Source: a virus. From it: 64,000 nt of DNA. Shown here in pieces: positions 1 through 64,000 of the stretch. How positions within the stretch are numbered: position 1 is the stretch's first letter; each line of letters begins with the position of its first letter. The notes under the pieces were generated by a model. That model saw only the letters and a program-made list of their open reading frames with translations, had not been told where the DNA came from and did not search any database. The stretch covers positions 1-64,000 of IMG/VR virus record IMGVR_UViG_3300027833_001310, one strand, 5' to 3'. The position numbers and the translations under genes were made by a program.

Positions 1-397
1 AACTACTGCTATTGGCTTTGTTATCGCCGCCAACAGCAAATTCAAACTCGTAACCGTCGACATCCATTTCTGGTATGTTGTCTTTGCCTCTGTCACCACC
101 ATTACAAAATACATATTCATGTTGATGACCAAATGCATTTCTAACTAACTCTAAGCCTTTGGTTACACTGCCGTCTTCATCGTCAACAGCATACACATTG
201 TCTACCATGTCCATGCGTTGTATGATTAGGGAACGTTCTTCAAAAGGCATAAAGGGTCTGCCTTTCTTGCGAGTAAGCCACTCGTCGCTGTTTACTAGCA
301 CTACAAGTTTATCGCCATGTTGTGCTGCTGATTCTAAATAATTTATATGTCCTGAATGTAGTGGATCGAAACCCCCACTAACAACGGCTATACGCAT
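1..397 (-). CDS. Cytidylyltransferase-like protein, C-terminus cut by window edge
   Basis: The first 132 residues are present and the gene runs off the left edge. The N-terminus MRIAVVSGGFDPLHSGH is the nucleotidylyltransferase fold signature, with the HxGH nucleotide-binding motif at residues 14-17 (HSGH). Families with this start transfer CMP or AMP to phosphorylated sugars or polyols (RfaE C-domain, TagD, glycerol-3-phosphate cytidylyltransferase). The exact substrate cannot be read from this fragment. The start codon directly abuts the stop of the bS21 gene, so the two are co-transcribed from the promoter at about 829-857. A role in sugar-nucleotide supply for the glycan genes elsewhere in the window is inference. 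Confidence 0.8.
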   Translation of the reverse strand, partial: MRIAVVSGGFDPLHSGHINYLESAAQHGDKLVVLVNSDEWLTRKKGRPFMPFEERSLIIQRMDMVDNVYAVDDEDGSVTKGLELVRNAFGHQHEYVFCNGGDRGKDNIPEMDVDGYEFEFAVGGDNKANSSS

Positions 398-793
398 TTA
401 CAGTCGGCCTCTAGCCTTTATCTTCTTCTGTAAATCTTCATGAGCTCTACGTTTCTTCTTAGTCTTCATCCATTTAGTGCCACCACTATTTGAATCAATC
501 CATGTGCCAGCACGTCTTTTAGCTTCGACTTCGCGGTTCCATCTAGACTTTGCAGCTGCTTTTCTACGTTTACGTTTAGCACTTGGCTTCTCGTAAAATT
601 CATTCTTGGCTAAGTCTTTTTGTCTATCGTCACGTTCAAGTATCTTCTTTAAACGTCTGATAGCACCGTTGACATCATCGTTGCGGACTTCGACTGAAGC
701 ACCGCGGAACTGTTTTTCTTGAGGCTTATTAAAATGTCTCTTAGGTTTATTAAAACCTTCTTTAACACCTTTACTCCAATTGTTGTTTTTCAT
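398..793 (-). CDS. rpsU: Ribosomal protein bS21 homologue with basic C-terminal extension
   Basis: Residues about 33-80 match the bS21 core: a VEVRNDDVNGAIRRLKK segment followed by the signature EFYEKPSAKRKRRKAAAKS. bS21 sits on the 30S subunit near the anti-Shine-Dalgarno end of 16S rRNA and helps initiation. Normal bS21 is about 60-75 residues. This one is 131, with about 30 extra residues in front and 50 behind, the latter rich in Lys/Arg and Trp. Phage-borne bS21 is known from marine viruses. It probably replaces host bS21 to bias initiation (inference). A good Shine-Dalgarno (AGGAA) precedes the start, and a consensus sigma70 promoter lies about 35 nt upstream, so it is an early gene. 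Confidence 0.9.
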   Translation of the reverse strand: MKNNNWSKGVKEGFNKPKRHFNKPQEKQFRGASVEVRNDDVNGAIRRLKKILERDDRQKDLAKNEFYEKPSAKRKRRKAAAKSRWNREVEAKRRAGTWIDSNSGGTKWMKTKKKRRAHEDLQKKIKARGRL

Positions 794-828
794 TTATTTC
801 CTGTGTGTAAAAACTTTAGTTTATGTCT

Positions 829-857
829 ATTATACTACCTTTATTTAGCATTGTCAA
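829..857 (-). promoter_or_regulatory. Sigma70-type promoter for bS21 and the cytidylyltransferase
   Basis: On the minus strand TTGACA (857-852), a 17-nt spacer and TATAAT (834-829) match consensus perfectly. It overlaps the 3' end of clpX. Confidence 0.85.
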
Positions 858-2109
858 GTGTATTGTTTCTAAAAAATCTGTAATCTTCTAGAATCCTACT
901 TGTACCATCTGCGTACATAGCCATAGGTTTTTCTATTCTACTTGGGTACTTATCAAATATTACTTTACTAACACCTTCTTCCTGGAGTTCTGGAGCATTA
1001 TACATTAAGTAGAATAAACTGTTCTCTACTATACTCTTAACTGCTCTAGCACCCATCCCACTCTTACTAGCTCTACATGCAACATCTCTAAAATAAGATA
1101 TACCAAAGTCTATCTCAATTTCGTTACAAAGCATAAGTTCTTTTACTTGATCAATAATACTGTTCTTAACACTTTGCATTATTTCAACTAGTTGTTCTTC
1201 GGACAGTTTATCTAATGTTGTTATAATTGGTAAACGTCCTACTAACTCAGGAATCAATCCATACTTAACAACATCTTCTGATAGTAATGCTTTTAGGATA
1301 CCATCTGATTGTTCCTTAGCAATAACATTGCCTGTGAAGCCTACACCTGTTTTATTTTTTAATCTCTTAATAATAAATTCTTCAACACCAACAAATGCTC
1401 CACCAACTATAAACAGCACATTAGAAGTATCAAACTCGACGTACTCATCTGTTAATTTCTTTGTACCTAGTTTAACTTTAGTTACTGTGCCTTCTATTAA
1501 ACGTAACATTGCTTGTTGTACACCCTCGCCACTTACGTCTCTGGTAGTAGTACTACTCTCACTCTTACGAGATTTCTTATCAATCTCGTCAATGTATATA
1601 ATACCTTTTTGTGCAAGTTTTATATCATAGTCTGCTACGACTAGCAATCTTTCTAGTACAGCTTCTACATCGTCGCCTACATATCCTGCTTCTGTTAGTG
1701 TAGTTGCATCTGCTATTGCAAACGGTACGTTTAGTTTCCTAGCAAGTGTTTTAGCAAATAGTGTTTTACCGGAGCCTGTTGGACCAATCATTAGTACGTT
1801 ACTCTTTTCTATAGTTACGTCATTGGTGCTGGTGTGGTTTATTCTTTTGTAATGGTTATATGCTGATGTGCTAAGTATTTCCTTAGCCTCTTCTTGCCCT
1901 GTGATATACTGATTTAAGTAATCATGTATTTCTCTAGGTGTTGGTATCTCCCCCGAGTCTTCTAATAATAAATGTTTATCGTCGTCTAGTATTTCGTAAC
2001 TGATTGAAATGCATTCGTTACAAATATAAACGTTGGGACCTGCAATAAGTTTTTCTACTTGGTCTCTACTTTTACCACAAAAATTACAGTTTAACTTTTT
2101 GTCTGTCAT
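841..2109 (-). CDS. clpX: ClpX-type AAA+ unfoldase
   Basis: Full-length ClpX at 422 residues (E. coli about 424). The zinc-binding domain has C8, C11, C30 and C33. Walker A is GPTGSGKT at 109-116, the pore loop GYVG is at 142-145, and Walker B IIYIDEID is at about 170-177. The ClpP-docking loop, IGF in bacteria, appears as GVGF (TGVGFTGN), so docking on host ClpP is plausible. ClpX recognises substrates, unfolds them with ATP and feeds ClpP. No clpP is visible in the window. The start overlaps the stop of the upstream coiled-coil gene (ATGA), giving an operon 4218 to 841. A phage-encoded ClpX could redirect host proteolysis (inference). Confidence 0.93.
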   Translation of the reverse strand: MTDKKLNCNFCGKSRDQVEKLIAGPNVYICNECISISYEILDDDKHLLLEDSGEIPTPREIHDYLNQYITGQEEAKEILSTSAYNHYKRINHTSTNDVTIEKSNVLMIGPTGSGKTLFAKTLARKLNVPFAIADATTLTEAGYVGDDVEAVLERLLVVADYDIKLAQKGIIYIDEIDKKSRKSESSTTTRDVSGEGVQQAMLRLIEGTVTKVKLGTKKLTDEYVEFDTSNVLFIVGGAFVGVEEFIIKRLKNKTGVGFTGNVIAKEQSDGILKALLSEDVVKYGLIPELVGRLPIITTLDKLSEEQLVEIMQSVKNSIIDQVKELMLCNEIEIDFGISYFRDVACRASKSGMGARAVKSIVENSLFYLMYNAPELQEEGVSKVIFDKYPSRIEKPMAMYADGTSRILEDYRFFRNNTLDNAK

Positions 2110-2663
2110 TTTTTACCTATATACCTTTTATTAGTTTCTGGTTTATCTGGAGTCGGTAGTGGCTGAGCCCAAAAGCCTATTTTCTTTTTAACTTCTTCTT
2201 CAGAACTTTTTTGTAATAATTTAAATATTTGCCCTTCGGATAAGTCTTCTTTATTCATTTCACTTGCGGCAAGTAATCTAGCCGCTTCTTTTAAATCACC
2301 AGTTGCTTCTTTCTCAACTGTGACTATCTTTTCTTTTTGTAATTCTAGTTCTTCTATTCTGGATTTGAGTTGTTTGTTTTCTCTTCTAAGTCCAGCGTCA
2401 GCTGGATTGGCTTTAGTAACCACTCGCTCGGGTCCTGGTACTTCTTTTTCGACAATTCGTATTGTCTCCTTCTCGATCTCGACTGGCTTCTCAACTGTAA
2501 TGATCTTTTCCTTTTCAACTTCAACTTCCTTAATAATAGTTTTAGGTTTACGTTTTTCCAACTTATCAATCTGGTCTAATGAGTCAGATAATAACTTTAG
2601 TGTATTACCATATCTCTCATACAACTCATTGAGGGCTTGTTGTAATTCTTTATTAGTCGTCAT
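2106..2663 (-). CDS. Coiled-coil protein with VEK/EIEK heptads
   Basis: Not recognised as an enzyme. Residues about 30-130 are a long charged coiled coil with repeated valine/glutamate/lysine units (EVEVEKEKIITVEKPVEIEK). A C-terminal tail of about 50 residues follows, with conserved-looking FWAQPLPTPDKPETN. It lies between a membrane protein with its own coiled coil and ClpX, overlapping both neighbours by a few bases, which suggests tight translational coupling. It may act as an adaptor or a partner of the membrane protein (inference only). Confidence 0.75.
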   Translation of the reverse strand: MTTNKELQQALNELYERYGNTLKLLSDSLDQIDKLEKRKPKTIIKEVEVEKEKIITVEKPVEIEKETIRIVEKEVPGPERVVTKANPADAGLRRENKQLKSRIEELELQKEKIVTVEKEATGDLKEAARLLAASEMNKEDLSEGQIFKLLQKSSEEEVKKKIGFWAQPLPTPDKPETNKRYIGKK

Positions 2664-4218
2664 CTTTACTAAGCCTCTTACTTAATTTCTTTTCTAGATT
2701 TAGTATGGACTTAGGTACTGTTAAATTTATGTCTAATTCTTTTGTGTTATCTATTATAACTTCTTTCGGCTTTTTGGTCAACTGTTTTTCTAGTTTTTTT
2801 ATTTTTCTTTGCAAAGCCGCTTCTGCTTTTTTATCTACACTAGAAGGTCCATCGTTCTCACTGAGCTTGTTATCAGCTGCCCCTTCTCGTTGTACAGGTA
2901 AAGTATCGTCTGCATCGCTTGCCCCTGGTTCACTACTGTGTGAATCTCCTGAGCCCTCACTGTTGTCTGTTTCTTGTCCATCATCATTGATGCTGAGGTT
3001 ATTGGTTGAATTTCCATTACTATCTCCTTCAGGTCCTTTTTTCTCTAGGTTAACTCCGTACCTAAGTAATGTTTGGTTTGCCGCTATTACTAGCATAACT
3101 GCTAATGGGTCAAACACAAATACAAGTAGTAGTATAAACACTTGTACTGCTTTGTCTAGTAGGTCCTCACTGTCGCCACCAAATAGTAATTGTGCTACAT
3201 ATTTGATTGGTCCTACTTCTTTCTCTAATGTTCTAACTTCGCTTTCTGCTTCAAACTTCTCATCTTTGATTACTATAAGTCCATCATAGATATCATCGAT
3301 TTGATTATTGTAGTCATCTATCTTAACTAGTATTTGATCTTGATCTTGACTGCTAGAGTCTCTCAGACCAGTTATTTCTTTGTTAGCATTATCTATTACA
3401 GTTTGTGCCTGTGCTCTGTACTTGTCTATGTTTGCTTGTTGGCTGTTAATATCACGTTGTGCGATTTGCCTTAGATTATTTTTCTCAGATGATATTGCAT
3501 CACGTTCTGCTTTTTGCCCTAGTCTTACTTCGTTTGCTAGTGCAACATTATCTACTGTTTCTGTTTCAGCACTTCTAAATATTCCACCACCGTCTGTTTC
3601 AGTTGTAACTGTGCCTTGGCTTGCATAACTGTCTACGATATTATCTAGTGGTATTAGTTTGTCATCCTGTGCTTTAAGGTCAATAACTAGTTGGTCTCTT
3701 ATGCTTTGGATTTGTCCTTGTGCATAATCAATGTCACCTTGCACTCTATCCCAGGCGCCATCTCTGATACTCTCTTGTTGTTGTATTGTAGCACTAACAT
3801 CTAAGCCGCCGCCAGTTTGTAAACCAGCAATACGGTCTTCTAGTATGTCTATCTTGTTTTCTTCTCTGGCAATTTTGCCATCAAGTCTTTCTACAATAGC
3901 AAATGCATCTCCACTTGCTCCTGCCTGATCTAAATGTGCTTTTGACAAGTATCCAAAGATACCCATGCTTGTGATAAGCATTAGAATTGCTACTGCAACA
4001 CACAAATATGATTTAAGCATTAACGAAGTGTCGTTCCAATACCTGTATAACCAACTAGCAGTAAGTAGTTTACCTACTTCCAGTGTGCCAGCCATTACTG
4101 CAATAGGCAAAGCTGCCGCACTGAAGATAGCCATTAGGCCTGCAATGCTGAACCATGCCGCTACCCCAGCAATAGCCAGAGCGGTAATTAATGTGAGGAT
4201 TCCAAATAACATATACAT
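2653..4218 (-). CDS. Multi-pass membrane protein with periplasm- or cytoplasm-facing coiled coil
   Basis: 521 residues. Three hydrophobic segments lie in the first 100 residues (MLFGILTLITALAIAGVAAW; an alanine-rich AALPIAVMAG stretch; SYLCVAVAILMLITSMGIFG). A long Gln/Asp-rich helical region (about 110-340) follows, then another membrane segment VQVFILLLVFVFDPLAVMLV at about 370. The tail is low-complexity Ser/Asp/Glu, ending in a Lys-rich coiled coil. The layout suggests an inner-membrane protein with a large helical domain. The function is unknown, and the link with the downstream ClpX operon suggests a role in altering the infected cell envelope or proteolysis (inference). Confidence 0.75.
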   Translation of the reverse strand: MYMLFGILTLITALAIAGVAAWFSIAGLMAIFSAAALPIAVMAGTLEVGKLLTASWLYRYWNDTSLMLKSYLCVAVAILMLITSMGIFGYLSKAHLDQAGASGDAFAIVERLDGKIAREENKIDILEDRIAGLQTGGGLDVSATIQQQESIRDGAWDRVQGDIDYAQGQIQSIRDQLVIDLKAQDDKLIPLDNIVDSYASQGTVTTETDGGGIFRSAETETVDNVALANEVRLGQKAERDAISSEKNNLRQIAQRDINSQQANIDKYRAQAQTVIDNANKEITGLRDSSSQDQDQILVKIDDYNNQIDDIYDGLIVIKDEKFEAESEVRTLEKEVGPIKYVAQLLFGGDSEDLLDKAVQVFILLLVFVFDPLAVMLVIAANQTLLRYGVNLEKKGPEGDSNGNSTNNLSINDDGQETDNSEGSGDSHSSEPGASDADDTLPVQREGAADNKLSENDGPSSVDKKAEAALQRKIKKLEKQLTKKPKEVIIDNTKELDINLTVPKSILNLEKKLSKRLSKDDD

Positions 4219-4285
4219 ATTTACCTGGATTAGTTGAGTGGCTAACTTAATATTGTCTATTAAACTGGGTTATATTGAGGATATA

Positions 4286-4380
4286 TAATCTCCCCACCCG
4301 TCGGTGAGAGGATTACACGTTCTAATCTTCTATGTATTCATCATATAGCACTGTTATAGACCGTCGTCGAGCAAACAGTG
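4286..4380 (-). other. Two hairpins in the leader/intergenic region 4219-4395
   Basis: TAATCTC (4286-4292) pairs with GAGGATTA (4308-4315) around an inner CACC/GGTG stem with a CGTC loop. Separately CACTGTT (4349-4355) pairs with AACAGTG (4374-4380). Neither has a U-run on either strand. They may form a 5' leader structure for the membrane-protein operon or an end signal for queD. Confidence 0.4.
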
Positions 4381-4395
4381 AAGCTCTGTTATTGT

Positions 4396-4872
4396 TTAAC
4401 TAAATTTTACTTTAGTATGGTCGTTAAGTTCAACAGTAGCACTATTGTGCTCATGTTCTCTTACTGTGGTCTTTTGTACCCAACATCTTCCGTTTGTTAA
4501 TTCCTTAACAATTTCATCTGCTTTGTCAAAAGCCATTTCAGCAAAACGTTCACAACCTGTATGCGATACTACTCGCATATCAATTAGACCCTTGTCTTGT
4601 AACATTTGAATGGTTTCCATTTCTGGGTCATTCTCTGCTACCAAGTAAGTATGATCGAACATTTGTTTCAACCATTCTTTAAGTGGCTTTAGTCCACCAA
4701 AGTCTACTATCCAGTTACTGCTATCAAGTTCATCTCCACCAAAGGTGAATTCAAACTGTAATGCGTAACCATGGATTAAGTTACAGTGGCTATCGGCCTT
4801 CCACTGTCTAAACGCACAACTATGTCCAGTTGAATGCGAATATGTTTTACCTGAATAAAATCTTTTGTTCAT
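4396..4872 (-). CDS. queD: QueD/6-pyruvoyl-tetrahydropterin synthase family protein
   Basis: About 158 residues, the family's usual size. QueD makes 6-carboxytetrahydropterin on the route to 7-deazaguanines (queuosine, or modified phage DNA bases). Numbering from the longer ATG at 4878: zinc ligand H19 (STGHSCAF), catalytic Cys C32 and H36 in CNLIHGY, the VDFGGLK substrate segment, and a C-terminal REHEH. The usual HGH is HGY, so one of the three zinc histidines is replaced by Tyr38. The chosen start is the second ATG (4872), which has an AAAGG Shine-Dalgarno 8 nt away; the ATG at 4878 would be only 2 nt from it. No other deazaguanine gene is visible in the window. Confidence 0.82.
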   Translation of the reverse strand: MNKRFYSGKTYSHSTGHSCAFRQWKADSHCNLIHGYALQFEFTFGGDELDSSNWIVDFGGLKPLKEWLKQMFDHTYLVAENDPEMETIQMLQDKGLIDMRVVSHTGCERFAEMAFDKADEIVKELTNGRCWVQKTTVREHEHNSATVELNDHTKVKFS

Positions 4873-4899
4873 AGTCATTACCTTTAAATGTATTTTTGT

Positions 4900-4927
4900 A
4901 TTATACAGTATATTTAGGCAATGTCAA
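4900..4927 (-). promoter_or_regulatory. Sigma70-type promoter for the queD-like gene
   Basis: Minus-strand TTGACA (4927-4922), 16-nt spacer, TATAAT (4905-4900). It predicts a short leader of about 20 nt. Confidence 0.8.
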
Positions 4928-4953
4928 GAATTATTTTAATATTTGTGGTATAA

Positions 4954-5427
4954 CTATTTCTTTTTCTTTTCCATTAACTTAACGGCTTTGTCATACTCTA
5001 CTTTAGCAATAACTTTTTCACGCAATAATTTATCTCTATTGACCATGTGCTTTGCTTGGACTTCATCTTTACTGCCTCCGAAGTATGCTACTGCATGTCC
5101 TTCTTCAACTAGTATGTCAGTTGCCATACGACCATCTAATGCTACAAAGTCACCAAGTACTCTACCAAACTTACCTCTCATATCTTCGCCATCTCTAGCA
5201 ATCTGAGTTTTAAGTATGCAAGACTTACCTAGTATTTCTTTTAATTTTGTTTTTGCAGCCAAGCCAAAAAGTTTTTCTACTTTATCTCTGGTTCTTGATT
5301 CTGGTGTATCAATGCCCATGATGCGGACTCTTTCGTCCATCATCCAAACACCAAACCCTAAGTCGATATTTACGTCCACTGTATCGCCGTCAACAATTTT
5401 AACGACATTCGCTTTATACTCGTACAT
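4954..5427 (-). CDS. Thermonuclease (staphylococcal nuclease family)
   Basis: 157 residues, matching a single SNase domain. The motifs are in order: VVKIVDGDTVDV (metal Asp), RVRIMGIDTPES (catalytic Arg and Asp/Glu region), and FGRVLGDF (second catalytic Arg), then a DILVEEGHAVAYFGG closing segment. It cleaves DNA and RNA with calcium. There is no signal peptide, so it acts in the infected cell or the virion. It has a CATAAATA late-type promoter at 5465-5472 and a GGGAG Shine-Dalgarno. Late expression is unusual for host-DNA degradation and may point to a role in particle or DNA processing (inference). Confidence 0.88.
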   Translation of the reverse strand: MYEYKANVVKIVDGDTVDVNIDLGFGVWMMDERVRIMGIDTPESRTRDKVEKLFGLAAKTKLKEILGKSCILKTQIARDGEDMRGKFGRVLGDFVALDGRMATDILVEEGHAVAYFGGSKDEVQAKHMVNRDKLLREKVIAKVEYDKAVKLMEKKKK

Positions 5428-5464
5428 GTGTTTCTCCCTGTTTGTACTGTTACCTATGTACGAG

Positions 5465-5472
5465 TATTTATG
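5465..5472 (-). promoter_or_regulatory. T4-type late promoter (CATAAATA) for the thermonuclease
   Basis: Close to the T4 late consensus TATAAATA. It is followed by a leader of about 35 nt with a GGGAG ribosome-binding site. Confidence 0.6.
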
Positions 5473-5487
5473 ATATTAAGTTATGGT

Positions 5488-6399
5488 TTAATGATCCTGT
5501 TTTGTAAAGTGGAAGGAGTTTGCAATGGCCTTATCACGGAGAGGGCTTTTGTCTAGGTGATTTATAAAATCATCATAAGAAGTCATGTCATCACGAAACT
5601 TTGCAGTTGCTTGTTTGCAACTTGGACCTTCTAAAATTTGGTTAAATATATCACCTGCATCCTGTCCTGATTGAACTTGTTGCTTGTATACTTTATTCTC
5701 AATACTCAAATAATCATCTACGGCAGAAAAGTCTTCTTGATCGCGTACAGCATTAATTATTACTTCTTTCCATCTGCTGTGTAACTTTGGTATAAATTTT
5801 GAATTGTCATGGTGACCATGTCCACGTTCGTATCCATCGTCTGATGTATTTGATCTATGAAATGTTTGCCTAGGTACTGTGTGTATATCGCATAATACAC
5901 CGTCAATTGAACTTAACGGTATGAGATGTACATCACTATGTGCTAATTTTATTTGCAGTAATGTAAATAACGGACGGTACATGTGAACATCATTAAAATC
6001 ACATCGTTGATTATTAATCGATACCATAGTAAGTACTAGTTGCTTAATATATTCATTACTTGCGTTATCAGAAATCTGTTGACCTGCGTTACTAACATCT
6101 GAATAAAATAGATCCCAGTGTGTATGCATCATAAACAATAAGCCAGTAGCCCATCTGTCTACGGGCTCTCTGCAAAACGCATATATTTTATAATCCGGGT
6201 AGTTGGCTAAATGACTATGAACTTTGGAGTCAGGGATTTTGTCATCCAATATCCATTTCTCACCAAACTCATTTACATTTATACCTAGTTCAGAATCTTC
6301 AAACCGAGGCATGAGTATCGTGCGTATACTAGTCGATGCTCCTTTGGGATAAGTTAAGCAAATAGTTTTAAGTTTATCGTTAACAAGGAAATCGAACAT
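5488..6399 (-). CDS. Sulfotransferase-like protein
   Basis: 303 residues. CLTYPKGASTSIR at residues about 14-26 resembles the 5'-phosphosulfate-binding loop of PAPS-dependent sulfotransferases. YAFCREPVDRWATG at about 75-88 matches the 3'-phosphate loop (R-x-P-x-x-R). The family moves sulfate from PAPS to sugars or other hydroxyls. The middle and C-terminal parts are divergent, so the acceptor is unknown. It lies 3 nt downstream of the SleB-type hydrolase gene, in the same direction. With several glycosyltransferases in the window, surface glycan decoration is a reasonable inference. Confidence 0.7.
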   Translation of the reverse strand: MFDFLVNDKLKTICLTYPKGASTSIRTILMPRFEDSELGINVNEFGEKWILDDKIPDSKVHSHLANYPDYKIYAFCREPVDRWATGLLFMMHTHWDLFYSDVSNAGQQISDNASNEYIKQLVLTMVSINNQRCDFNDVHMYRPLFTLLQIKLAHSDVHLIPLSSIDGVLCDIHTVPRQTFHRSNTSDDGYERGHGHHDNSKFIPKLHSRWKEVIINAVRDQEDFSAVDDYLSIENKVYKQQVQSGQDAGDIFNQILEGPSCKQATAKFRDDMTSYDDFINHLDKSPLRDKAIANSFHFTKQDH

Positions 6400-6402
6400 T
6401 GG

Positions 6403-7023
6403 TCAACTCGCAGTGTAAAAAATGTGGCCACCCACTTTCTTTACAGGAGTATAACTGGTACTCCAGTAAGGTTCAACAAAATCAGCATGGTACCACAATG
6501 CATTAGCTGGAATAACCTCAGGCGCTTTGCCTCTAATCGAATCTTCAGCAATTCTTAAACTGTCTAACCATGACTGCATATTGGCTTTGATAACATCACC
6601 TTTCTTATTAGTTAGGTATAAAGTATCTGACTTACCATCACAGTACCAACTGAACTGACACTGATTTCTAATAGGTACTAATGTACCGTTATGCTGTTGC
6701 CACCATGTTGAGTGTTTTGCTTGATACACTACACCACATAAAGTATTTGGGTAGTGAGGGCTACTAACTCTATTCATAGTTACATTAGCAACTGCAATTT
6801 TGCCTCTAGTAGATTCGCCTCTCGCTTCAAAGTAAATGTTCTTAGCAAGACAATGCATCTCGTCCACATCAATTTCTGCAACTGGTGGTCCTTGTAGTGC
6901 TTCTTTAGGAATTTCAAGTGTGTATGATTTTTGTCCTGAATTGGTCATAACAGAATTGGTGAATCCTACTATTGCCCAAACTAACAGTCCTGCAGTAAAG
7001 CCTGCTAATAAATGATCTTTCAT
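6403..7023 (-). CDS. SleB/CwlJ-type cell wall hydrolase, candidate endolysin
   Basis: 206 residues. A weak hydrophobic segment at about 5-24 (LLAGFTAGLLVWAIVGFTNS) is followed by a SleB-type hydrolase domain. It opens with CLAKNIYFEARGES (catalytic Glu at about 67) and contains VANVTMNRV and CQFSWYCDG, ending in WYHADFV and VGGHIFY. These enzymes cleave peptidoglycan. The glycine-rich, moderately hydrophobic N-terminal segment without a cleavage site resembles a signal-anchor-release endolysin, which would be exported by Sec and released at lysis (inference). No holin gene lies directly beside it. Confidence 0.85.
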   Translation of the reverse strand: MKDHLLAGFTAGLLVWAIVGFTNSVMTNSGQKSYTLEIPKEALQGPPVAEIDVDEMHCLAKNIYFEARGESTRGKIAVANVTMNRVSSPHYPNTLCGVVYQAKHSTWWQQHNGTLVPIRNQCQFSWYCDGKSDTLYLTNKKGDVIKANMQSWLDSLRIAEDSIRGKAPEVIPANALWYHADFVEPYWSTSYTPVKKVGGHIFYTAS

Positions 7024-7063
7024 ATCAAGTCCCCCACTAAAAATATTCGCACTGAGCGTTAAT

Positions 7064-7354
7064 TTACTTGATGAGCTGAATGCTCGAAGTCATCTCTGTA
7101 TACTTATCTGCAATTTCTTTTTGAGTTACAGCGTATGTTAATACAGTTGACATGTTGATATCAACATGCTTAGGTTCAGCACTCATTAGCCAAGGAACCA
7201 TGCCTATGCCTTGTTGCCCTGGTGCTAGTACTACTACTTTGCTTAATGTAAGTGTATCGCTTTCGTTTTTCTCAAAACGTGCTATTAGTTCTTCGCCTGA
7301 TACTAACTTAGTTGTAACTACTTCACCACTTTTTAACGGTTTATCAAATAACAT
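7064..7354 (-). CDS. Small Sm-like beta-barrel protein, paralogue of the gene at 42008
   Basis: 96 residues. The N-terminus GEVVTTKLVSGEELIARFE and the pattern of short beta strands resemble the Sm/Lsm-like small phage proteins. It is clearly related to the 99-residue protein at 42008-42307 (GEVVTLKLISGIEVLAQLY). RNA binding is possible but not shown. It has a GAGGAA Shine-Dalgarno and its own consensus sigma70 promoter, so it is expressed early. Confidence 0.7.
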   Translation of the reverse strand: MLFDKPLKSGEVVTTKLVSGEELIARFEKNESDTLTLSKVVVLAPGQQGIGMVPWLMSAEPKHVDINMSTVLTYAVTQKEIADKYTEMTSSIQLIK

Positions 7355-7384
7355 ATATTCCTCGTTTTTTTATTTGTATAGCAT

Positions 7385-7412
7385 ATTATATACTATGTTA
7401 ATCAAATGTCAA
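7385..7412 (-). promoter_or_regulatory. Sigma70-type promoter for the Sm-like gene
   Basis: Minus-strand TTGACA (7412-7407), 16 nt, TATAAT (7390-7385). Confidence 0.85.
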
Positions 7413-7534
7413 CACTTTTTTACGGCAAAAAGGCCTGTTTTCGTACACTTTTCTGCATCAAAAGTTAAATATAAACGTTGGACAGGATATTAGAGTCTAG
7501 CAAGTTATAAATTAATGCGTCCCTCTTAGAATAC

Positions 7535-7600
7535 GCTAAATAGTTCCAGGAGAACACAATGACTGTGCCAACACTTTTAGTAAGAACAACAGGGCCCTGA
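7535..7600 (+). pseudogene. Plus-strand late promoter, ribosome site and 13-codon ORF (decayed or recoded gene)
   Basis: GCTAAATA (7535-7542) resembles the late promoter, AGGAG (7548-7552) is a strong ribosome site, and ATG at 7559 opens MTVPTLLVRTTGP, ending at TGA 7598. Codons after the stop remain protein-like in frame 0 (VTSISLDVTLA) and in frame +1 (EVLLTPE). The stop context CCC TGA is compatible with a +1 slip. It lies on the strand opposite to its neighbours, in an otherwise empty 270-nt gap (7355-7625). A degraded virion gene is the simplest reading; a tiny peptide or a recoded gene is possible. Confidence 0.35.
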
Positions 7601-7625
7601 AGTTTTACTAACACCAGAGTAACAT

Positions 7626-8327
7626 CTATTTCCTTAGATGTAACTCTCGCATAGTCTGCAGTCGCGAATCGCAATGTCGACTACCATGAAAGTGAATTGC
7701 TCTGGCGTCACTTATATTGATTTTATTATGATGATAATCATCTTCCCCACCAAATAAAACTTGATATGCCATCCAAGGTTTGAGTACATCACCTAGTTTA
7801 ATATTTTGTGCAAACATCATTGCATTGTAAATAACTTGCTCACTGTCCCATCTATTCGGATTCCAATTCTCAACCATCTCTATGCCTAGGTCCCAAATAC
7901 TTTGGTCCATGTCTTTGGGATAGTATCTAATACCACAGTTAAAGAAATTTTCAAAGTCTAAGTTGTAATGATCATCTGTTGTCCACGATGGTTGCGTTAA
8001 ACCAAACATTGAAAACTTATCAAACTGATCGAAGTATTGTACTTTCTTCATAAACAGTACATCGAGATCAGCATACAATATGTTATGCCCTTCCTTCCAC
8101 AGATCATATATTTCATAGAAGTTTACTTTGAACACATCTCTGATGTTGTCTGCAGTGCCACGAAATACTTTTATTTCATCTAAATCTTGCACATAGGCTT
8201 CGGCACTAGCAACACTTAGTTCTTCCATTTGTGTATAACTGTTTTGTATGTCGCCTTCGTCTGTGCGATCGTTATACCATTTAGAATGATCATTGACTGT
8301 GTAATTTTTGTACACTAATATATTCAT
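7626..8327 (-). CDS. Glycosyltransferase-like protein (DxD)
   Basis: 233 residues. ILYADLDVLF at about 79-88 is a DxD metal/nucleotide-sugar motif with the hydrophobic flanks typical of GT-A enzymes that list a visible sugar-nucleotide site. Further on, NFFNCGIRYYP and WDSEQVIYNAMM fit the acceptor-side motif of nucleotide-diphospho-sugar transferases. Donor and acceptor are unknown. There is no membrane segment. It is monocistronic between UvsE-like and the small plus-strand element, and no clear promoter is seen. Confidence 0.65.
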   Translation of the reverse strand: MNILVYKNYTVNDHSKWYNDRTDEGDIQNSYTQMEELSVASAEAYVQDLDEIKVFRGTADNIRDVFKVNFYEIYDLWKEGHNILYADLDVLFMKKVQYFDQFDKFSMFGLTQPSWTTDDHYNLDFENFFNCGIRYYPKDMDQSIWDLGIEMVENWNPNRWDSEQVIYNAMMFAQNIKLGDVLKPWMAYQVLFGGEDDYHHNKINISDARAIHFHGSRHCDSRLQTMRELHLRK

Positions 8328-8363
8328 GCCATTATCTCATGTAATATTTGTGGATTAAGTACT

Positions 8364-9413
8364 TTAACTTTTTTCATGTAGGCCCATGGCTTGATTATAC
8401 AGTTGCTCACTAGCCAAGTTCTTAGCCTTAGCCTCGCACTGTATGTCAAACTGTGACCAAAAGCTCAATGCCCATGCATTAGCTTTTTCGTTAGGGAAGT
8501 AATCGGAATGAGCTCTCAACTTTTGTTTCTTATGACCTTGTTCAAGTAGTCCCACAATATCATGCATATTAGTGTGGGTATCGTCAGTAATAGGTAGATG
8601 CTCGTCACGACTGTAGCTATAATGCATAGCAGGGCGAACTCCACGCCAACTGTCGATAACTTCTTTAACGCGATCATCCTCTGGTTGTATGTATTCTTCA
8701 TCTCTAATCCAATGGTGGTGTATGTCGAGAACTAGTGCTACATGATCTTTTAGTTTGAGACTTTCGTCTAGTCCCCAGCACATCTCGTCATTCTCGATAG
8801 TAATAGTATTTAGTGCCTCGGGTGACAAACGGGGCAATACTTTGATAAGACCGGGTGCACCTAATCTACCTGAGACATGTACATTAATCTTAAAGTCTTG
8901 GAACTCTTTGCCGAAGCCCATGTATCGTGCCATAGTTGCGTGGTACTCGAACTCGTCAATACTACGTTCAACAACATCGGGTCTATCACTAGCAAGTACA
9001 CAGAACTGACCTGGATGGAAACTAATGCGAACATCTTTGTCTCTAGCAAGTTGACCTACCTTAGCAAAGCCTTCTTCTAACATCTTAACGTTAGTAGGAT
9101 CTTGCCATAAGTAAGACCAGTTTTCATGTGTAGCGGCAGGTAATTGATTGCTACCTAGTCTAACCATTCTACGATTTTCGGGCAGGGTGCTAACATAGTC
9201 AACAAGATTGTATGCACTTTGCATGTTGTGTGTTGCAATATCAAGCATACGATCTTCTGCTACAGCCTTGTCTTGCCTGTTAAGCCATGTAACTGTAGTT
9301 TGTCGCTCTGTGAAGTTCTGCTGTATTTCTTTTAGTACCTTGGGTTTCTGAGACTGGTCAGGGTCCATGTACTTACAGCAAAAACCGATGCGTTGTAAAT
9401 CATTGTCAAACAT
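8364..9413 (-). CDS. uvsE: UV damage endonuclease (UVDE/UvsE family)
   Basis: 349 residues. The whole TIM-barrel signature is visible: IGFCCKYM at the start, RLGSNQ, RISFHPGQFCVL, KINVHVSG, ITIENDE, ALVLDIHHHW and MHYSYSRD, which supply the His/Glu/Asp metal ligands. UVDE nicks DNA 5' to UV photoproducts and abasic sites and starts an alternative excision repair. This suits a phage of sunlit water. It has its own sigma70 promoter (9441-9469), so it is early. Confidence 0.93.
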   Translation of the reverse strand: MFDNDLQRIGFCCKYMDPDQSQKPKVLKEIQQNFTERQTTVTWLNRQDKAVAEDRMLDIATHNMQSAYNLVDYVSTLPENRRMVRLGSNQLPAATHENWSYLWQDPTNVKMLEEGFAKVGQLARDKDVRISFHPGQFCVLASDRPDVVERSIDEFEYHATMARYMGFGKEFQDFKINVHVSGRLGAPGLIKVLPRLSPEALNTITIENDEMCWGLDESLKLKDHVALVLDIHHHWIRDEEYIQPEDDRVKEVIDSWRGVRPAMHYSYSRDEHLPITDDTHTNMHDIVGLLEQGHKKQKLRAHSDYFPNEKANAWALSFWSQFDIQCEAKAKNLASEQLYNQAMGLHEKS

Positions 9414-9440
9414 ATATTACCTACCTAATGTAAAAGTGTT

Positions 9441-9469
9441 ATTATATACGAACATGCTGAGTATGTCAA
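9441..9469 (-). promoter_or_regulatory. Sigma70-type promoter for the UV endonuclease
   Basis: Minus-strand TTGACA (9469-9464), 17 nt, TATAAT (9446-9441). It sits just after tRNA-Glu. Confidence 0.85.
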
Positions 9470-9474
9470 GTAGT

Positions 9475-9549
9475 TGGTACTCCCTAGGAGAGTCGAACTC
9501 CTGTTGCCGAGATGAAAACCCGGTGTCCTAACCACTAGACGAAGGGAGC
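9475..9549 (-). tRNA. tRNA-Glu (UUC), CCA encoded
   Basis: Full cloverleaf. Acceptor GCTCCCT pairs with AGGGAGT, anticodon stem CCGGG/CTCGG carries loop TTTTCAT (UUC), the T-loop is GTTCGACTC, and ACCA is encoded at the 3' end. Confidence 0.93.
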
Positions 9550-9555
9550 ATAAAT

Positions 9556-9722
9556 TGGAGGGATGGGTAGCAGTCGTTTGTTAGTACTTTTATAATGTGA
9601 ACTCTGCAAATCATTCGCTACCCTGTCCCTTACCCGAGTAATAAAACCCCTATATGCTCGTTGCAAACAGTACACTTAGGGATTGACCCAATTTACGGAA
9701 TACCATTCGAGTTTGCAACAAT
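9556..9722 (-). ncRNA. Structured small RNA upstream of tRNA-Glu
   Basis: A sigma70 promoter (9757-9729) places the start at about 9722. The RNA opens with a 9-bp stem GTTGCAAAC (9719-9711)/GTTTGCAAC (9669-9661) enclosing a small GGGTCAATCCC hairpin. It then has a second stem AGGGACAGGGTAGC (9630-9617) with GCTACCCATCCCT (9571-9559). No ORF with a ribosome site is seen in it. It could be a free small RNA or a leader processed off tRNA-Glu. The family is not recognised. Confidence 0.5.
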
Positions 9723-9728
9723 GCGTAT

Positions 9729-9757
9729 ATTATACTACTAACAGGTATGCAAGTCAA
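9729..9757 (-). promoter_or_regulatory. Sigma70-type promoter for the small RNA and tRNA-Glu
   Basis: Minus-strand TTGACT (9757-9752), 17 nt, TATAAT (9734-9729). It starts 1 nt after the stop of the 64-residue gene. Confidence 0.8.
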
Positions 9758-9758
9758 C

Positions 9759-9953
9759 CTATATTTTGCCTGATAATAGATCTATTGCTTGTTGTGTTTG
9801 CGATGCACTAGGTACATCAGCATCTACAGGATGTTCAAACGCCTGCAGTATTTTAACTGCTTTGCTGTATAGCTCTTCTTTTGTATCTGCAGACATTACC
9901 GCAGTACCGTTGTCCACTACGATATATTTGTTATCTATTAGCATTAGTTTCAT
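9759..9953 (-). CDS. Small conserved-looking phage protein, 64 residues
   Basis: Not recognised. It begins MKLMLIDNKYIVVDNG, a compact beta hairpin, followed by a helix (ADTKEELYSKAVKILQAF). This is the style of short T4-like accessory proteins. It is the last minus-strand gene before the divergent switch to the plus-strand late block at 10 kb. Coding is supported by codon use and by clean boundaries with the promoter for the downstream RNA. Confidence 0.6.
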   Translation of the reverse strand: MKLMLIDNKYIVVDNGTAVMSADTKEELYSKAVKILQAFEHPVDADVPSASQTQQAIDLLSGKI

Positions 9954-9995
9954 ACCCTTACTTATAAGTTTTTAGATATCTGATTTTAAATTTTT

Positions 9996-10003
9996 GATAA
10001 ATA
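9996..10003 (+). promoter_or_regulatory. T4-type late promoter (GATAAATA)
   Basis: It lies 40 nt before the first gene of the plus-strand virion block. Confidence 0.7.
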
Positions 10004-10042
10004 TATAGATAACAACAACTCTATCGTAGGAATCAATTTGCC

Positions 10043-10648
10043 ATGGCAGACATAAAAAAATATAATTTGAAAGGCGTAGGTGCTAATGTAGAACTTGGTA
10101 AACAAGGTTCATATATTAGCGGTACATCAGACGCTGTTTCTTTCTTTAACAATACAGATGCATTACAAAAAGTAAGCATTGCAAATGCTACATTAGCCGG
10201 TCACGCTATTACTAAAGCACAACTTGATGATGTTGCTGGTGACTTAATACAGCATTTCACAACAGAATTTGACTACACTACTACTTCAGTTGATTTAGCA
10301 GGCGTAACATCAGGCTCTAGAATCATTGGCGTAACAGTTGATATTCCTACAGCATGGACAGCAACTAATAACACCGGAACTTTTGTAGAAGTTGGTGACT
10401 CAGGTAACCAATCTAGATTCATCGGCACTGGTGGCGTAGACATTAAACTTGCAGGACAATATCACAGTCAGTATCAATATGAATACGATGCAGCTGACAC
10501 ATTAGAACTAAATGTAACAGCCGGCGATGCAACTGCTGGTGTAGGTTCAGTTAGTGTAATAGTATCAAATGGTATACTAAGTGTAACAGATTACGGTGGC
10601 ATCCAGTCTTCGGCTGATGTTAACAGCGATCTCGGTAACATAGCATAA
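10043..10648 (+). CDS. Virion surface protein candidate with NLKGVG N-terminal module
   Basis: 201 residues. The first 65 residues (KYNLKGVGANVELGKQG and a hinge ending HAITKAQLDDVAG) are shared with the next gene, while the rest differs. The C-terminal part is beta-rich with Ser/Thr/Gly runs (VTAGDATAGVGSVSVIVSN), typical of head-decoration or fibre domains. The conserved N-terminus probably docks on the particle and the variable part is exposed (inference). It is late, behind GATAAATA at 9996. Confidence 0.65.
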   Translation: MADIKKYNLKGVGANVELGKQGSYISGTSDAVSFFNNTDALQKVSIANATLAGHAITKAQLDDVAGDLIQHFTTEFDYTTTSVDLAGVTSGSRIIGVTVDIPTAWTATNNTGTFVEVGDSGNQSRFIGTGGVDIKLAGQYHSQYQYEYDAADTLELNVTAGDATAGVGSVSVIVSNGILSVTDYGGIQSSADVNSDLGNIA

Positions 10649-10658
10649 AGGATATAGT

Positions 10659-11198
10659 ATGAAGCAATACAATTTAAAAGGTGTTGGACAAACAGTTGAA
10701 CTAGGCAAGCAGGGACCTAAAGTTGTAGGTTCTGCTAACTCCGTAGCAATACAAGACAAAGACGGTAATGCTGAAAACTTAATTATGTCTGCTGGTACAG
10801 ATGCAGAGCATGCTGTTACCTTAGCACAGTTAGATGCAGAAACAGGCTTCCGAGTAATGACAGTTAACGAAACTGTTACTTACGATGGTGGGACACAATA
10901 CTTATTCACAGCAAAAGCAAATACTACTATCTTAGGTGCAATGATTGAGAAGACTGCAGGTAACTGGGCTGACTATGATGCATTTACTGATATTACTATT
11001 GGTGATGCTGCAGACAACGATAGATTATTTGACCAAGGCTGGACTCCGGACGGAACTCAAGCAATTGGTAGTACTCAACATAAGTACACTGCTGATACAG
11101 CTATATATGCGTATGTTACTCAAGGTGGTGCTACTGCTGGTGGTGCTAGAATTAGAGTGAAGCATGTAGGGCCTGACTTAGACCAAACGGCTCCATAA
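10659..11198 (+). CDS. Virion surface protein candidate, paralogue of the preceding gene
   Basis: 179 residues. The N-terminus QYNLKGVGQTVELGKQG, then SANSVAIQDKDGNAENL and HAVTLAQLDAETG, repeats the module of the gene at 10043. The C-terminal beta domain ends in QGGATAGGARIRVKHVGPD. The two genes lie 10 nt apart and look like a tandem duplication with diverged outer domains. The exact location, head or tail, is not established. Confidence 0.65.
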   Translation: MKQYNLKGVGQTVELGKQGPKVVGSANSVAIQDKDGNAENLIMSAGTDAEHAVTLAQLDAETGFRVMTVNETVTYDGGTQYLFTAKANTTILGAMIEKTAGNWADYDAFTDITIGDAADNDRLFDQGWTPDGTQAIGSTQHKYTADTAIYAYVTQGGATAGGARIRVKHVGPDLDQTAP

Positions 11199-11203
11199 TA
11201 ACT

Positions 11204-12028
11204 ATGAATATTTTCGATATTACAGAAGCAAAAGCAAAAGTTGTTCGAGCTAGTGATAAAAAGCCAAAGAAAATAAAGCCTTCCACAGGACACGAAAGCC
11301 CACATCCAATGCAAGGTAAACTTGTAGGAGAGGGCAATCGACCTCAGAAGCCAAAGTCTTACAGTGCAAGAAATCCAGTTGCAAAGAATATTGAAAAGTT
11401 CAATAGACCTGCAACACACATGGACAAGAAAAAAGAAATGAAGAAGAAGGGACCTAAAATCCAAATGGATGAAGGCCCTTTAGTTTTACAAGGCAAATCC
11501 GGTGTTAACGGTATGCTTGACAGATTTCTAGATACATGGAAAAGTTCAGATCCTTCAGAAGAACAGTACGCAGATTTAATGAAAGTACTCGGCAAACACA
11601 TAGAATTTCAAGACGGTAAGAGAGTTGTCCTCACAGACTTAGAAGAAGGCAATATTGGTAAAGCAGTAGGTGCATTAGCACTAGTAGCAGCTTTAGGATA
11701 TGCTATGCCATCTGCTAAAGATAGCCCACTAGGTAAAGAATTACAACTAGCCGCACAACAAGGTGACACTGTAGCAGAATACCATTTAGATAATTTAGAT
11801 CTTTATATGGAAGCAAGTGATCAACGAACAATGATTAACTTAAAAATTGCATACATTGAAGATTCACCAAGAGAAGATGTTAAAGCATACTTAGCCAAGA
11901 AAGCAGGTATCGAAGAAGCAAAGAGTCCTACAAGCATGGATTGCTGGGACGGTTACAAAAAGGACGGCACAAAAGCAGGCACTGGCAAAAATAAGGGCAA
12001 GCGAGTAAACAACTGCGTTCCTAAGTAA
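11204..12028 (+). CDS. Candidate capsid-packaged internal protein with NNCV C-terminal motif
   Basis: 274 residues. It opens MNIFDITEAKAK, a capsid-targeting-like peptide with a possible prohead-protease site ITE|A at residue 8. A basic, proline-rich tract (about 20-90) follows, then IQMDEGP, an alanine-rich helical domain with a hydrophobic stretch (VGALALVAALGYAM), and a second candidate site AGIEE|AKS. The C-terminus DGYKKDGTKAGTGKNKGKRV then NNCVPK is a Lys/Gly motif I associate with marine T4-like proteins. Function unknown. Confidence 0.6.
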   Translation: MNIFDITEAKAKVVRASDKKPKKIKPSTGHESPHPMQGKLVGEGNRPQKPKSYSARNPVAKNIEKFNRPATHMDKKKEMKKKGPKIQMDEGPLVLQGKSGVNGMLDRFLDTWKSSDPSEEQYADLMKVLGKHIEFQDGKRVVLTDLEEGNIGKAVGALALVAALGYAMPSAKDSPLGKELQLAAQQGDTVAEYHLDNLDLYMEASDQRTMINLKIAYIEDSPREDVKAYLAKKAGIEEAKSPTSMDCWDGYKKDGTKAGTGKNKGKRVNNCVPK

Positions 12029-12048
12029 CAACTTAAAAGGAATACAAC

Positions 12049-12330
12049 ATGGACACACTTACAACGATGCTCACCGACCGGGTGTGGATCTACACTGCAA
12101 TCGCAGGATCACTACTAGGTGCAGCTTTCCTAGCATACTTTAAAGGAACAAAAGCAGGTATATGGGCTTACAGTAAGTTTGACCAGTTCCTAGACTTCTT
12201 AGTACAACGTTATGGATGGACGTGGTTTAAACAGGACGAGAACGCTTGGCGTAAACGTTACCCTAAAGTAACTGCAAAAATTGACAACCTCGAAGCAAGA
12301 ATCGCAAAACTAGAAAACAAAAAAAAGTAA
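12049..12330 (+). CDS. Single-pass membrane protein with C-terminal coiled coil
   Basis: 93 residues. One transmembrane segment (about 11-30, VWIYTAIAGSLLGAAFLAYF) is followed by an amphipathic region rich in Trp/Tyr (FLVQRYGWTWFKQ) and a Lys-rich helix ending in NLEARIAKLENKKK. It sits within the late plus-strand block. A lysis role (holin or spanin partner) or tail-membrane role is possible; the sequence does not decide. Confidence 0.55.
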   Translation: MDTLTTMLTDRVWIYTAIAGSLLGAAFLAYFKGTKAGIWAYSKFDQFLDFLVQRYGWTWFKQDENAWRKRYPKVTAKIDNLEARIAKLENKKK

Positions 12331-12345
12331 AATCTCTCTGTATTA

Positions 12346-13023
12346 TTGATAAGTAATACTATGGGATATTATAAAAGAAATAACGGTTTTACTAGAGGCC
12401 CAGCCTGGGCAGAACAACCTTTTCAACATATAACACATGAGTTTTGGCCCGACTTAACAAAGTTAAGGGAAGAAGCACTAGCGGTTAGAGATTCTAATGA
12501 ACATAGATTAACTGTACAAGTACCTAACGGCAGAGACGATGTAGATGATGTTGTATTGGACTTTCAATTTGTAAGCGATCATACGCCAGTACTGCAACAG
12601 CATTGGCAAAACTTTCAAGACTGGTTTGGTGAGACTGGAGCTGCATACTGTCAATATTTCTATATAGATGCAAATGCAGATTACGAATGGCACAGAGATA
12701 ACGTTCTAAGAGACATAGAATACGACCCAAGAAAAGTTCAAGAAACTACTACAGCAGAAATACCTGACAAATATAAAGTTAATTCACAAACTAACTTTCC
12801 AGTACAATGTGCTATTAATGTAGTATTAACAGAAGATGGTTCAGAATGCGAGTTTTATGATTTTGGATCTTATAAATATACGGCTGGAATATTAAATACA
12901 TCTCACTTACATAGGGTTTTCCCTTCGGAGCAGAGAATACTAGCAAGGATTTCTTTTTTAGAATTATTATATGAAGAAGTTATCCACAGAGTTAGAAAAC
13001 TAGAAAAGAGGAATAAAAAATGA
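12346..13023 (+). CDS. 2OG-Fe(II) dioxygenase-like / aspartyl hydroxylase-like protein
   Basis: 225 residues. The double-stranded beta-helix iron site is visible: YEWHRDN (HxD, about 105-110), LNTSHLHRVFPSEQRILARI (distal His and 2OG-binding Arg, about 185-204). This resembles aspartyl/asparaginyl beta-hydroxylase-type folds. The substrate is unknown. The stop overlaps the start of the next small gene (ATGA at 13020). One of six such genes in the window. Confidence 0.65.
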   Translation: MISNTMGYYKRNNGFTRGPAWAEQPFQHITHEFWPDLTKLREEALAVRDSNEHRLTVQVPNGRDDVDDVVLDFQFVSDHTPVLQQHWQNFQDWFGETGAAYCQYFYIDANADYEWHRDNVLRDIEYDPRKVQETTTAEIPDKYKVNSQTNFPVQCAINVVLTEDGSECEFYDFGSYKYTAGILNTSHLHRVFPSEQRILARISFLELLYEEVIHRVRKLEKRNKK

Positions 13024-13178
13024 TAGATTGGATTAAAGCAAGATTAAAAGAAAGAACAAGTTGGGACGGTAGCGTTCTAATTGGCGGTGGTATTGTAATG
13101 ATACTAGCACCTATAAACCTAATTGCATACGGCATGATAGCATACGGCCTGTGGACAATTGCAACCAAAGAAGGATAA
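13020..13178 (+). CDS. Small hydrophobic protein, 52 residues
   Basis: MIDWIKARLKER, then a hydrophobic stretch GSVLIGGGIVMILAPINLIA and YGMIAYGLWTIA, ending KEG. One long or two short membrane segments behind a positively charged N-terminus. It overlaps the stop of the dioxygenase gene by 4 nt and its own stop overlaps the next start (TAATG), so it is translationally coupled. Holin-like in size and charge but not proven. Confidence 0.6.
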   Translation: MIDWIKARLKERTSWDGSVLIGGGIVMILAPINLIAYGMIAYGLWTIATKEG

Positions 13179-13345
13179 TGGCAAAAGCAGCACAACGCAA
13201 AAAGAACAAGTCGTTAATTAACGGCACAGGAAGAAAGTGTACATCAACTGGTATTGGTGGTAGAGGACGCAAAGTAAAAATTGCTATGTCTACTATGAAT
13301 AAAAGTAAAAAACGTTGTATGGCTATGAGTAGGGGGCAAGGATAA
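13178..13345 (+). CDS. Small very basic protein, 55 residues
   Basis: MAKAAQRKKNKS followed by Gly/Arg/Lys-rich sequence with two cysteines (GRKCTSTGIGGRGRK; KKRCMAMS). The start is chosen at 13178 because it overlaps the previous stop (TAATG); a longer reading from 13151 would run back into the previous gene. Likely nucleic-acid binding. Its stop overlaps the next start. Confidence 0.6.
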   Translation: MAKAAQRKKNKSLINGTGRKCTSTGIGGRGRKVKIAMSTMNKSKKRCMAMSRGQG

Positions 13346-13557
13346 TGCCAACTAAATTTAGAGCAAGTGCTACTACTGTAAAACGTGGTACTAAAACAGC
13401 AGTAACAGAACACTATTATATTAGGAACACACCTAAAGAAGAACTTATTGAGTATCTTAATAATGGTCAAAAGCCAAAGGTAAAACAAAAATGTTCAAAC
13501 GAATTAGTTCGTAGAGGTATTGAAATTGTTTGGAAGGATAAAGAACCTGACTCATAA
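13345..13557 (+). CDS. Small T4-like marine phage protein, 70 residues
   Basis: Starts MPTKFRASATTVKRGTKT and continues with HYYIRNTPKEELIEYLNN and KCSNELVRRGIEIVW. The composition suggests a compact alpha/beta domain with a helical C-terminus. No enzymatic motif is present. It is part of a four-gene coupled chain (12346-13557) with overlaps of 1-4 nt. Confidence 0.6.
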   Translation: MPTKFRASATTVKRGTKTAVTEHYYIRNTPKEELIEYLNNGQKPKVKQKCSNELVRRGIEIVWKDKEPDS

Positions 13558-13571
13558 ATTTGTATTTAGAA

Positions 13572-13579
13572 GATAAATA
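13572..13579 (+). promoter_or_regulatory. T4-type late promoter abutting a start codon
   Basis: GATAAATA, then 5 nt, then ATG at 13585. With T4 geometry transcription would start on the A of the ATG. Confidence 0.7.
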
Positions 13580-13584
13580 CAATT

Positions 13585-16299
13585 ATGAAAATACATAATA
13601 TTACTGGACCATCGCAAATAACTGAACATGTTAAGGGTGGCCTCGACAGTTACTATCAGCTAACCAAAGCAAAACGTTTGGCAAAAGCAGACGGGCATGA
13701 CTATGACAAACTTCCTGAATACGATAGAGGTAAAGATCAACCTCACAAAGAAAAGTATATGGCTTTAGCAAAAGAAGTCAACGAAATGGACCAAGACGAA
13801 GTAGATACTGGACCAACTTGGAAAGATGATTTAGAAGATGCATTAGATGGTTATCCTGAATGGGCACATGAATATATCAAAGATGGTGTATGTCCTGAAT
13901 GTGGCGGTAATGGTTACATGGATGGTGACTACGAAAACGAAGATGGTGAAGAGAATGACGAGTGCAATGGCATGTATGACTATGATTGTGATGAAGGCGA
14001 AATCAGAGATAATACTTGGGCAGATGAATTAAAAAGCAAAGAGCCTGAAGCACCTAAACAACCAGCACCAAGCAAAGAACAAATTATGAAGATACTTCCT
14101 CGTTTACATGATGACTATGTAAAGACAGGAAGATACAATGCATTTGAATTAGGTGGCATACTTAAACAAATGTATCCAGAATTAAATAAAAGAGAAGCAG
14201 GTAGTTATGTAGCAGACTTCCTATCAAACTTCAAAGAAAGTGCTCAAGTAGAAGAATTAAACGATATAAGAAAAAGAGCCGGACTACCTATAAAAGAAAT
14301 AGAAGATAATGATTATGAAAAAGCATATGATTTTGAACCAACACCAGAAGCAGAAGCATGGTATAATTCTATAGTGGATCACGATGACCTCGATAACATG
14401 TATAACCAATGGGAAGAAGCATTTTCACAAGCCGACACTGAAGATAAAGTTGATGTAGCATTACATCATGTGCAAGGTTTATTAGCAGATGGGCCATTAG
14501 ACGATTATAATACTTTATGGCAAGCATGGGAACAAGATGAAGATATAGAAGATATGCTACCAAAATATCAAGCAATGGCAAAAAAATCAGCAGGAACTCC
14601 TGCACTTCCTATGATGGGAGAAGCAGAAGGTGATGACTGTAAAAAATGTAATGGCAAAGGAAAGATAGATTATCATTCCGAAGACGGTCCTAGCAAATGT
14701 CCAGATTGTAGCGGTAAAGGCAAGCAAAAGTGGAAGCCAGAACCAGTTAATTGGGGTAAGGTCAAAGAAGATGAAGGCGCTTATGCAAATTACGTTACTT
14801 ATGTTGGACCAAACGGAGAAGAATTAGGCACTGAAGATTACGATGGTGAATTAGAACCAGATATGATGGCTCAAATGGCATCAGATGAAGAATGCAAAAT
14901 GTTATGTGATAAACACAATATAGACTATAATGATACTATTGGTTGTTTGAAATTTGACGACGGAGAAGCAACAATGCAAGATGGTGAAGAATTACCAGAT
15001 GGCACAATAGCATTTTATGGTGGAAAAGATGGATCAATAGAAGTAGAAGAATTAAACGATATAAGAAAAAGAGCCGGACTACCTATAAAAGAAATAGAAG
15101 AAAATGAGCCCGGGTCGATGACCAGATATTTCTTACAACAAGACTTTACTCAAATGAGCCAAGGTAAAGCATCAGATATTGTAGGTGGAATTGCCGATGA
15201 AGTCTTCCCCAATTACGATATGCATGAAGATCCTTTAGATGGTGCTCTTGATGAATTGCATGATTTGTTAGACGACGAAACTATGAAAGGATATGATTTT
15301 GATAGAGGTGAAATGGATTATCCTGATACCAGTGAATTTTACTTATCTGACAATGATTATAAATCTTTACCAAAAATACAACAAATAGTACGAGCCAAGT
15401 ATATAGAAAGAATGAATGGTCCTGATATTAAAGATGAACTAAAGAATTACAACTTTACCAATGACAAACCACAAGAACTTCCAGGTATGAATGTACCTCA
15501 AGAATCAATTGAAGAAGCAGAAGAAAGCAGTGACGAAGTAATGGTTGCTAAAATGTTAGCAAAAGCATTAGGTGATCCTAATCGTTGGACTGAAATGTCA
15601 GCACCAGAGCTATACGCAGAACTTGAAAGTACTAATCCAGATGTAGCAGACATGATTAGCAAGGTTGCAAAGATGCTGTATGATGTTAAACTAGAAGAAC
15701 GAGCATACAAGGACGTTGGTGTTGCAGACACAGTCAAAGATCAACGTGGCAAAGAGTTTAACTTCGATAAAGGTAGTAAAAAGTTTAAGTCACAAGATGG
15801 CGAAGAAGCAGATGTTACTACTAAGTTAGGCAAAGACCTAATGAGGATTCGTAAGAATCAAATGAAGAAAACTACACCAAGTTATAAAACTAAAAAGAAT
15901 CAAGGACTAATGGCTTCATATGAATCTATAGAAGAAGCATACGGTGATAGCCATGAAATCACATTAGAAGATAACGAAGATTTTAATGATGTATTCGGAG
16001 TACTAGGCTACAGTTTATGTGAGCAAGATACATTCGAAGCAGAATACCAAGGACGTAAAGTTAAACTAAACAAGCCTATGCAAGGTGATGTTAAGAAGTT
16101 TAAGGTATACGTTAAAGATCCAAAAACTAAAAATGTTAAAAAAGTAAACTTTGGACACGGTGGAAGCAGTGTTAAAGGTAAGGCTATGAAGATTCGTAAA
16201 AATAATCCTAAGGCAAGAAAGAGCTTTAGAGCAAGACACAACTGCGACAATCCAGGACCAAAAACTAAGGCTAGATATTGGTCATGCAGGAAGTGGTAA
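13585..16299 (+). CDS. Large modular packaged-protein candidate with Zn-ribbon modules
   Basis: 904 residues, acidic until its basic end. The N-terminus MKIHNITGPSQITE resembles a capsid-targeting peptide. Two DnaJ-like cysteine clusters follow: CPECGGNGY near residue 109 and CKKCNGKGK with CPDCSGKGK near 352-375. The linker VEELNDIRKRAGLPIKEIE occurs twice (residues 222 and 487), encoded by 59 identical bases. Possible prohead-protease sites ESIEE|A lie at residues 644 and 784. The last domain ends in RKSFRARHNCDNPGP and YWSCRKW, a probable metal-binding tail. It looks like several modules joined by cleavable linkers (inference). Its late promoter is 5 nt from the start. Confidence 0.7.
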   Translation: MKIHNITGPSQITEHVKGGLDSYYQLTKAKRLAKADGHDYDKLPEYDRGKDQPHKEKYMALAKEVNEMDQDEVDTGPTWKDDLEDALDGYPEWAHEYIKDGVCPECGGNGYMDGDYENEDGEENDECNGMYDYDCDEGEIRDNTWADELKSKEPEAPKQPAPSKEQIMKILPRLHDDYVKTGRYNAFELGGILKQMYPELNKREAGSYVADFLSNFKESAQVEELNDIRKRAGLPIKEIEDNDYEKAYDFEPTPEAEAWYNSIVDHDDLDNMYNQWEEAFSQADTEDKVDVALHHVQGLLADGPLDDYNTLWQAWEQDEDIEDMLPKYQAMAKKSAGTPALPMMGEAEGDDCKKCNGKGKIDYHSEDGPSKCPDCSGKGKQKWKPEPVNWGKVKEDEGAYANYVTYVGPNGEELGTEDYDGELEPDMMAQMASDEECKMLCDKHNIDYNDTIGCLKFDDGEATMQDGEELPDGTIAFYGGKDGSIEVEELNDIRKRAGLPIKEIEENEPGSMTRYFLQQDFTQMSQGKASDIVGGIADEVFPNYDMHEDPLDGALDELHDLLDDETMKGYDFDRGEMDYPDTSEFYLSDNDYKSLPKIQQIVRAKYIERMNGPDIKDELKNYNFTNDKPQELPGMNVPQESIEEAEESSDEVMVAKMLAKALGDPNRWTEMSAPELYAELESTNPDVADMISKVAKMLYDVKLEERAYKDVGVADTVKDQRGKEFNFDKGSKKFKSQDGEEADVTTKLGKDLMRIRKNQMKKTTPSYKTKKNQGLMASYESIEEAYGDSHEITLEDNEDFNDVFGVLGYSLCEQDTFEAEYQGRKVKLNKPMQGDVKKFKVYVKDPKTKNVKKVNFGHGGSSVKGKAMKIRKNNPKARKSFRARHNCDNPGPKTKARYWSCRKW
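14248..14306 (+). repeat. 59-bp direct repeat, copy 1 (inter-module linker)
   Basis: Identical over 59 bases to 15043-15101. Both copies encode VEELNDIRKRAGLPIKEIEE or the same linker up to one residue. Confidence 0.9.
15043..15101 (+). repeat. 59-bp direct repeat, copy 2 (inter-module linker)
   Basis: Identical over 59 bases to 14248-14306; the copies are 795 bp apart, in frame. Confidence 0.9.
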
Positions 16300-16400
16300 G
16301 AGTTAAAGAACCGCAGCATCCAGCAGAAGGCGAATACAGTTTAGACCAGTACGGTGAAGTAGTTGTATTCAAAAATGGTGTGTGGCAGTATCCCGCCTAG
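16284..16400 (+). CDS. Short protein, 38 residues
   Basis: MQEVVRVKEPQHPAEGEYSL then DQYGEVVVFKNGVWQYPA. The ATG lies inside the end of the 904-residue gene, a normal overlap here. It looks like a single WW-sized beta sheet. Moderate confidence because of its length. Confidence 0.45.
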   Translation: MQEVVRVKEPQHPAEGEYSLDQYGEVVVFKNGVWQYPA

Positions 16401-16437
16401 TACAGCTCACAATGATTACATGGAAGTAGTTTTACCT

Positions 16438-16445
16438 ACTAAATA
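16438..16445 (+). promoter_or_regulatory. Late promoter variant (ACTAAATA) abutting a start codon
   Basis: 5 nt before ATG 16451, same geometry as 13572 and 17635. Confidence 0.55.
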
Positions 16446-16450
16446 CAAGC

Positions 16451-17101
16451 ATGTTATATTCAAATGATTTTGAAAAACCCCATTATCTAGTTATCTCTTC
16501 AGTTCCAGAATCTAATAAAGATTTCGATCGCGGAGATTTCGACTTTACTGATCCACATGGATTCAAACTTAATTCTGTAGAAAAAGAGTTTTACAAAGCA
16601 AACGATATAAGAGTCGACAACGCTTTTGGTTCTGCTTGTGACCCACATCTTGCTATGGATTTAGAACACGAAAATGAACCTGCAAATAACGATAGATTTC
16701 AAATAGCTCATAGTTTTACACAGTATCGCTGCACCTTTAGGGGTGCTGCAAAAAAAGCTCTGGAAGAGCATGCTGTATGTGGCATATCACAAGCAAAACT
16801 ATTATTACAGATAAGGCCTAAGTGGGGCATAACTTTCCAAATGTATGCAATAAGTAAGGCAGATACTGTTTATGAATTATTGTCATTGGATTACAGTTAT
16901 AATTCATACACTGAGTTTAATAATAACGTCGATATGCTAAACGATAAACTAGTAAATTTAGATTGGAATGCGTATGCAGATCAAGTATACGATAGACGTG
17001 ATGAATGGCAGTTGGAAAATTATTATAATCAACGACAATGGAAATGTAATTTACTATTGGGTTTAGACACTCACTATGTGCCAATTACATCACTTAAATA
17101 A
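16451..17101 (+). CDS. Unrecognised protein, 216 residues
   Basis: No known motif. It is rich in Tyr, Asn and Asp with DPHLAMDLEHENEP in the first half and long aromatic helices (SLDYSYNSYTEFNNNVDMLN; YDRRDEWQLENYYNQRQW) in the second. A single-domain globular protein is likely. The stop overlaps the next start by 1 nt, so it is paired with a dioxygenase-like gene and may supply or bind its substrate (inference). Confidence 0.6.
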   Translation: MLYSNDFEKPHYLVISSVPESNKDFDRGDFDFTDPHGFKLNSVEKEFYKANDIRVDNAFGSACDPHLAMDLEHENEPANNDRFQIAHSFTQYRCTFRGAAKKALEEHAVCGISQAKLLLQIRPKWGITFQMYAISKADTVYELLSLDYSYNSYTEFNNNVDMLNDKLVNLDWNAYADQVYDRRDEWQLENYYNQRQWKCNLLLGLDTHYVPITSLK

Positions 17102-17643
17102 TGGATACATTATCAACTACAATACAAACCGATCGTCTTCAGACTGAGATGGATGCGTTTTTGGGTCATTATAACTTTTGGGAGTTACGGCAAATATCTC
17201 TTACTAGTTTAACTGGCGACGATGATTGGACTTGTTCTGTAGGTTCAGCACTAGCATTGCAGAAGCCAGAACGTATGTATAGTCAACTAAACAAATATTT
17301 AGAAGGCACATATATGGGCGAACTTATCAAAGAATACAACAAGTATTATAGATGGCGTCTACTACATATTCCAGCAGGGCAGTGCTACAGTGTACACTCA
17401 GATGCTTATACTAGTAAGATCAATAAACGAATACACATACCAATAACAACAAACCCTGATGCATACTTTTGTTACTATAGCGATAAGCCAGCAGACGGCC
17501 TTGAAACAACTGTAAAGTATCATCACATGCCGCTAGGTAGTGCATACGAAGTTAATACATCACAGTTACATAGTGCTATAAACTACGGTAAAACATCTAG
17601 ATATCATATGGTCGGTGTGAGATACGCTAAAGTAGATAAATAG
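17101..17643 (+). CDS. 2OG-Fe(II) dioxygenase-like protein
   Basis: 180 residues. CYSVHSDAY (HxD, about 99-101) and SQLHSAINYGKTSRYHMVGV (distal His and Arg, about 158-170) sit on strands of a double-stranded beta-helix. PITTNPDAYFCYY is the central strand. It has no near-identical sister in the window. Probably hydroxylates a protein, nucleotide or sugar; the substrate is unknown. The start overlaps the end of the preceding gene. Confidence 0.65.
   Translation: MDTLSTTIQTDRLQTEMDAFLGHYNFWELRQISLTSLTGDDDWTCSVGSALALQKPERMYSQLNKYLEGTYMGELIKEYNKYYRWRLLHIPAGQCYSVHSDAYTSKINKRIHIPITTNPDAYFCYYSDKPADGLETTVKYHHMPLGSAYEVNTSQLHSAINYGKTSRYHMVGVRYAKVDK
17635..17642 (+). promoter_or_regulatory. T4-type late promoter (GATAAATA) abutting a start codon
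   Basis: 5 nt (GTAGC) before ATG 17648; it lies across the stop codon of the previous gene. Confidence 0.7.
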
Positions 17644-17647
17644 TAGC

Positions 17648-19921
17648 ATGAAACAGGTTATTATATATCCAGGAAGATTCCAGCCAATGCTTTCGCATCA
17701 TGCAGAAGTATACAGCCAATTACAGAGTCAGTTTCCAGAAGCTGACGTATATATTGGAACCAGCGATAAAGTAGAAAGTGGTAAATCACCATTTACTTTC
17801 AAAGAAAAACAACTAATAGCACAGGCACACGGCATTGATCCTAGCAAAATATTGCAGGCAAAACGCCCTTACCATAAAGATGATTATCCTTTTGATGAGG
17901 ATAATACTGTTATTATTTTTGCTGTAGGCGAGAAGGATATGGATAGATTTCCTTTTAGTAATGTCAATTCTGAGACAGGATTAGACATGATGGTGAAAGA
18001 TAATTCCAAGCCAAAGTACTATCAGAAGATAAATACATATAGAACTGATCCAAAGCCAATGGCTGAACGTGGATACATAACACTTGCTCCTACTATATCA
18101 GTAGATAATGAAGTAGCAAGTGCTAGTGCTTTTAGAGATGCATTAAAAAATGCTCCAGATAAAGAAAGTGCTGAACAAGTATACACTAAGCAATTTGGAA
18201 ACTTTGATCCAAAAATATTTGAACTAATATACGGTAAAATTACAGGGCAAAACGATATGAACGAAGAACTAAATAAAATCAGAAAACTTGCAGGCATGCA
18301 GCCTCTAACAGAAAGTTTTGACCCATCAATGGAACCAAGCAGTGAGTCAACTATGTTTAACGATGCAATGGATGCATACGATGACCATGGTGAAGATGGC
18401 TTAGCACAACATTTAGGTATGAGCTCACAAGAGTTTGATCAAGAGCTTAATGAACTAGGCGCTGAAAAAGGTTTACATGCAGATGACAACCGTGACGAAC
18501 TAGTACAACTTCTTGTACAAGATCTTATAGACAATAGAGAAGTAGAGCAACATGAAGCAGTAGAAGAAGCTGCCGAAGAAGATACTAGAGAGATTGCAGT
18601 TAATAAAGCAATTCCACTTAGTGGTGATAGCATTTGGGACGAAAAGGGCGAAAATCCTAAGTCAGTAAATGTTGAAAGTGTTTCAGTAACTAACGATTTA
18701 GATGACGATAATTATTCATCTGTTAATGTTAAGCATGACGGTCCTTGGACTATATACACTGACACTGGTTTCGAAAAAGCAATATCAGAAATTGTAGGAT
18801 TCAAAGTCGTATTTACAGAACAAGGTATGCAAGAAGAGGGGATGGCAAGCATGGAAGGCAACACTGACGATATAGGTCAAAATGAAGACCTAGATAGAAT
18901 GAGACATTTAGCAGGACTCGAAGAAGCAGAAATGCCAGACTTTGATAAAGGTGAGCGTCCTAGTAATTCAAAAGAACGTGCCGCTTATCGTAAGTGGAAG
19001 AAAGACGGTTCTGCAAGTTCAAAAGATGACATGTCAGATGTAGTATCAATTAGTCCTAAAGACAAAAGAGATGCTGAAGCAAGACCTGCAAACGCAGCCG
19101 CAGCTGATCCATCTAAAGCACAATTTACAGATATTAATTTAGACACTATGAAAGTAGATGGTAAGTCTATTCCTAGTAGCCAACGTGCTAAAAGTATTGC
19201 AAACCAAATACCAGATAACGTAGACTTAAATGATCCAGCAGTTAAGAAAGAAGCATTCTTAAAGTTTACTGCAAAAAGACCAGACTTAATGCTTGGTGAG
19301 ATTAATGCACGTTTAACAAATGATGATGCAGGCTTAGCACTAAGCGATAGACTTAGTCCTATAGTAAGACAGTTAGAAGATAGTCGTAACATCATGGAAC
19401 TTGATAAAGAAGATAAAGCATTTGCTTTAAAAATATTAAACACTGCCATAAACAATATGGAATTAGTTAAATCTACAGACATTGACAAGCAAATTGACGT
19501 AGAGCCAATGCAAATGGATGTCGAAGACGAGCCAGAAATAGGCGACGACGAAATGGTACCAGTATTAGATGTAGAAGATGATGACACATTCGAAAAAGAA
19601 AGTGTAGATTTATCAAGCATCAGAGACGAGTACGGTATATCAGAAGAGCCTGAAGTTATTCAGAATAACGCATGTGAACAGTGTGGTAGCACAGAATGTG
19701 AGTGCGAACCAGGAACATGTGAGTGTGATCCAGTTGAAGAAGGTAGAATGAAAGACGTTATTCAGGATGCTATGGACATGAGTAGAGAAGAATTTGAACA
19801 AGCAAGACCCGGGTTTGATTATGATGAAGTACTTGCAGACTACGGTGATGAGTTAGACGAAGCAGTTGAAAACACAATTGATGTTGCTATAAGCGAGTTG
19901 AAGCAACTAGCAGGTATTTAA
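17648..19921 (+). CDS. Nucleotidylyltransferase-headed modular protein
   Basis: 757 residues. Residues 1-200 form a NMN/cytidylyl-transferase fold (VIIYPGRFQPMLSHH; SPFTFKEKQLIAQAHGI), but the usual HxGH reads LSHH, so the first catalytic His is Leu15. The rest is acidic and modular. MNEELNKIRKLAGMQPLTE (204-222) precedes a possible protease site LTE|S; EDLDRMRHLAGLEE (413-426) precedes LEE|A. A Cys cluster CEQCGSTECECEPGTCEC sits near residue 675. The C-terminus ends ISELKQLAGI. The linker sequences match those of the 904- and 114-residue proteins. Likely a packaged polyprotein with an enzyme-like head (inference). Confidence 0.72.
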   Translation: MKQVIIYPGRFQPMLSHHAEVYSQLQSQFPEADVYIGTSDKVESGKSPFTFKEKQLIAQAHGIDPSKILQAKRPYHKDDYPFDEDNTVIIFAVGEKDMDRFPFSNVNSETGLDMMVKDNSKPKYYQKINTYRTDPKPMAERGYITLAPTISVDNEVASASAFRDALKNAPDKESAEQVYTKQFGNFDPKIFELIYGKITGQNDMNEELNKIRKLAGMQPLTESFDPSMEPSSESTMFNDAMDAYDDHGEDGLAQHLGMSSQEFDQELNELGAEKGLHADDNRDELVQLLVQDLIDNREVEQHEAVEEAAEEDTREIAVNKAIPLSGDSIWDEKGENPKSVNVESVSVTNDLDDDNYSSVNVKHDGPWTIYTDTGFEKAISEIVGFKVVFTEQGMQEEGMASMEGNTDDIGQNEDLDRMRHLAGLEEAEMPDFDKGERPSNSKERAAYRKWKKDGSASSKDDMSDVVSISPKDKRDAEARPANAAAADPSKAQFTDINLDTMKVDGKSIPSSQRAKSIANQIPDNVDLNDPAVKKEAFLKFTAKRPDLMLGEINARLTNDDAGLALSDRLSPIVRQLEDSRNIMELDKEDKAFALKILNTAINNMELVKSTDIDKQIDVEPMQMDVEDEPEIGDDEMVPVLDVEDDDTFEKESVDLSSIRDEYGISEEPEVIQNNACEQCGSTECECEPGTCECDPVEEGRMKDVIQDAMDMSREEFEQARPGFDYDEVLADYGDELDEAVENTIDVAISELKQLAGI

Positions 19922-19923
19922 CA

Positions 19924-20268
19924 ATGAATGAAATACAAAGATTACAACAACTAGCAGGTTTATCAATCACTGAAGCAGAAACAGGTGACGAAGTTACTAA
20001 AACTGTAGCCGGTCATACTGATGATGAAAAAGATATGATTATGAAACAGTTATATCAAACAGGCAAGTACTGTGTAGAACTTTATAAGATGTTAGGTGAT
20101 ATGGATGAGAACACAGACTTCCCACATTGGTGGCAGGGTAAGATTGTTAAAGCAACTGACTACATTGGTGCAGCCAAACATTACTTAGAAAATGAAATTG
20201 AATCGCCTGACGTTGAAGTTACTGTAACACCAGATATAGAAGCCAACGATCCTTCAGGTGTTAGTTAA
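19924..20268 (+). CDS. Small packaged-protein candidate with LAG linker start
   Basis: 114 residues. It starts MNEIQRLQQLAGLSITEAE, the same linker/targeting sequence found inside the 904- and 757-residue proteins, with a candidate cleavage site ITE|A at residue 17. The mature part is helical and acidic (GHTDDEKDMIMKQLYQTGKY). It begins 2 nt after the stop of the 757-residue gene, as if the last module had been split off. Two bases separate its stop from the convergent GH6 gene. Confidence 0.65.
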   Translation: MNEIQRLQQLAGLSITEAETGDEVTKTVAGHTDDEKDMIMKQLYQTGKYCVELYKMLGDMDENTDFPHWWQGKIVKATDYIGAAKHYLENEIESPDVEVTVTPDIEANDPSGVS

Positions 20269-20270
20269 GA

Positions 20271-21119
20271 CTAAATCCAGTCTGTATTATTAACTAGTTT
20301 ATCAGCATACTCAGGCCAGAATAGGCCTGCTCTAGGTCCACCATTACACTTACCATCGCTTTCGCCTGGTATCTTAATCCATAAAAACGCATCACATTTT
20401 TCTTCATCTGTGCCGCATGTAGGCGGAATACCTAAACTACGTCCTGGGGGATTACACCAATCATTGCCAAGCGGACCACTGCCGTTGCGGCTAGTGTCTA
20501 TAACAAAATGATCGTTTGGTCTTTGTTCGCATATTTGCAATGACCACTTCATACTTTCTTTTGTGCTTCTGAAATTGCTTACGTTTACACTAAAGCCTCT
20601 TACTTTATCATTGCTTACTATGTCTAACAACTTAGCAACCTCACTAGGTGCTAACCAATTACTATGTCCTACATCAACGTAAACAAGTGCGTTAGAGTTG
20701 CTTGTAAGCACGTCTAAGCCTTCTTTAAGTAAACTTAGTCTAGACTCAGCAACACTCTTATCCATTAGTGTACTGTGAGGTACAGCGTCTGGTTCGAATA
20801 TAACCATAGGTGCTCTATCGCCTATACCTCTACAAAATGCATGTAGGAAATCTAAATATGATTCTCTAGTTTTTGCACCACCTTTACTGTAATGTCCTAC
20901 ATCTCTTTCGGGTATATTGTATATTACAAGTACAGGCAATTGTGGATCAACACGTTTCATTAAACGTCCTAATCCATCATCGATGTTACAACTGTATTTG
21001 CCTTGTCTATCGCCGTACCAAAAACTTACTGGTTGCTCAAATATTTTTGCAACACTAGGATAAGCAAGTCTGTGGTCCTTTACTCTATCAAAGTTATTGA
21101 CCCAAAAGGGATAGTCCAT
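20271..21119 (-). CDS. Glycoside hydrolase family 6 (cellulase-type) protein
   Basis: 282 residues. All GH6 signatures are in order: VIYNIPERDVGHYSKGGA (Asp73), FEPDAVPHS (acid Asp111), YVDVGHSNWL (Asp149), GFSVNVSNF, FVIDTSRNGSGP, WCNPPGRSLG (Cys222), and DAFLWIKIPGESDGKC (Asp255, Cys258). GH6 enzymes invert beta-1,4-glucan linkages (endoglucanase/cellobiohydrolase). The usual RDCG is RDVG. There is no signal peptide, linker or cellulose-binding module, so it acts inside the cell or is released at lysis. It is last in the early operon 23189 to 20271. I know of no common phage GH6; lateral gain is likely. Confidence 0.9.
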   Translation of the reverse strand: MDYPFWVNNFDRVKDHRLAYPSVAKIFEQPVSFWYGDRQGKYSCNIDDGLGRLMKRVDPQLPVLVIYNIPERDVGHYSKGGAKTRESYLDFLHAFCRGIGDRAPMVIFEPDAVPHSTLMDKSVAESRLSLLKEGLDVLTSNSNALVYVDVGHSNWLAPSEVAKLLDIVSNDKVRGFSVNVSNFRSTKESMKWSLQICEQRPNDHFVIDTSRNGSGPLGNDWCNPPGRSLGIPPTCGTDEEKCDAFLWIKIPGESDGKCNGGPRAGLFWPEYADKLVNNTDWI

Positions 21120-21931
21120 TATCCGTTATCTAGATTAGTTACATTTGTTGCAGTTAGTGGATGAGTGTTTTCAGTAGGATATGTAAAATGTTTTTTCAGT
21201 TCTGGCTTCAATGGAGCGTCCCATTCGCCTGCTTTACATTTCTCAATAGCCTCATCACTAATACCAGCAAGTTTCATTTCCTCATAGTCACTAAGCAAAT
21301 AACTTTTAATGTACGGAAGCATTTGACACGGACAAGTACCTGCCCAATGGAAGCCTAAGTCATTATCCATTGCTGGATTCTCATAGTCAAACATTTCCTG
21401 TTCTGGATTATAATAATAAGTTTTTGTAGTTGGTAACAGTTTGTATACTGTTAATCCTCTATCAGGAGTCCTAAACGCTGGTAGTGATGGCTTAATTAAA
21501 GTTCCGTCAGCAGCCGTACCAGGACTATAACTGTCAACTACAGCAGGATTGAACTTGTTAATCATGGACATGTCTAAACCATTAAGTAAATGTTGGCTTC
21601 TGTGTAAATGATCGATGTACTCACCTTCTAAACCTAATCCTTCGGATCTTCCTTCCATCTGGCCATTTGATGCTTCTAATCCTACCCTGTCTACATCAGG
21701 CTGGTAGTATCCGTATTTTTCACCCCAGTTCTCACTAATCCAATATTTCTCTACCTGCCAATCTGGGCCTTTGTTTATTAACTTAGTAACTTTGCCCTTG
21801 TATGTTTTAGTGTAGCCTTCTACTCCGCCGGAATGTGCTTCGTATACTAATTCTCCGTCAAGTAGTTCGCATGTTAATTTACCTGTGTTGCAATCTAAGT
21901 GCCAGTCCAGTAGTAAATGTGGTTTATCCAT
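21119..21931 (-). CDS. Unrecognised protein encoded just before GH6
   Basis: 270 residues, no known motif. The first 110 residues are beta-rich and Trp/Tyr-rich (LLLDWHLDCNTGKLTCELLD; KYWISENWGEKYGYYQPDVD). The C-terminal half contains HWAGTCPCQMLPYIKSYLLS with a CPC pair and ends in a disordered tail. It overlaps the deformylase stop by 8 nt and shares a single base with the GH6 gene (TAATG style). A partner in carbohydrate binding is a guess from position only. Confidence 0.6.
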   Translation of the reverse strand: MDKPHLLLDWHLDCNTGKLTCELLDGELVYEAHSGGVEGYTKTYKGKVTKLINKGPDWQVEKYWISENWGEKYGYYQPDVDRVGLEASNGQMEGRSEGLGLEGEYIDHLHRSQHLLNGLDMSMINKFNPAVVDSYSPGTAADGTLIKPSLPAFRTPDRGLTVYKLLPTTKTYYYNPEQEMFDYENPAMDNDLGFHWAGTCPCQMLPYIKSYLLSDYEEMKLAGISDEAIEKCKAGEWDAPLKPELKKHFTYPTENTHPLTATNVTNLDNG

Positions 21932-22466
21932 TTGTCATCCCCTGTAATTTTTTAAATGTTTTCTCTCGTCTTGCGAAAGCTCTTTTTAGTTTTAGATCGC
22001 CTGCAAGTGAACTATCAATAAACAGTTTCCCTCGTAAATGGTCTAGTTCGTGTTGAAAAACTCTAGAATCAATACCTTCTAACCAAACTTCAACAACTTC
22101 TTGGTCCACTGTTTGATATCTTACTTTAACTTTTTCTGGTCGTGTAATGTTTAAATATAAAAGAGGGAATGTTAAACATCCTTCTTGAATAACGCAGGTT
22201 TCTTCACTAGCGTCGAGTATTTGCGGATTGTATATTCCAATATCGCCTTCTGTAGAGTGTGTCATAACAAACATTCTGTGCTGGTCACCACACTGCGGTG
22301 ATGCAAGGCCGATGCCAATGTTCTCATGCATAATCTGAAACATTGCTTGCTGTCTTTCGATCCAGTTAACATCTGCACCAAACGGCTCTAGTGTTGCTTC
22401 TGTGTGTAATGCAGGATGCCTAGGTTCTACTAAATCTGCTTGCCATTCCATTTTATCTGTTGTCAT
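21924..22466 (-). CDS. def: Peptide deformylase
   Basis: 180 residues, full length. The three PDF motifs are present: GIGLASPQCG (51-60), EGCLTFP (Cys97 metal ligand, 95-101) and HELDH (His139, Glu140, His143). It removes the formyl group from nascent proteins. Motif 1 normally reads GxGLAAxQxG, here SPQCG. Marine phages carry PDF widely; in cyanophages it favours photosystem D1, but no such target is present here. Second to fourth gene of an early operon, overlapping both neighbours. Confidence 0.92.
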   Translation of the reverse strand: MTTDKMEWQADLVEPRHPALHTEATLEPFGADVNWIERQQAMFQIMHENIGIGLASPQCGDQHRMFVMTHSTEGDIGIYNPQILDASEETCVIQEGCLTFPLLYLNITRPEKVKVRYQTVDQEVVEVWLEGIDSRVFQHELDHLRGKLFIDSSLAGDLKLKRAFARREKTFKKLQGMTNG

Positions 22467-22927
22467 ACTGTTCCTAATACATCTTTATATTTATTATACA
22501 ATTCAACTTCTAATTGAAATGCTTCTTGTTCCCATGGTTGATTTTTTAAGTCTCTTATGAGGCTATAATCAACTCCCTTCCATATTACACCACAGCTTCC
22601 TAGCTCACCTTTAATAAACTGTTTAGCATGTACTAATTCATGACATAGTGTAAGTATTCTTTCATTAAACGTGTATACATAATTGTAACTAGTTTTAGCA
22701 ACGTTAATAAAAACTTCTTCCTTGTCACCATAGCAGTCCCCTGCTACGTTACCATCACACTTATTTATAAAATGTACTTCGACGTCTACTTCTTTCTTAG
22801 TTCTCGGCATGAGGTAGTTTAAAGCATCATAACACATAAACTCTATTTGCTTCTTATGTCTTATGTTACCAAAAACCTCAACATTAGTCACTGCCTTTGC
22901 CCTCAAATAATTTTCTAAAACTATCAA
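22463..22927 (-). CDS. SprT-like zinc metallopeptidase-type protein
   Basis: 154 residues. ILTLCHELVHAKQFIKGEL at about 89-107 has the HExxH zinc/catalytic motif. The mid-part (VDVEVHFINKCDGNVAGDCY) resembles SprT-like small domains of marine phages. A second, related gene lies at 31832. Proteolysis or DNA-protein-crosslink repair is known for SprT proteins; the present role is unknown. It overlaps the upstream gene by 44 nt and the PDF start by 4 nt. Confidence 0.65.
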   Translation of the reverse strand: MIVLENYLRAKAVTNVEVFGNIRHKKQIEFMCYDALNYLMPRTKKEVDVEVHFINKCDGNVAGDCYGDKEEVFINVAKTSYNYVYTFNERILTLCHELVHAKQFIKGELGSCGVIWKGVDYSLIRDLKNQPWEQEAFQLEVELYNKYKDVLGTV

Positions 22928-23189
22928 AAAGTGGTGTTACTGCATTGTATTCGTTGTTGTATTTTATATACAGTTCGTCTGTGGGGTCGTGTTCGATAAT
23001 ATCGCCTTTGCTATATGTGATGCCTTCATACTCGACATCGTCTCGCAAAATTTCAATCGTCATACCACCATGATGAAACCACTTAGTCATTCGACCTTGT
23101 TGAGCTTCCATTGCAGTTAGCTTTTTGCCTTCTTCGATGTATTCCATGATTTCCATGTATTCCATCACTTTATCTGTGTATTGTCCCAT
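22884..23189 (-). CDS. Small protein with beta-hairpin C-terminus, first of the PDF-GH6 operon
   Basis: 101 residues, not recognised. An N-terminal helix (DKVMEYMEIMEYIEEGKKL) is followed by a Sm/SH3-like strand set (GGMTIEILRDDVEYEGITYS). Its start codon is exactly 6 nt below the TATAAT at 23201-23196, so the mRNA would be leaderless or nearly so, and no ribosome site is visible. Confidence 0.6.
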   Translation of the reverse strand: MGQYTDKVMEYMEIMEYIEEGKKLTAMEAQQGRMTKWFHHGGMTIEILRDDVEYEGITYSKGDIIEHDPTDELYIKYNNEYNAVTPLFDSFRKLFEGKGSD

Positions 23190-23195
23190 AATGAT

Positions 23196-23224
23196 ATTAT
23201 ACTATATTTGTAACTGATTGTCAA
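23196..23224 (-). promoter_or_regulatory. Sigma70-type promoter for the PDF-GH6 operon, leaderless geometry
   Basis: Minus-strand TTGACA (23224-23219), 17 nt, TATAAT (23201-23196), then 6 nt and ATG 23189. Confidence 0.85.
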
Positions 23225-24114
23225 TCAAAGTTAAGGTCTGTTAAGCCCATCATTGATTCGCCTGAATCTAATCTTCTTTTATATTCTTCTAGTTCTGGAC
23301 TAAGTGCCGTCCTTGGCCTGCCTACTCCTATGTTACCATTGTCAGTCATATAATCTGACCACTCTATATCCATCCGAACTAGCATGTCTATTCTTTCTTC
23401 TATGGTTGCATTTTCCCAGTGAGGGAATTCTTGATTTATGTTTACATTCCATGGATTTTTCCAAGCAAATGGATCAGCAACTCTAAATTTATCAGAGGGC
23501 CTACTCATCATTGTGTTAACCCAATTTAAACTATTAGATACTTTTATACCTTTGCTTTGTGCAAATTGTAACATATCTACGTGGCATTCTTTTGTATCAG
23601 ATGCGGGTATTAATAATCTATCTGCCATAGCACTGTATGTTTCTACGGTACCTGCTAAAAAGTGATCTTTCATTCCTACATTACGATCGCCATTTTTATC
23701 AAGTAGATTTGTGAAACAGTTAGTATACCAAGTATTTTCTGCAATAGGTGTTATAGGTATATCGTGATTACGAGTACTAAGCACATCTAACCTTGTTTCA
23801 AATACTGCATCATATGGTGTTTTTAAGTGTTGATGTCTTATGTTTGGAGCAACCATTGTAGCAAGTAAGGCAGGGCCATTCCACGATGTGTAAAAATTAT
23901 CATCCATGGTCATTACTATTGAGGCACTAATTTCTTTACCGGCTGATTCGAATGCACGGGTTATTGTTCCCATTTTTAGTTGTGGAGTTTGCCATGTGGC
24001 TACATAGTAATCTACATTCTCAGATATACTATCAAAGAAATCAAATACAACTGGCGCATTATAACTCCATGTGCGGACATGTCCTCTAAGTACAACTGCA
24101 ATATTTTTCATCAT
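23221..24114 (-). CDS. Glycosyltransferase-like protein
   Basis: 297 residues. It starts KNIAVVLRGHVRTWSYN, then DYYVATW and YDAVFETRLDVL, a pattern seen in LPS-type or putative glycosyltransferases that display RxDV instead of DxD. The ending (TALSPELEEYKRRLDSGESM) is hydrophilic. Donor and acceptor are unknown. It is the last gene of a late, translationally coupled operon (27132 to 23221). Confidence 0.5.
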   Translation of the reverse strand: MMKNIAVVLRGHVRTWSYNAPVVFDFFDSISENVDYYVATWQTPQLKMGTITRAFESAGKEISASIVMTMDDNFYTSWNGPALLATMVAPNIRHQHLKTPYDAVFETRLDVLSTRNHDIPITPIAENTWYTNCFTNLLDKNGDRNVGMKDHFLAGTVETYSAMADRLLIPASDTKECHVDMLQFAQSKGIKVSNSLNWVNTMMSRPSDKFRVADPFAWKNPWNVNINQEFPHWENATIEERIDMLVRMDIEWSDYMTDNGNIGVGRPRTALSPELEEYKRRLDSGESMMGLTDLNFD

Positions 24115-24953
24115 ATAATATTTCTCTGTTTACAAAAGTCAAACATATATTGACCCCATATTTTATGTCCTAATGCACTTGGATGAAACACAATAAAAGA
24201 ATCTTCTAAACTGCCTTGCTCTATCATTGTATGATGTGCAGTAGAGTCTTTATTAATAAATGTATTGTTGTCAATCAAGTTCCACATAGTAGATAATTCG
24301 TTTGACATTACTAAGTTTTCATTTCTATAAACTTCGTCGTCCCAATCTCTAAGCATTTGTTCATGGTGATGATAAAATGCTTGATGCATAACATATTTAA
24401 TGTTTAAACTTTTTAACAGCATCTGTGTTAAAAATACTGTATGTATATATTTAGTAACAAACCCTTCAGGTGAGCCAAACATATCAAAGAATAAATTGTA
24501 AAACTGATTTAATTTCTTACCTTCTGTTTCGCCTAGTTGGCCTGTAAAGTCTTGATCTAAACTCCATGGACCGTACGGTGCATAGTTTGTATCACCAAAT
24601 CGTTCTTTGTAATAATGCTCTGTACGTTCCGGGCTGGTCCATCCAATACTAACTATTAAGTCTGATGTATCTTTGCCGCCTAGGTAATCATTGTCTGCTA
24701 ACCAAGCAACTAACTTTCTAAATATTGCATCATTGCTTTGCGAAGGTAAACTAAGATCAACTATATCTCCTATGTTTGCATGTTTAGCAAACTGATTTAT
24801 ATAACGATGCTCAAGCCTGTATTTAATATTTTCAGGAACACTTTGCCTCTCAAAACCACCACCGGGTAAATTCATAATTGGCTCTGGGTCAATTGCAGGG
24901 TCTACTAGCTCTGCTCCCCAACACCAACTGTCTCCGCATGCTAATAGTTTCAT
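24111..24953 (-). CDS. SGNH-hydrolase-like protein
   Basis: 280 residues. LLACGDSWCWGAEL at residues 3-16 carries the GDS nucleophile motif. IVFHPSALGHKIWGQYM near residue 258 has the C-terminal catalytic His context of SGNH/GDSL hydrolases (usual DxxH appears as HPSALGH). These remove acyl groups from sugars or lipids. It overlaps both neighbours by 4 nt. Together with the sugar genes around it, deacetylation of a surface glycan is plausible (inference). Confidence 0.65.
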   Translation of the reverse strand: MKLLACGDSWCWGAELVDPAIDPEPIMNLPGGGFERQSVPENIKYRLEHRYINQFAKHANIGDIVDLSLPSQSNDAIFRKLVAWLADNDYLGGKDTSDLIVSIGWTSPERTEHYYKERFGDTNYAPYGPWSLDQDFTGQLGETEGKKLNQFYNLFFDMFGSPEGFVTKYIHTVFLTQMLLKSLNIKYVMHQAFYHHHEQMLRDWDDEVYRNENLVMSNELSTMWNLIDNNTFINKDSTAHHTMIEQGSLEDSFIVFHPSALGHKIWGQYMFDFCKQRNII

Positions 24954-25405
24954 TGCCTAATTTCCTTTATCTTTTGTACCCAGTCACTGCATATACCTGC
25001 ACACTGTACATCTAATGTATTTTTTAATGTAGCATCTGTAACTTCAGGCATAACCATAATACTACGCCTTACTAGTTTTTTACCTATGTTTGTCCAAATA
25101 TATTTCTTATTAGTTAATGAGTAGTCGTCGCTTTCTTGCCAAAAAGAATTAGCACGATTCATTTCTATGCCGCCAAAGAAATGTAATGCTTCGATGTTTT
25201 TGCAATGCACCCAATATTTTTCATTAAAATTAATTATAGCTGAAGGATATTGAGGTTTGTCATGGCCTAAAAATATTTCGCCGTCTATAACCCATACATC
25301 AACTTCTACTTCGAATCCTGCATCAAATGCTTTTTGTATATGATCTGGATGGTTCTCCATTTCCGAAGGACCATCTATGTTACCGCGATGTGCTATAAGT
25401 TTCAT
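24950..25405 (-). CDS. Glycerophosphodiester phosphodiesterase-like protein
   Basis: About 151 residues. MKLIAHRGNIDGPSEMENHP, VEVDVWVIDGEIFLGHD and a later WTNIG resemble GDPD motifs (HRG, EN, ExD), but the domain is shorter than the usual 240. The start is taken at 25405, where ATGA overlaps the stop of the upstream gene, rather than the longer reading from 25447. It could be a reduced GDPD that acts on a phospho-sugar; activity is not certain. Confidence 0.55.
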   Translation of the reverse strand: MKLIAHRGNIDGPSEMENHPDHIQKAFDAGFEVEVDVWVIDGEIFLGHDKPQYPSAIINFNEKYWVHCKNIEALHFFGGIEMNRANSFWQESDDYSLTNKKYIWTNIGKKLVRRSIMVMPEVTDATLKNTLDVQCAGICSDWVQKIKEIRQ

Positions 25406-26121
25406 AATTTTATTTCGTGACTTAATATGTGTTGTGTTTGTTCCCATCCTTTAGTGATGTGGAATGTTTTGCCAAGTTGATGTTTAGCAATAACATCTGC
25501 TAATGGTTGATCGATACCCCATTCGCCCATCTTATCTCCAAAGAACATAAAATCTTGTCCGGAATGCAGTATTAAATCTACTACTTGTCCTTTGTGGGCG
25601 CCTTTCAGACAAATATCAATACTTATATCGCCTCCAATGAATACATCAAATCTTGGAAACTTTTGTTTAAATTCTTTTGCAAGTGCGAGCCTTTCTTGCT
25701 CAACTAAATCGTAGTGTTTATATTGCTGACGCTGAAGTTCTGTTGCGTCTCTTCCTACTATACTAAAGTTTACACTGCCAGGACGTATTGCTATGTGTGT
25801 TCCTGCTCTATCCGGATAAGGACTAGTATCTAACTTACCTTGTAAGAATTCTTTTTCTTCTTCGGTAAATTCGAACTCATTAACAGTTACACTTCTGCCT
25901 TCCTGTGTAATACTATTGCCCATGCAGTTAGCAACAAGTACTGCATTTTCAGTTATGTCTGAACCTATTTGTTCGATTGTGCGTTCGTATGTGCTACCAG
26001 TAACAAGTACATAAGTATGGTTCCAGGTATCACGCCAGTGTATGAACCAATCTTTAAACGCAGGATCTATATTTGCTCCTGTGTCTGTTAATACCCCATC
26101 TATATCAAATAAAAATATCAT
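25402..26121 (-). CDS. PMM2-type phosphomannomutase/HAD phosphatase
   Basis: 239 residues, near the family length (about 250). FDIDGVLTD (Asp6, Asp8) is the HAD nucleophile site. The cap has NFSIVGRDATELQRQQY, and the C-terminal part GGDISIDICLKGAHKGQVV and FFGDKMGEWGIDQPLA reproduces the eukaryote-type phosphomannomutase signature. These enzymes interconvert mannose-6-P and mannose-1-P, feeding GDP-mannose. It sits between a cupin and a GDPD-like gene and close to a sugar-1-P nucleotidyltransferase, so a sugar-nucleotide route is likely. Confidence 0.8.
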   Translation of the reverse strand: MIFLFDIDGVLTDTGANIDPAFKDWFIHWRDTWNHTYVLVTGSTYERTIEQIGSDITENAVLVANCMGNSITQEGRSVTVNEFEFTEEEKEFLQGKLDTSPYPDRAGTHIAIRPGSVNFSIVGRDATELQRQQYKHYDLVEQERLALAKEFKQKFPRFDVFIGGDISIDICLKGAHKGQVVDLILHSGQDFMFFGDKMGEWGIDQPLADVIAKHQLGKTFHITKGWEQTQHILSHEIKL

Positions 26122-26447
26122 TCATTGCCTACTATAATTTTGTCTGTGCTGTCGCCGGGTACCTTAACACATAATATTGTGCAATCCTCATAAAATGTTG
26201 GATCAGCAATTTCGTTAGGTTCTATAACAAATATATCACCTTCTACTAGTTCTTTGTCGCATACTTTCATACTACCTTTTAGTAATACGTTATACTCTGT
26301 TCCAATAGGATGATAGTGTGCTGGCCATTGTTCATCTTTTAAGTGTGTTAATATGCCTACTTCAAAACCTTTTGTTTTTAATACACTTGGCTCGAAGTCT
26401 CCTATGAGCCAACCTCTGTGCATATCTTTTAATTTAGTTACTTCCAT
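26118..26447 (-). CDS. Cupin-fold protein
   Basis: 109 residues. HYHPIGTEYNVLLKGSMKV and EGDIFVIEPNE are the two cupin motifs (metal His/His/Glu with Gly-rich strand, then PxG-like end). Cupins of this size in sugar clusters act as epimerases or isomerases or as metal-dependent sensors. Overlaps neighbours by 4 and 14 nt. Confidence 0.7.
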   Translation of the reverse strand: MEVTKLKDMHRGWLIGDFEPSVLKTKGFEVGILTHLKDEQWPAHYHPIGTEYNVLLKGSMKVCDKELVEGDIFVIEPNEIADPTFYEDCTILCVKVPGDSTDKIIVGNE

Positions 26448-27132
26448 TATATTTTTCTAAATCCTCTGGTGTTCCTATAAATGCTATTTCTTCATCGTCG
26501 ATCATGTAATCGCCAACTGTTAACCCATCGTTAATTAAGTAGTTGTATGTAGCACTAATATAAAACTCGTTTAATGATCTATTATTTTCTGCCATCATTT
26601 TGGTACCAGCGTTTACAAAGTCTTTGCCTTGTTTCCAATAATGTATTCCTGTTAATGCGTTGTTACTAATTACTTCTTTTTCAACTACCTTTGTTACTAG
26701 ATTGTTTTCAATTAGAGCATAACTATGCTTAGGATTATTGTCTAGTATTGTAACAAGTCCGCCATCAAAATTCCTTAAACGGCCAAGTGCATCAGCAGAT
26801 GCCCACCGCATAACTTGATCGCAGTTAGCAATAACAAGTTCATCATCGTTATTAATTAACTCTTCTAACAATAATACAGACTGAACAGCGCCTTCTGTTA
26901 CATAATCAATTACAAGAAAAGTACAGTTGGGTGTAATGTTTCGCAGTTCATGCATTACATCTTCTGTTAAATTATGTTTAGGTAGTATGTAATGATAAGT
27001 TCCATCTAAGTCTAAAGTTTTTACAGCAAGTGCTATCATAGATATACCGCCAACTTTAATGTATGGCTTAGGTTCTTTATAAAGCGGTTTAAATCTACTG
27101 CCGGCACCTGCCGCAGGGATAACAATATTCAT
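26434..27132 (-). CDS. Sugar-phosphate nucleotidyltransferase
   Basis: 232 residues. VIPAAGAGSRFKPLYKEPKP (4-23) is the Gly-rich nucleotide loop with catalytic Arg/Lys of NDP-sugar pyrophosphorylases; VIANCDQVMRW holds the metal Asp. The enzyme joins NTP and sugar-1-phosphate. First gene of the sugar operon, behind an AATAAATA late promoter set 5 nt from the start codon; the operon continues to 23221. Confidence 0.8.
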   Translation of the reverse strand: MNIVIPAAGAGSRFKPLYKEPKPYIKVGGISMIALAVKTLDLDGTYHYILPKHNLTEDVMHELRNITPNCTFLVIDYVTEGAVQSVLLLEELINNDDELVIANCDQVMRWASADALGRLRNFDGGLVTILDNNPKHSYALIENNLVTKVVEKEVISNNALTGIHYWKQGKDFVNAGTKMMAENNRSLNEFYISATYNYLINDGLTVGDYMIDDEEIAFIGTPEDLEKYNGSN

Positions 27133-27137
27133 GCTAC

Positions 27138-27145
27138 TATTTATT
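27138..27145 (-). promoter_or_regulatory. Late promoter variant (AATAAATA) for the sugar operon
   Basis: 5 nt (GTAGC) before ATG 27132. No Shine-Dalgarno visible. Confidence 0.65.
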
Positions 27146-27156
27146 TGGTTAAACCG

Positions 27157-27798
27157 CTATAGATAGTCTTTTAACGGCAACACAGCCTCACTAAATTTAG
27201 TTACAGTATCGTTTGCAAGGTCTGATTCTTCACGTAACACTTCGTTCCATGTAGAAAGATTATATGCCATGCTTATACGCAATTCTTCTTGCGTGTTTTT
27301 CTTGCCCCAATGGGGTAAATTTGTTGGTGCAAATACAATGCGGCCATCGAAATTTTGCACAGGATAAATGTTCCTATCACCTACTCCTGCATCTGGCTTA
27401 GCATAGTATGTTTCTGTTCGCGTATCATTCAGCACCCAGTATCCATGCCATTCGCCATAATGTGTATGAGGACTAATACGTTGTCCTTTTGCCCAAATAT
27501 TCATCCAACTTTTTAGATAAAAGTCTTTTGGATCTTCTCCTACCATTTCTAACATTTCTACTATTACCGGTATCACATATTGTAACTTAGGAAACCTAGT
27601 CATAACATCTATATGATAACTGCTGTAATCATTAGAGGTATAGTTAAAGTTTTCTGTAGTTGTCGAACCTGGAAACAAGTCTTCTCTGGCGGCTACAATT
27701 TCGTCATGCACTTCTCTGAACTGATCAGTGATAACTTTGCCTTCGATGAAAGGAGTACCATGCAGTGTACCTAATTTTAAATCTTTTTCAATAATCAC
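27157..27798 (-). CDS. 2OG-Fe(II) dioxygenase-like protein
   Basis: 213 residues. SWMNIWAKGQRISPHTHYGE and HGYWVLN form the iron-site strands with the His-x-His pattern, and PTNLPHWGKKNTQEELRIS carries the distal His and 2OG Arg. This is the marine-phage branch in which HxD is replaced by HxH or similar. It overlaps the upstream dioxygenase gene by 4 nt, and the two may act in tandem. Confidence 0.6.
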   Translation of the reverse strand: MIIEKDLKLGTLHGTPFIEGKVITDQFREVHDEIVAAREDLFPGSTTTENFNYTSNDYSSYHIDVMTRFPKLQYVIPVIVEMLEMVGEDPKDFYLKSWMNIWAKGQRISPHTHYGEWHGYWVLNDTRTETYYAKPDAGVGDRNIYPVQNFDGRIVFAPTNLPHWGKKNTQEELRISMAYNLSTWNEVLREESDLANDTVTKFSEAVLPLKDYL

Positions 27799-28427
27799 TT
27801 ATGCCACTTGTTCTTACGATCTTCAGATAATTCTATATTATCTCGTTTCCATTGCAATGATTTCACTGAACGATGACCTGCGTGGTCGCGTATTCCTAAT
27901 ACATTACTAAAACTCCAATATCCTGTTAGTCTAATTAAATTGTCTGTGGGTACTTTGGCCTTGTGCCACATTCTACCATCAAACAATACCAGTCGGTTGA
28001 ATACATTTTCAACAACATCATCGCCAAGCATCAAGCCAGTATCATAATGCTGACTTCCATGTACTTCAGGATTTAAAAATACTAAACAACTTAAATAGTA
28101 ATCATTAAATCCTACCCTGTCACTGTTAATATCAACATGTCCATCCATAACAAAGCCGTCGCCGGATTGGTTTGCATTTAAATGAGCTCGTTTTAGATGA
28201 GCAAGTTTTGTCTTACTTTGAAATTCTTGTGCATACGGTAGTAACCAATTTTCTGCATCAAATATATTTACAAATTCTTCATATGTAAATAACGTAGATT
28301 GATATGGTGGGCTTTTCGGGTCTGATTCATGTCTTTGAGTTTCTAGTCGTACATGGTTTATAAAATAGTGTTTCCACTTTTCAACTACATGATCGGGCAT
28401 AGCATTGTCTATGACTTTATATTCCAT
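27795..28427 (-). CDS. 2OG-Fe(II) dioxygenase-like protein
   Basis: 210 residues. FVMDGHVDINSD gives HxD at about 118-120; MWHKAKVPTDNLIRLTGYWS gives distal His and Arg at about 178-192. The usual jelly-roll core lies between them. It has a GATAAATA promoter 6 nt before its start codon, so it is late. Substrate unknown. Confidence 0.7.
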   Translation of the reverse strand: MEYKVIDNAMPDHVVEKWKHYFINHVRLETQRHESDPKSPPYQSTLFTYEEFVNIFDAENWLLPYAQEFQSKTKLAHLKRAHLNANQSGDGFVMDGHVDINSDRVGFNDYYLSCLVFLNPEVHGSQHYDTGLMLGDDVVENVFNRLVLFDGRMWHKAKVPTDNLIRLTGYWSFSNVLGIRDHAGHRSVKSLQWKRDNIELSEDRKNKWHK

Positions 28428-28433
28428 ATTATC

Positions 28434-28441
28434 TATTTATC
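28434..28441 (-). promoter_or_regulatory. T4-type late promoter (GATAAATA)
   Basis: 6 nt before ATG 28427. Confidence 0.65.
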
Positions 28442-28449
28442 GCAAAATC

Positions 28450-28524
28450 TGGAGCGGGTGGGCGGAATCGAACCGCCATCTAAACGTTGGCAACGTCTTG
28501 TAATAACCGTTATACGACACCCGC
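28450..28524 (-). tRNA. tRNA-Gly (GCC), CCA encoded
   Basis: Acceptor GCGGGTG/CACCCGC, anticodon loop TTGCCAA (GCC), T-loop GGTTCGATTCC, discriminator T and CCA encoded. Confidence 0.95.
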
Positions 28525-28527
28525 AAA

Positions 28528-28604
28528 TGGCGATCCAGAAGAGACTCGAACTCTCAACTTCCGCCGTGACAGGGCGGTGCTCTAACCAATTGAACTACTG
28601 GACC
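28528..28604 (-). tRNA. tRNA-Asp (GUC), CCA encoded
   Basis: Acceptor GGTCCAG/CTGGATC, anticodon loop CTGTCAC (GUC), D-loop TTCAATTGGTTAGAG, CCA encoded. Confidence 0.95.
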
Positions 28605-28680
28605 AGTTGTGGGGTTCGCCGCCCCACCGTCTACTCTACTGCATTATTTAGAATTCGGTCCAAATGCTGTTGACCTAGAG

Positions 28681-28756
28681 TGGTGGAGCCAGGCGGGATC
28701 GAACCGCCGACCCCCTGCTTGCAAAGCAGGTGCTCTCCCATCTGAGCTATGGCCCC
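28681..28756 (-). tRNA. tRNA-Ala (UGC), CCA encoded
   Basis: Acceptor GGGGCCA with TGGCTCC, anticodon loop TTTGCAA (UGC), T-loop GGTTCGATCC, CCA encoded. The 76-nt gap to tRNA-Asp (28605-28680) holds no gene. Confidence 0.95.
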
Positions 28757-28768
28757 TCATCAATATTT

Positions 28769-28797
28769 ATTATACAGTCTGTGTTATTGGATGTCAA
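28769..28797 (-). promoter_or_regulatory. Sigma70-type promoter for tRNA Ala-Asp-Gly
   Basis: Minus-strand TTGACA (28797-28792), 17 nt, TATAAT (28774-28769), 12 nt before tRNA-Ala. It overlaps the stop of the SGNH gene. Confidence 0.88.
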
Positions 28798-29669
28798 CCT
28801 GGCAGTGAAACTATTTGTTGTAAACTTTCAAGTCCGTAGTAAGTATTGTCTCTATTTTTTGCAATACTAGTTACTGGATTACTGAACCATTTCTTTTCAT
28901 CATCCTTGGCTAACTGTTTTACTTTATCACTAAATGGTTGATTAAATATTTCTTCTAAGTATGCAATATGCTCTGTTGGCAAAGGATGTGTGTCATATCG
29001 CTGTGCATGTTTTGTTGCTTTTAGTAGTAAGTTTCTTTTTCTGTACTTACTGTGTAGTTTTGATAGTTCTTTGTTATTTCCTGTATGTATCTCTATATAA
29101 TTTTCAATTACATCTGCATAACTATCGTAACCTGGGAATAGTACATTAACAAAACTAGGCATTATTTTACCACGTATCTTAAGCATTTCCTGTGGCATAG
29201 GTTCTATTTGTAAATTAATACAAGTGCATTGTAATGTATTTTGATATATTATAGATGACTTAATTGCAATCAGAGATTCTAATAACAGTGTATTGTATGT
29301 TTGATGTTTAGTGATTTCAGCAATCTCTTGTTTTCTCTTATCAGAAACTTGTACACTTTTATCTGTAATATTGCCCCAGTGTTTCCATTCATTTGAATCG
29401 CCGTAAAAACTATCTCCTAAAACACTATACCTACTATGCATAGACCACTGTGTAATCACTAAATCGTCTGGTGTAAGATTATATTTGCCGTCTAACAAGA
29501 ATAATTGACTTTGTATGTACTTATTACTTGCACCCGAGTGTCCTAAGTTATACAAAGGAATATCTAGTTCAACTGATAATGCCGCTGCCCACGTAGGCCA
29601 ATTGCGGTAGTTAGTAAAACTGCAACCTATCACAAACAACCTGTTATACTTTTTAGAAAAGTCTATCAT
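28794..29669 (-). CDS. SGNH-hydrolase-like protein
   Basis: 291 residues. LFVIGCSFTNYRNWPTWAAAL at the start has the GCSxT variant of the GDS nucleophile block, LYNLGHSGASNKYI supplies the Gly and Asn blocks, and DDLVITQWSMHSRYS the fourth. The distal His lies in HAQRYDTHPLP. Probable esterase acting on a sugar or lipid. Second member of this group in the window; overlaps the dioxygenase gene upstream by 4 nt. Confidence 0.6.
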   Translation of the reverse strand: MIDFSKKYNRLFVIGCSFTNYRNWPTWAAALSVELDIPLYNLGHSGASNKYIQSQLFLLDGKYNLTPDDLVITQWSMHSRYSVLGDSFYGDSNEWKHWGNITDKSVQVSDKRKQEIAEITKHQTYNTLLLESLIAIKSSIIYQNTLQCTCINLQIEPMPQEMLKIRGKIMPSFVNVLFPGYDSYADVIENYIEIHTGNNKELSKLHSKYRKRNLLLKATKHAQRYDTHPLPTEHIAYLEEIFNQPFSDKVKQLAKDDEKKWFSNPVTSIAKNRDNTYYGLESLQQIVSLPG

Positions 29670-30241
29670 AACATTATAGGTACTTGTATGAATGGATTGT
29701 TTAGGTCTGTTAATGTTTCATTCACATCAAATGCTAATGTAATTCGAGGCTCTTCAAACTTATCTACTGTTAACACTCGGTGTTTGTTTTTGCCTGGTCC
29801 TATGTAGATGTTACCTACTTGGTTCTCAATGTTTACGGTTTCAAACTGGGTAATGGTATTGTTTGGTCTAATGGACATGTATCCATGGAATAGTGAGGTG
29901 TGGTTATGCCAATTCAGCACTGACTTTTCGTTATGGTAGTTTATCCAACACTTTAAATACAGAGAACTGCTACCACCTGTGTAGAAATCTTTTATTAAAC
30001 TAAGCAATTCGTCAAACACAATGTTCCACTCTTTGCTGTTTCTTAACAGTAGTAAAGCATTATACTCATTATACAAACTAGTAGAATCCTGCTTAGTATT
30101 CTTATAACGTTGTATATCGGATGTATTTGCATTGTTACTAGAAAATTGCTCACTATACACTAACATTATATCGTCGACATACTTAGATAATGTATCAGCA
30201 TTATCAATAATGTATTGAGATTTGTGTAGTGTGTAATTCAT
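29666..30241 (-). CDS. 2OG-Fe(II) dioxygenase-like protein
   Basis: 191 residues. CWINYHNEKSVLNWHNHTSL, then FHGYMSIR, matches the first iron-site strands (HxH style) and GPGKNKHRVLTV with PRITLAFDV gives the distal His and Arg. Same branch as the gene at 27157. It has an AATAAATA late promoter 7 nt upstream of the start. Function unknown. Confidence 0.6.
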   Translation of the reverse strand: MNYTLHKSQYIIDNADTLSKYVDDIMLVYSEQFSSNNANTSDIQRYKNTKQDSTSLYNEYNALLLLRNSKEWNIVFDELLSLIKDFYTGGSSSLYLKCWINYHNEKSVLNWHNHTSLFHGYMSIRPNNTITQFETVNIENQVGNIYIGPGKNKHRVLTVDKFEEPRITLAFDVNETLTDLNNPFIQVPIML

Positions 30242-30248
30242 GTAGTCT

Positions 30249-30256
30249 TATTTATT
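30249..30256 (-). promoter_or_regulatory. Late promoter variant (AATAAATA)
   Basis: 7 nt before ATG 30241. Confidence 0.5.
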
Positions 30257-30265
30257 CTACTTGTA

Positions 30266-30355
30266 TGGCGGAGAGTGAGGGATTCGAACCCTCGGTCCAG
30301 TTACCCAGACGCCTCCTTAGCAGGGAGGTACTTTCGACCACTCAGCCAACTCTCC
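30266..30355 (-). tRNA. tRNA-Ser (GCU), CCA encoded
   Basis: Class II tRNA with long variable arm; acceptor GGAGAGT/ACTCTCC, anticodon loop CTGCTAA (GCU), CCA encoded. Confidence 0.94.
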
Positions 30356-30360
30356 AATAT

Positions 30361-30437
30361 TGGTACGCCTTAGTGGATTCGAACCACTGACCTACGGCTT
30401 AGAAGGCCGTTGCTCTATCCAGCTGAGCTAAAGGCGC
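30361..30437 (-). tRNA. tRNA-Arg (UCU), CCA encoded
   Basis: Acceptor GCGCCTT/AAGGCGT, anticodon loop CTTCTAA (UCU), T-loop GGTTCGAATCC, CCA encoded. Confidence 0.95.
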
Positions 30438-30471
30438 AACACTCTGTTACTTCTAATAGAAGTGTCGATTC

Positions 30472-30555
30472 GAAAAGGCCCCGCACCAGTATTCTCTGGC
30501 TGTACAAATGAACGTACTGCACCTCACGAGTTCGTTGTTCTGAACCCGCCTTTTC
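30472..30555 (-). ncRNA. Structured RNA between a promoter and tRNA-Arg
   Basis: GAAAAGGC (30555-30548 read on minus) pairs perfectly with GCCTTTTC (30479-30472), closing an 84-nt domain with inner hairpins (CCAG/CTGG, GTAC/GTAC, GTTC/GAAC). A further perfect hairpin ACTTCT/AGAAGT lies downstream at about 30449-30463. It lies on the transcript from the promoter at 30608-30636. No T-arm or anticodon arm of a tRNA can be built. Family unknown. Confidence 0.45.
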
Positions 30556-30583
30556 TTGCCCTTGTTTTCCCACATAAAAACTT

Positions 30584-30790
30584 TTATATGTAATTCGGTC
30601 TGTGCTTATTATACAGTTCGTTAGCCACTGTGTCAAGTCCTAATCCACAACAAATATCCATTTGTCTACGAATCTCATTTGATTGCTCGTTACCTTTTGT
30701 CCACGCACGATGGTCATCACTGTAGTTATATGTCCAATCGTGTGTCTTTAATAACTTTTCTAGTGTGTCTAGATCTGGATGTATTGACAT
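30584..30790 (-). CDS. Small helical protein, 68 residues
   Basis: MSIHPDLDTLEKLLKTHDWT then HRAWTKGNEQSNEIRRQMD and a helical end. Helix-rich with a Trp pair; not recognised. AAGGA ribosome site 8 nt before the start. A tRNA promoter is embedded in its 3' end (30608-30636), so this gene and the tRNAs have separate signals. Confidence 0.65.
   Translation of the reverse strand: MSIHPDLDTLEKLLKTHDWTYNYSDDHRAWTKGNEQSNEIRRQMDICCGLGLDTVANELYNKHRPNYI
30608..30636 (-). promoter_or_regulatory. Sigma70-type promoter inside a gene, for the RNA domain and tRNA Arg-Ser
   Basis: Minus-strand TTGACA (30636-30631), 17 nt, TATAAT (30613-30608). Transcription would start near 30601 and read the 84-nt RNA and both tRNAs. 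Confidence 0.85.
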
Positions 30791-30881
30791 TATTTCTATC
30801 CTTTTGCTTCAATATTCGGTGCTTTAAACAGCATATAAGCGGTTCTGTACGCACTTTGTGGTATAACTGTGCTTGTGGTGC

Positions 30882-31277
30882 CTATTTAAATAACTCTGCT
30901 AATGTTAGCAATACTGCTGTTCCTGTAATGGCACTACCTATCATAATTGCTTTGTCGTTCCAACAATGCCCTACATAAGTCCAAGCAATACTACTTAGTG
31001 CGTAAGCTATTCTACCTTCAGTCATAAACTCTGCACTTTGCAAAAATACTCCTAGGACTGCGAGTATTGTTGCTGCCCATTTAATATAACTATCAACTGT
31101 ACCAGTAGGAGTTGCAGGACTTAGGTCTTCAACTTGAACCTGTAGTTCTTCCATCTCTTGCCTTAACCGAGATCGTTCAGCATTCAACTCCATAGCCAGG
31201 CGGCCAGTTTTAGTCATAGTGCTTGACTCGAACTGTTCCTTAACTTCTGCTTTTATTTCTTTTGCTTTATCACTCAT
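30882..31277 (-). CDS. Membrane protein with N-terminal coiled coil
   Basis: About 131 residues. A charged helix (MSDKAKEIKAEVKEQFE to EMEELQVQVEDL) is followed by three hydrophobic segments (YIKWAATILAVLGVFL; RIAYALSSIAWTYVGH; IMIGSAITGTAVLLTLAELF). The start is placed at 31277 because an upstream in-frame ATG at 31352 would read through tRNA-Trp. Function unknown; a virion or membrane role is possible. The 91-nt gap below it (30791-30881) holds no gene. Confidence 0.6.
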   Translation of the reverse strand: MSDKAKEIKAEVKEQFESSTMTKTGRLAMELNAERSRLRQEMEELQVQVEDLSPATPTGTVDSYIKWAATILAVLGVFLQSAEFMTEGRIAYALSSIAWTYVGHCWNDKAIMIGSAITGTAVLLTLAELFK

Positions 31278-31299
31278 ACTATTACTTATATCTTTAAAC

Positions 31300-31374
31300 T
31301 GGCGAGCTAGTAAGGATTTGAACCCCAATCGCAAGGTTTTGGAGACCTGCATCTTACCATTAGAACACTAACTC
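31300..31374 (-). tRNA. tRNA-Trp (CCA), 3' CCA encoded
   Basis: Acceptor GAGTTAG/CTAGCTC, anticodon loop CTCCAAA (CCA), T-loop GGTTCAAATCC. The D stem has one mismatch. Confidence 0.9.
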
Positions 31375-31380
31375 TTGTTT

Positions 31381-31457
31381 TGGTGGGCCTTCTAGGACTT
31401 GAACCTAGGACCTGACGATTATGAGTCGTATGCTCTAACCAACTGAGCTAAAGGCCC
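31381..31457 (-). tRNA. tRNA with CAU anticodon (Met or Ile2), CCA encoded
   Basis: Acceptor GGGCCTT/AAGGCCC, anticodon loop CTCATAA. The anticodon arm CGACTCATAATCG is like both elongator Met and lysidine-modified Ile2 tRNAs, and the T arm GTTCAAGTCC favours Ile2. The sequence alone does not decide. Confidence 0.9.
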
Positions 31458-31504
31458 AAATTTATTGCTCTCTGTTTTTACCCTGGGAGAGCCATACCAG
31501 AATT

Positions 31505-31591
31505 TGGTACCCGGAGACGGACTTGAACCGTCATGCCATTGCTGGCGAGGGATTTTAAGTCCCTTGTGTCTACCAATTCCACCATCCGGGC
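31505..31591 (-). tRNA. tRNA-Leu (UAA), CCA encoded
   Basis: Class II tRNA with long variable arm. Acceptor GCCCGGA/TCCGGGT, anticodon loop CTTAAAA (UAA), T-loop GGTTCAAGTCC. Its 5' base overlaps the stop codon of the next gene. Confidence 0.94.
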
Positions 31592-31779
31592 TAAAAATCT
31601 AACTCTAGTTGCCTAGAGTCTGTTTGGTCGTGATATGCTTCAGTATGTTCAGCAGCGTCAGTTAACACTTTAATAATGCCTATACGAGCAAATTGCTCTG
31701 TGGATTTTTCGTCCATATCTATAATGATATTTGCACCACCATCTTCTCTGTCGACTACATCTAGTACATCTATTCGCAT
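31591..31779 (-). CDS. Small protein MRIDVLDVVD-type, 62 residues
   Basis: Starts MRIDVLDVVDREDGGANIII and ends with an acidic tail. The start is at 31779 since the promoter at 31807-31835 predicts a transcript start near 31800, inside the longer reading from 31839. Strand-rich then helical (KSTEQFARIGIIKVLTDAAE). This is a T4-like small accessory type; function unknown. It leads the tRNA Leu-Met-Trp transcript. Confidence 0.65.
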   Translation of the reverse strand: MRIDVLDVVDREDGGANIIIDMDEKSTEQFARIGIIKVLTDAAEHTEAYHDQTDSRQLELDF

Positions 31780-31806
31780 TGTTTGTTTCTCTTTATGATA
31801 GCGTGT

Positions 31807-31835
31807 ATTATACAGTTGTACACTGGGTTTGTCAA
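31807..31835 (-). promoter_or_regulatory. Sigma70-type promoter for a small gene and tRNA Leu-Met-Trp
   Basis: Minus-strand TTGACA (31835-31830), 17 nt, TATAAT (31812-31807). Confidence 0.88.
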
Positions 31836-32302
31836 GCATTCTTTTTCAAATAATTAAAATAATATTCAGCTAATGCATCTTGCTTTGAGTAGGCTTCTTT
31901 CTCCCACGGAGCGTCCCAATATTCATCTTGGCTTTTCTTAGCAACAAACTTCTTGCCTTTAAATGTCGGCTCTGAGCTTAGGTCAAGCCCGTCTTTTACA
32001 AACTGCTTTACATGTATCATTTCGTGTGCAAGAGTTTTAATCATATCTCTGAAACGCTTCTTACGCCAAATAAAGATACTTACTTCCCATGGCTTTGATT
32101 TTTTATACTGTTTTGCCCAACACCAGCCTTGGCAATCGCCGTCTGTTTTGTTTACAGTACGACCCATTGTAATATCAAACTCCATTGGCACATGTGCAAT
32201 ACCTAACTTTGCACTCATAATAGCAACTGCTGATTCTATTTTTAGTGCAACATCTTTATCGTAAGGCTTTCCGCCAGATGGTCCAGCAACGAAAATTGAC
32301 AT
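31832..32302 (-). CDS. SprT-like zinc metallopeptidase-type protein, paralogue of 22463
   Basis: About 156 residues. MIKTLAHEMIHVKQFVKDG has HExxH in the same context as the 22463 protein (LCHELVHAKQFIKGE), and both have an acidic Trp-rich C-terminus. The start is the GAGAGG-preceded ATG at 32302 (MSIFVAGPSGG); the upstream ATG at 32353 would run into the DexA-like gene. Short spacing (5 nt) from that gene's stop suggests co-transcription. Confidence 0.7.
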   Translation of the reverse strand: MSIFVAGPSGGKPYDKDVALKIESAVAIMSAKLGIAHVPMEFDITMGRTVNKTDGDCQGWCWAKQYKKSKPWEVSIFIWRKKRFRDMIKTLAHEMIHVKQFVKDGLDLSSEPTFKGKKFVAKKSQDEYWDAPWEKEAYSKQDALAEYYFNYLKKNA

Positions 32303-32307
32303 TGTGT

Positions 32308-32847
32308 TTACCTCTCGGTTACGTTGAAATGCTTGTATGTTTGCTGTACGCAAACTGCTTGGTAGTATGCATCAGCATCTGCACTATGCAGGTTTTGCTG
32401 AATTGCTTTACGTGGGTCCATTGGCATCATGTTAAAGATTGTTCTACAATCCATAATCTGCCAAAATGCCCAACCTTTGTGATGATTAAATTGTGTGAAT
32501 AAGTTCTCAAGTATAACCATATCAAACTGAGGTCCTTGGCACCAAATTTTATCTACACCAACAAGATACTTGTTTAGTTCGCCCATAAATGAAGTAACAG
32601 TCATCCTGAATGTTTCACTGAATGCTTCATCTTGTATGTGTGCAGGTTGCTTTGCCCACCACTCTAATGTACTATCTAGCACACTACGGTCTACTTCAGT
32701 TTGTGCATCAATCTCAGGCTTCCACAGCGTCTTAGCATGCGGTTCTGTGGACACAAACGGGTCAAATTTAACTGCTCCAACTGATAATACTACACAATCT
32801 GGTTCAGTGCCTAGTGTTTCGATATCTATCATTGCGTGTGTTTTCAT
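32308..32847 (-). CDS. DexA-like 3'-5' exonuclease (DEDD family)
   Basis: 179 residues. HAMIDIETLGT (Asp8, Glu10 of DxE), WCQGPQFDMVILE (second Asp) and HSADADAYYQA (HxAxxDA) give the DEDDh signature. T4 DexA-type exonucleases help degrade host DNA or trim recombination ends. The TATAAT lies 6 nt from the start codon, so the mRNA is predicted leaderless. Confidence 0.85.
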   Translation of the reverse strand: MKTHAMIDIETLGTEPDCVVLSVGAVKFDPFVSTEPHAKTLWKPEIDAQTEVDRSVLDSTLEWWAKQPAHIQDEAFSETFRMTVTSFMGELNKYLVGVDKIWCQGPQFDMVILENLFTQFNHHKGWAFWQIMDCRTIFNMMPMDPRKAIQQNLHSADADAYYQAVCVQQTYKHFNVTER

Positions 32848-32853
32848 GTAGTT

Positions 32854-32882
32854 ATTATAACAATATCACACCTAAATGTCAA
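32854..32882 (-). promoter_or_regulatory. Sigma70-type promoter for the exonuclease, leaderless geometry
   Basis: Minus-strand TTGACA (32882-32877), 17 nt, TATAAT (32859-32854), then 6 nt and ATG 32847. Confidence 0.85.
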
Positions 32883-32911
32883 GGAAAAAATTCCCTTTAT
32901 TTTTCAATGAC

Positions 32912-33577
32912 TTACGTTTCTCTATAAAAGTACGATGCTGTTGGAGGCTCTTCGTTTGCAAAATCCCACTTTAATTCTCTGGACCAAAAGAAAGGAGACT
33001 CTATATAATCTTTACCTGTACCCACGGAGTGGGACTCATAGGAGTCTGAATGTAGCTTATTCCATATAATCCTAGGATCGTATTCGAAAACAAATTGATC
33101 AGATAATGGTCCGCCTAATTGCCATACTAAATCTGGATGTGTGAACACAGTTTGTCCTTGCATTATCCACTGAATAAACCCCAAAGGCCGCCAATGTGTG
33201 CAAACCTGCCATGACTGCCCACATATAAGTATGTTTACACTTTTTGCATTATTATATTTGCCGAGTCCGGTTTGACATGCTTCCGGAAATTCTCGAAATA
33301 TGTCTACCATATTCTCACATCTTCTAATTTTGAGATGGGCGTTGTTGTAATTATTACTGCGTATATTATCTAATATCACGCTAGAAGTGTATGTGTCACG
33401 TTCTGTATTTGGGATTGTGTAAGTTGCTAGTGCAACATTCTTAAAATCGTATGTGCTTAATCTATTTACAATACGTTCGTAAAATTTATTGAGCTCTTTA
33501 TGGGCATTCACTGTAAGCCATTCGTCTGTTGCAGGCCAGCAATCTATTAGAATTACTAGGTCAAAGTGAGGGGTCAT
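32912..33577 (-). CDS. Unrecognised protein, 221 residues
   Basis: No known motif. FDLVILIDCWPATDEWLTVN at the start and NILICGQSWQVCTHWRPLGF in the middle look like Rossmann-like or alpha/beta strands. The fold may be related to glycosyl-donor domains. Last gene of a coupled group of three (35377 to 32912) headed by two glycosyltransferases, with a 1-nt overlap; a glycan-related job is inferred from position only. Confidence 0.55.
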   Translation of the reverse strand: MTPHFDLVILIDCWPATDEWLTVNAHKELNKFYERIVNRLSTYDFKNVALATYTIPNTERDTYTSSVILDNIRSNNYNNAHLKIRRCENMVDIFREFPEACQTGLGKYNNAKSVNILICGQSWQVCTHWRPLGFIQWIMQGQTVFTHPDLVWQLGGPLSDQFVFEYDPRIIWNKLHSDSYESHSVGTGKDYIESPFFWSRELKWDFANEEPPTASYFYRET

Positions 33578-34437
33578 TACAATGTTAGTACAGTATCGTC
33601 CGGCAACTGATCTTCATTTACTGCGGCTAATTGTCCTGCACCTTTAACGTCTTCGCCCCATTTCATTTTCTCAAATGGATCTTGTTCACCTTTTCTAACA
33701 GCATTCCACCAAGTTAAATCAGCACCGTTTGTTCTTTCTAAGAACCATGCAATCTTGTGTGCCGTAGCAACACGAGCATGTTGCATTGCTTCATGACCGA
33801 AATCTTTAGGGTCAGAAGGATTGCCTTCCATGTACTTACGATTCTTAAATGTTTCATCATCGTTATTGCCAGTGATGTCTGCTCTGTCGTGTATAAACTC
33901 AACATCAATGCGTTCAAATATATCTAACATGTATGCAACATGACTTAACCATGCATCATTTTGTGCATTCTGACTTAGGTGGCCAACAAGTATATACCAG
34001 TCACGTGGCACCACTGGGAATATAGCATAAGGATGTCCGTTGTGATTATCTCTAGGTGCTAGTAATTTAAATTGCCCTGTGTAACTATCAATTATTTCGT
34101 CCCATCCTTGTGTTTCCATTAACCCGTCATCATTCCAAAAGAATAACCATTCGCCTGTTGCTGCTCCAGCTAGTGTGTTTACATAGGTGTGCAAATTTTC
34201 GTAACCAAGCGGTTCAAAAATATTTGCTCTCGCTTCTACACCTAAATCTTGCAAGTAAGGTGCTATAGTTTCTTTAATATATTCAGTAGTAGCAGTATCA
34301 TCGTTATCTAGTCCAAGCATTATTTCAATGTCTTTTGGATTAGTTGCTTTGGACATCAAAGACTTAATACTTTTTTCAAGTAGTTCAGGTCTGCCCCTAG
34401 TAGGTAGTAAAACTGTTATTTTCTTTATTGATTCCAT
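33577..34437 (-). CDS. Family-2-like glycosyltransferase
   Basis: 286 residues. ITVLLPTRGRPELLEKSIKS (7-26) is the GT-A nucleotide-binding start; MLGLDNDD and WLFFWNDDGLM hold the first Asp and the DxD-like pair. These add sugars to lipid, protein or polysaccharide acceptors. There is no membrane segment, so it works in the cytoplasm. Start preceded by an AAGGAA site 10 nt after the next gene's stop. Confidence 0.75.
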   Translation of the reverse strand: MESIKKITVLLPTRGRPELLEKSIKSLMSKATNPKDIEIMLGLDNDDTATTEYIKETIAPYLQDLGVEARANIFEPLGYENLHTYVNTLAGAATGEWLFFWNDDGLMETQGWDEIIDSYTGQFKLLAPRDNHNGHPYAIFPVVPRDWYILVGHLSQNAQNDAWLSHVAYMLDIFERIDVEFIHDRADITGNNDDETFKNRKYMEGNPSDPKDFGHEAMQHARVATAHKIAWFLERTNGADLTWWNAVRKGEQDPFEKMKWGEDVKGAGQLAAVNEDQLPDDTVLTL

Positions 34438-34447
34438 TTGCTATTCC

Positions 34448-35377
34448 TTATGTATTTGTAACTGGCTTGTCATTCTTTCCAGTAAACAATTTTCTAATAT
34501 TACCGCGGAATGTGTAATGCCCAACGTGATTAAGTGCTGTTCTAGGGTCTAACCAAACTTCACCACCCATGTCCTGCCAACGTCTACAGAATGTATAATC
34601 CTCTGACAAGTAACGTCTGCTTTCTGGGTCAATAATACAATCAAACAGTGCATACATAAATGGTTCAAACTTAGCATCAACGTTAATGTCGTTGACATAT
34701 TTTGTTTCAGGATGGTTATCAAACATTTTTTGTATAACTTCTTTGTTAATACACATGAAGCCTGTGCCTGCATCTTTTAACTTAACAAGGTTGTCAACAA
34801 TTTGAACTGCTGGAGTTCTGTTGCCGTCTTTGTCTTTTAGGAAATCAAAGTTTACAACATAGTTTGAACTATGTCCTTCGATTGTTTCTGCTGTTTCATT
34901 TAAGTCATCTCTAGCCGCTTCGATAATGCTGTTCCAGTTGACTGCTTTCTTAGGATATGCTCCTACAATAACCGGCTTGTCATATGCAACCATTCTTAAG
35001 ATGTCTTCAGGATTAAATTCTATGTCTGCATCAATAAAGAACAAGTGTGTTGCTTCCGGATTTTCCATAAAGAAACTTGTTAGTGTATTTCTGCCTCTAG
35101 TGATTAAACTTTCATTTGCAAGTGTGCTAATAGTATATTTAATGTCATACTTATTACACAAGATTGCAAAACGCATCATACTTCTAAAGTAAGGCTCACC
35201 TAGTTGTCCACCGTAGCAAGGTGTTGCAATAAAGATATGTTTTTGTCTTAATAGACCTAATGGTATTTCAATTTTTGCATCTAGCAACTGGTGCATTACA
35301 TCGCTATCATTTGCTTGTTGCTTGGCAGGGTTGGCTGGAGCGTTATTTGCTTTAGCCTTACTTTTTTTGTTTGACAT
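34448..35377 (-). CDS. Glycosyltransferase-like protein (IDADIEF motif)
   Basis: 309 residues. FIATPCYGGQLGEPYFRSMM, then THLFFIDADIEFNPEDILRM with the DxD motif, is the phage/anomeric-sugar glycosyltransferase pattern often carried by T4-like phages. A short low-complexity N-terminus (KSKAKANNAPANPAKQQAN) precedes it. The C-terminal VWLDPRTALNHVGHYTFRGN is a conserved acceptor-side strand. It has an AGGA ribosome site. It may glucosylate DNA bases or glycans; the window does not decide. Confidence 0.75.
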   Translation of the reverse strand: MSNKKSKAKANNAPANPAKQQANDSDVMHQLLDAKIEIPLGLLRQKHIFIATPCYGGQLGEPYFRSMMRFAILCNKYDIKYTISTLANESLITRGRNTLTSFFMENPEATHLFFIDADIEFNPEDILRMVAYDKPVIVGAYPKKAVNWNSIIEAARDDLNETAETIEGHSSNYVVNFDFLKDKDGNRTPAVQIVDNLVKLKDAGTGFMCINKEVIQKMFDNHPETKYVNDINVDAKFEPFMYALFDCIIDPESRRYLSEDYTFCRRWQDMGGEVWLDPRTALNHVGHYTFRGNIRKLFTGKNDKPVTNT

Positions 35378-35400
35378 TTTTTGTCCTGTAGTGTGTATTG

Positions 35401-35476
35401 TGGAGCTCCCAAACCGATTCGAACGGTTGACCTACTGATTACAAATCAGTTGCTCTACCAACTGAGCTATGGGAGC
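35401..35476 (-). tRNA. tRNA-Thr (UGU), CCA encoded
   Basis: Acceptor GCTCCCA with TGGGAGC, anticodon loop TTTGTAA (UGU), T-loop CGTTCGAATCG, CCA encoded. No consensus promoter is seen just upstream. Confidence 0.95.
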
Positions 35477-35523
35477 ATAAACTTTATGTTCTTTATATTT
35501 ACTTTTATTCTTGGAAGGGTGCC

Positions 35524-35547
35524 AAGATAAATGGCTAGATTTATCTT
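35524..35547 (-). terminator. Perfect 9-bp hairpin after a small late gene
   Basis: AAGATAAAT/ATTTATCTT with a 6-nt loop, directly past the stop of the 54-residue gene. No U-run, so its role as a terminator or RNA-stability element is uncertain. Confidence 0.45.
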
Positions 35548-35548
35548 G

Positions 35549-35713
35549 TTAGCGGGAAGGTTTGCTAGATATGAATTCGTTGAGCTTTTCAGCTTCTGCA
35601 ACAATGTCTTCTGTGGTAGGCATGTGCTCTGCTTGCTTTGCTTTTGCTTGAAGTATAAGTCTCGCTTCTTGCAGAAGTTCGAGTCTAATCTCGTATGGTG
35701 TTTTGTTAGACAA
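35549..35713 (-). CDS. Small conserved T4-like phage protein with TTG start
   Basis: 54 residues: TTG at 35713 preceded by AGGAG at the ideal distance; MSNKTPYEIRLELLQEARLI then an Ala/Lys/Gln helix and EDIVAEAEKLNEFISSK. A fully helical protein of a type common in marine T4-like phages, function unknown. It has a GATAAATA late promoter at 35744-35751. The surrounding gap 35477-35788 holds nothing else. Confidence 0.7.
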   Translation of the reverse strand: MSNKTPYEIRLELLQEARLILQAKAKQAEHMPTTEDIVAEAEKLNEFISSKPSR

Positions 35714-35743
35714 TTTAGTCTCCTTTTAAGTTATCTCTGCATG

Positions 35744-35751
35744 TATTTATC
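35744..35751 (-). promoter_or_regulatory. T4-type late promoter (GATAAATA)
   Basis: About 30 nt before the TTG-start gene. Confidence 0.65.
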
Positions 35752-35788
35752 GTATAGGTAAAAATAACTTAACGCACTGTTTAACAAA

Positions 35789-36292
35789 CTAAATTATACT
35801 TTCCTTGCTTAACATTTTTACTAACGCTCGGTACGGTAGTAACTTTAAAGTGTCTTCAAACTCTACAGTAAACATATACCTATCTTCTTCAAAGTTAAAA
35901 ACTGTGTGCGACACCTGTGTATTAAAAAGATACATAGTGTTTGACTGATAGTCCAATTGGGTTGTTTTATTTTTTTCTGTATCTACGAATGCACAAAAAC
36001 TATTCTTGTGTTGTAGTAACATATTGATACCAACACCTCTATCTGCGTCCTTGTGTAATTTATAATAGTCAAAGGCTAACATTTTTGTTACCCCTACACC
36101 TTTAATTTTTGCAATACTGTTGATAGTTTCTAATGTTGGACAAATAGAAAAGACATGATCTATATCTAAACTAATTGCCCAGAATCCAAAATACGGATAC
36201 CACTCATCTCGTTCTAGTGCTTCTTGAAGTGCGTATTCTGCAAGTTTGCCACTGTTACACAATAGTGTTTGGTAGCATTCAGTAGTTTTCAT
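35789..36292 (-). CDS. 2OG-Fe(II) dioxygenase-like protein
   Basis: 167 residues. YYKLHKDADRGVGINMLLQ has HxD at about 80-82; NTQVSHTVFNFEEDRYMFTV has distal His and Arg at about 128-139. The rest fits the double-stranded beta-helix. It shares a 1-nt overlap with the lipase gene upstream. Substrate unknown. Confidence 0.65.
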   Translation of the reverse strand: MKTTECYQTLLCNSGKLAEYALQEALERDEWYPYFGFWAISLDIDHVFSICPTLETINSIAKIKGVGVTKMLAFDYYKLHKDADRGVGINMLLQHKNSFCAFVDTEKNKTTQLDYQSNTMYLFNTQVSHTVFNFEEDRYMFTVEFEDTLKLLPYRALVKMLSKESII

Positions 36293-37098
36293 TACTTAGG
36301 TTGTTCGCCTTTGTCGTCCATGTTTGCAATAAAGTTGTAGTAGTGTCCCATACCGTGATCCGCTACGCCATCAATAAATTTAAATTGTTTAAGAGCTGAC
36401 CAACGGCCTCTCCATCCATCTTTAAATCTTTGCCATGCTGTTGACTTTCTAATGTTACCATAAGTGTTTATGTATCTTAGGTGTCCTTGGTGTCCATACC
36501 ATAGTCCTGCAAAACTTGGTGGCACACTAGGAACTACATCATTGTTGTTAACATATCTAAAGTAAGGAAAGTCAATTGCTTTTAAGAAATCAACATTACC
36601 AACCCTTGGTTGTCCAAATGTGTACAGTCCGCCTTCTGGCTTAACATCCATAGCAACTAGTACAGCCATTGCTCCACCTAAACTATGTCCACATATCCAA
36701 ACACTCTTAGTATTTTTCTTGTCGTGTTTTGCTAATGCCTTTTTAATATCTGGCATTATCTTTTCATACTCGCCGTAAAAGCCTTGGTGTACTTTTCCTG
36801 CTACCGGGTGAGGCATTCTAAATGTATTCAAGTCTGCTTTCACATCATTTAATGCTGTTGGTTCTGTTCCTCTACATGCAATAAGTACATCAGTCTTGTC
36901 GCTCATGACATAAGCCTGTGCTCCGTCGACGTCGATGTATGTTGGTGGTAGTGGTTTGTTTAAAAACTTTTTAAGTGGTGCTAAATCTGGTATACCATTC
37001 TTTGGTTCAAATAATTGTTCCGGTGGTTGATAACATTGATTAGCGAATAATGCTAGGACCATTCCTTTGTCCTTAGTAGAATATTCTGATAATGCCAT
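36292..37098 (-). CDS. Class 3 lipase-like hydrolase
   Basis: 268 residues. ICGHSLGGAMAVL (nucleophile elbow GHSLG), YVNNNDVVPSVPP (Asp) and GHQGHLRYI (His) give the lipase class 3 catalytic triad; VLIACRGTEPTALNDV precedes as the oxyanion strand. No signal peptide. Behind a GATAAATA late promoter and an AGGAG site, so it is made with virion proteins. It could sit in the particle or act at lysis on host membranes (inference). Confidence 0.82.
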   Translation of the reverse strand: MALSEYSTKDKGMVLALFANQCYQPPEQLFEPKNGIPDLAPLKKFLNKPLPPTYIDVDGAQAYVMSDKTDVLIACRGTEPTALNDVKADLNTFRMPHPVAGKVHQGFYGEYEKIMPDIKKALAKHDKKNTKSVWICGHSLGGAMAVLVAMDVKPEGGLYTFGQPRVGNVDFLKAIDFPYFRYVNNNDVVPSVPPSFAGLWYGHQGHLRYINTYGNIRKSTAWQRFKDGWRGRWSALKQFKFIDGVADHGMGHYYNFIANMDDKGEQPK

Positions 37099-37123
37099 TT
37101 CGTACTCCTATGTGTTATAGTAG

Positions 37124-37131
37124 TATTTATC
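37124..37131 (-). promoter_or_regulatory. T4-type late promoter (GATAAATA) for the lipase
   Basis: 26 nt before ATG 37098, with AGGAG between. Confidence 0.7.
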
Positions 37132-37134
37132 GGT

Positions 37135-38193
37135 CTAGAAGTCGAAATAGTATTCGTAAATGCTTTCGCTATTATTTTCAGCAATGGCTTTCCTATATCT
37201 CTCCGTTAGTTCTTGTGGCAGTTTACCTGCTTTAAATCTAACTGTGCCATCTGTACCTGCTGCACTGCCATCGCTGGATTGATCTTTGCGAGTGTCTCGT
37301 TGTATTTTTCTATGTTCTTGTACCATAGGAGCACGATACTTTAAATCAAATGTATTGTATATGCCTGTTTGCGAAGCAAGATATTTCTTTAATCTTTCGA
37401 ATCCTGTTCCTTTCATTAGTGGGTTAATACCACCGGGCACAATTTCTTCGTATATTGCATATTTTAATTTGTGTGCGTAACTGCTTAGTACGTCAGGGTC
37501 TACTTCGCAGTGTATTTTATATTTTTCAACAATGTCTATGCTTAGTTCCAATGCTTTATATATTATTTCAGGCGTATAGTATAGAATATCTTTTACTATA
37601 TTAAAGTTGCTATCTCTTGCTACAGCATAGTATGCCTGTGTATTTTTCATTATAAATGAACTGTTAAGTCCTGCAATGTCTAGCGGTCCTTCTGCTACGT
37701 CCGAATCTTTAACCATCATAGGAATGTCGCCACCTAACACTACTGTGCCGCCTATGTCTTTAAATGTAGTTTCTAAATAATAAAGATGAACTGCTATTTG
37801 TGGGCTCGGTGTTCCATATTTTTTACCATACTCCATGTGGATATTATTGGAGAAGAAATCATGCAGATCAATTTCTGTAACATTCAATTTAATATTTTGT
37901 TTGTCTGTTAACATACGAGCAGTTACTACATCATCTGTGTTTAGAGGACTGCCTTTCCACGTGGTAAGGTATGTGTGTGCTGTAATAGGCACGTTCATTT
38001 CTTGCAATACTCTAATTGCGAACTGACTATCTACTCCTCCGCTTAGGCATACATGGGCATGTTTAATATGCGACAGTTGTTCTTTTATTAACTCCAGCAA
38101 TGTACGTTCCGTTTCCGGTTTCTTAATAGTAATACTGAGGAACTTTTCCTCTTCGTAATACTGCAATGCTGGTGGGTTTCCAAACTGAATCAT
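37135..38193 (-). CDS. PP-loop ATPase (asparagine-synthase/QueC-like)
   Basis: 352 residues. HVCLSGGVDSQFAIRVLQEM near residue 45 has the SGGVDS pyrophosphate loop of N-type ATP-PPases, followed by GGTVVLGGDIPMMV. The family activates a carboxyl or base carbonyl as an adenylate for amidation or thiolation. The size and later segments do not match classic QueC, GuaA or TilS. A link with the queD-like gene is possible but unproven. No GAT domain is present. Confidence 0.75.
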   Translation of the reverse strand: MIQFGNPPALQYYEEEKFLSITIKKPETERTLLELIKEQLSHIKHAHVCLSGGVDSQFAIRVLQEMNVPITAHTYLTTWKGSPLNTDDVVTARMLTDKQNIKLNVTEIDLHDFFSNNIHMEYGKKYGTPSPQIAVHLYYLETTFKDIGGTVVLGGDIPMMVKDSDVAEGPLDIAGLNSSFIMKNTQAYYAVARDSNFNIVKDILYYTPEIIYKALELSIDIVEKYKIHCEVDPDVLSSYAHKLKYAIYEEIVPGGINPLMKGTGFERLKKYLASQTGIYNTFDLKYRAPMVQEHRKIQRDTRKDQSSDGSAAGTDGTVRFKAGKLPQELTERYRKAIAENNSESIYEYYFDF

Positions 38194-38219
38194 AAAAGAA
38201 TCCTAACTCCGCTAAAGAT

Positions 38220-38227
38220 GATAAATA
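38220..38227 (+). promoter_or_regulatory. T4-type late promoter (GATAAATA) for the subtilase
   Basis: Divergent region 38194-38288. Between promoter and gene a CGAAT/ATTCG hairpin with six T residues (38257-38275 region) resembles a weak attenuator. Confidence 0.65.
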
Positions 38228-38288
38228 TACTTAATACATACTTATGGAGCTAAACCGAATAAAAATTCGTTTTTTGGAGCAAAACTAA

Positions 38289-39920
38289 ATGGCAAACTTT
38301 ATCATATCACTAGACTCGTCAACTCACGCAAATGCAGGGGCTGCCGAACTAGCAATTACAAACGCAGGATTAGCAATAACTAAAACTTATTCTTTTCCTT
38401 TAACATATGGCGTATCAGGAACAACTAGTCAAGTCGGAGCACTTGCAGGTGTGTCTGAATACGCAGAAAATGGCACAGCATTAACCAGTACGTTAGATGC
38501 ATTCACTGAGGCAAGCGCCGACCATGAAGACGGCCATTTAGATACTACAGCAATTAACCCGAACTACCAGTACTTTTGGCATCCATTGGATACTACACTA
38601 GGTGCAGGACAAACTATTTACTTAATAGATACAGGTTTCTCAGGTGCTCACCAAGAGTTTGGCGAAGATCCAGATGTAAGCAACTTGCATAGTGCTCCTA
38701 ATGCAACTGGATTTGACGACACTGACGGTCACGGATCTAAGATGGCAGGAATTATATTAGGTAGTGCTATTGGTTGTGCATCAGGTGCAAGTATACAAAA
38801 CGTTAAGATGTTTAACGACAATACTACAGAATTTACAGCAGCCGATGTTGTAGATGCACTAGAGGCAATTTTAGTACACCATACAGCAAACGATGCTAGT
38901 GTAGCAAAGATTGTATTAATGGCATGGTCCATGACTAAGAACGCATTGATTGATGCTAAACTTAACCAAATGTTAGCAGCAAACTTAATGGTAATTGCTT
39001 CAGCTGGTAACGCAGGTAACGGTGTAGACGTTGATACAATTACACCCGGTGGTTTAGATACTATTACAACTGTTGGCGCACATGACCATGTATTTGAAGT
39101 TACAACATTCAGTCAGATGCCAATAATTGATTACGTTGACGATGACGTAACTCCATTCAGAAGAGGCTTAGTACAAAACGCAGCAAAGGTTGATATCTTT
39201 GCAGTAGGTAAAGACGTATGCACAATTGATCCAGATAACGTTGCAAATTACATACCTTCAAGTGGTACTTCGGTATCAGCAGCAATGGTAGCAGGTATTG
39301 CTACACATTACATGAACTTGTATGCAAGTACATCTGCAGAAACTATTAAATCATATATGGTAACACGTGGTAACGAAATGGCACGTTTACCGAGATCAAC
39401 ATCTACTGCTGAAGATTATCAAACTATTCTTAGTTACACAAACTTATCTTACCCTACAGGCAAGACTGCAGAATATAACAAAGTAAGTTTATCTTGTCTA
39501 TCATGTCCAATGACATCAGAAGTAGCATTTACTAGCATACCATCAGGTAGATTGTTAAACGTAGCACACGGTTCAACTACAACTGTTAACATTGGCTTAC
39601 ATGCAGATGTTACTGATGTTGCTGTATTGGACTTCAGTCCTTTATCACCGTGGATGGCTTTTGATGCCGCTACTGGTATTGTTACAATTACTGCAACAAC
39701 TGCTGCAGGATGTGCAGAAAGTTTAGCACCAGGTGTATATCACTTTGCTATTAAAGGTACAATGGCTACTAAAGTTTATGTTGAAGAATATTCAATTGGT
39801 GTATACGGTACTGCTGAATCAGAACTAACTGCATCTACAGAGTATTACTACGATGACGACGAAAGTGAATACGAAGAAGTAATTCAGTACTCTGCATCGA
39901 CACAAAACTTTATCAAATAA
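38289..39920 (+). CDS. Subtilisin-like serine protease (S8), virion-associated candidate
   Basis: 543 residues. Catalytic Asp in YLIDTGFSGAH (about 115-118), His in DTDGHGSKMAG (about 146-150), oxyanion Asn in ASAGNAGNGV and Ser in SSGTSVSAAMVAG (about 326-330). Residues 1-90 look like an I9-type pro-region, and residues about 390-543 form a beta-rich C-terminal domain. There is no signal peptide. Late promoter; flanked by PAAR and small late genes, so the protein is likely part of the tail or head. Whether it cuts phage or host proteins is unknown. Confidence 0.88.
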   Translation: MANFIISLDSSTHANAGAAELAITNAGLAITKTYSFPLTYGVSGTTSQVGALAGVSEYAENGTALTSTLDAFTEASADHEDGHLDTTAINPNYQYFWHPLDTTLGAGQTIYLIDTGFSGAHQEFGEDPDVSNLHSAPNATGFDDTDGHGSKMAGIILGSAIGCASGASIQNVKMFNDNTTEFTAADVVDALEAILVHHTANDASVAKIVLMAWSMTKNALIDAKLNQMLAANLMVIASAGNAGNGVDVDTITPGGLDTITTVGAHDHVFEVTTFSQMPIIDYVDDDVTPFRRGLVQNAAKVDIFAVGKDVCTIDPDNVANYIPSSGTSVSAAMVAGIATHYMNLYASTSAETIKSYMVTRGNEMARLPRSTSTAEDYQTILSYTNLSYPTGKTAEYNKVSLSCLSCPMTSEVAFTSIPSGRLLNVAHGSTTTVNIGLHADVTDVAVLDFSPLSPWMAFDAATGIVTITATTAAGCAESLAPGVYHFAIKGTMATKVYVEEYSIGVYGTAESELTASTEYYYDDDESEYEEVIQYSASTQNFIK

Positions 39921-39933
39921 GTTATACTTAATT

Positions 39934-39969
39934 AAAAGAAGGTACTAAATACAATTGGTACCTTTTTTT
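39934..39969 (+). terminator. Intrinsic terminator with a late promoter in its loop
   Basis: AAGGTAC (39939-39945) pairs with GTACCTT (39958-39964), extended by A/T pairs, and ends in a T run. The 12-nt loop holds part of ACTAAATA (39944-39951), the likely promoter of the next gene. Confidence 0.7.
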
Positions 39970-40965
39970 ATGACTATAGAAAACTTACGAGTAGACACAA
40001 CAACACACAGTCGCGTTTTTAATCCGTTAAGCGCCGCTGGTCAGTGGCTTTGTTCTACGTTTAAGTTTAGATCTATAGGAGACATAAACATGTCGTATCC
40101 TGTGTTAGTTGAAATAACACAAGACCTCCCTGAACTAAAATCTATTACTATGGATAACGAATACGGCGATGCACTAGAATGGTGCAATTTGAATTCGTTT
40201 GTGCGTGTTATGACTATACAAGGTGTTTACGTTATTGTGAACACTTACGGTATGGCAGATAATAGTGTGGTAAAAAAGATAAAAAGTGCAAGTTGTTTGT
40301 ACAAAGAACAAGATGCTAGTATAAATGTTATCTTTAATATTGACGGTATATACGAACAATGTGGCAAAGTATTCTTAGGTGCAGAATGGCATCGCATCAA
40401 GGAAAACATAATAACTGTAGGCGATAAAGCACACATAAAGTTTTATAAGTTTAAACATAATGCTCATCAGCAACCTGCTATAGAACACTTTTGTAGGGCT
40501 ATAGGTGCAACATTTGAAGTATTAGAAGACCCATTGTTTGGCAACAAATGCTTCAGTGTAATATCCAAGCAAGGTAAATGGTTATACGATATACATCCTG
40601 TTGGTTCTAACCAACCAACACTAGCTCAGACAGCGGTAGGATGGAATGTGTTAAAAACAAAAGTTAGAAACATAAAAGGTACAGCAATTGACGAGTTAGA
40701 TAATTTACCTGTACCAATTAATGCAACAAATTTAGACACAGATGATATTATTAATATTACTATCAAAGGACATGTAATTAAAGGTTCAGGAAGAGCTCAA
40801 ATGTTTAGTTACGCATTGTGCGATGATTGGAACTATGAAGAAATAGATATTAGTAATGAGTATAATTTATCAGTTTTGAATGAACTAGCAAAGTTTGTGA
40901 GGACAGACTTATCTACTATAAATATTTACAGTAATAGTATTACTGATATATTAGAAGTTGTTTAA
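39970..40965 (+). CDS. Unrecognised late protein, 331 residues
   Basis: Starts MTIENLRVDTTTHSRVFNPL; the ATG at 39970 is preferred over a TTG at 39955 that would lie inside the terminator. No known motif. Mixed alpha/beta with several aromatic beta strands (VRVMTIQGVYVIVNTYG; HIKFYKFKHN). The C-terminal 80 residues contain beta strands that look tail-associated. Its stop overlaps the convergent PAAR gene. Confidence 0.6.
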   Translation: MTIENLRVDTTTHSRVFNPLSAAGQWLCSTFKFRSIGDINMSYPVLVEITQDLPELKSITMDNEYGDALEWCNLNSFVRVMTIQGVYVIVNTYGMADNSVVKKIKSASCLYKEQDASINVIFNIDGIYEQCGKVFLGAEWHRIKENIITVGDKAHIKFYKFKHNAHQQPAIEHFCRAIGATFEVLEDPLFGNKCFSVISKQGKWLYDIHPVGSNQPTLAQTAVGWNVLKTKVRNIKGTAIDELDNLPVPINATNLDTDDIINITIKGHVIKGSGRAQMFSYALCDDWNYEEIDISNEYNLSVLNELAKFVRTDLSTINIYSNSITDILEVV

Positions 40966-41228
40966 CTTACTTCTACTGTAGAACCACTTTTTACAGTATG
41001 ACCGCAGGTCGCAGTAGTCCCTTCTTTAGCAGGAATACCACCGTCAGCTAATACAGTACCAGCGCCAGCTGAAACTAACGTAGGAGCAATATGAGGTGCT
41101 TTACCGTGTGGGGCAACTTTGTCGCCTATTAGTGAAACTTTTTTATTATCGGCAAATACCGTTGATGCTCCAGGTCCCATTATAATACCCTTTGCTGTAT
41201 CTGCTTTTACTCTTCCTATCTTAGCCAT
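40962..41228 (-). CDS. PAAR-like spike-tip protein
   Basis: 88 residues. GIIMGPGASTVFADNKKVSL, KVAPHGKAPHIAPTL and ATCGHTVKSGSTVEVS show the PAAR repeat pattern with zinc ligands (His/Cys). T4 gp5.4-type PAAR proteins sharpen the tail-spike tip for membrane piercing. It has GATAAATA 5 nt before the start (41234-41241), giving a predicted leaderless message. Confidence 0.85.
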   Translation of the reverse strand: MAKIGRVKADTAKGIIMGPGASTVFADNKKVSLIGDKVAPHGKAPHIAPTLVSAGAGTVLADGGIPAKEGTTATCGHTVKSGSTVEVS

Positions 41229-41233
41229 ACTAT

Positions 41234-41241
41234 TATTTATC
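41234..41241 (-). promoter_or_regulatory. T4-type late promoter (GATAAATA) abutting PAAR
   Basis: 5 nt before ATG 41228; it overlaps the stop codon of the 54-residue gene. Confidence 0.7.
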
Positions 41242-41404
41242 AGTTAATAATTAGACTAGTAAGCAATAATAGTCCAGTAATACTACCTAAAAAGAAAAAT
41301 GCTACAAGTAATGCAAACCAAATAATAGCAATTGGTTTTATTTCAAACTTACCTTCGCTTTTTTTGCCTACGCCTAGAACGGCTTTAATTGCATTTGTAA
41401 TCAA
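41240..41404 (-). CDS. Small membrane protein with TTG start, 54 residues
   Basis: TTG at 41404 overlaps the upstream TGA. MITNAIKAVLGVGKKSEGKF is followed by one hydrophobic segment (IAIIWFALLVAFFFLGSITG and LLLLTSLIIN). Its stop TGA forms part of the PAAR late promoter. Holin-like size and topology; not proven. Confidence 0.55.
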   Translation of the reverse strand: MITNAIKAVLGVGKKSEGKFEIKPIAIIWFALLVAFFFLGSITGLLLLTSLIIN

Positions 41405-41667
41405 AATATAAATTGATTAACTAACATAACTGCTAACATCATACCAAACACTACAACCTGTATGACTGCTGGAATAACCACAAACATTTTCATCACATCG
41501 AAGTCGCCTGTCATAAAAAAGTCACCACCATTCTGCCATTCTGCAACTTCTTCTGGTGTTGCATCTGTAGGTATTTGGTTGTTCAATGAAGGCAGTTCAG
41601 CCTGTGTTAATGAAGTTAATTCGTATACTGAAGGTTTAGGTCTACCCCATGAATCGTTATTTGACAT
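41401..41667 (-). CDS. Small membrane protein, 88 residues
   Basis: MSNNDSWGRPKPSVYELTSL start, preceded by a GGAG site; the ATG at 41667 is preferred to 41712. A soluble Gln/Asn-rich N-half is followed by a long hydrophobic C-terminus (MFVVIPAVIQVVVFGMMLAV). Coupled to the 41-residue gene upstream by a 10-nt overlap and to the 54-residue gene downstream by 4. Confidence 0.6.
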   Translation of the reverse strand: MSNNDSWGRPKPSVYELTSLTQAELPSLNNQIPTDATPEEVAEWQNGGDFFMTGDFDVMKMFVVIPAVIQVVVFGMMLAVMLVNQFIF

Positions 41668-41782
41668 CGCTAGTCTCCAAATGGTATGTAATGCTTGCAT
41701 CACGCAATCCACGTAATATTCCTGCTACACTATCTGTGTTAGCTGCAAAGAGTAATAGCATATAGCACATTACATATTTCAT
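41657..41782 (-). CDS. Tiny protein with signal-like N-terminus, 41 residues
   Basis: MKYVMCYMLLLFAANTDSVA begins with a hydrophobic signal-like core, then a short polar tail ending TSDVK. TAATG overlap with the upstream gene (41782). A spanin-like or secreted micro-protein is possible; no lipobox is seen. Confidence 0.5.
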   Translation of the reverse strand: MKYVMCYMLLLFAANTDSVAGILRGLRDASITYHLETSDVK

Positions 41783-41892
41783 TATAATGTTGGTGTTAAT
41801 GCAAGTACTGACAAGAAAAATATACTTGACAAAGTGACTATCTCCAAGTCTTCTATTAATCTAGGAATGTTATTGCTATATCGTTTCTTCAT
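41782..41892 (-). CDS. Tiny membrane protein, 36 residues
   Basis: MKKRYSNNIPRLIEDLEIVT then a hydrophobic helix (SSIFFLSVLALTPTL). Head of a four-gene coupled chain that ends before PAAR. TATAAATA (41952-41959) lies about 60 nt upstream. Confidence 0.5.
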   Translation of the reverse strand: MKKRYSNNIPRLIEDLEIVTLSSIFFLSVLALTPTL

Positions 41893-41951
41893 GTTGTACT
41901 GCGGGGGTTAAAAGTTATGTATTAGACATAGTTATATCTAATTATAACGAG

Positions 41952-41959
41952 TATTTATA
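41952..41959 (-). promoter_or_regulatory. Perfect T4 late promoter (TATAAATA)
   Basis: Exact T4 late consensus, ahead of the small membrane-protein chain. A GTTATA/TATAAC hairpin (41930-41947) lies between it and the gene. Confidence 0.75.
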
Positions 41960-42007
41960 CAACAATATAAATCAGCAGGGCATATACGGCTGTAATGCCC
42001 TATAATG

Positions 42008-42307
42008 CTATTCTTCTGTTATTTCTGCTTCTTCGATGTTAAGTGCTTCGTAGTCTGCCTTACTCTCATCACTTGCTTTACAGACGCTTAAAATAGCTGA
42101 CAAGGGCATAGTAACCTCTTCGGTCGACCCTGTAAAGATGTAGGGAATTAGTGCTAGATCCGCACCATTGATAACTACTATTTTTGGTTCGCCAACTGTA
42201 AACAATCCTTCGTCTTTGTCAACGCCATACAGTTGTGCAAGTACTTCAATACCGCTAATTAATTTAAGGGTAACAACTTCCCCTGCTAGATCTTCTAAAT
42301 TATACAT
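42008..42307 (-). CDS. Sm-like small protein, paralogue of 7064
   Basis: 99 residues. GEVVTLKLISGIEVLAQLYG, a Sm1-like strand pair, then beta strands and an acidic tail (EEAEITEE). Preceded by AGGAGACACACATG. Downstream of nrdB in the nrd operon, spacing about 10 nt. An RNA-binding or regulatory role is possible, not shown. Confidence 0.7.
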   Translation of the reverse strand: MYNLEDLAGEVVTLKLISGIEVLAQLYGVDKDEGLFTVGEPKIVVINGADLALIPYIFTGSTEEVTMPLSAILSVCKASDESKADYEALNIEEAEITEE

Positions 42308-42316
42308 GTGTGTCTC

Positions 42317-43417
42317 CTAAAGGGTCATTCCCTTAAATGTGTCGTTCGTTACGTCTTGTTTTGTGCCGCCACTAACGTAACTAGTTATCTCTGTTTCTTG
42401 TGGAGCAACTTGTACGTCACTGCCTCCAATCCACTTTTGTGTCCATGGTAACGGATTTGAACCTGCTGTGTAAACTTTCTCTAAGCCGATGTTAGTCATG
42501 CGTTTAGCTGCAATCCACTCTACATACTGCTCTAGTAACTGTGCATTCAAGCCAATAATACTACCGTCTTTAAACAAGTACTTTGCCCATGCTTTTTCTT
42601 GTTCTACTGCATCGATAAACATTTGCTTTGATTCTTCTGCAGTTTCTTCTTTAATTTTAGCAAAGTCTTCATCTTCTTTTGGTAATAATTTTAACATGTG
42701 CTGTGTACTTGCTAAGTGAACATTCTCATCTCTAGCAATTAACTTAATAATTTTTGCATTTCCTTCCATCTTTTTAACTTCAGCAAACGCCCAACTACAT
42801 GCAAAAGATACATAAAAACGTACACCTTCCAAGATGTTTACGCTCATTATGCACTTCCATAATTTTTTCTTGTGCTCGTATAAACTATACTTTGCACTGC
42901 CTTTACGCATTAGATCGTTATACTCGTATAGGTCATTATAACATTGTGTGATACTATCGGCACAATCTGCAATCTCACTAATACTGCTCATCTCATCAAA
43001 AACCTTGCTCGGGTCAGGATATACATTTCTGATAATATGTGTGTAGCTTCTGCTGTGAATAGTTTCACTGAATGCCCAAGTCTCAATCCAGGTTTCTAAT
43101 TCTGGTAGACTAACAATAGGCAAGAACACTAAGTTAGGTGAACGCCCTTGAACACTGTCCAAGAGTATTTGTCTTTTTAAGTTAGATGTAAAGATGTGTT
43201 GCTCATGTGGCTCGAGGTCTTTAAAGTCTTTAGCATCTTTTACGATGTCGACTTCTTCGGGTCTCCAGAAAAAGCCTAACTGCTTGTCAGTGAGCTTTTC
43301 AAATTGACGATACTTGATTGTATCATAACGTTGCATACACACGCCACCGTTAGGGTCTAGAAACATTTTTGCTTCCATGTGGTTATACGCTTTGTTTGTG
43401 TTTAGTACAGATTTCAT
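42317..43417 (-). CDS. nrdB: Ribonucleotide reductase class Ia beta subunit
   Basis: 366 residues. The di-iron ligands and radical site are present: LLDSVQGRSPN (Asp), FSETIHSRSYTHIIRN (Glu, His and tyrosyl-radical Tyr), and DENVHLASTQH (Glu/His). The start is at 43417, where ATGA overlaps the nrdA stop. It generates the radical used by NrdA to reduce ribonucleotides for DNA synthesis. Confidence 0.95.
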   Translation of the reverse strand: MKSVLNTNKAYNHMEAKMFLDPNGGVCMQRYDTIKYRQFEKLTDKQLGFFWRPEEVDIVKDAKDFKDLEPHEQHIFTSNLKRQILLDSVQGRSPNLVFLPIVSLPELETWIETWAFSETIHSRSYTHIIRNVYPDPSKVFDEMSSISEIADCADSITQCYNDLYEYNDLMRKGSAKYSLYEHKKKLWKCIMSVNILEGVRFYVSFACSWAFAEVKKMEGNAKIIKLIARDENVHLASTQHMLKLLPKEDEDFAKIKEETAEESKQMFIDAVEQEKAWAKYLFKDGSIIGLNAQLLEQYVEWIAAKRMTNIGLEKVYTAGSNPLPWTQKWIGGSDVQVAPQETEITSYVSGGTKQDVTNDTFKGMTL

Positions 43418-45687
43418 ATTTTGCAAGATTCGCAATCCTCATCATCTACTTCAGTAAGTTCTAATGCCTCGGTTGTGTCCAGTTCTCCTTGGCCATCGTT
43501 GGTGTTGTTGTAATACAATTGCTTTCCGCCGTATTTGTAAAACGTAATTATATCTTTGATTAGTACACTCATTGGTACCTTTTCATCTTCAAAGTGCTCT
43601 GGGTTATAACTTGTATTGACACTAATGCCTTGGTCGATGTACTTTTGTAGAACAGCCATTATCTTCAAATAGCCTTCTGGTGACTTCTGATTCCACAGTA
43701 AGTCATACTTATTTTTAAGTCTAGGGTAGCCTGGCACTACTTGTTTAAGTACACCATGCTTACTTTGTTTAACACTGATAAAACTGCGTGGTGGTTCAAT
43801 ACCGTTTGTGCTGTTACTAATCTGTGCTGATGTTTCTGCTGGCATAAGTGCCATTAGTGTTGAGTTACGAATACCTGTTGTTTTAAGTTGCTCACGCAAT
43901 CCTTTCCAATCTTGTCTTTCTTTGTGCTTAACTAATTCATCTACATCTTTCTTATATGTTTGGTTAGGTGTAATTCCTTGTCCGTATTTCGTTTCTACTG
44001 TGCCAGGGCATTCGCCTTTTTCAACTGCTAAGTCTGCACTTGCTTTAATTAAGAAATAACTCCATGCTTCAGCCCATTCATCAACTAACTCTAAGTTAGG
44101 ATTTTGATATGTTGAGTCATTCTTTGCTAACCAATATGCAAAGTTAATAATACCAATACCTAACGGTCTACGTTTCATTGTGCTTAACTGTGCCGCTAGT
44201 ACTGGGTAACTTTGGTAGTCTAAGAGTGCGTCTAAGCCCCTTACAGCAAGATTACATACTCGCTCCATCTGTTTGAAGTCTTTAATAATACCCCAGTTAA
44301 TTGCACTTAAAGTACATAAACTAATCTCACCGTCCGGGTCATTAATGCTAGTTAAAGGCTTTGTAGGTAAGTTAATTTCACAACATAAATTACTCTGCTT
44401 AATCGGTGCAACATCTTCTCTAAATGAACTATGCGTATTAGCATGGTCTACATTCATTAAGTAAATTCTACCTGTGTCCTTACGTTCTGTTGCAAACGCA
44501 GAAAACAAATCCATTGCCTTAATAGACTTCTTCTTAATACGAGTGTTACTTTCTGCACATTCGTATAACTCTTTAAACTTGTCTTGGTCTTGGAAGAATG
44601 TCTCATATAATCCAGGTACATCGTGTGGAGAAAACAATGTAATATCTCCGCCAGTTAGTAGTCTTTCATACATTAGTTTATTAAACTGTACACCGTAGTC
44701 CATGTGTCTTACACGGTTTTCTTCTGTACCTTTATTGTTCTTTAATACCAGCATGTCTTCAATTTCAGCATGCCAAATAGGATAGTATAATGTTGCTGCT
44801 CCGCCTCTTACTCCACCTTGTGAGCATGACTTAACTGCTGATTGGAATAGTTTATAGAAGGGGATAACTCCTGTGTGAGTTGCGTCTCCACTCCTAATAG
44901 GTGAGCCAATTGCTCTAATACTACCTGCACCTATACCAATGCCTGCCTTTTGACTTACATACTTAACAATAGCACTTGTAGTAGCATTAATGCTATCTAA
45001 ACTGTCATCAGTTTCAATAAGCACACAACTACTAAACTGTCGTTGTGGTGTACGCACACCTGCCATTACTGGCGTAGGTAAACTTATTTCAAACGTACTA
45101 ATTGCATCGTAGTATTCTTTAACGTACTGCATTCTTATTTCTTTGTTGTACTTACTAAACAATGTCATACCAATAAGCATATAGCAAACTTGTGGTGTTT
45201 CGAATACTTCACCAGTTGCTCTGTTCTGTACCAAGTACTTGCCACGGAATTGTTCCATAGCCGCATAAGTTAACACTTCATCTCTGTCGTGTTTAATGTA
45301 GTTACTTAGTTCGTCAATCTCATCCTTAGTATATGCTATTAAAATTTCTCTATCGTAGAAGCCTTTCTTAACATTTTTATCTATAATATCACATAAGCAC
45401 GGTGGCATAAACTGCCCATACACTGCTTTACGCAAATGATAGTTAATTAGCCTTCCTGCTACATATTGATAGTTTGGTGTTTCTTCGCTGATTAAATCTG
45501 CGGCACTTTTGATAAGTGTCTCTTGAATATCAGTACTAGTAATCCCAGTGTACAATTGTATCTGACTGTTAATTTCTACTTCACTAGGACTAACGCCTGT
45601 TATGCCATCGCAGGCATATTGTACTACCTTGTGCAACTTATCTATGTTAATGTCTTCGAGTTGCCCAGATCGTTTTTGTACTTGCAT
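43414..45687 (-). CDS. nrdA: Ribonucleotide reductase class Ia alpha subunit
   Basis: 757 residues. QFSSCVLIETDD (first active-site Cys), SNLCCEINLPT (thiyl-radical Cys and Glu), SLCTLSAINWG (second Cys), and C-terminal CESCKI (redox pair) are all present. An N-terminal ATP-cone-like start (MQVQKRSGQLEDINIDKLHK) follows the ATG at 45687, which has GGAAGA ahead; an upstream ATG at 45756 would lie inside the promoter. Expressed early from a consensus sigma70 promoter. Confidence 0.95.
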   Translation of the reverse strand: MQVQKRSGQLEDINIDKLHKVVQYACDGITGVSPSEVEINSQIQLYTGITSTDIQETLIKSAADLISEETPNYQYVAGRLINYHLRKAVYGQFMPPCLCDIIDKNVKKGFYDREILIAYTKDEIDELSNYIKHDRDEVLTYAAMEQFRGKYLVQNRATGEVFETPQVCYMLIGMTLFSKYNKEIRMQYVKEYYDAISTFEISLPTPVMAGVRTPQRQFSSCVLIETDDSLDSINATTSAIVKYVSQKAGIGIGAGSIRAIGSPIRSGDATHTGVIPFYKLFQSAVKSCSQGGVRGGAATLYYPIWHAEIEDMLVLKNNKGTEENRVRHMDYGVQFNKLMYERLLTGGDITLFSPHDVPGLYETFFQDQDKFKELYECAESNTRIKKKSIKAMDLFSAFATERKDTGRIYLMNVDHANTHSSFREDVAPIKQSNLCCEINLPTKPLTSINDPDGEISLCTLSAINWGIIKDFKQMERVCNLAVRGLDALLDYQSYPVLAAQLSTMKRRPLGIGIINFAYWLAKNDSTYQNPNLELVDEWAEAWSYFLIKASADLAVEKGECPGTVETKYGQGITPNQTYKKDVDELVKHKERQDWKGLREQLKTTGIRNSTLMALMPAETSAQISNSTNGIEPPRSFISVKQSKHGVLKQVVPGYPRLKNKYDLLWNQKSPEGYLKIMAVLQKYIDQGISVNTSYNPEHFEDEKVPMSVLIKDIITFYKYGGKQLYYNNTNDGQGELDTTEALELTEVDDEDCESCKI

Positions 45688-45747
45688 GTGTTCTTCCGTT
45701 GTCTGTTTGTTTCTAAATTTGTTTAGTGTAGTATTTACCAGAAGCAA

Positions 45748-45776
45748 ATTATACATTAAAACTACGTTAATGTCAA
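45748..45776 (-). promoter_or_regulatory. Sigma70-type promoter for nrdAB
   Basis: Minus-strand TTGACA (45776-45771), 17 nt, TATAAT (45753-45748). Confidence 0.85.
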
Positions 45777-46204
45777 CTGAAAAGTGAGGAAGTTTTAATC
45801 TTATGCGAATTAAATCGGGTGCTGTTGTCTATAACGTATTGTAGGCTTACTGTCTCACCTGGTATAAAATTATAAGCCACTTGTTCGTGAATTAGCACCA
45901 GTCCATCGTTTCCATTTATATGATTACTTATCACTTCAAAGTACAATTCATCAGCTGTTATGAATCCTTTGTTAGTTAATGTAGCCGCTAATATGAGGGT
46001 GATTCCGGACTGGCAAAAATAGCCTTCTGATACTATTTCAAACACATTAGGCCAGTCGCTAGGAGTATAGTAATCTATATATCTAGGTATAGGTTTGATG
46101 TCAGCGAATGCTTCTAGTAAAGGTTCTACAGTTAGATATTCTTGCTGTCTAACTGTACGCCAAGCATTCAAACGTTCTGATGGCGTTTGATGTTTGTTGA
46201 ACAT
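45773..46204 (-). CDS. Unrecognised protein downstream of the tail fibre
   Basis: 143 residues. LNAWRTVRQQEYLTVEPLLE at the start, then a beta-rich middle (GITLILAATLTNKGFITAD). Positioned like a fibre chaperone or small tail protein after the 837-residue fibre, with an 18-nt gap. No catalytic motif. Confidence 0.55.
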   Translation of the reverse strand: MFNKHQTPSERLNAWRTVRQQEYLTVEPLLEAFADIKPIPRYIDYYTPSDWPNVFEIVSEGYFCQSGITLILAATLTNKGFITADELYFEVISNHINGNDGLVLIHEQVAYNFIPGETVSLQYVIDNSTRFNSHKIKTSSLFS

Positions 46205-46221
46205 ATATTAAACTTGTAAAA

Positions 46222-48735
46222 TTAGTCGGCCCATCTTCGTACAACATATTTTACTGTTACCGAAGTAGCCGGGTTCAATGTATTACTTACTGATATTGCT
46301 CCGTTTTCGGAAGCAAAGTTTGCTGCAAAATTTACATTACCAGTTAATGTACCTGAACGTGCATCTGTATAATTATCTACAAACACGATATCGTCAATAG
46401 TACTATCACCGGAATACATTAGTGTACCAACACGTCTATAACTGCCGGAACCTGTTGTTCCTTGCATACTATATTCTACAAACTGTGTGTTTACAGGATT
46501 AGAGCCACCGAACGGTACGTCCAATTCTGAAACTGTGCTATTGCCTGTTAGTATTGTTAATTGCTCTGGAGCAGTATATGCTGTTATTGCTGTACCTGCC
46601 GCTAGTGCTTCTGCTGTTAAGAATTCAATATTTGTTTTAATATTCATCAATCCTCTGATGTCAGTGTTAACTGATTCAAAGTATAGATTGTTTAATATTC
46701 TAGCAAAATCTCTTGCTTCTGTTCTTTCTTCAAAATCCATCTCACCAACTGCACCATTAATTTTGGTATCCCATTTAATAGGAAAATGTCCGTTACCTGG
46801 ACTTGCTGCTTCAGTGCTATTAAATTCTTTGTTTACATACACATTAGAAAAAATGTTTACTTCAGGGTAAGCCATTGTAGCACTAAGCCAATCTTCTAAT
46901 TTTGCTTTAACAGTTGAGTCAGTACGATCGTATTCATCAGATGTGAGTCCTAATGATGTTACTGTACTTGCTTCATCGTTATGTAATGCAAATTTAAATG
47001 GTAATTTTTGAACTGCTTCTGCGTGAGTAATATACATTTTATTAGCCTCACTTGGTATAGTAGAAATCTTAGGCCATAAATTAGCACCGTTAACTACTGT
47101 TTGTACTGCTACTGACGTAGTTGCCCCTGATAAATCATATGATGCAACTGGTGTTGCTTCAACTGTTGCACTCGATACAACTGGTCTAAATGTTAATGCT
47201 GTTGAATTAGCACTTGTAGAACCTGCTGTAGTCATTACAAAAGTATTTCCTGTTACAGCATTAACTGTATGACTACCTGATAATCCGCCGCCTGTTGAAC
47301 CTAGTACAATGCTACCACCTGCTAAGTTACCGTGTCTAGGACTTTTTACAATTATGTTACCTGCTACACCGTTCTTGCGTGTTACAAATGATAATAATTC
47401 TAAATTAGCACTTGCACTATAGTCTGCATAATTTGTTGTAATTGTAAGTTGTTTGTTAACTGTATCAATTGCAGTAATTGTTCCAGTATCGCCATTTAGT
47501 TGTGATAAATCAGAACCTGATTCGTCAATAAATAAAACAACATCGTTAACTTCTGTGTTTTCAACATTTTCCACTGTTAATAGAATCTTATTACTAGCAT
47601 TTTGTCCAACTGTTGTTATTTGTCTTGTTATACTTGATGCATTATTTGGCAGTGTAGCCGTTAATGTTTGGCCTGTTGAATTATATGCCGATACTGCTAA
47701 TACTTTACCTGCTGCTAACCAGTCAGACCCACCTTTAACATATACATGATTATATATACCCGCCGAGTCGTATAGTCCGTCTGCGTCAATTGAATAACTA
47801 CCTGTGATTAAAGCTCCTGCTAACGCAATAGAACTAGCTGATGCTGTTGATGTCACCCCTTCTACTGCTGTATCAACCTTTGTTAAGAATAATGTGCCTA
47901 ATGGTTCTGCATAAGTAGCAGTATTAGGTGCATGTTTTACGTCTGTTGCAACTTGGATATGTTTAAACTGCATACCGATGTACCCAATACCAATACCGCC
48001 TGCAACTCTAACATTGTCTGTTGAAAGTTGTCTGTAAGAGGTTATTTGTTTGTCAGCATAAAAACCAGGCTTTCCTGTTTTACCAATAGTGGTATTTGCT
48101 AGAGCTTCAACAATTGCTGTGTTAGCATAGTAAGATGTTGAAATTTCATCAGCACCACTTGGAGATGTTCTAAGTGAAAGTGTATGAGTATGATCTGATA
48201 ATGCTAAATTGCCTGTTTGTGAAAAGAAATAGTCATTACCGGATGAAATTGTTGCTACATTAGATGGGCTCTGAACTGTGCCGTTCTTGAGAACTGTTAA
48301 GTCTGCAGGTACAAAAACATTACCTGTTATGTTGTTTTTAAATTCAGCACCTAGTGTAATATTTGTAAATACTTTACCAAGTCTGCCGTATTCGTTTGCA
48401 GTTGAAGATGCGGCTGCGTCTGTTGCTGGTGTCCAACTTACACTATCTGTAACGCCGTCAAATGCTCCTTTATCATATACTTTATGGGGAACAATGAACT
48501 TAATCATTTGTACGTTGGCTATACTTGCTGTAGTACTCTGAGCACTTGCGGTCTTTTCAAAGTTACCAGTCTTATTGTAAATGTCAGATACAGCATCGGT
48601 TGTGTCTGCACCAATATAAATTTGTCTGCTGTCTGTAGCAAACCCTATTTCACCTGGACGCAACGGCTTAGGGAGATCTTGCTTCTGACCCCTGCGTTGT
48701 TGCATTCGTACGATTTTTGTTGTTTCTTCTGCCAC
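46222..48735 (-). CDS. Tail-fibre-like protein with Mtd-type N-terminal domain
   Basis: 837 residues with GTG start. Residues about 13-55 (RGQKQDLPKPLRPGEIGFAT, then IYIGADTTD) match the phage-fibre attachment domain seen in major tropism determinant-type and hyaluronidase-like proteins. A long Gly/Ser/Thr-rich beta region with repeated SxVxVxGNTxVMT-like strands follows, ending in a receptor-side domain (RSGTLTGNVNFAANFASENG). A GATAAATA lies 28-35 nt upstream of the start. Likely host-recognition fibre. Confidence 0.8.
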   Translation of the reverse strand: MAEETTKIVRMQQRRGQKQDLPKPLRPGEIGFATDSRQIYIGADTTDAVSDIYNKTGNFEKTASAQSTTASIANVQMIKFIVPHKVYDKGAFDGVTDSVSWTPATDAAASSTANEYGRLGKVFTNITLGAEFKNNITGNVFVPADLTVLKNGTVQSPSNVATISSGNDYFFSQTGNLALSDHTHTLSLRTSPSGADEISTSYYANTAIVEALANTTIGKTGKPGFYADKQITSYRQLSTDNVRVAGGIGIGYIGMQFKHIQVATDVKHAPNTATYAEPLGTLFLTKVDTAVEGVTSTASASSIALAGALITGSYSIDADGLYDSAGIYNHVYVKGGSDWLAAGKVLAVSAYNSTGQTLTATLPNNASSITRQITTVGQNASNKILLTVENVENTEVNDVVLFIDESGSDLSQLNGDTGTITAIDTVNKQLTITTNYADYSASANLELLSFVTRKNGVAGNIIVKSPRHGNLAGGSIVLGSTGGGLSGSHTVNAVTGNTFVMTTAGSTSANSTALTFRPVVSSATVEATPVASYDLSGATTSVAVQTVVNGANLWPKISTIPSEANKMYITHAEAVQKLPFKFALHNDEASTVTSLGLTSDEYDRTDSTVKAKLEDWLSATMAYPEVNIFSNVYVNKEFNSTEAASPGNGHFPIKWDTKINGAVGEMDFEERTEARDFARILNNLYFESVNTDIRGLMNIKTNIEFLTAEALAAGTAITAYTAPEQLTILTGNSTVSELDVPFGGSNPVNTQFVEYSMQGTTGSGSYRRVGTLMYSGDSTIDDIVFVDNYTDARSGTLTGNVNFAANFASENGAISVSNTLNPATSVTVKYVVRRWAD

Positions 48736-48762
48736 TGTTAAGCCTCTCTAATTACTTAACAG

Positions 48763-48770
48763 TATTTATC
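48763..48770 (-). promoter_or_regulatory. T4-type late promoter (GATAAATA) for the tail fibre
   Basis: 28 nt before the GTG start at 48735. Confidence 0.7.
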
Positions 48771-48781
48771 ACTTTGAGTGA

Positions 48782-49456
48782 CTAAACTTTATTATAATAG
48801 TCTGCTAATCTCATTGCCCATTTATTACAATATTCTTCGAATTCGTCGCCATTAATAACAAAGTCAGCATACTTGCCTTCCCTGTCGATCATTAAGATAG
48901 CAACTTGTTTGATGTTTGTACCAAACATTTCATTGTGTGCTAGTGCGTATGCACAGCCTTGCATGAAGTAATCTTCTATCCATTCACGTTTCTTAATCTT
49001 TTTAGCAGTTTTAAAGTCAATAATACTTTCGACACCATTAAACATACCTACTGCATCACTTGTACCTGCATATAAGCCTTTGGCTATTAGTGCTACTTCA
49101 ACACCCCATATTTCATCTACTTGACTTAAACCTTTGTCTATCATTTCTTCAAGCATACGTTTAGCCATAATGCTGATAAGATTGTTGCCTTTGATTTCGT
49201 ACTCTTCCATTAGCACATATTTTTCTAATGCATTGTGTACTTTAGTACCTAAGCCTGCGGCTTCTTGGCTAATCCTATTTGCTTCAGCATCGCCTACACG
49301 TTTACGCCAATTGATAAGAGCTGTCTTATCACCAGTATCAGAAAGTACCGTGGTTACACTAGGTACTGGTTGATTATCATCACCTGTGTATTGACGTTGT
49401 CCGTTTTTTGCTGTTACCCTGTTGAGAGCTGGGTAAGTAAATTTTTCTACAAGCAT
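48782..49456 (-). CDS. RecB-like PD-(D/E)XK exonuclease
   Basis: 224 residues. AKGLYAGTSDAVGMFNGVES holds the first Asp, IIDFKTAKK the D-x-K and MQGCAYALAHNEM the Gln motif, the signature of RecB/Cas4-like nucleases. Residues 25-60 contain an Arg/Lys DNA-binding part. Single-strand or end-processing nuclease in replication or recombination; T4-like marine phages often carry it. Early promoter at 49484-49512. Confidence 0.82.
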   Translation of the reverse strand: MLVEKFTYPALNRVTAKNGQRQYTGDDNQPVPSVTTVLSDTGDKTALINWRKRVGDAEANRISQEAAGLGTKVHNALEKYVLMEEYEIKGNNLISIMAKRMLEEMIDKGLSQVDEIWGVEVALIAKGLYAGTSDAVGMFNGVESIIDFKTAKKIKKREWIEDYFMQGCAYALAHNEMFGTNIKQVAILMIDREGKYADFVINGDEFEEYCNKWAMRLADYYNKV

Positions 49457-49483
49457 TAAGTATACCTTTGTTAGTTAAGAACT

Positions 49484-49512
49484 ATTATAGCATGTGATGA
49501 ATGTTATGTCAA
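49484..49512 (-). promoter_or_regulatory. Sigma70-type promoter for the RecB-like nuclease
   Basis: Minus-strand TTGACA (49512-49507), 17 nt, TATAAT (49489-49484). Confidence 0.88.
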
Positions 49513-49538
49513 TAAAAAAGGCACTTAAAAATGCCTTT
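49513..49538 (-). terminator. Intrinsic terminator below the 105-residue gene
   Basis: AAAGGCA/TGCCTTT stem with an 8-nt loop and T run on the minus strand (A run on plus), 21 nt after the stop at 49559. It directly abuts the early promoter. Confidence 0.8.
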
Positions 49539-49558
49539 ATTTTCAACAACTTATGTTA

Positions 49559-49876
49559 TTACCAACTAATATTCCATTGTAATGCGGTTGTATTATTTGG
49601 GTCTGTGACAATACTAATACCGTATCCTAAATTAGTAAAGTAATTTTTTACATAGTTTATTTGGTCTAGTTTAGTTGGGTCTGTAGTAATACTGTTATAT
49701 ACATAGTAGTACACATTACTGTTAGTCATTGTAGAATTGTTTACATTTGCGTAAAGTATACCAGCATCAACATTAGCATATACTGCGTTTTCTATAGCAG
49801 TTACTTCGTTGTGGATTACAGTATTATTTCTAGTACTGCTTCTTGCTGTTTTAGCATTTATGAATATCCCAGGCAT
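49559..49876 (-). CDS. T4-like marine phage small structural protein
   Basis: 105 residues. KTARSSTRNNTVIHNEVTAI at about 8-27, then repeated Tyr/Asn strands (VYYYVYNSITTDPTKLDQIN) and a closing NTTALQWNISW. This matches a type I know from marine T4-like genomes as a virion protein of unknown position. Coupled to the 112-residue gene by a 2-nt gap. Confidence 0.65.
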   Translation of the reverse strand: MPGIFINAKTARSSTRNNTVIHNEVTAIENAVYANVDAGILYANVNNSTMTNSNVYYYVYNSITTDPTKLDQINYVKNYFTNLGYGISIVTDPNNTTALQWNISW

Positions 49877-49878
49877 TG

Positions 49879-50217
49879 TTACGCTATCTCCGAATTCATT
49901 GCAGTACTTGCTGCACCTTGAGCTAAATCAGATACAGTGTTTGCTGCTGCTTCATCATCACCTGTGCTTATTTCTGCAGGTAACTGATTTTTAGGTTTAA
50001 TTATATCTCTGTTTACACTACTAGCATGTCCGCTCTTATCAATTGCTGTAATAAGTTCGTCTGTTGTAGTAACATAGCCTTGCTTGGCTAATAATGATCT
50101 AAATTCTTCAGTAGGAATATCTTCTACACCCTTAGCTGCTACTTTTGTTAGCAAGTCTTGTATGGTTAGAATTAAGTCGGAAAAATATCCTTCTGATATT
50201 ACTTCTCTAATTAACAT
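49879..50217 (-). CDS. Packaged-protein candidate with ISE|G start
   Basis: 112 residues. It opens MLIREVISEGYFSD; ISE|G at residue 9 fits the T4 prohead-protease rule. Helical N-half (LILTIQDLLTKVAAKGVEDI), acidic Ala/Ser-rich tail. One base separates it from the 434-residue gene. Function unknown. Confidence 0.6.
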   Translation of the reverse strand: MLIREVISEGYFSDLILTIQDLLTKVAAKGVEDIPTEEFRSLLAKQGYVTTTDELITAIDKSGHASSVNRDIIKPKNQLPAEISTGDDEAAANTVSDLAQGAASTAMNSEIA

Positions 50218-50218
50218 T

Positions 50219-51523
50219 TTAGACCTCTACTGGGTTTCTACCTAACGGCTCTTCTTCTGGGCCTGCTGCGGCAGGTACGTTAACATCCATTGCCGGCTCT
50301 TCTAATCCTACTTCTGCTGGTGCTGCGCCTAAATCAGCAGTATCACCTAAACCCATATCATCTGAGTTTACAACACTGCCTGCACCAATTAAGCCGCCTA
50401 TAGCATTATCAATTCCTGCTTTAGCACCTTTAGATGCCTCAATGTATGTTGCTAATAAACCGTTAACGCTGTCTGCAAAAGTAGCTGCTGCTTGAGCACC
50501 CATTTCACCACGCATTTGATCTGCAATTGCTGGTATACTTTCGTTTGCCATACGTCCAATCTCTTCTACATGGTCTTGAATATCGTCTGCTAATGCTCTT
50601 ACTGCCATTACAACTTCTGCTTCTTCTACTGAAGTACCTTCAAGTTCTTCGTTAATCATGTCGTCTACTAGGCTGTCAAACATTGTGCCTTCGTTTTTCT
50701 TTTCGTCTTTTGTATCACCAGTGACATCGTATTCTTCGCCGTCTACTGTAAATTTCTTTTCGCCTTTTGCAATAGCATCTTTTCTAGCACCAGTAAATTT
50801 GTTTTGTTCTGCTACTTTAGCACCAAACATTTTAATACCGTTTCCAACTGCATCTTCTTCTAAACTGTTTAGGAAACCAACAACTGCATCTCTGCTTTTT
50901 TCTGTTACTTTAGCAAAAGATTCTAATTTCTCTTCAATTGCTTGTAGGCTTTCTGTACCTGATAATTCAACACCACACTCTTTAGCAAGTTCTCTAAGTA
51001 AAGAATCGTTAAGGTCTGTTTCTGGGATATACTCGCCTTCTTCTTCGATACTTTCATGTGTACCACCACATGATTCTACATAGCTTTTTGCTGCTGAAAG
51101 GATAATTGGCATAACGTGTTCGTCATCATATGCAAAACGTGAATCCATTCTATATTGATTCATGCACTCGCCACAAGCCTCATCCATTGTGTAGCCACTG
51201 TCCATTAAGTTACAAACACTTGCATTGATCATTTCTTTCATCTCACCATGTGCAGGTGATTCGGCATACATGCCTTCATTGATCATAGTTTGAACAACAT
51301 CTTTGATGCCTAAAAACTTTGCGTATTCTAGCTCTTGCTGGAACTTAGTGTTGACACTTTTAATTTTGTTAATGCTTGCATTAGCAGTTTCTAGTAAACT
51401 ATCTAGTTTTGCTTTCTTAGGAAATCCAGCAGTCTTTAGTGAGACTCCAAACTCTTCCTTTAGCATTTTGTTAACTTTAGCGATTTTCTTTACGCCTTTT
51501 TGATTGAATTCTTTTAAAAACAT
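50219..51523 (-). CDS. Scaffold/internal protein candidate, 434 residues
   Basis: Starts MFLKEFNQKGVKKIAKVNKM. Helical throughout, with several acidic segments and a disordered acidic/proline C-terminus (DVNVPAAAGPEEEPLGRNP). Possible (L/I)xE|(G/A) sites include INE|G near residue 93. A cysteine group CGECMNQY lies at about 119-126. Composition fits a head-core or packaged protein of T4-like phages, but no family is confirmed. Late promoter GATAAATA at 51561. Confidence 0.55.
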   Translation of the reverse strand: MFLKEFNQKGVKKIAKVNKMLKEEFGVSLKTAGFPKKAKLDSLLETANASINKIKSVNTKFQQELEYAKFLGIKDVVQTMINEGMYAESPAHGEMKEMINASVCNLMDSGYTMDEACGECMNQYRMDSRFAYDDEHVMPIILSAAKSYVESCGGTHESIEEEGEYIPETDLNDSLLRELAKECGVELSGTESLQAIEEKLESFAKVTEKSRDAVVGFLNSLEEDAVGNGIKMFGAKVAEQNKFTGARKDAIAKGEKKFTVDGEEYDVTGDTKDEKKNEGTMFDSLVDDMINEELEGTSVEEAEVVMAVRALADDIQDHVEEIGRMANESIPAIADQMRGEMGAQAAATFADSVNGLLATYIEASKGAKAGIDNAIGGLIGAGSVVNSDDMGLGDTADLGAAPAEVGLEEPAMDVNVPAAAGPEEEPLGRNPVEV

Positions 51524-51560
51524 TTTTTTATTTCCCAGGTATTAAATTCTCTATTACTGT

Positions 51561-51568
51561 TATTTATC
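51561..51568 (-). promoter_or_regulatory. T4-type late promoter (GATAAATA) for the 434-residue gene
   Basis: 38 nt before ATG 51523. Confidence 0.65.
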
Positions 51569-51583
51569 ATCTTTGCGAACATT

Positions 51584-51973
51584 TTAGTTGAACCGTTTCA
51601 GTTCATCCTTGGTAAAATTGAACTTGCAGATAGTATCAAACAATCTAGCCTCAACTACTTCCCCTAATGTAAAGTCTTTTGTGTGCTTGAGGGTGTGTCT
51701 ATAGAACATAATGTCGTTTTTACATCTAAAATATTGTGTCATTAAGCCTTCTAATTTAATTTTATTTGTTAAACTTATTGCTTTTCCTTTGTTACGCAAC
51801 TTACATAAGTATGTTGCTACACATTTCATAGGAAGTTCTTTTGCTACAACTGCTTTTGTGATATGCTCTTGTACTACAAATGTATCATCTTGTTTAGTTA
51901 CAACGTATACACCTTTTCTAGCAACGTTAGTCGCTATAGCATCTAATTGTTTAGTGAGTCTTTGTTTGTTCAT
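51584..51973 (-). CDS. Small basic late protein, 129 residues
   Basis: Start at 51973 (MNKQRLTKQLDAIATNVARK), since CATAAATA sits 5 nt above it (51979-51986); a longer reading from 52039 lacks such signals. Lys/Arg-rich with a small beta sheet (VYVVTKQDDTFVVQEHITK) and a helical end. Possibly nucleic-acid binding. Function unknown. Confidence 0.6.
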   Translation of the reverse strand: MNKQRLTKQLDAIATNVARKGVYVVTKQDDTFVVQEHITKAVVAKELPMKCVATYLCKLRNKGKAISLTNKIKLEGLMTQYFRCKNDIMFYRHTLKHTKDFTLGEVVEARLFDTICKFNFTKDELKRFN

Positions 51974-51978
51974 ATAGG

Positions 51979-51986
51979 TATTTATG
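51979..51986 (-). promoter_or_regulatory. Late promoter variant (CATAAATA) abutting a start codon
   Basis: 5 nt before ATG 51973. Confidence 0.6.
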
Positions 51987-51996
51987 AACAGATGTT

Positions 51997-52218
51997 CTAT
52001 AGTTTTTGTTTTGCTGAGTATAATGTATAACACTCGCAACCATTTTTTACTTCTTTTTGAAAAATATTCTTTTGGTGCATCTCATTTGCAAGGTATGCAT
52101 CACGTTCAGAAAGCTCTATTAATTTTAATACGCCAAACATTTCAGCCTGATCGTATAGTTGTGTTTCAAACTTATTAATCAAACTTATCTGGTTGTCTTT
52201 ACATTTAACTGCTCTCAT
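51997..52218 (-). CDS. Small late protein, 73 residues
   Basis: MRAVKCKDNQISLINKFETQ then helices and a Cys-bearing C-terminus (CECYTLYSAKQKL). GGTAAATA lies 5 nt above the ATG, as in several neighbours. Not recognised. Confidence 0.55.
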   Translation of the reverse strand: MRAVKCKDNQISLINKFETQLYDQAEMFGVLKLIELSERDAYLANEMHQKNIFQKEVKNGCECYTLYSAKQKL

Positions 52219-52219
52219 A

Positions 52220-53131
52220 CTAGTATTTACCTAATTTTTGCATAGTTAACTTTGCAATGTCCGTATGTGTTTGAGGTCCAGGATGCATAAAGTCTCTAGC
52301 CCAATCAGATGGTGCTACTTCGTGTAAATATGTTATAGCTATTGGTATGTTTCTTGCTTTAGCAATTAGTTCTAATGTTTTTAAATGCATATCGTATGTC
52401 ATTTGAGATGTAGAATTGACTATATCTGCATACTTGTTAATAGTAGCAGTGTCTAATGTTGCATCAGGAGATATATTTTCTAACAGTTCTGCTCTCATAG
52501 TGCCTACGTTGTAAAAATCTTCATTTGCTGTTGCTGCAGGTGCTCTTCCCATTGGAGGTACAAGCACAGCAATACCTGTTAGATTAGGCAAGTCTTCGTC
52601 TAAAAAGTTTAATGCATACCATACTGCTAACGCTAACGAAACTGCTGGAGTTCCCAGATTATATGTTTTCTCACCTGTAAGTTCTGCAAGTTGTGCTGGC
52701 CAATTTTGATGTGCATGTATACCTGAACCATATGTATTACTACACCCAAAACATGCTATACCGGGCTCGTCATTAAAATGTTCATCGCGGAAACCTTGCT
52801 TGTTTGTTTTGTACCACACATCTACTAACTGGTCTTCTTCTGTGTTCCACCAGCCATAAAATTTAAGTTGTTTCTTTTGCCTTTTACTAAATCCAGCTTT
52901 GTGTAGTTTATGTTCGTAAGGATGCCACTTACAAAAGTTGTAGTCATCTTCTTGGAATTGTTCAACACCTATAGAATCAAGTGTTTCATTGTCGACGCGA
53001 TATAAGTAAGGAGCAGTAGAACTATGCTCTATTGTTTTCTTTATTGTGTTACGGTCTACTTTAAGTAGTTTTTTTCTTGTACTGTCGCGAGTACTTGCAC
53101 TACTATGCATTTGTGACCAACGGTCATCCAT
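52220..53131 (-). CDS. SGNH-hydrolase-like protein
   Basis: 303 residues. IACFGCSNTYGSGIHAHQNW near residue 126 has the GCSxT nucleophile block, and TYNLGTPAVSLALAVWYALN the second block; HPGPQTHTDIAKL near 284 offers the distal Asp/His region. The first 120 residues form a separate Trp/Lys-rich domain (KWHPYEHKLHKAGFSKRQKK). Third SGNH-like gene in the window. Possible esterase on the host surface or glycan. Confidence 0.6.
   Translation of the reverse strand: MDDRWSQMHSSASTRDSTRKKLLKVDRNTIKKTIEHSSTAPYLYRVDNETLDSIGVEQFQEDDYNFCKWHPYEHKLHKAGFSKRQKKQLKFYGWWNTEEDQLVDVWYKTNKQGFRDEHFNDEPGIACFGCSNTYGSGIHAHQNWPAQLAELTGEKTYNLGTPAVSLALAVWYALNFLDEDLPNLTGIAVLVPPMGRAPAATANEDFYNVGTMRAELLENISPDATLDTATINKYADIVNSTSQMTYDMHLKTLELIAKARNIPIAITYLHEVAPSDWARDFMHPGPQTHTDIAKLTMQKLGKY
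52224..52231 (-). promoter_or_regulatory. Late promoter variant (GGTAAATA) abutting a start codon
   Basis: 5 nt before ATG 52218. Confidence 0.55.
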
Positions 53132-53152
53132 ATGTATTACCTGTTCTGTGTG

Positions 53153-53662
53153 TTAAATATTTTGCTGATGTCTAGACTTTTTAGGCTTGCCATAGCCTCC
53201 AGTTTGCAGAGTAGCCTCGGCATGCATTGCTGCCATGTGCTTTTTATATTTCTTAGTACCTTTTTTATGTGGGCTTTTACCTTCTCCCATGCTGATGCCA
53301 AAGTTGTTGTCTAGTAGATCTTCTATGTTAGTATCGTAGTCTACGACTTTAAAATTTTTGTCTATCAGTAATGCTACATTATCTTCGTAACCGTGATTCT
53401 CGCCACTAAGTATTTGATAACCATCTTCAATCTCTATAAGATCTTCTTGATATTCCCAAGCACTAATAATTTCTTCTTTTTTGCTTTGTGTAATTTCTGG
53501 GACTACTGCATTTTCATCAACTGCTTTCTTTTTCTTTTTCTTAGGAGTTGTATTAGCAAACACACTTGCATTAGGTCTTTTTTGCATGCCGCCTAGTGGA
53601 GCAGCAACTGTAGCAATACCACCTGCACTAGTTGTTTCTTGTATAATGTCATTAATCTTCAT
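53153..53662 (-). CDS. Packaged-protein candidate, Lys-rich
   Basis: 169 residues. MKINDIIQETTSAGG fits a capsid-targeting peptide (IQE|T, residue 9). A poly-Lys stretch (PKKKKKKA) at about 38-45 precedes an acidic beta domain (LIEIEDGYQILSGENHGYED), then a basic tail (KSPHKKGTKKYKKHMAAMHA). GGTAAATA sits 5 nt above the ATG. Likely DNA-associated inside the head (inference). Confidence 0.6.
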   Translation of the reverse strand: MKINDIIQETTSAGGIATVAAPLGGMQKRPNASVFANTTPKKKKKKAVDENAVVPEITQSKKEEIISAWEYQEDLIEIEDGYQILSGENHGYEDNVALLIDKNFKVVDYDTNIEDLLDNNFGISMGEGKSPHKKGTKKYKKHMAAMHAEATLQTGGYGKPKKSRHQQNI

Positions 53663-53667
53663 AGTAG

Positions 53668-53675
53668 TATTTACC
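53668..53675 (-). promoter_or_regulatory. Late promoter variant (GGTAAATA) abutting a start codon
   Basis: 5 nt before ATG 53662. Confidence 0.55.
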
Positions 53676-53683
53676 GTTTTTTA

Positions 53684-54220
53684 TTATGTTAGTCTAACGT
53701 TTACGATATCCCAGTTAATAATACGCCACATATTGTTTAAGTATTTGCCTTTGTCATGCTGGTAATCTAATGCCCAAGCATGTTCCCACCAGTCAACTAA
53801 CATTGCTATGTCATTTTTAACTTGGTGATTAACTATTGTTTTGATGTCGCCTGATGTACTCATGTATACCCAACCGCTACCTTGTATCTTCATTGCTACT
53901 TGTTCAAACTCTTCTTTGAATGCATTGTAGTTGCTATACTTGCTGTCTATTAGCTCTTTACTTGCACCAGTAGGGTTGTTACTGCCACTTGGTGCTTTTA
54001 GTTGTGGGAAGAATACATTGTGTAGGAATGCGCCTGCTTCCATAAACTGTGCATCGCCTTTGCCTTCGTTATATTTTGTAACGTATGCTTTTGCAAGTTT
54101 GCCATAATGAAAATTTATAGTGTCTTCGCTCATAACAGGATCAAGATCATTTTTACCGTAAGGTAACTTTTCTTGTACAAGTACTTTCTTTTCTTCTGTT
54201 AAAAATTCATTTAGTTTCAC
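53684..54220 (-). CDS. Fe/Mn superoxide dismutase with capsid-targeting-like N-terminus
   Basis: 178 residues. KLPYGKNDLDPVMSEDTINF, GSGWVYMSTSG and DWWEHAWALDYQHDKGKYL are SOD signatures; metal ligands H38, H67, D143 and H147 are all present, as is Tyr46. The His pair after the first ligand (KHH in E. coli) is KLA here, so second-sphere residues differ. The first 12 residues (MKLNEFLTEEKK) precede the SOD core and look like a prohead-targeting peptide with site LTE|E. SOD converts superoxide to peroxide and oxygen. It overlaps the next gene by 4 nt, all in the late block. Confidence 0.88.
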   Translation of the reverse strand: MKLNEFLTEEKKVLVQEKLPYGKNDLDPVMSEDTINFHYGKLAKAYVTKYNEGKGDAQFMEAGAFLHNVFFPQLKAPSGSNNPTGASKELIDSKYSNYNAFKEEFEQVAMKIQGSGWVYMSTSGDIKTIVNHQVKNDIAMLVDWWEHAWALDYQHDKGKYLNNMWRIINWDIVNVRLT

Positions 54221-54414
54221 TTCTTCTTCCCACCTTTCATATTAGCACACCATTGATACATTTTGCCTTTCTCGCCACTATACTTTTTAGCCTTTGCTTT
54301 CAAATCAGTAACTGAGCCTTTACAACTAGCACCTGCTTTCTTTACTCTGCCAGGTCTGCTTTTGCCTTTCTTTTTACCGTCAGTGAAATTTTCTGTAATT
54401 TCAACTATTTTCAT
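54217..54414 (-). CDS. Small Lys-rich packaged-protein candidate, 65 residues
   Basis: MKIVEITENFTDG start (ITE|N at residue 8) then a very basic run (KKKGKSRPGRVKKAGASCKG) and two cysteines near a C-terminal KMYQWCANMKGGKKK. The size and charge match T4 internal proteins IPI-III. It lies between the giant 1622-residue gene and the SOD gene with overlaps of 1 and 4 nt. Confidence 0.65.
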   Translation of the reverse strand: MKIVEITENFTDGKKKGKSRPGRVKKAGASCKGSVTDLKAKAKKYSGEKGKMYQWCANMKGGKKK

Positions 54415-57400
54415 TAGTTACTACTGTCTACAATTGATGTATTTGCAAATGGATTTTCATTTGTTGTTACAAGATAGTTTGTCTTTGCGTGTAGTCTTAA
54501 CCCGGAACCTTCTAAGTCTTTAACGTCTTGTATAAATGTAAACGTCTGCTTTTTAAGATCTAAGAAAAGTATTCCTTTAAGATTACCACCACCTCTTTTT
54601 GCTGCAAGATAGTTATTAACATTAGACTGTGCTATGGCTTGCATTGCACCGGTAATGTTATTTTGTGCTAAGTTTTGTGCTATCTGGTTGCCAGCATTAG
54701 GTATTTCTGTAAAGATATTTGAAATAATATCTGCTATTTCTTTTTCTGCTTCAGGTACTAACTTCAAGAAAGCTGCAACATGATTTTGTTGCATACCTGA
54801 TTTGACTCTTAACACTGCACCCTGTGCTTCTAGTTCTTTAAACTTCTCATCATACTTTGTAAAGAATGCTGTTACTTTAGACTTGTATGAATCTGATACA
54901 GTAACTTGTCTGTCATTAAATCTAGCAGAATTTTTTCTTGTTGTTTTTAATTCAATTGGTTGACCGTCAATCATTAAGTCACCTTTGCCATCGTCAGCAC
55001 CTGATGATGCTCCCATGCCGCCAATTCTCTGTGACAATACTGAAAGTGCAAACTCACCTGGGCCAATACCATACTGTACAACTTCATTTAAGTCGTTAAC
55101 TAATTCTGTTATGTGCTCGTTGCCTTCCATTCCGTAACCAACAAATATCTCAGACATAGTATCAGTAGATGTAGACAACAATGTATCAACTCTAACTAAT
55201 TTATCTCCCTTCCAATCTATGAAAAGTTTTGCTCTTTCTGCTGGCGTCATTTCTATACTTGCAATAATCTTTGCAATTTGTTTAATTGCTTTCTTAACAT
55301 CCTCATCAGGTACTTCACCTAATTGGCTGCTTAAACTTTGTATTTTACCACCTACGCCCATATCATCTAACAGTTGTTCAATGTAGTTAACTAATTTATT
55401 AGTTTTTTCATCATCTGGTAAGTCGGCTAATTTTTTGATCAGCTCTGATTTACTTTCAGTTATTCCTGCTTTCTTTTTAGTTTCTGGGTGTACTTTGTTT
55501 TGTACAAAACCTTTGAATATAGTACGCAAATCAGTGTCTGGTCCACCGCCACTAGCTGCTTCTCTGAATGCTCTGATCATACTAGGATCTGGTACTACAA
55601 AGTATGCTTCCATTTGCGATTTTAAATCACTAGCAAGTAAAGGAACATTTAATAACTGTTTTATTTTCTTTACAGGTGAGTTGTCTGGTACAGCACCTTC
55701 TGTATATTTTGCTGCTCTGCCTGATCCTGACTTGTTAGGATGTTCAAATCCTTTGCCTTTCTTTTTCTTTTTACCAGGCGTACCGTAAGTAGTTAATAAT
55801 GCAGCCATATCTTGTTCTGCTTCAATAGTTTCATTTAATTTTTTCTTAGATACTATTAGTGCTTCGTTTATCTTCGTAGCATCAACTTTACTAACTATTT
55901 CTAACTGTTTTTTAAATGGTAATTTGTTAAAATTCTCAAACATGTTATTACTCTCTTCTATATCACTAAATCTTATATTCATTTCTTGCGCCATGTATTC
56001 TCTTTCTGATGCATCAGTTTCTTGGTGTGTTCCTACTATGAATGGACTCTTTTCCCCTGCAAGGCTAAATGCGTCTGGATTGAAATCTCTATCTCTGTAA
56101 GGTAGGAAGCCATGCTTCTTGCTAAAAGTATCTATTTTTACTTTAGCATCTAATGTCTGTTCTTGATATCTTTCGGCTTTTTGTTTTCTATGAATTATTA
56201 AATCTTTTATTCTTTTTATCTTTTCATCTGTTTCGGTATCTTCGTTAGTTCTACTACTTCCCTGTGCATGTGCAGGGTGATCAGCATCTATTAGGTCTGT
56301 AGTATCAACCCCGCCTGCTTTGTATGCTGATACTATCGATGATACTTCATCCCACTGTACAGGATTGCCACCGTTTTCCTTGTTGTACACTAATGCATTT
56401 AGAACATCTTGTTTTGCATTATTACTTGTTTCTAAGTTGTTAATCCATCTTGCTAGTTTTACAGCATTAACTCTTGGATCAGCCATGAAGTGACCGAATC
56501 CAGTGAACCACATTTTTTTATAGAGAGGAAAATCATTTTCCGCCATCTCAATTGCTGCTTGATTACTAAAAGTAGATGGGTCATTATCTGACGCATCTGA
56601 GGTACCTGTTGTGCCTAGTTGCTCTAATTCTTTTTCATAGTCGGCAACCATTTTAAGTTCGCCTTGAGCATCAATCATTCCTTCATTGTAATCATATAAT
56701 GCTCTGTATACTTCATTATGTTCATCGCGACTAATAGCTTTAAAATCTTCTGCTTTAAACTTTTTACCCGGAGGTGTCTTTATTGGAGCTCCTGATATAA
56801 GTTTGTTACCCATTTCTGTTTGGAGCCAATTGTAGTATGGTACTGGTAAAAACAATGCATCGGTGCCGTTGTACTTAACAGTAAATTCTGGTGTTGGTGC
56901 TTTTGCTACCTTAACTTTGAATGCGTTATTAAACGCATCAGCAAACTTTGTCATGTTATCGTGGTAAGGTGACCCACCAATATTTAACATAGGTACATAT
57001 TGTTTACTTGCTAAAAATTCTTTATAAAGAGATTCTGGTGTGAATCCAAAATCTTTCATTGCTTGTCTAAAGCCTGCTACTTGTTGCACTTTAACAGGAT
57101 TACGATTTTTCCCTGTTGCTATAGAACTTAGTAGATAACCAAAAGCAGTAAGACTGTAATCACGAGCACGATCATTCCAACTCTCTTCTTCTTTGATAAT
57201 ACTTTCTTCTGCGTTCTCTCTTTTAGATCTTGCAAGTGCATTGTATGCTGTAGCAAGAGCGTCTATAGCGTCGGTGTAATGATTTTTGCCCACCACACTT
57301 TTAAATGCATCTACTACTTTCTTATCAGTATTATCTGGGTCAATTCTACTAGATGCTCTTTCTTCTTGGTCTGGATCAATCGCATCTAAACTATTAACGA

Positions 57401-59282
57401 AACGGAATAATGCTTTAATATAATCTTTTCTAAAAGCCTCTTTATCGTGTCCTGCTCTCATAACTGCTGCATATCGTATTGTTGTTTTAGCAACGGTGTC
57501 AAAGTCCATGTGGTACCCGTCACCACCTGCTATACGAAATTCAATCAAGCCATTGCCATCATCATTTGTTGCATCTTTAAAATTAATACTGGTAAACTTA
57601 CCAGCACTAATACCGCCTTTGAGCATATCTTCTAAAGCTGAAAGGGTTTTTTCGTCTTTGTAATTAGCACCTACATTTTGCATGTATTGTTGTATTTCTT
57701 TTACTTGCGACTTAGTATAACTGTTACCATCTCTGTTAAACTGTTGTAACAAATATTTGTCACCAAGTAATAATGCAATCTTTAATTTGTTAGGTGCTTC
57801 TTGATTGCCCGCCATACTCATTGTAACATGTAGTCCAGTAGATCTATTTGTATCTACATTTCTATCACTCCAATGTGAAAATAAACTTTTCATTTCGGCA
57901 AGCATTTCTGTTGGGGTGTCGTACACTGGTGAAATAATTTCAGCACCCATTCCGTCACCTTCGATACTGCTGTCGTCTTCTACTCGCCAGTAATCGTTGT
58001 CAACTTGTTGACCACTGTGGTAATCTCCTGCTTCAACGTTGTCTGATTTACTTGAGTTACTTGCCCAGTCACGAAGCTGATCTGCAACTTCTTCCATGCT
58101 ACCTTGACTGTTGCTGTAAAGATATATGTCCATCTCACTTAGCAACGATCCCCAGTTGCCGTTGTATTCTTCACTACACCAATCATCTTCGTCGACATTG
58201 CTTAATGCTCGATCCCATGCTTCGTCCCACTGCTCGCCATTGTCTCTGATATCATCTGCTAACCATTCTAAAAAGTGATCTTCGCGTTCGGCATCAACAT
58301 ATTCTCTGGCCCATGCATCTTCTTCCCAGTCACTTCGTTCTTCTATTTCTTCCTGTGCTTGACGATCATCTTGATCTTCTAAACCCTGTAGTATCATTTC
58401 TTTGTAGTTTGTTACATCATCCATGTCAACTTCGTATGAAACATAATTATCTAAATAGTCAGGATCTTCTTTGCGTTCGTCTACTAGTTCATTTATTACT
58501 TCACTTTCGTAATCATAAAACTTATCAGACTCTTGTAGCCATTCTCTAAATGCTTCATTTACTTGGTCAACACTTCTAGAGCCTTCTTGATCATATATTA
58601 AGTCTTGTACTCCAGACCAGTTTTCACCATATAGAAAGTCCTCATCATCGTCGCCCGATGAAAAGCCTTCCCATATTGTTTCTGCTTCAAAACCACATCT
58701 AATGTTTGCGTTTAATGAATCTTTTGCAACTGTAGGACTATTGAAATTTATTTCAAATATTGGATCACCTTGTTGTATATATTTTTGTGCTCTGATTAAT
58801 CTTTTGATTTTACTTTTAATTTTTTGCTTACGCTTTTGTCCTTTGTGAAGATCTGATCTTTCTGTTACTGCTTCTTCACCTGGTAATGTAATATCATCTT
58901 CAGGATCTAATGTATAAAATTCTTTGTTCTTTTGATTTTGTACAACAACTGCATCTTTGTTTAGGCCGTTGTTTACAGGGCTCATTACTTTAACTGTATT
59001 GCCTTTGTCGTCTTGGTATTCGAAGTCTTGTGCTAACTCTTTTGCTTTTGATATAATTGGCTCAACTGGTTCTGGTTGTTCAGCGTCTGTTTTATTTTGC
59101 TGACTGCTAGGACTAACTTGTGGTTTATTAACACTGGACTTTGGCGGCTTAGGTGTCTTAGTGGCTGCTGTTGCTTTAGCAGTTGCACCAGTCTGTTGTT
59201 GTGATGAGGGAGTGCTTACTCCGCTATTCATTCCATACTCAGAGATCAGTGATTTGATTGTGCGAATATCTTTTGCCTTCAT
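54414..59282 (-). CDS. Giant packaged-protein candidate: amidoligase plus PD-(D/E)XK nuclease
   Basis: 1622 residues. The start MKAKDIRTIKSLISEYGMNS fits a targeting peptide (ISE|Y, residue 15). An acidic linker (210-430) interrupts a COOH-NH2 ligase-type amidoligase domain: IRCGFEAET (194-202), VEDDSSIEGDGMGAEIISP (434-452), STGLHVTMSM (481-490) and LIEFRIAGGDGYH (579-591). Amidoligases link amino acids by ATP use. Long helical modules follow, with further candidate sites such as INEA. A nuclease domain closes it: GKGDLMIDGQPIELKTTRK with Asp1435, Glu1444 and Lys1446. Other region functions are unknown. It is the largest gene in the window and shares late transcription with SOD. Confidence 0.78.
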   Translation of the reverse strand: MKAKDIRTIKSLISEYGMNSGVSTPSSQQQTGATAKATAATKTPKPPKSSVNKPQVSPSSQQNKTDAEQPEPVEPIISKAKELAQDFEYQDDKGNTVKVMSPVNNGLNKDAVVVQNQKNKEFYTLDPEDDITLPGEEAVTERSDLHKGQKRKQKIKSKIKRLIRAQKYIQQGDPIFEINFNSPTVAKDSLNANIRCGFEAETIWEGFSSGDDDEDFLYGENWSGVQDLIYDQEGSRSVDQVNEAFREWLQESDKFYDYESEVINELVDERKEDPDYLDNYVSYEVDMDDVTNYKEMILQGLEDQDDRQAQEEIEERSDWEEDAWAREYVDAEREDHFLEWLADDIRDNGEQWDEAWDRALSNVDEDDWCSEEYNGNWGSLLSEMDIYLYSNSQGSMEEVADQLRDWASNSSKSDNVEAGDYHSGQQVDNDYWRVEDDSSIEGDGMGAEIISPVYDTPTEMLAEMKSLFSHWSDRNVDTNRSTGLHVTMSMAGNQEAPNKLKIALLLGDKYLLQQFNRDGNSYTKSQVKEIQQYMQNVGANYKDEKTLSALEDMLKGGISAGKFTSINFKDATNDDGNGLIEFRIAGGDGYHMDFDTVAKTTIRYAAVMRAGHDKEAFRKDYIKALFRFVNSLDAIDPDQEERASSRIDPDNTDKKVVDAFKSVVGKNHYTDAIDALATAYNALARSKRENAEESIIKEEESWNDRARDYSLTAFGYLLSSIATGKNRNPVKVQQVAGFRQAMKDFGFTPESLYKEFLASKQYVPMLNIGGSPYHDNMTKFADAFNNAFKVKVAKAPTPEFTVKYNGTDALFLPVPYYNWLQTEMGNKLISGAPIKTPPGKKFKAEDFKAISRDEHNEVYRALYDYNEGMIDAQGELKMVADYEKELEQLGTTGTSDASDNDPSTFSNQAAIEMAENDFPLYKKMWFTGFGHFMADPRVNAVKLARWINNLETSNNAKQDVLNALVYNKENGGNPVQWDEVSSIVSAYKAGGVDTTDLIDADHPAHAQGSSRTNEDTETDEKIKRIKDLIIHRKQKAERYQEQTLDAKVKIDTFSKKHGFLPYRDRDFNPDAFSLAGEKSPFIVGTHQETDASEREYMAQEMNIRFSDIEESNNMFENFNKLPFKKQLEIVSKVDATKINEALIVSKKKLNETIEAEQDMAALLTTYGTPGKKKKKGKGFEHPNKSGSGRAAKYTEGAVPDNSPVKKIKQLLNVPLLASDLKSQMEAYFVVPDPSMIRAFREAASGGGPDTDLRTIFKGFVQNKVHPETKKKAGITESKSELIKKLADLPDDEKTNKLVNYIEQLLDDMGVGGKIQSLSSQLGEVPDEDVKKAIKQIAKIIASIEMTPAERAKLFIDWKGDKLVRVDTLLSTSTDTMSEIFVGYGMEGNEHITELVNDLNEVVQYGIGPGEFALSVLSQRIGGMGASSGADDGKGDLMIDGQPIELKTTRKNSARFNDRQVTVSDSYKSKVTAFFTKYDEKFKELEAQGAVLRVKSGMQQNHVAAFLKLVPEAEKEIADIISNIFTEIPNAGNQIAQNLAQNNITGAMQAIAQSNVNNYLAAKRGGGNLKGILFLDLKKQTFTFIQDVKDLEGSGLRLHAKTNYLVTTNENPFANTSIVDSSN

Positions 59283-59292
59283 AACTTGTCAA

Positions 59293-59574
59293 TTACCGCT
59301 TGTTAAGTGTTTTTAATCGCTTTGCTACTGGATTAAATCTTTTTGTTCTACGAGCTTTACGAATCATTCTTTTGCCCATTTTTGCTTTTGTTCTTCTCAA
59401 TGTCATACGCTTTTTGAGATCTATGGGTTTCGAACATTGGCTTGAATTTTTTACAACTCTGCCTGCTCTAGGACCACTAGTACAACGAACAGCACGTTTA
59501 ATTGTGTTGCCCATTCGGCGCCAAACCATACGAGCTTCGACTATTTCACCGCCTGTTACTTCATCAAGTTTCAT
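59293..59574 (-). CDS. Highly basic packaged-protein candidate, 93 residues
   Basis: MKLDEVTGGEIVEARMVWRR: IVE|A at residue 13 fits the prohead-protease rule. The rest is Arg/Lys-rich (AKMGKRMIRKARRTKRFNPV), with two cysteines. Strong DNA-binding character, like T4 internal proteins. Overlaps the upstream gene by 4 nt and leads directly to the giant gene. Confidence 0.65.
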   Translation of the reverse strand: MKLDEVTGGEIVEARMVWRRMGNTIKRAVRCTSGPRAGRVVKNSSQCSKPIDLKKRMTLRRTKAKMGKRMIRKARRTKRFNPVAKRLKTLNKR

Positions 59575-59822
59575 TTTATTAAACTCTGTGCTAGTATTGC
59601 AATTGTACCTAACAATGTAGTAACTGTAACACCAATTATGGCAATAATCCAGCTTTCCATTTTATTTAATCGCTGTTTAGTATCATTTTTAAATTCACGC
59701 AACTCTGTTGTTATGGCTTCAATACGAAGCATGTCAGCAATAATATGTGCTTCAACGTTACCTGAGTATGCTGGAAGTGAATCAGCAGCTTGATCTAATT
59801 CTGGTTTTGATTTCTTTGGCAT
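59571..59822 (-). CDS. Small membrane protein with coiled coil, 83 residues
   Basis: Charged N-terminus and helix (AHIIADMLRIEAITTELREF) followed by a single C-terminal hydrophobic segment (SWIIAIIGVTVTTLLGTIAI). Possible holin-antiholin or membrane anchor. Starts 1 nt after the 134-residue gene's stop. Confidence 0.55.
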   Translation of the reverse strand: MPKKSKPELDQAADSLPAYSGNVEAHIIADMLRIEAITTELREFKNDTKQRLNKMESWIIAIIGVTVTTLLGTIAILAQSLIK

Positions 59823-59823
59823 C

Positions 59824-60228
59824 TTATAATAAGTCCTGTTTAGTAAACTCCATGTTCACTGTAGTTTTTGTATCAATTGTGCCTGCATTTAAAACAATTC
59901 CGTCAAGTTCATCTTTTAATGTATCAATGCTATGCACACTTTCACGCTCAAAAGCAAATTTGAAAATCCAGCCTGCGCCTGTTATTGATGGAGCACCGTA
60001 TCCTTGTAATACGTTAGCACCTACACCATTTAAGGCAACTGGTCTGTTCATGATGATTGGCATAGCTCTTAATCCAATAACTTGAACAACACTTTCAAAA
60101 TCCTTCTGCGTGTCATCTGTAAAATCACCTGTATGTGTAATATCTAGTGATGTGAAAAGTGTGTAAAATTCTATATTTCCTGTAACAACTTCTTGGCTGT
60201 TCATTGCGCCGCTTCTATTTAAAGTCAT
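59824..60228 (-). CDS. Small virion protein candidate, 134 residues
   Basis: MTLNRSGAMNSQEVVTGNIE then beta strands; SITGAGWIFKFAFER resembles the ends of two small neighbours (SITGATLIATFG). It has a GATAAATA late promoter (60248-60255) and an AGGAG site. Probably a surface or decoration protein. Confidence 0.55.
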   Translation of the reverse strand: MTLNRSGAMNSQEVVTGNIEFYTLFTSLDITHTGDFTDDTQKDFESVVQVIGLRAMPIIMNRPVALNGVGANVLQGYGAPSITGAGWIFKFAFERESVHSIDTLKDELDGIVLNAGTIDTKTTVNMEFTKQDLL

Positions 60229-60247
60229 GTGTGTCTCCTATACACAC

Positions 60248-60255
60248 TATTTATC
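60248..60255 (-). promoter_or_regulatory. T4-type late promoter (GATAAATA)
   Basis: Before the 134-residue gene; AGGAG ribosome site between. Confidence 0.7.
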
Positions 60256-60293
60256 ATCAAACTAATAACATGTATCCAAAAATATTTTAAAGT

Positions 60294-60322
60294 CAAAAAA
60301 AAGCACTCCGAAGAGTGCTTTT
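60294..60322 (-). terminator. Intrinsic terminator of the 97-residue gene
   Basis: Minus-strand AAAAGCACTC-TTCG-GAGTGCTTTT followed by T residues, a UUCG-tetraloop hairpin with U-run. Confidence 0.9.
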
Positions 60323-60365
60323 GGTGTGCAACTAAGCACGATCCCTAAGGTAGTAAGGAATTAGT

Positions 60366-60659
60366 TTAGCCTGCGAATGAAACCACTGCTGCCCATGCAC
60401 AACCAGTTACGCCTAATGCATCTGAAGAATCATCAGCAATTGCTGGTCCGCCTTCGTATGCTACGTGAACTGCTGTTGCTACGTCTACTACAAATCCTTC
60501 GATTCCAGTAATAGTATAGTTTTGCACTGTGATTGCTGCTATTAAAGCATCCATCTTCGCTTGCGTCATGTTAGTTGAAACTGTTGCTGTTGCAACATGT
60601 AATTGTCTTCCGAATGCATTTAGGTCTTCTGTGAAACCATGTACTCTTGTTTGTGCCAT
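60366..60659 (-). CDS. Small virion protein candidate, 97 residues
   Basis: MAQTRVHGFTEDLNAFGRQL with a hydrophobic beta end (VEGFVVDV-type and CAWAAVVSFAG). Related in design to the 80-residue protein at 60770. Own late promoter (60702-60709) and terminator. Confidence 0.6.
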   Translation of the reverse strand: MAQTRVHGFTEDLNAFGRQLHVATATVSTNMTQAKMDALIAAITVQNYTITGIEGFVVDVATAVHVAYEGGPAIADDSSDALGVTGCAWAAVVSFAG

Positions 60660-60701
60660 TTTATCTCTCCAATATAGTCAGGCTTTCTTGCCCTATACTA
60701 A

Positions 60702-60709
60702 TATTTATC
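60702..60709 (-). promoter_or_regulatory. T4-type late promoter (GATAAATA)
   Basis: 43 nt before ATG 60659, with GGAGAG close to the start. Confidence 0.7.
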
Positions 60710-60725
60710 AAATTATACCCAAAAA

Positions 60726-60750
60726 AAATCCCCACAAGTGAGGATTTTTA
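60726..60750 (-). terminator. Intrinsic terminator of the 80-residue gene
   Basis: Minus-strand AAATCCTCA-CTTG-TGGGGATTT with a T run. Confidence 0.85.
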
Positions 60751-60769
60751 AACAATAATTGTTTGGATA

Positions 60770-61012
60770 TTAACCGAATGTTGCGATTAATGTAGCGCCA
60801 GTAATACTAGGTGTTGCCGCTGCGCCTTGTAAAGCGATGTGACTTCCACTTACTATACCTTCTACTGCTACAACTATGAAGCCTTCTGCTTGTGCTTCAG
60901 CAACTGCTGCTGCAACTGTTACTGCTGTAACGTCATCTACTTCTAAGATGTGAGTTGTACCTACGAATCCGTTTGCTGCTCTTACTGCTGCGTTTGGGTT
61001 TGCTTGTGCCAT
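60770..61012 (-). CDS. Small virion protein candidate, 80 residues
   Basis: MAQANPNAAVRAANGFVGTT, then VAAAVAEAQAEGFIVVAVEG and ATPSITGATLIATFG. Alanine-rich and hydrophobic. Own late promoter (61061-61068), AGGAG site and terminator, implying high-level, separate expression typical of decoration proteins. Confidence 0.6.
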   Translation of the reverse strand: MAQANPNAAVRAANGFVGTTHILEVDDVTAVTVAAAVAEAQAEGFIVVAVEGIVSGSHIALQGAAATPSITGATLIATFG

Positions 61013-61060
61013 TTTAATTCTCCTAAATATAATGTAGAGTTAATTCTTACTCTATGTAGT

Positions 61061-61068
61061 TATTTATC
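61061..61068 (-). promoter_or_regulatory. T4-type late promoter (GATAAATA)
   Basis: 49 nt before ATG 61012. Confidence 0.7.
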
Positions 61069-61103
61069 ATTTTATCGGTAAAAAAAGATATAAAAACTGT
61101 CTT

Positions 61104-61649
61104 TTATGATTTTTTAACTCTAAAAGTATCAGAATTTTTAAAGTTAGACCTTGCTTTTGCCAATCCACTACCGATTGCTTTTCTTAAACTTGATCGATCG
61201 GTGCCGGCAAGAGGATTAAATTTTGAATTTTTAAAAGAGCCATCACCTTTATAAGCATTTTTATTGCCTATTTGTCCACCTACAGTTCCTGTTGGCGTTG
61301 GCGTAGCATCCGGCTTTTCCATGCCCTTTGCAATTTTCTGCTGTAAGGTATCTTCCGGCTCTTTTACTTTATCGGCCGTTGCAACTGCTTTGGCCTGATC
61401 TTTTGTCATGCCACTGTATTTTACTTGAAAGTCTGGATATCTTTGTTTGACAGCACCCTTTATTGACATGCCAGCTGTCCACAAAGGTCTTTTGTAATAG
61501 CCTACTGCTAGTGCAACAACACTTGCTCTGTCTAACATTATAAATTGAGGCAGTTTCGGATTGCCGTATTCGTCATCAAATTCCTGTCCTAATTCCTGTC
61601 TTAGCTCAGCATCGTTATTTTCTAGTATAATAATTTCGTCTATTCTCAT
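61104..61649 (-). CDS. Packaged-protein candidate, 181 residues
   Basis: MRIDEIIILENNDAELRQEL fits a targeting peptide (ILE|N, residue 10). The middle has a helical WTAGMSIKGAVKQRYPDFQV segment. The C-terminal third is Lys/Ser/Asn-rich (FKNSKFNPLAGTDRSSLRKA), DNA-binding-like. GATAAATA (61655-61662) is 5 nt from the ATG. Confidence 0.6.
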   Translation of the reverse strand: MRIDEIIILENNDAELRQELGQEFDDEYGNPKLPQFIMLDRASVVALAVGYYKRPLWTAGMSIKGAVKQRYPDFQVKYSGMTKDQAKAVATADKVKEPEDTLQQKIAKGMEKPDATPTPTGTVGGQIGNKNAYKGDGSFKNSKFNPLAGTDRSSLRKAIGSGLAKARSNFKNSDTFRVKKS

Positions 61650-61654
61650 GCTTG

Positions 61655-61662
61655 TATTTATC
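61655..61662 (-). promoter_or_regulatory. T4-type late promoter (GATAAATA) abutting a start codon
   Basis: 5 nt before ATG 61649; it overlaps the stop region of the methyltransferase gene. Confidence 0.7.
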
Positions 61663-62204
61663 TACTTAAACATAGCACAAGACATATTGTCGTCATGGCC
61701 GGTCTCAAACACTGCTAATTCTTTGTTTGTCCTTTGCTGGAATGCATCTACCGCAGCCATTACCCCTGGGAATATAGGCGTATAATCATCTACTAATATA
61801 ATTTCTGCTTTTGTCATTATTCTTAATGCATTACGAGTATGCCTATAAGTATGAGAAGCATCAAGAAATAACACTGTTGGTGTCTCCCAATACCTCTTGA
61901 AAAAATCACATCTAGTAAATGATATGTTGTCCCATGCGTCTACTACCTGGCTAATATACTCTAGTTGTTGTTCGCTAGTGTATGATATTCCGTCTATATT
62001 AAAGCCATGACATTGGTCAATAGTATGTATAGTATAATCTCTGCCTGTTTCATTGAACTTTTCAGCAAAGGTAGCTGCTGACAAACCACATCCTGTGCCA
62101 ACTTCTAGTAACGTGCCAGACATAGGCAATTGATCAATAATTTCGTCCCATGGGTAATTTTTATTAGAGAACCCTGGAATAGTATCGCTGAGTTCGATTG
62201 ACAT
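61662..62204 (-). CDS. Class I SAM-dependent methyltransferase
   Basis: 180 residues. LLEVGTGCGLSAATFAEKF (motif I GxGxG), YTIHTIDQCHG (acidic ribose-binding residue) and TVLFLDASHTYRHTRNAL (motif IV-like) match Methyltransf_24-type small-molecule/sugar methyltransferases. Substrate unknown. It ends 6 nt before the late promoter for the 181-residue gene; its own upstream neighbour is 5 nt away. Confidence 0.8.
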   Translation of the reverse strand: MSIELSDTIPGFSNKNYPWDEIIDQLPMSGTLLEVGTGCGLSAATFAEKFNETGRDYTIHTIDQCHGFNIDGISYTSEQQLEYISQVVDAWDNISFTRCDFFKRYWETPTVLFLDASHTYRHTRNALRIMTKAEIILVDDYTPIFPGVMAAVDAFQQRTNKELAVFETGHDDNMSCAMFK

Positions 62205-62209
62205 TATAC

Positions 62210-63010
62210 TTATTTCTTCTTTCTACCAGCTGCCCAATAGCCTGCAATTGCACCTATACCTGTGCCTGCTTTTTTAAGTGTACCAGGTTTATTTTTAGCA
62301 AGTTTTGTTAGTTTCTTAGCGGCATATCTTCCTGCAACTGCACCAAGTGCTGCTCCACCAACTTTTTTTGCAAAACTAGTTCTAGGTACATCATATGCTG
62401 GCTCTGACGTAAATGATCTATACTTGACCATAGATGTCATTGGAGCTAAAAGTTCACTGCCTCTTCCTAAGTAACGCATTGTTTGTAATAGTTTAGTCAC
62501 TACTAACTGTCTACTTGAAAATTTTAAGTTACCCCAGTCGGTAATATATCTACGGTATTGTTTAAATTTAGAATCTGTAACCTTAAGTTGTGACTCTAGT
62601 CTAAAGAAGTAACCTACTGCTTCATTTTTTCTATCTGAACCATTTGCTATCTTCTTCATAAACATAAAGTGCTTACGACTATCAAAGTTTAATCCCTTAA
62701 GGAAAGAAACACTAGACATTCTGTTCTTTAATTGTATTTTATCATTCTTAGGTTGATTTATCATATATGCTAATAGATATAAATCAGTTGCACTTGTTCT
62801 AAAAGTATTGTAGCCACCGTACTGGGTAGTTTGCTTTGCATAGTTACTTGCATATCCATGCTGTATATCATCTTGTACCATTAAATAAAGTGCAATAGTA
62901 TTGAGATACAGTAAGTCAGCAACGTTTCTGCCAGTGAGTTGACCCATGTTACCAGAAGATCTATACAATCTACTTTCTGATATTTCTTGATCTATAAATT
63001 CTAATTCCAT
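62210..63010 (-). CDS. T4-like structural/packaged-protein candidate, 266 residues
   Basis: MELEFIDQEISESRLYRSSG: ISE|S at residue 12 fits the prohead-protease rule. The LTGRNVADLLYLNTIALYLM helix and long Tyr/Arg-rich helices follow, ending in an Ala/Gly-rich KKVGGAALGAVAGRYAAKKL tail. The start overlaps the next gene by 1 nt. Present in marine T4-like genomes as far as I recall; function unknown. Confidence 0.6.
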   Translation of the reverse strand: MELEFIDQEISESRLYRSSGNMGQLTGRNVADLLYLNTIALYLMVQDDIQHGYASNYAKQTTQYGGYNTFRTSATDLYLLAYMINQPKNDKIQLKNRMSSVSFLKGLNFDSRKHFMFMKKIANGSDRKNEAVGYFFRLESQLKVTDSKFKQYRRYITDWGNLKFSSRQLVVTKLLQTMRYLGRGSELLAPMTSMVKYRSFTSEPAYDVPRTSFAKKVGGAALGAVAGRYAAKKLTKLAKNKPGTLKKAGTGIGAIAGYWAAGRKKK

Positions 63011-64000
63011 TATCCTGTTGGCTTCCCTGTTCCAAAGTTTAATCTACTGAATTCCATTCTGTCAACTAGTTTGAGAGCATTACCAATTCGGTCAATAGCA
63101 ACAAAGCCTTCACCACTTGTGGCTTTAAATCCTTCACCATCTGCGGCAAACGTTTGTGTACTTTGTAATTTTCCTAACTTTGCTATGATTACAAGTTTTG
63201 CTTTAATAAGCATCAAGTATAAATCATACACTGCTGTAATTTCAGCAGCATGTTGTTTAATGAATGCTACAGTCTTAACCATACTATCTGTTTTAGCATC
63301 TTTAGTTTTTTGCATTTTAACTTTATCAATTTCTTTTGTAGACCTGTCGATCCATTTTACAACAAATTCTTTTGCTAAACTTTCAGGGGAGCCAAAGTCT
63401 CCTGCTCTAATCTTATTGTTTACTGTGGCTTTTAGTTGTTGTAAGAAATCTTTACCTACTAAGTCGTTGCCTTTCTCTAACCAATTAAACACATCTTTAC
63501 TAATTTGCTTAGTGTAAGTGTCGGCGGCTTTGATAGTTGCTAATACTTCTGCTGATTCTTCAGCAGTCATTGTTACTGTACCTGATACATCTTTGATGTT
63601 TGCATCAGTTTGCCAAACACTAGATGTACTACCTAATCTAGTTGAATCAAATCCAAATGATGCTGTTGTATCTGCTAGTGTTGGTCCGCCTGCATACTCT
63701 GTATGCCACACTATACCTAGATCAGCACTTAGCATTTGCTGTGCTAGTTCACTGTCCTTTGGTAAAGCATAAGCAAGAGTATTAGGCTTAAAATATATTA
63801 AGGCTTCTCCATCATGATTCATTTCTTTGATGTCGCCTTTTTGAAACATCATGTCGCCTTGTGCAACTGTGTCCCAATTCAATTTGCTTAAATGTTTTAA
63901 ACAATTTTTTAATTTGATTCGTAAACCACTGCCGTCTTTGTCACCTTTGTCTGCGTGATAGTTGTCAATGTCTTGGTCAGTAAAGTTTAGTTTTGCTTTT
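63010..64000 (-). CDS. DUF6267-like phage protein, N-terminus beyond the window
   Basis: The coding frame continues without stop to base 64000 (KAKLNFTDQDIDNYHADKGD is read just inside the edge), so the apparent ATG-like codon at 63882 (TTG) is internal. About 330 residues are seen. The motifs GLRIKLKNCL, VAQGDMMFQKGDI, IYFKPNTLAYALPKDSELA and LGIVWHTEYAGG resemble the DUF6267-type family of marine T4-like phages. A nucleotidyltransferase/ligase-like core has been suggested by such motifs but I cannot confirm it. The 5' end is missing. Confidence 0.65.
   Translation of the reverse strand, partial: KAKLNFTDQDIDNYHADKGDKDGSGLRIKLKNCLKHLSKLNWDTVAQGDMMFQKGDIKEMNHDGEALIYFKPNTLAYALPKDSELAQQMLSADLGIVWHTEYAGGPTLADTTASFGFDSTRLGSTSSVWQTDANIKDVSGTVTMTAEESAEVLATIKAADTYTKQISKDVFNWLEKGNDLVGKDFLQQLKATVNNKIRAGDFGSPESLAKEFVVKWIDRSTKEIDKVKMQKTKDAKTDSMVKTVAFIKQHAAEITAVYDLYLMLIKAKLVIIAKLGKLQSTQTFAADGEGFKATSGEGFVAIDRIGNALKLVDRMEFSRLNFGTGKPTG

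Follow-up and report, generated by a model that had tools for sequence, protein, structure and literature searches.

In phage T4, the internal proteins and Alt are brought to the prohead core by a capsid-targeting sequence (CTS), a propeptide of 10-20 residues that is cut by a protease (PMC5694885). The internal proteins of T-even phages are diverse, and all have only the CTS in common; one of them, IPI, is injected and blocks a restriction enzyme (PMC3012670). The chlorovirus PBCV-1 packages a Cu/Zn superoxide dismutase (SOD), and its infection leads to less superoxide than that of a relative without SOD (PMC7019647). Our literature search found, with the terms tried, no paper on phage-encoded SOD as virion cargo. 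Pseudomonas phage PA5oct (Arenbergviridae) encodes a homologue of the SOD described here, EST35_0261, which has an N-terminus ending IAE/A (slashes follow the E of the site) and is flagged by ESI-MS/MS; unlike the SOD gene described here, it is annotated as hypothetical and lies in a ClpS/S21 cluster. Protein AUZ94978 (501 aa) of Agrobacterium phage Atu_ph07 is a homologue (about 27-29% identity) of the amidoligase region of a 1622-aa protein considered below, has its own leader-like start, MRWQDISSKKLTE, and adjoins portal and prohead core genes. No nuclease part was found in AUZ94978, unlike in the 1622-aa protein, and no homologue of the amidoligase-nuclease was found in PA5oct.

We analysed a window of 64,000 nucleotides, the whole stretch of DNA considered here, which is part of a 92,052-base IMG/VR virus record that is itself a fragment. 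Its late genes resemble those of T4 IPI-IPIII and Alt, which are cut by gp21, in having a short N-terminal (L/I)xE leader, late expression, variable cargo and basic proteins. The S77 protease and the gp23 capsid protein, which T4 also has, are seen here in relatives. Unlike in T4, the cargo would be SOD and an amidoligase-nuclease, the leader core is MK(I/L)x(D/E)(I/V/F), and cleavage is predicted. PBCV-1 likewise has a late-expressed viral SOD, which is carried in the particle (PMC7019647), as we propose for the window SOD; unlike in that algal virus, both Fe/Mn and Cu/Zn SODs are found here, in tailed phages. From sequence comparisons, we consider the leaders to be T4-type CTSs on enzymatic cargo, with a probability of roughly 0.78.

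The late operon and its leader-bearing genes

The record comes from a T4-like jumbo phage. Among long relatives, the closest found was G001 (339,794 bases), whose SOD is 86% identical to the window SOD. The late region of the window phage is largely collinear with that of PA5oct, in inverted order. The initial annotation had described five neighbouring late genes with leader peptides, and all five open reading frames are present on the minus strand where it placed them and with the starts it gave, each beginning M(K)...(I/L)xE within 8-15 residues. Downstream of a late-promoter core at 60248-60255, genes for proteins of 134, 83, 93, 1622 and 65 aa and for SOD run in one direction, with neighbours that touch or share a few bases. 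The last four of these belong to one late operon, which the gene for a 169-aa protein adjoins. Across the phage, 27 of 114 genes have TAAATA in the 45 nt upstream of them (background 2.2%). The main features are as follows.

49879..50217, minus strand: 112-aa leader protein, MLIREVISE; homologue of PA5oct 157529 (MKIKDILVE)
50219..51523, minus strand: 434-aa head protein, MFLKEFNQ; PHROG head and packaging (2.8e-11); PA5oct homologue 156341 (MFLKDVKITE)
53153..53662, minus strand: 169-aa neighbour, leader MKINDIIQE, C-terminal KSPHKKGTKKYKKHMAAMHA module; similar to G001 only over its first 35 residues (60% identity)
53684..54220, minus strand: Fe/Mn SOD, 178 aa, GTG start, leader MKLNEFLTE; Pfam Sod_Fe_C 5.5e-21, Sod_Fe_N 4.9e-9
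54194..54220, minus strand: SOD leader, residues 1-9, predicted cut after E9
54217..54414, minus strand: 65-aa basic protein, leader MKIVEITE; 92% identical to the G001 copy
54414..59282, minus strand: 1622-aa protein with leader, amidoligase-like and PD-(D/E)xK-like nuclease parts, from alignments with relatives
59293..59574, minus strand: 93-aa Lys/Arg-rich protein, leader MKLDEVTGGEIVE; L004, L009, L011, L016 and L026 retain an xE end with [AN]RMVWR after it
60248..60255, minus strand: GATAAATA, T4-type late promoter core, preceding the operon whose last gene is SOD
61104..61649, minus strand: 181-aa protein, MRIDEIIILE, with the leader core; relatives have MKISDIILE and MKINEIILLE
63010..64000, continuing to 64299 of the 92-kb record, minus strand: DUF6267 protein, 429 aa, leader MRFIEISKPLVTRVINE; PF19782 1.3e-98; leader core in relatives

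A nearby 266-aa gene also has a leader-like start, MELEFIDQEISE, as do more distant genes of 231 aa (MKLLNEYITE) and 274 aa (MNIFDITE).

The starts are real, but the loose motif from which the leaders were recognised is too loose as a predictor to carry the claim alone. The pattern M[KR]x(2-12)[LI]xE occurs at 13 of 106 internal M[KR] sites of PA5oct proteins, and it is not enriched among MS-detected PA5oct proteins (5/88 versus 6/159 others, p=0.35); we rejected it as a genome-wide predictor. A tighter core, M[KR][ILMFV]x[DE][IVLF], was found at 5 of 26 M[KR] starts and none of 69 internal sites in the window phage, and at 7/72 starts versus 1/207 internal sites in G001. The PA5oct comparison (6 of 88 MS-detected proteins versus 1 of 159 others, p=0.009) is not independent, since this core was defined after sight of the PA5oct MS list. 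The Rak2-like phage CBB, for which an MS table is published, gave no usable leader hits with which to assess the tight core independently; its lack of such a leader class counts against the CTS reading. Independent support for the leaders comes from the SOD lineages, which conserve the xE site: the (L/I)xE end is retained as the surrounding residues diverge.

Two superoxide dismutase folds with a common leader site

Both Fe/Mn SOD Pfam domains score above their cut-offs (75 and 37 bits versus 20.9 and 27), and PHROGs gave no match for either the SOD or the 1622-aa protein. The four metal ligands (H38, H67, D143 and H147) and leader residue E9 are invariant in 9/9 sequences; the enzyme is intact in its ligands, in line with the intact SOD of the initial annotation, and may be active. 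The alignment of solved cellular SODs starts only at query residue 17-18, about residue 5-7 of their own sequences, indicating that the leader is an addition to the enzyme, and the SOD domain is complete after residue 17.

At least 545 viral stretches that encode SOD relatives came out of an alignment-based scan; 80 of them were kept and near-duplicates collapsed. [LIV]xE precedes the enzyme domain in 37 of 39 non-redundant viral Fe/Mn-SOD N-terminal extensions, a set in which a few start codons were placed by a simple rule and the first xE of a few rows is not the one nearest the domain. Examples are MRATEFLTE/SKEKL, MRDLLTIIE/AVETK, MKDIKTYINLIE/VADKQ and MELRDHINLVE/ASTRPAK. Residue shuffles of the 39 extensions, which like those of the second SOD type leave shared ancestry in, gave 14.9 +/- 2.9 with [LIV]xE (maximum 24 in 2000). 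One of the two misses has an FVE site, and the start of the other was placed too far upstream. The P1' residue after the predicted cut is mostly A or S. The SOD of phage 2.275.O has no leader, which weighs against the CTS reading; its gene sits among translation and topoisomerase genes.

Three relatives (L024, L025 and L026) have a different enzyme in the SOD position: immediately following the same large gene, each carries a gene for a protein of 683-695 aa that contains a Cu/Zn SOD domain (PF00080, 6e-44 to 2.5e-43). These proteins start MKINDLITE/SGL, MRIKDFVNE/SGF and MKLNEIEIYKG, respectively, the last without a clear xE end. Searching with the L114 Cu/Zn SOD as query gave 97 viral relatives. 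Most of these begin M[KR]... and then have a conserved CPRTKAxxCxCE stretch; [LIV]xE lies between this stretch and the domain in 16 of 16 non-redundant Cu/Zn SODs (shuffle mean 6.8, maximum 12). In L113, L114 and most Cu/Zn SODs the leader is longer and different, a point against the CTS reading. A processing site of the same type on two non-homologous SODs is hard to explain other than by a shared destination. We know of no CTS-type leader on the PBCV-1 SOD.

The 1622-aa protein and basic partner proteins

Three parts of the 1622-aa protein can be placed.

59238..59282, minus strand: leader, MKAKDIRTIKSLISE, placed by relatives' leader ends
57405..58697, minus strand: amidoligase-like region, residues about 196-626; Pfam Amidoligase_2 in relatives
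54945..55055, minus strand: PD-(D/E)xK-like motif E1410, D1435, E1444-x-K1446; invariant in 10/10 aligned homologues

Among relatives 1457-2199 aa long, the leader ends are LISE/YGM, LLME/YGM, LITE/YGM, LINE/YGM or LKE/YATP. The Amidoligase_2 profile (PF12224) matches four of nine aligned relatives (best E=9.6e-6), with no match to the window protein itself. Invariant motifs of the region are GFEAET, VExDxSI, AE(I/L)ISPV, STGxHVTMS and LIEFR. A model of the region (pLDDT 73) had no Foldseek match at 1e-3; glutamine synthetases, PafA and YbdK recur among its weak top matches. For the nuclease part, the AF2 model (pLDDT 51) is too weak to confirm the fold; between relatives, the C-terminal part has been either exchanged or strongly altered (about 30% versus 66% identity). 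The name amidoligase-nuclease given to this protein initially is supported by the relatives' Pfam matches for its first part and by the invariant motif for its second, but neither is firm; we assign both putative activities with moderate confidence. In some relatives (L018) the large gene occurs without SOD, which speaks against the CTS reading.

Two fusions link separate window genes as partners. In L012, an Fe/Mn SOD forms part of a protein of 1097 aa, which starts MKLQTLLE/ANV and keeps FIVE/AKE at the SOD junction; the fusion continues into a KSPHKKGT(E/K)KYKKHMAAMHA module, which is the module of the 169-aa neighbour in the window. The second fusion, in L113, joins a Cu/Zn SOD with a ParB-like region and a basic module, SPGRVKRAGASCKGS, which corresponds to the separate 65-aa gene of the window (SPGRVKKAGASCKGS..KMYQWCANMK).

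Predicted processing, probable capsid loading and possible delivery

No S77 (gp21-like) protease was hit within the 92-kb fragment, which counts against the CTS reading; S77 and gp23 capsid genes are both present in G001, PA5oct and 2.275.O. They were also found in 5 of 16 further long SOD-bearing contigs, with both SOD types represented; the other 11, one of 343 kb, had neither an S77 nor a gp23 hit, again counting against it. All eight relatives with a readable capsid N-terminus have LxE as the predicted capsid-propeptide site (HLQE, FLVE, MLRE, YLAE, YLKE, SLQE, YLSE and QLME), at the place that aligns with where T4 gp23 is cut. The (L/I)xE site of the leaders matches this LxE. Most sequence tests (site conservation, and the protease and capsid genes of relatives) favour the T4-like capsid targeting that the initial annotation had claimed; the protease it called for was found in G001 and not in the 92-kb fragment.

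It is very improbable that the leader instead directs proteins elsewhere, for example to a host factor or a compartment independent of the scaffold, and that the prohead protease leaves it uncut. No cleavage data were found for these phages, as such a signal would allow, but the leader site agrees with the propeptide site predicted for the capsid protein of the same phages, the leader genes are located with head genes, and T4 provides a precedent for capsid targeting.

PA5oct also bears on the virion content. Its SOD, 36-37% identical to the window SOD, has the N-terminus MNDSIKKYISIAE/AASS (YISIAE/AAS), and it carries an ESI-MS/MS flag, as do the PA5oct homologues of the 112-aa and 434-aa leader-type proteins. 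The same list holds ribonucleotide reductase (RNR), thymidylate synthase and FtsH, which are likely non-structural; because it includes such soluble enzymes, the flags are not proof of virion presence, and as support for SOD in the virion they are suggestive only. These soluble enzymes would fit an SOD that is an ordinary late metabolic enzyme, its extension a chance amphipathic helix and its virion detection contamination, as would the lack of loose-motif enrichment in the PA5oct virion set and the leaderless 2.275.O SOD in its gene context. We nevertheless regard this explanation as improbable: it does not account for an [LI]xE that is near-universal in diverged SOD extensions, for the same xE site on an unrelated SOD fold, or for the identity of the leader site with the capsid propeptide site.

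Under the capsid-targeting reading, the SOD, the amidoligase-nuclease and the basic proteins would be made late in infection, each with its (L/I)xE leader of 8-15 residues. Through its leader, each protein would dock on the scaffold core of the prohead; cleavage after the E by the gp21-like S77 protease would then free the intact enzymes, packed alongside the DNA. Such capsid loading of the leader-bearing proteins is, on the comparisons above, likely. On infection, the cargo may enter the host along with the genome, which we judge about as probable as not and less sure than loading; SOD would then reduce superoxide near the entering DNA, and the large protein may act on host targets in the manner of the T4 internal proteins and Alt.

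The leaders might also load the head for assembly and for DNA protection in the free virion, without injection, with SOD shielding packaged DNA, for example in sunlit water. DNA contact is suggested by the basic modules that adjoin or are fused to SOD, and the same leader class occurs on gp67-position core genes of PA5oct and 2.275.O. However, T4 internal proteins with the same leader type are injected (PMC3012670), superoxide itself is a weak DNA oxidant, and an amidoligase requires ATP and substrates that are not expected in a capsid; we find this role rather unlikely.

Returning to cargo that is delivered, a broader proposal, to which we give slightly less than even odds, is that hundreds of tailed phages hold SOD in the head, using two unrelated folds that each have a protease-cut capsid-targeting leader, and that this lineage injects SOD together with the amidoligase-nuclease, blunting a superoxide response and reworking the host in the opening minutes of infection. 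If so, a phage virion would deliver ready-made redox enzymes to its host, and superoxide would be truly harmful, whether during phage entry or to packaged genomes. The rule for leaders would also allow capsid cargo of uncultured jumbo phages to be recognised from sequence: a phage's own (L/I)xE propeptide site, where it stands at N-termini and is kept across diverged relatives, may predict which genes of unknown function are packaged.

Mosaic build of the putative amidoligase-nuclease

The 1622-aa putative amidoligase-nuclease (window 54414-59282, minus strand) is a mosaic. A leader, that is, a short N-terminal peptide ending in (L/I)xE, and an amidoligase-like region are common to this protein and its relatives on viral contigs L006, L009, L011, L016, L018, L020, L026 and L027, and the C-terminal nuclease module varies among them. 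This constant front and variable end are reminiscent of polymorphic effectors.

Superoxide dismutase domains on related contigs

Cu/Zn superoxide dismutase (SOD) domains were found in phage proteins on five contigs, and in the first three the SOD gene is adjoined by an amidoligase-nuclease gene:
L024:2869-4947
L025:1898-3982
L026:16123-18171
L113:553-1932, fused to ParB-like and basic modules
L114:8013-8555

An Fe/Mn SOD is embedded in another fusion:
L012:6058-9348, 1097 aa, leader MKLQTLLE, weak PcfJ match

Its SOD junction reads FIVE|A (bar, predicted cut). Judged by eye, its LYHATFTKNVPNILNKGL stretch resembles ADP-ribosyltransferase folds.

Other phage genes and candidate cargo

The late region of the phage encodes a subtilase, and two further proteins were recognised by eye elsewhere in the 92-kb record, the first with a homologue in G001, the closest long relative:
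38289-39920, plus, subtilase (Peptidase_S8, E=5.9e-22)
80471-82084 of the record (L002:1472-3085), minus, TonB-receptor-like outer membrane protein
71887-73566 of the record (L001:8888-10567), minus, lipoprotein-like 559-aa protein

The SOD-bearing contig G010 (342,865 bases) was searched for gp23 capsid protein and the S77 prohead protease family, with no match to either; G010 is either incomplete or has a diverged head.

One further gene lies in the record:
63010-64299, protein of the DUF6267 family (PF19782, 1.3e-98)

Because DUF6267 proteins in the relatives seen bear a leader of the same kind as the presumed cargo genes, members of this uncharacterised family may be packaged in the capsid.
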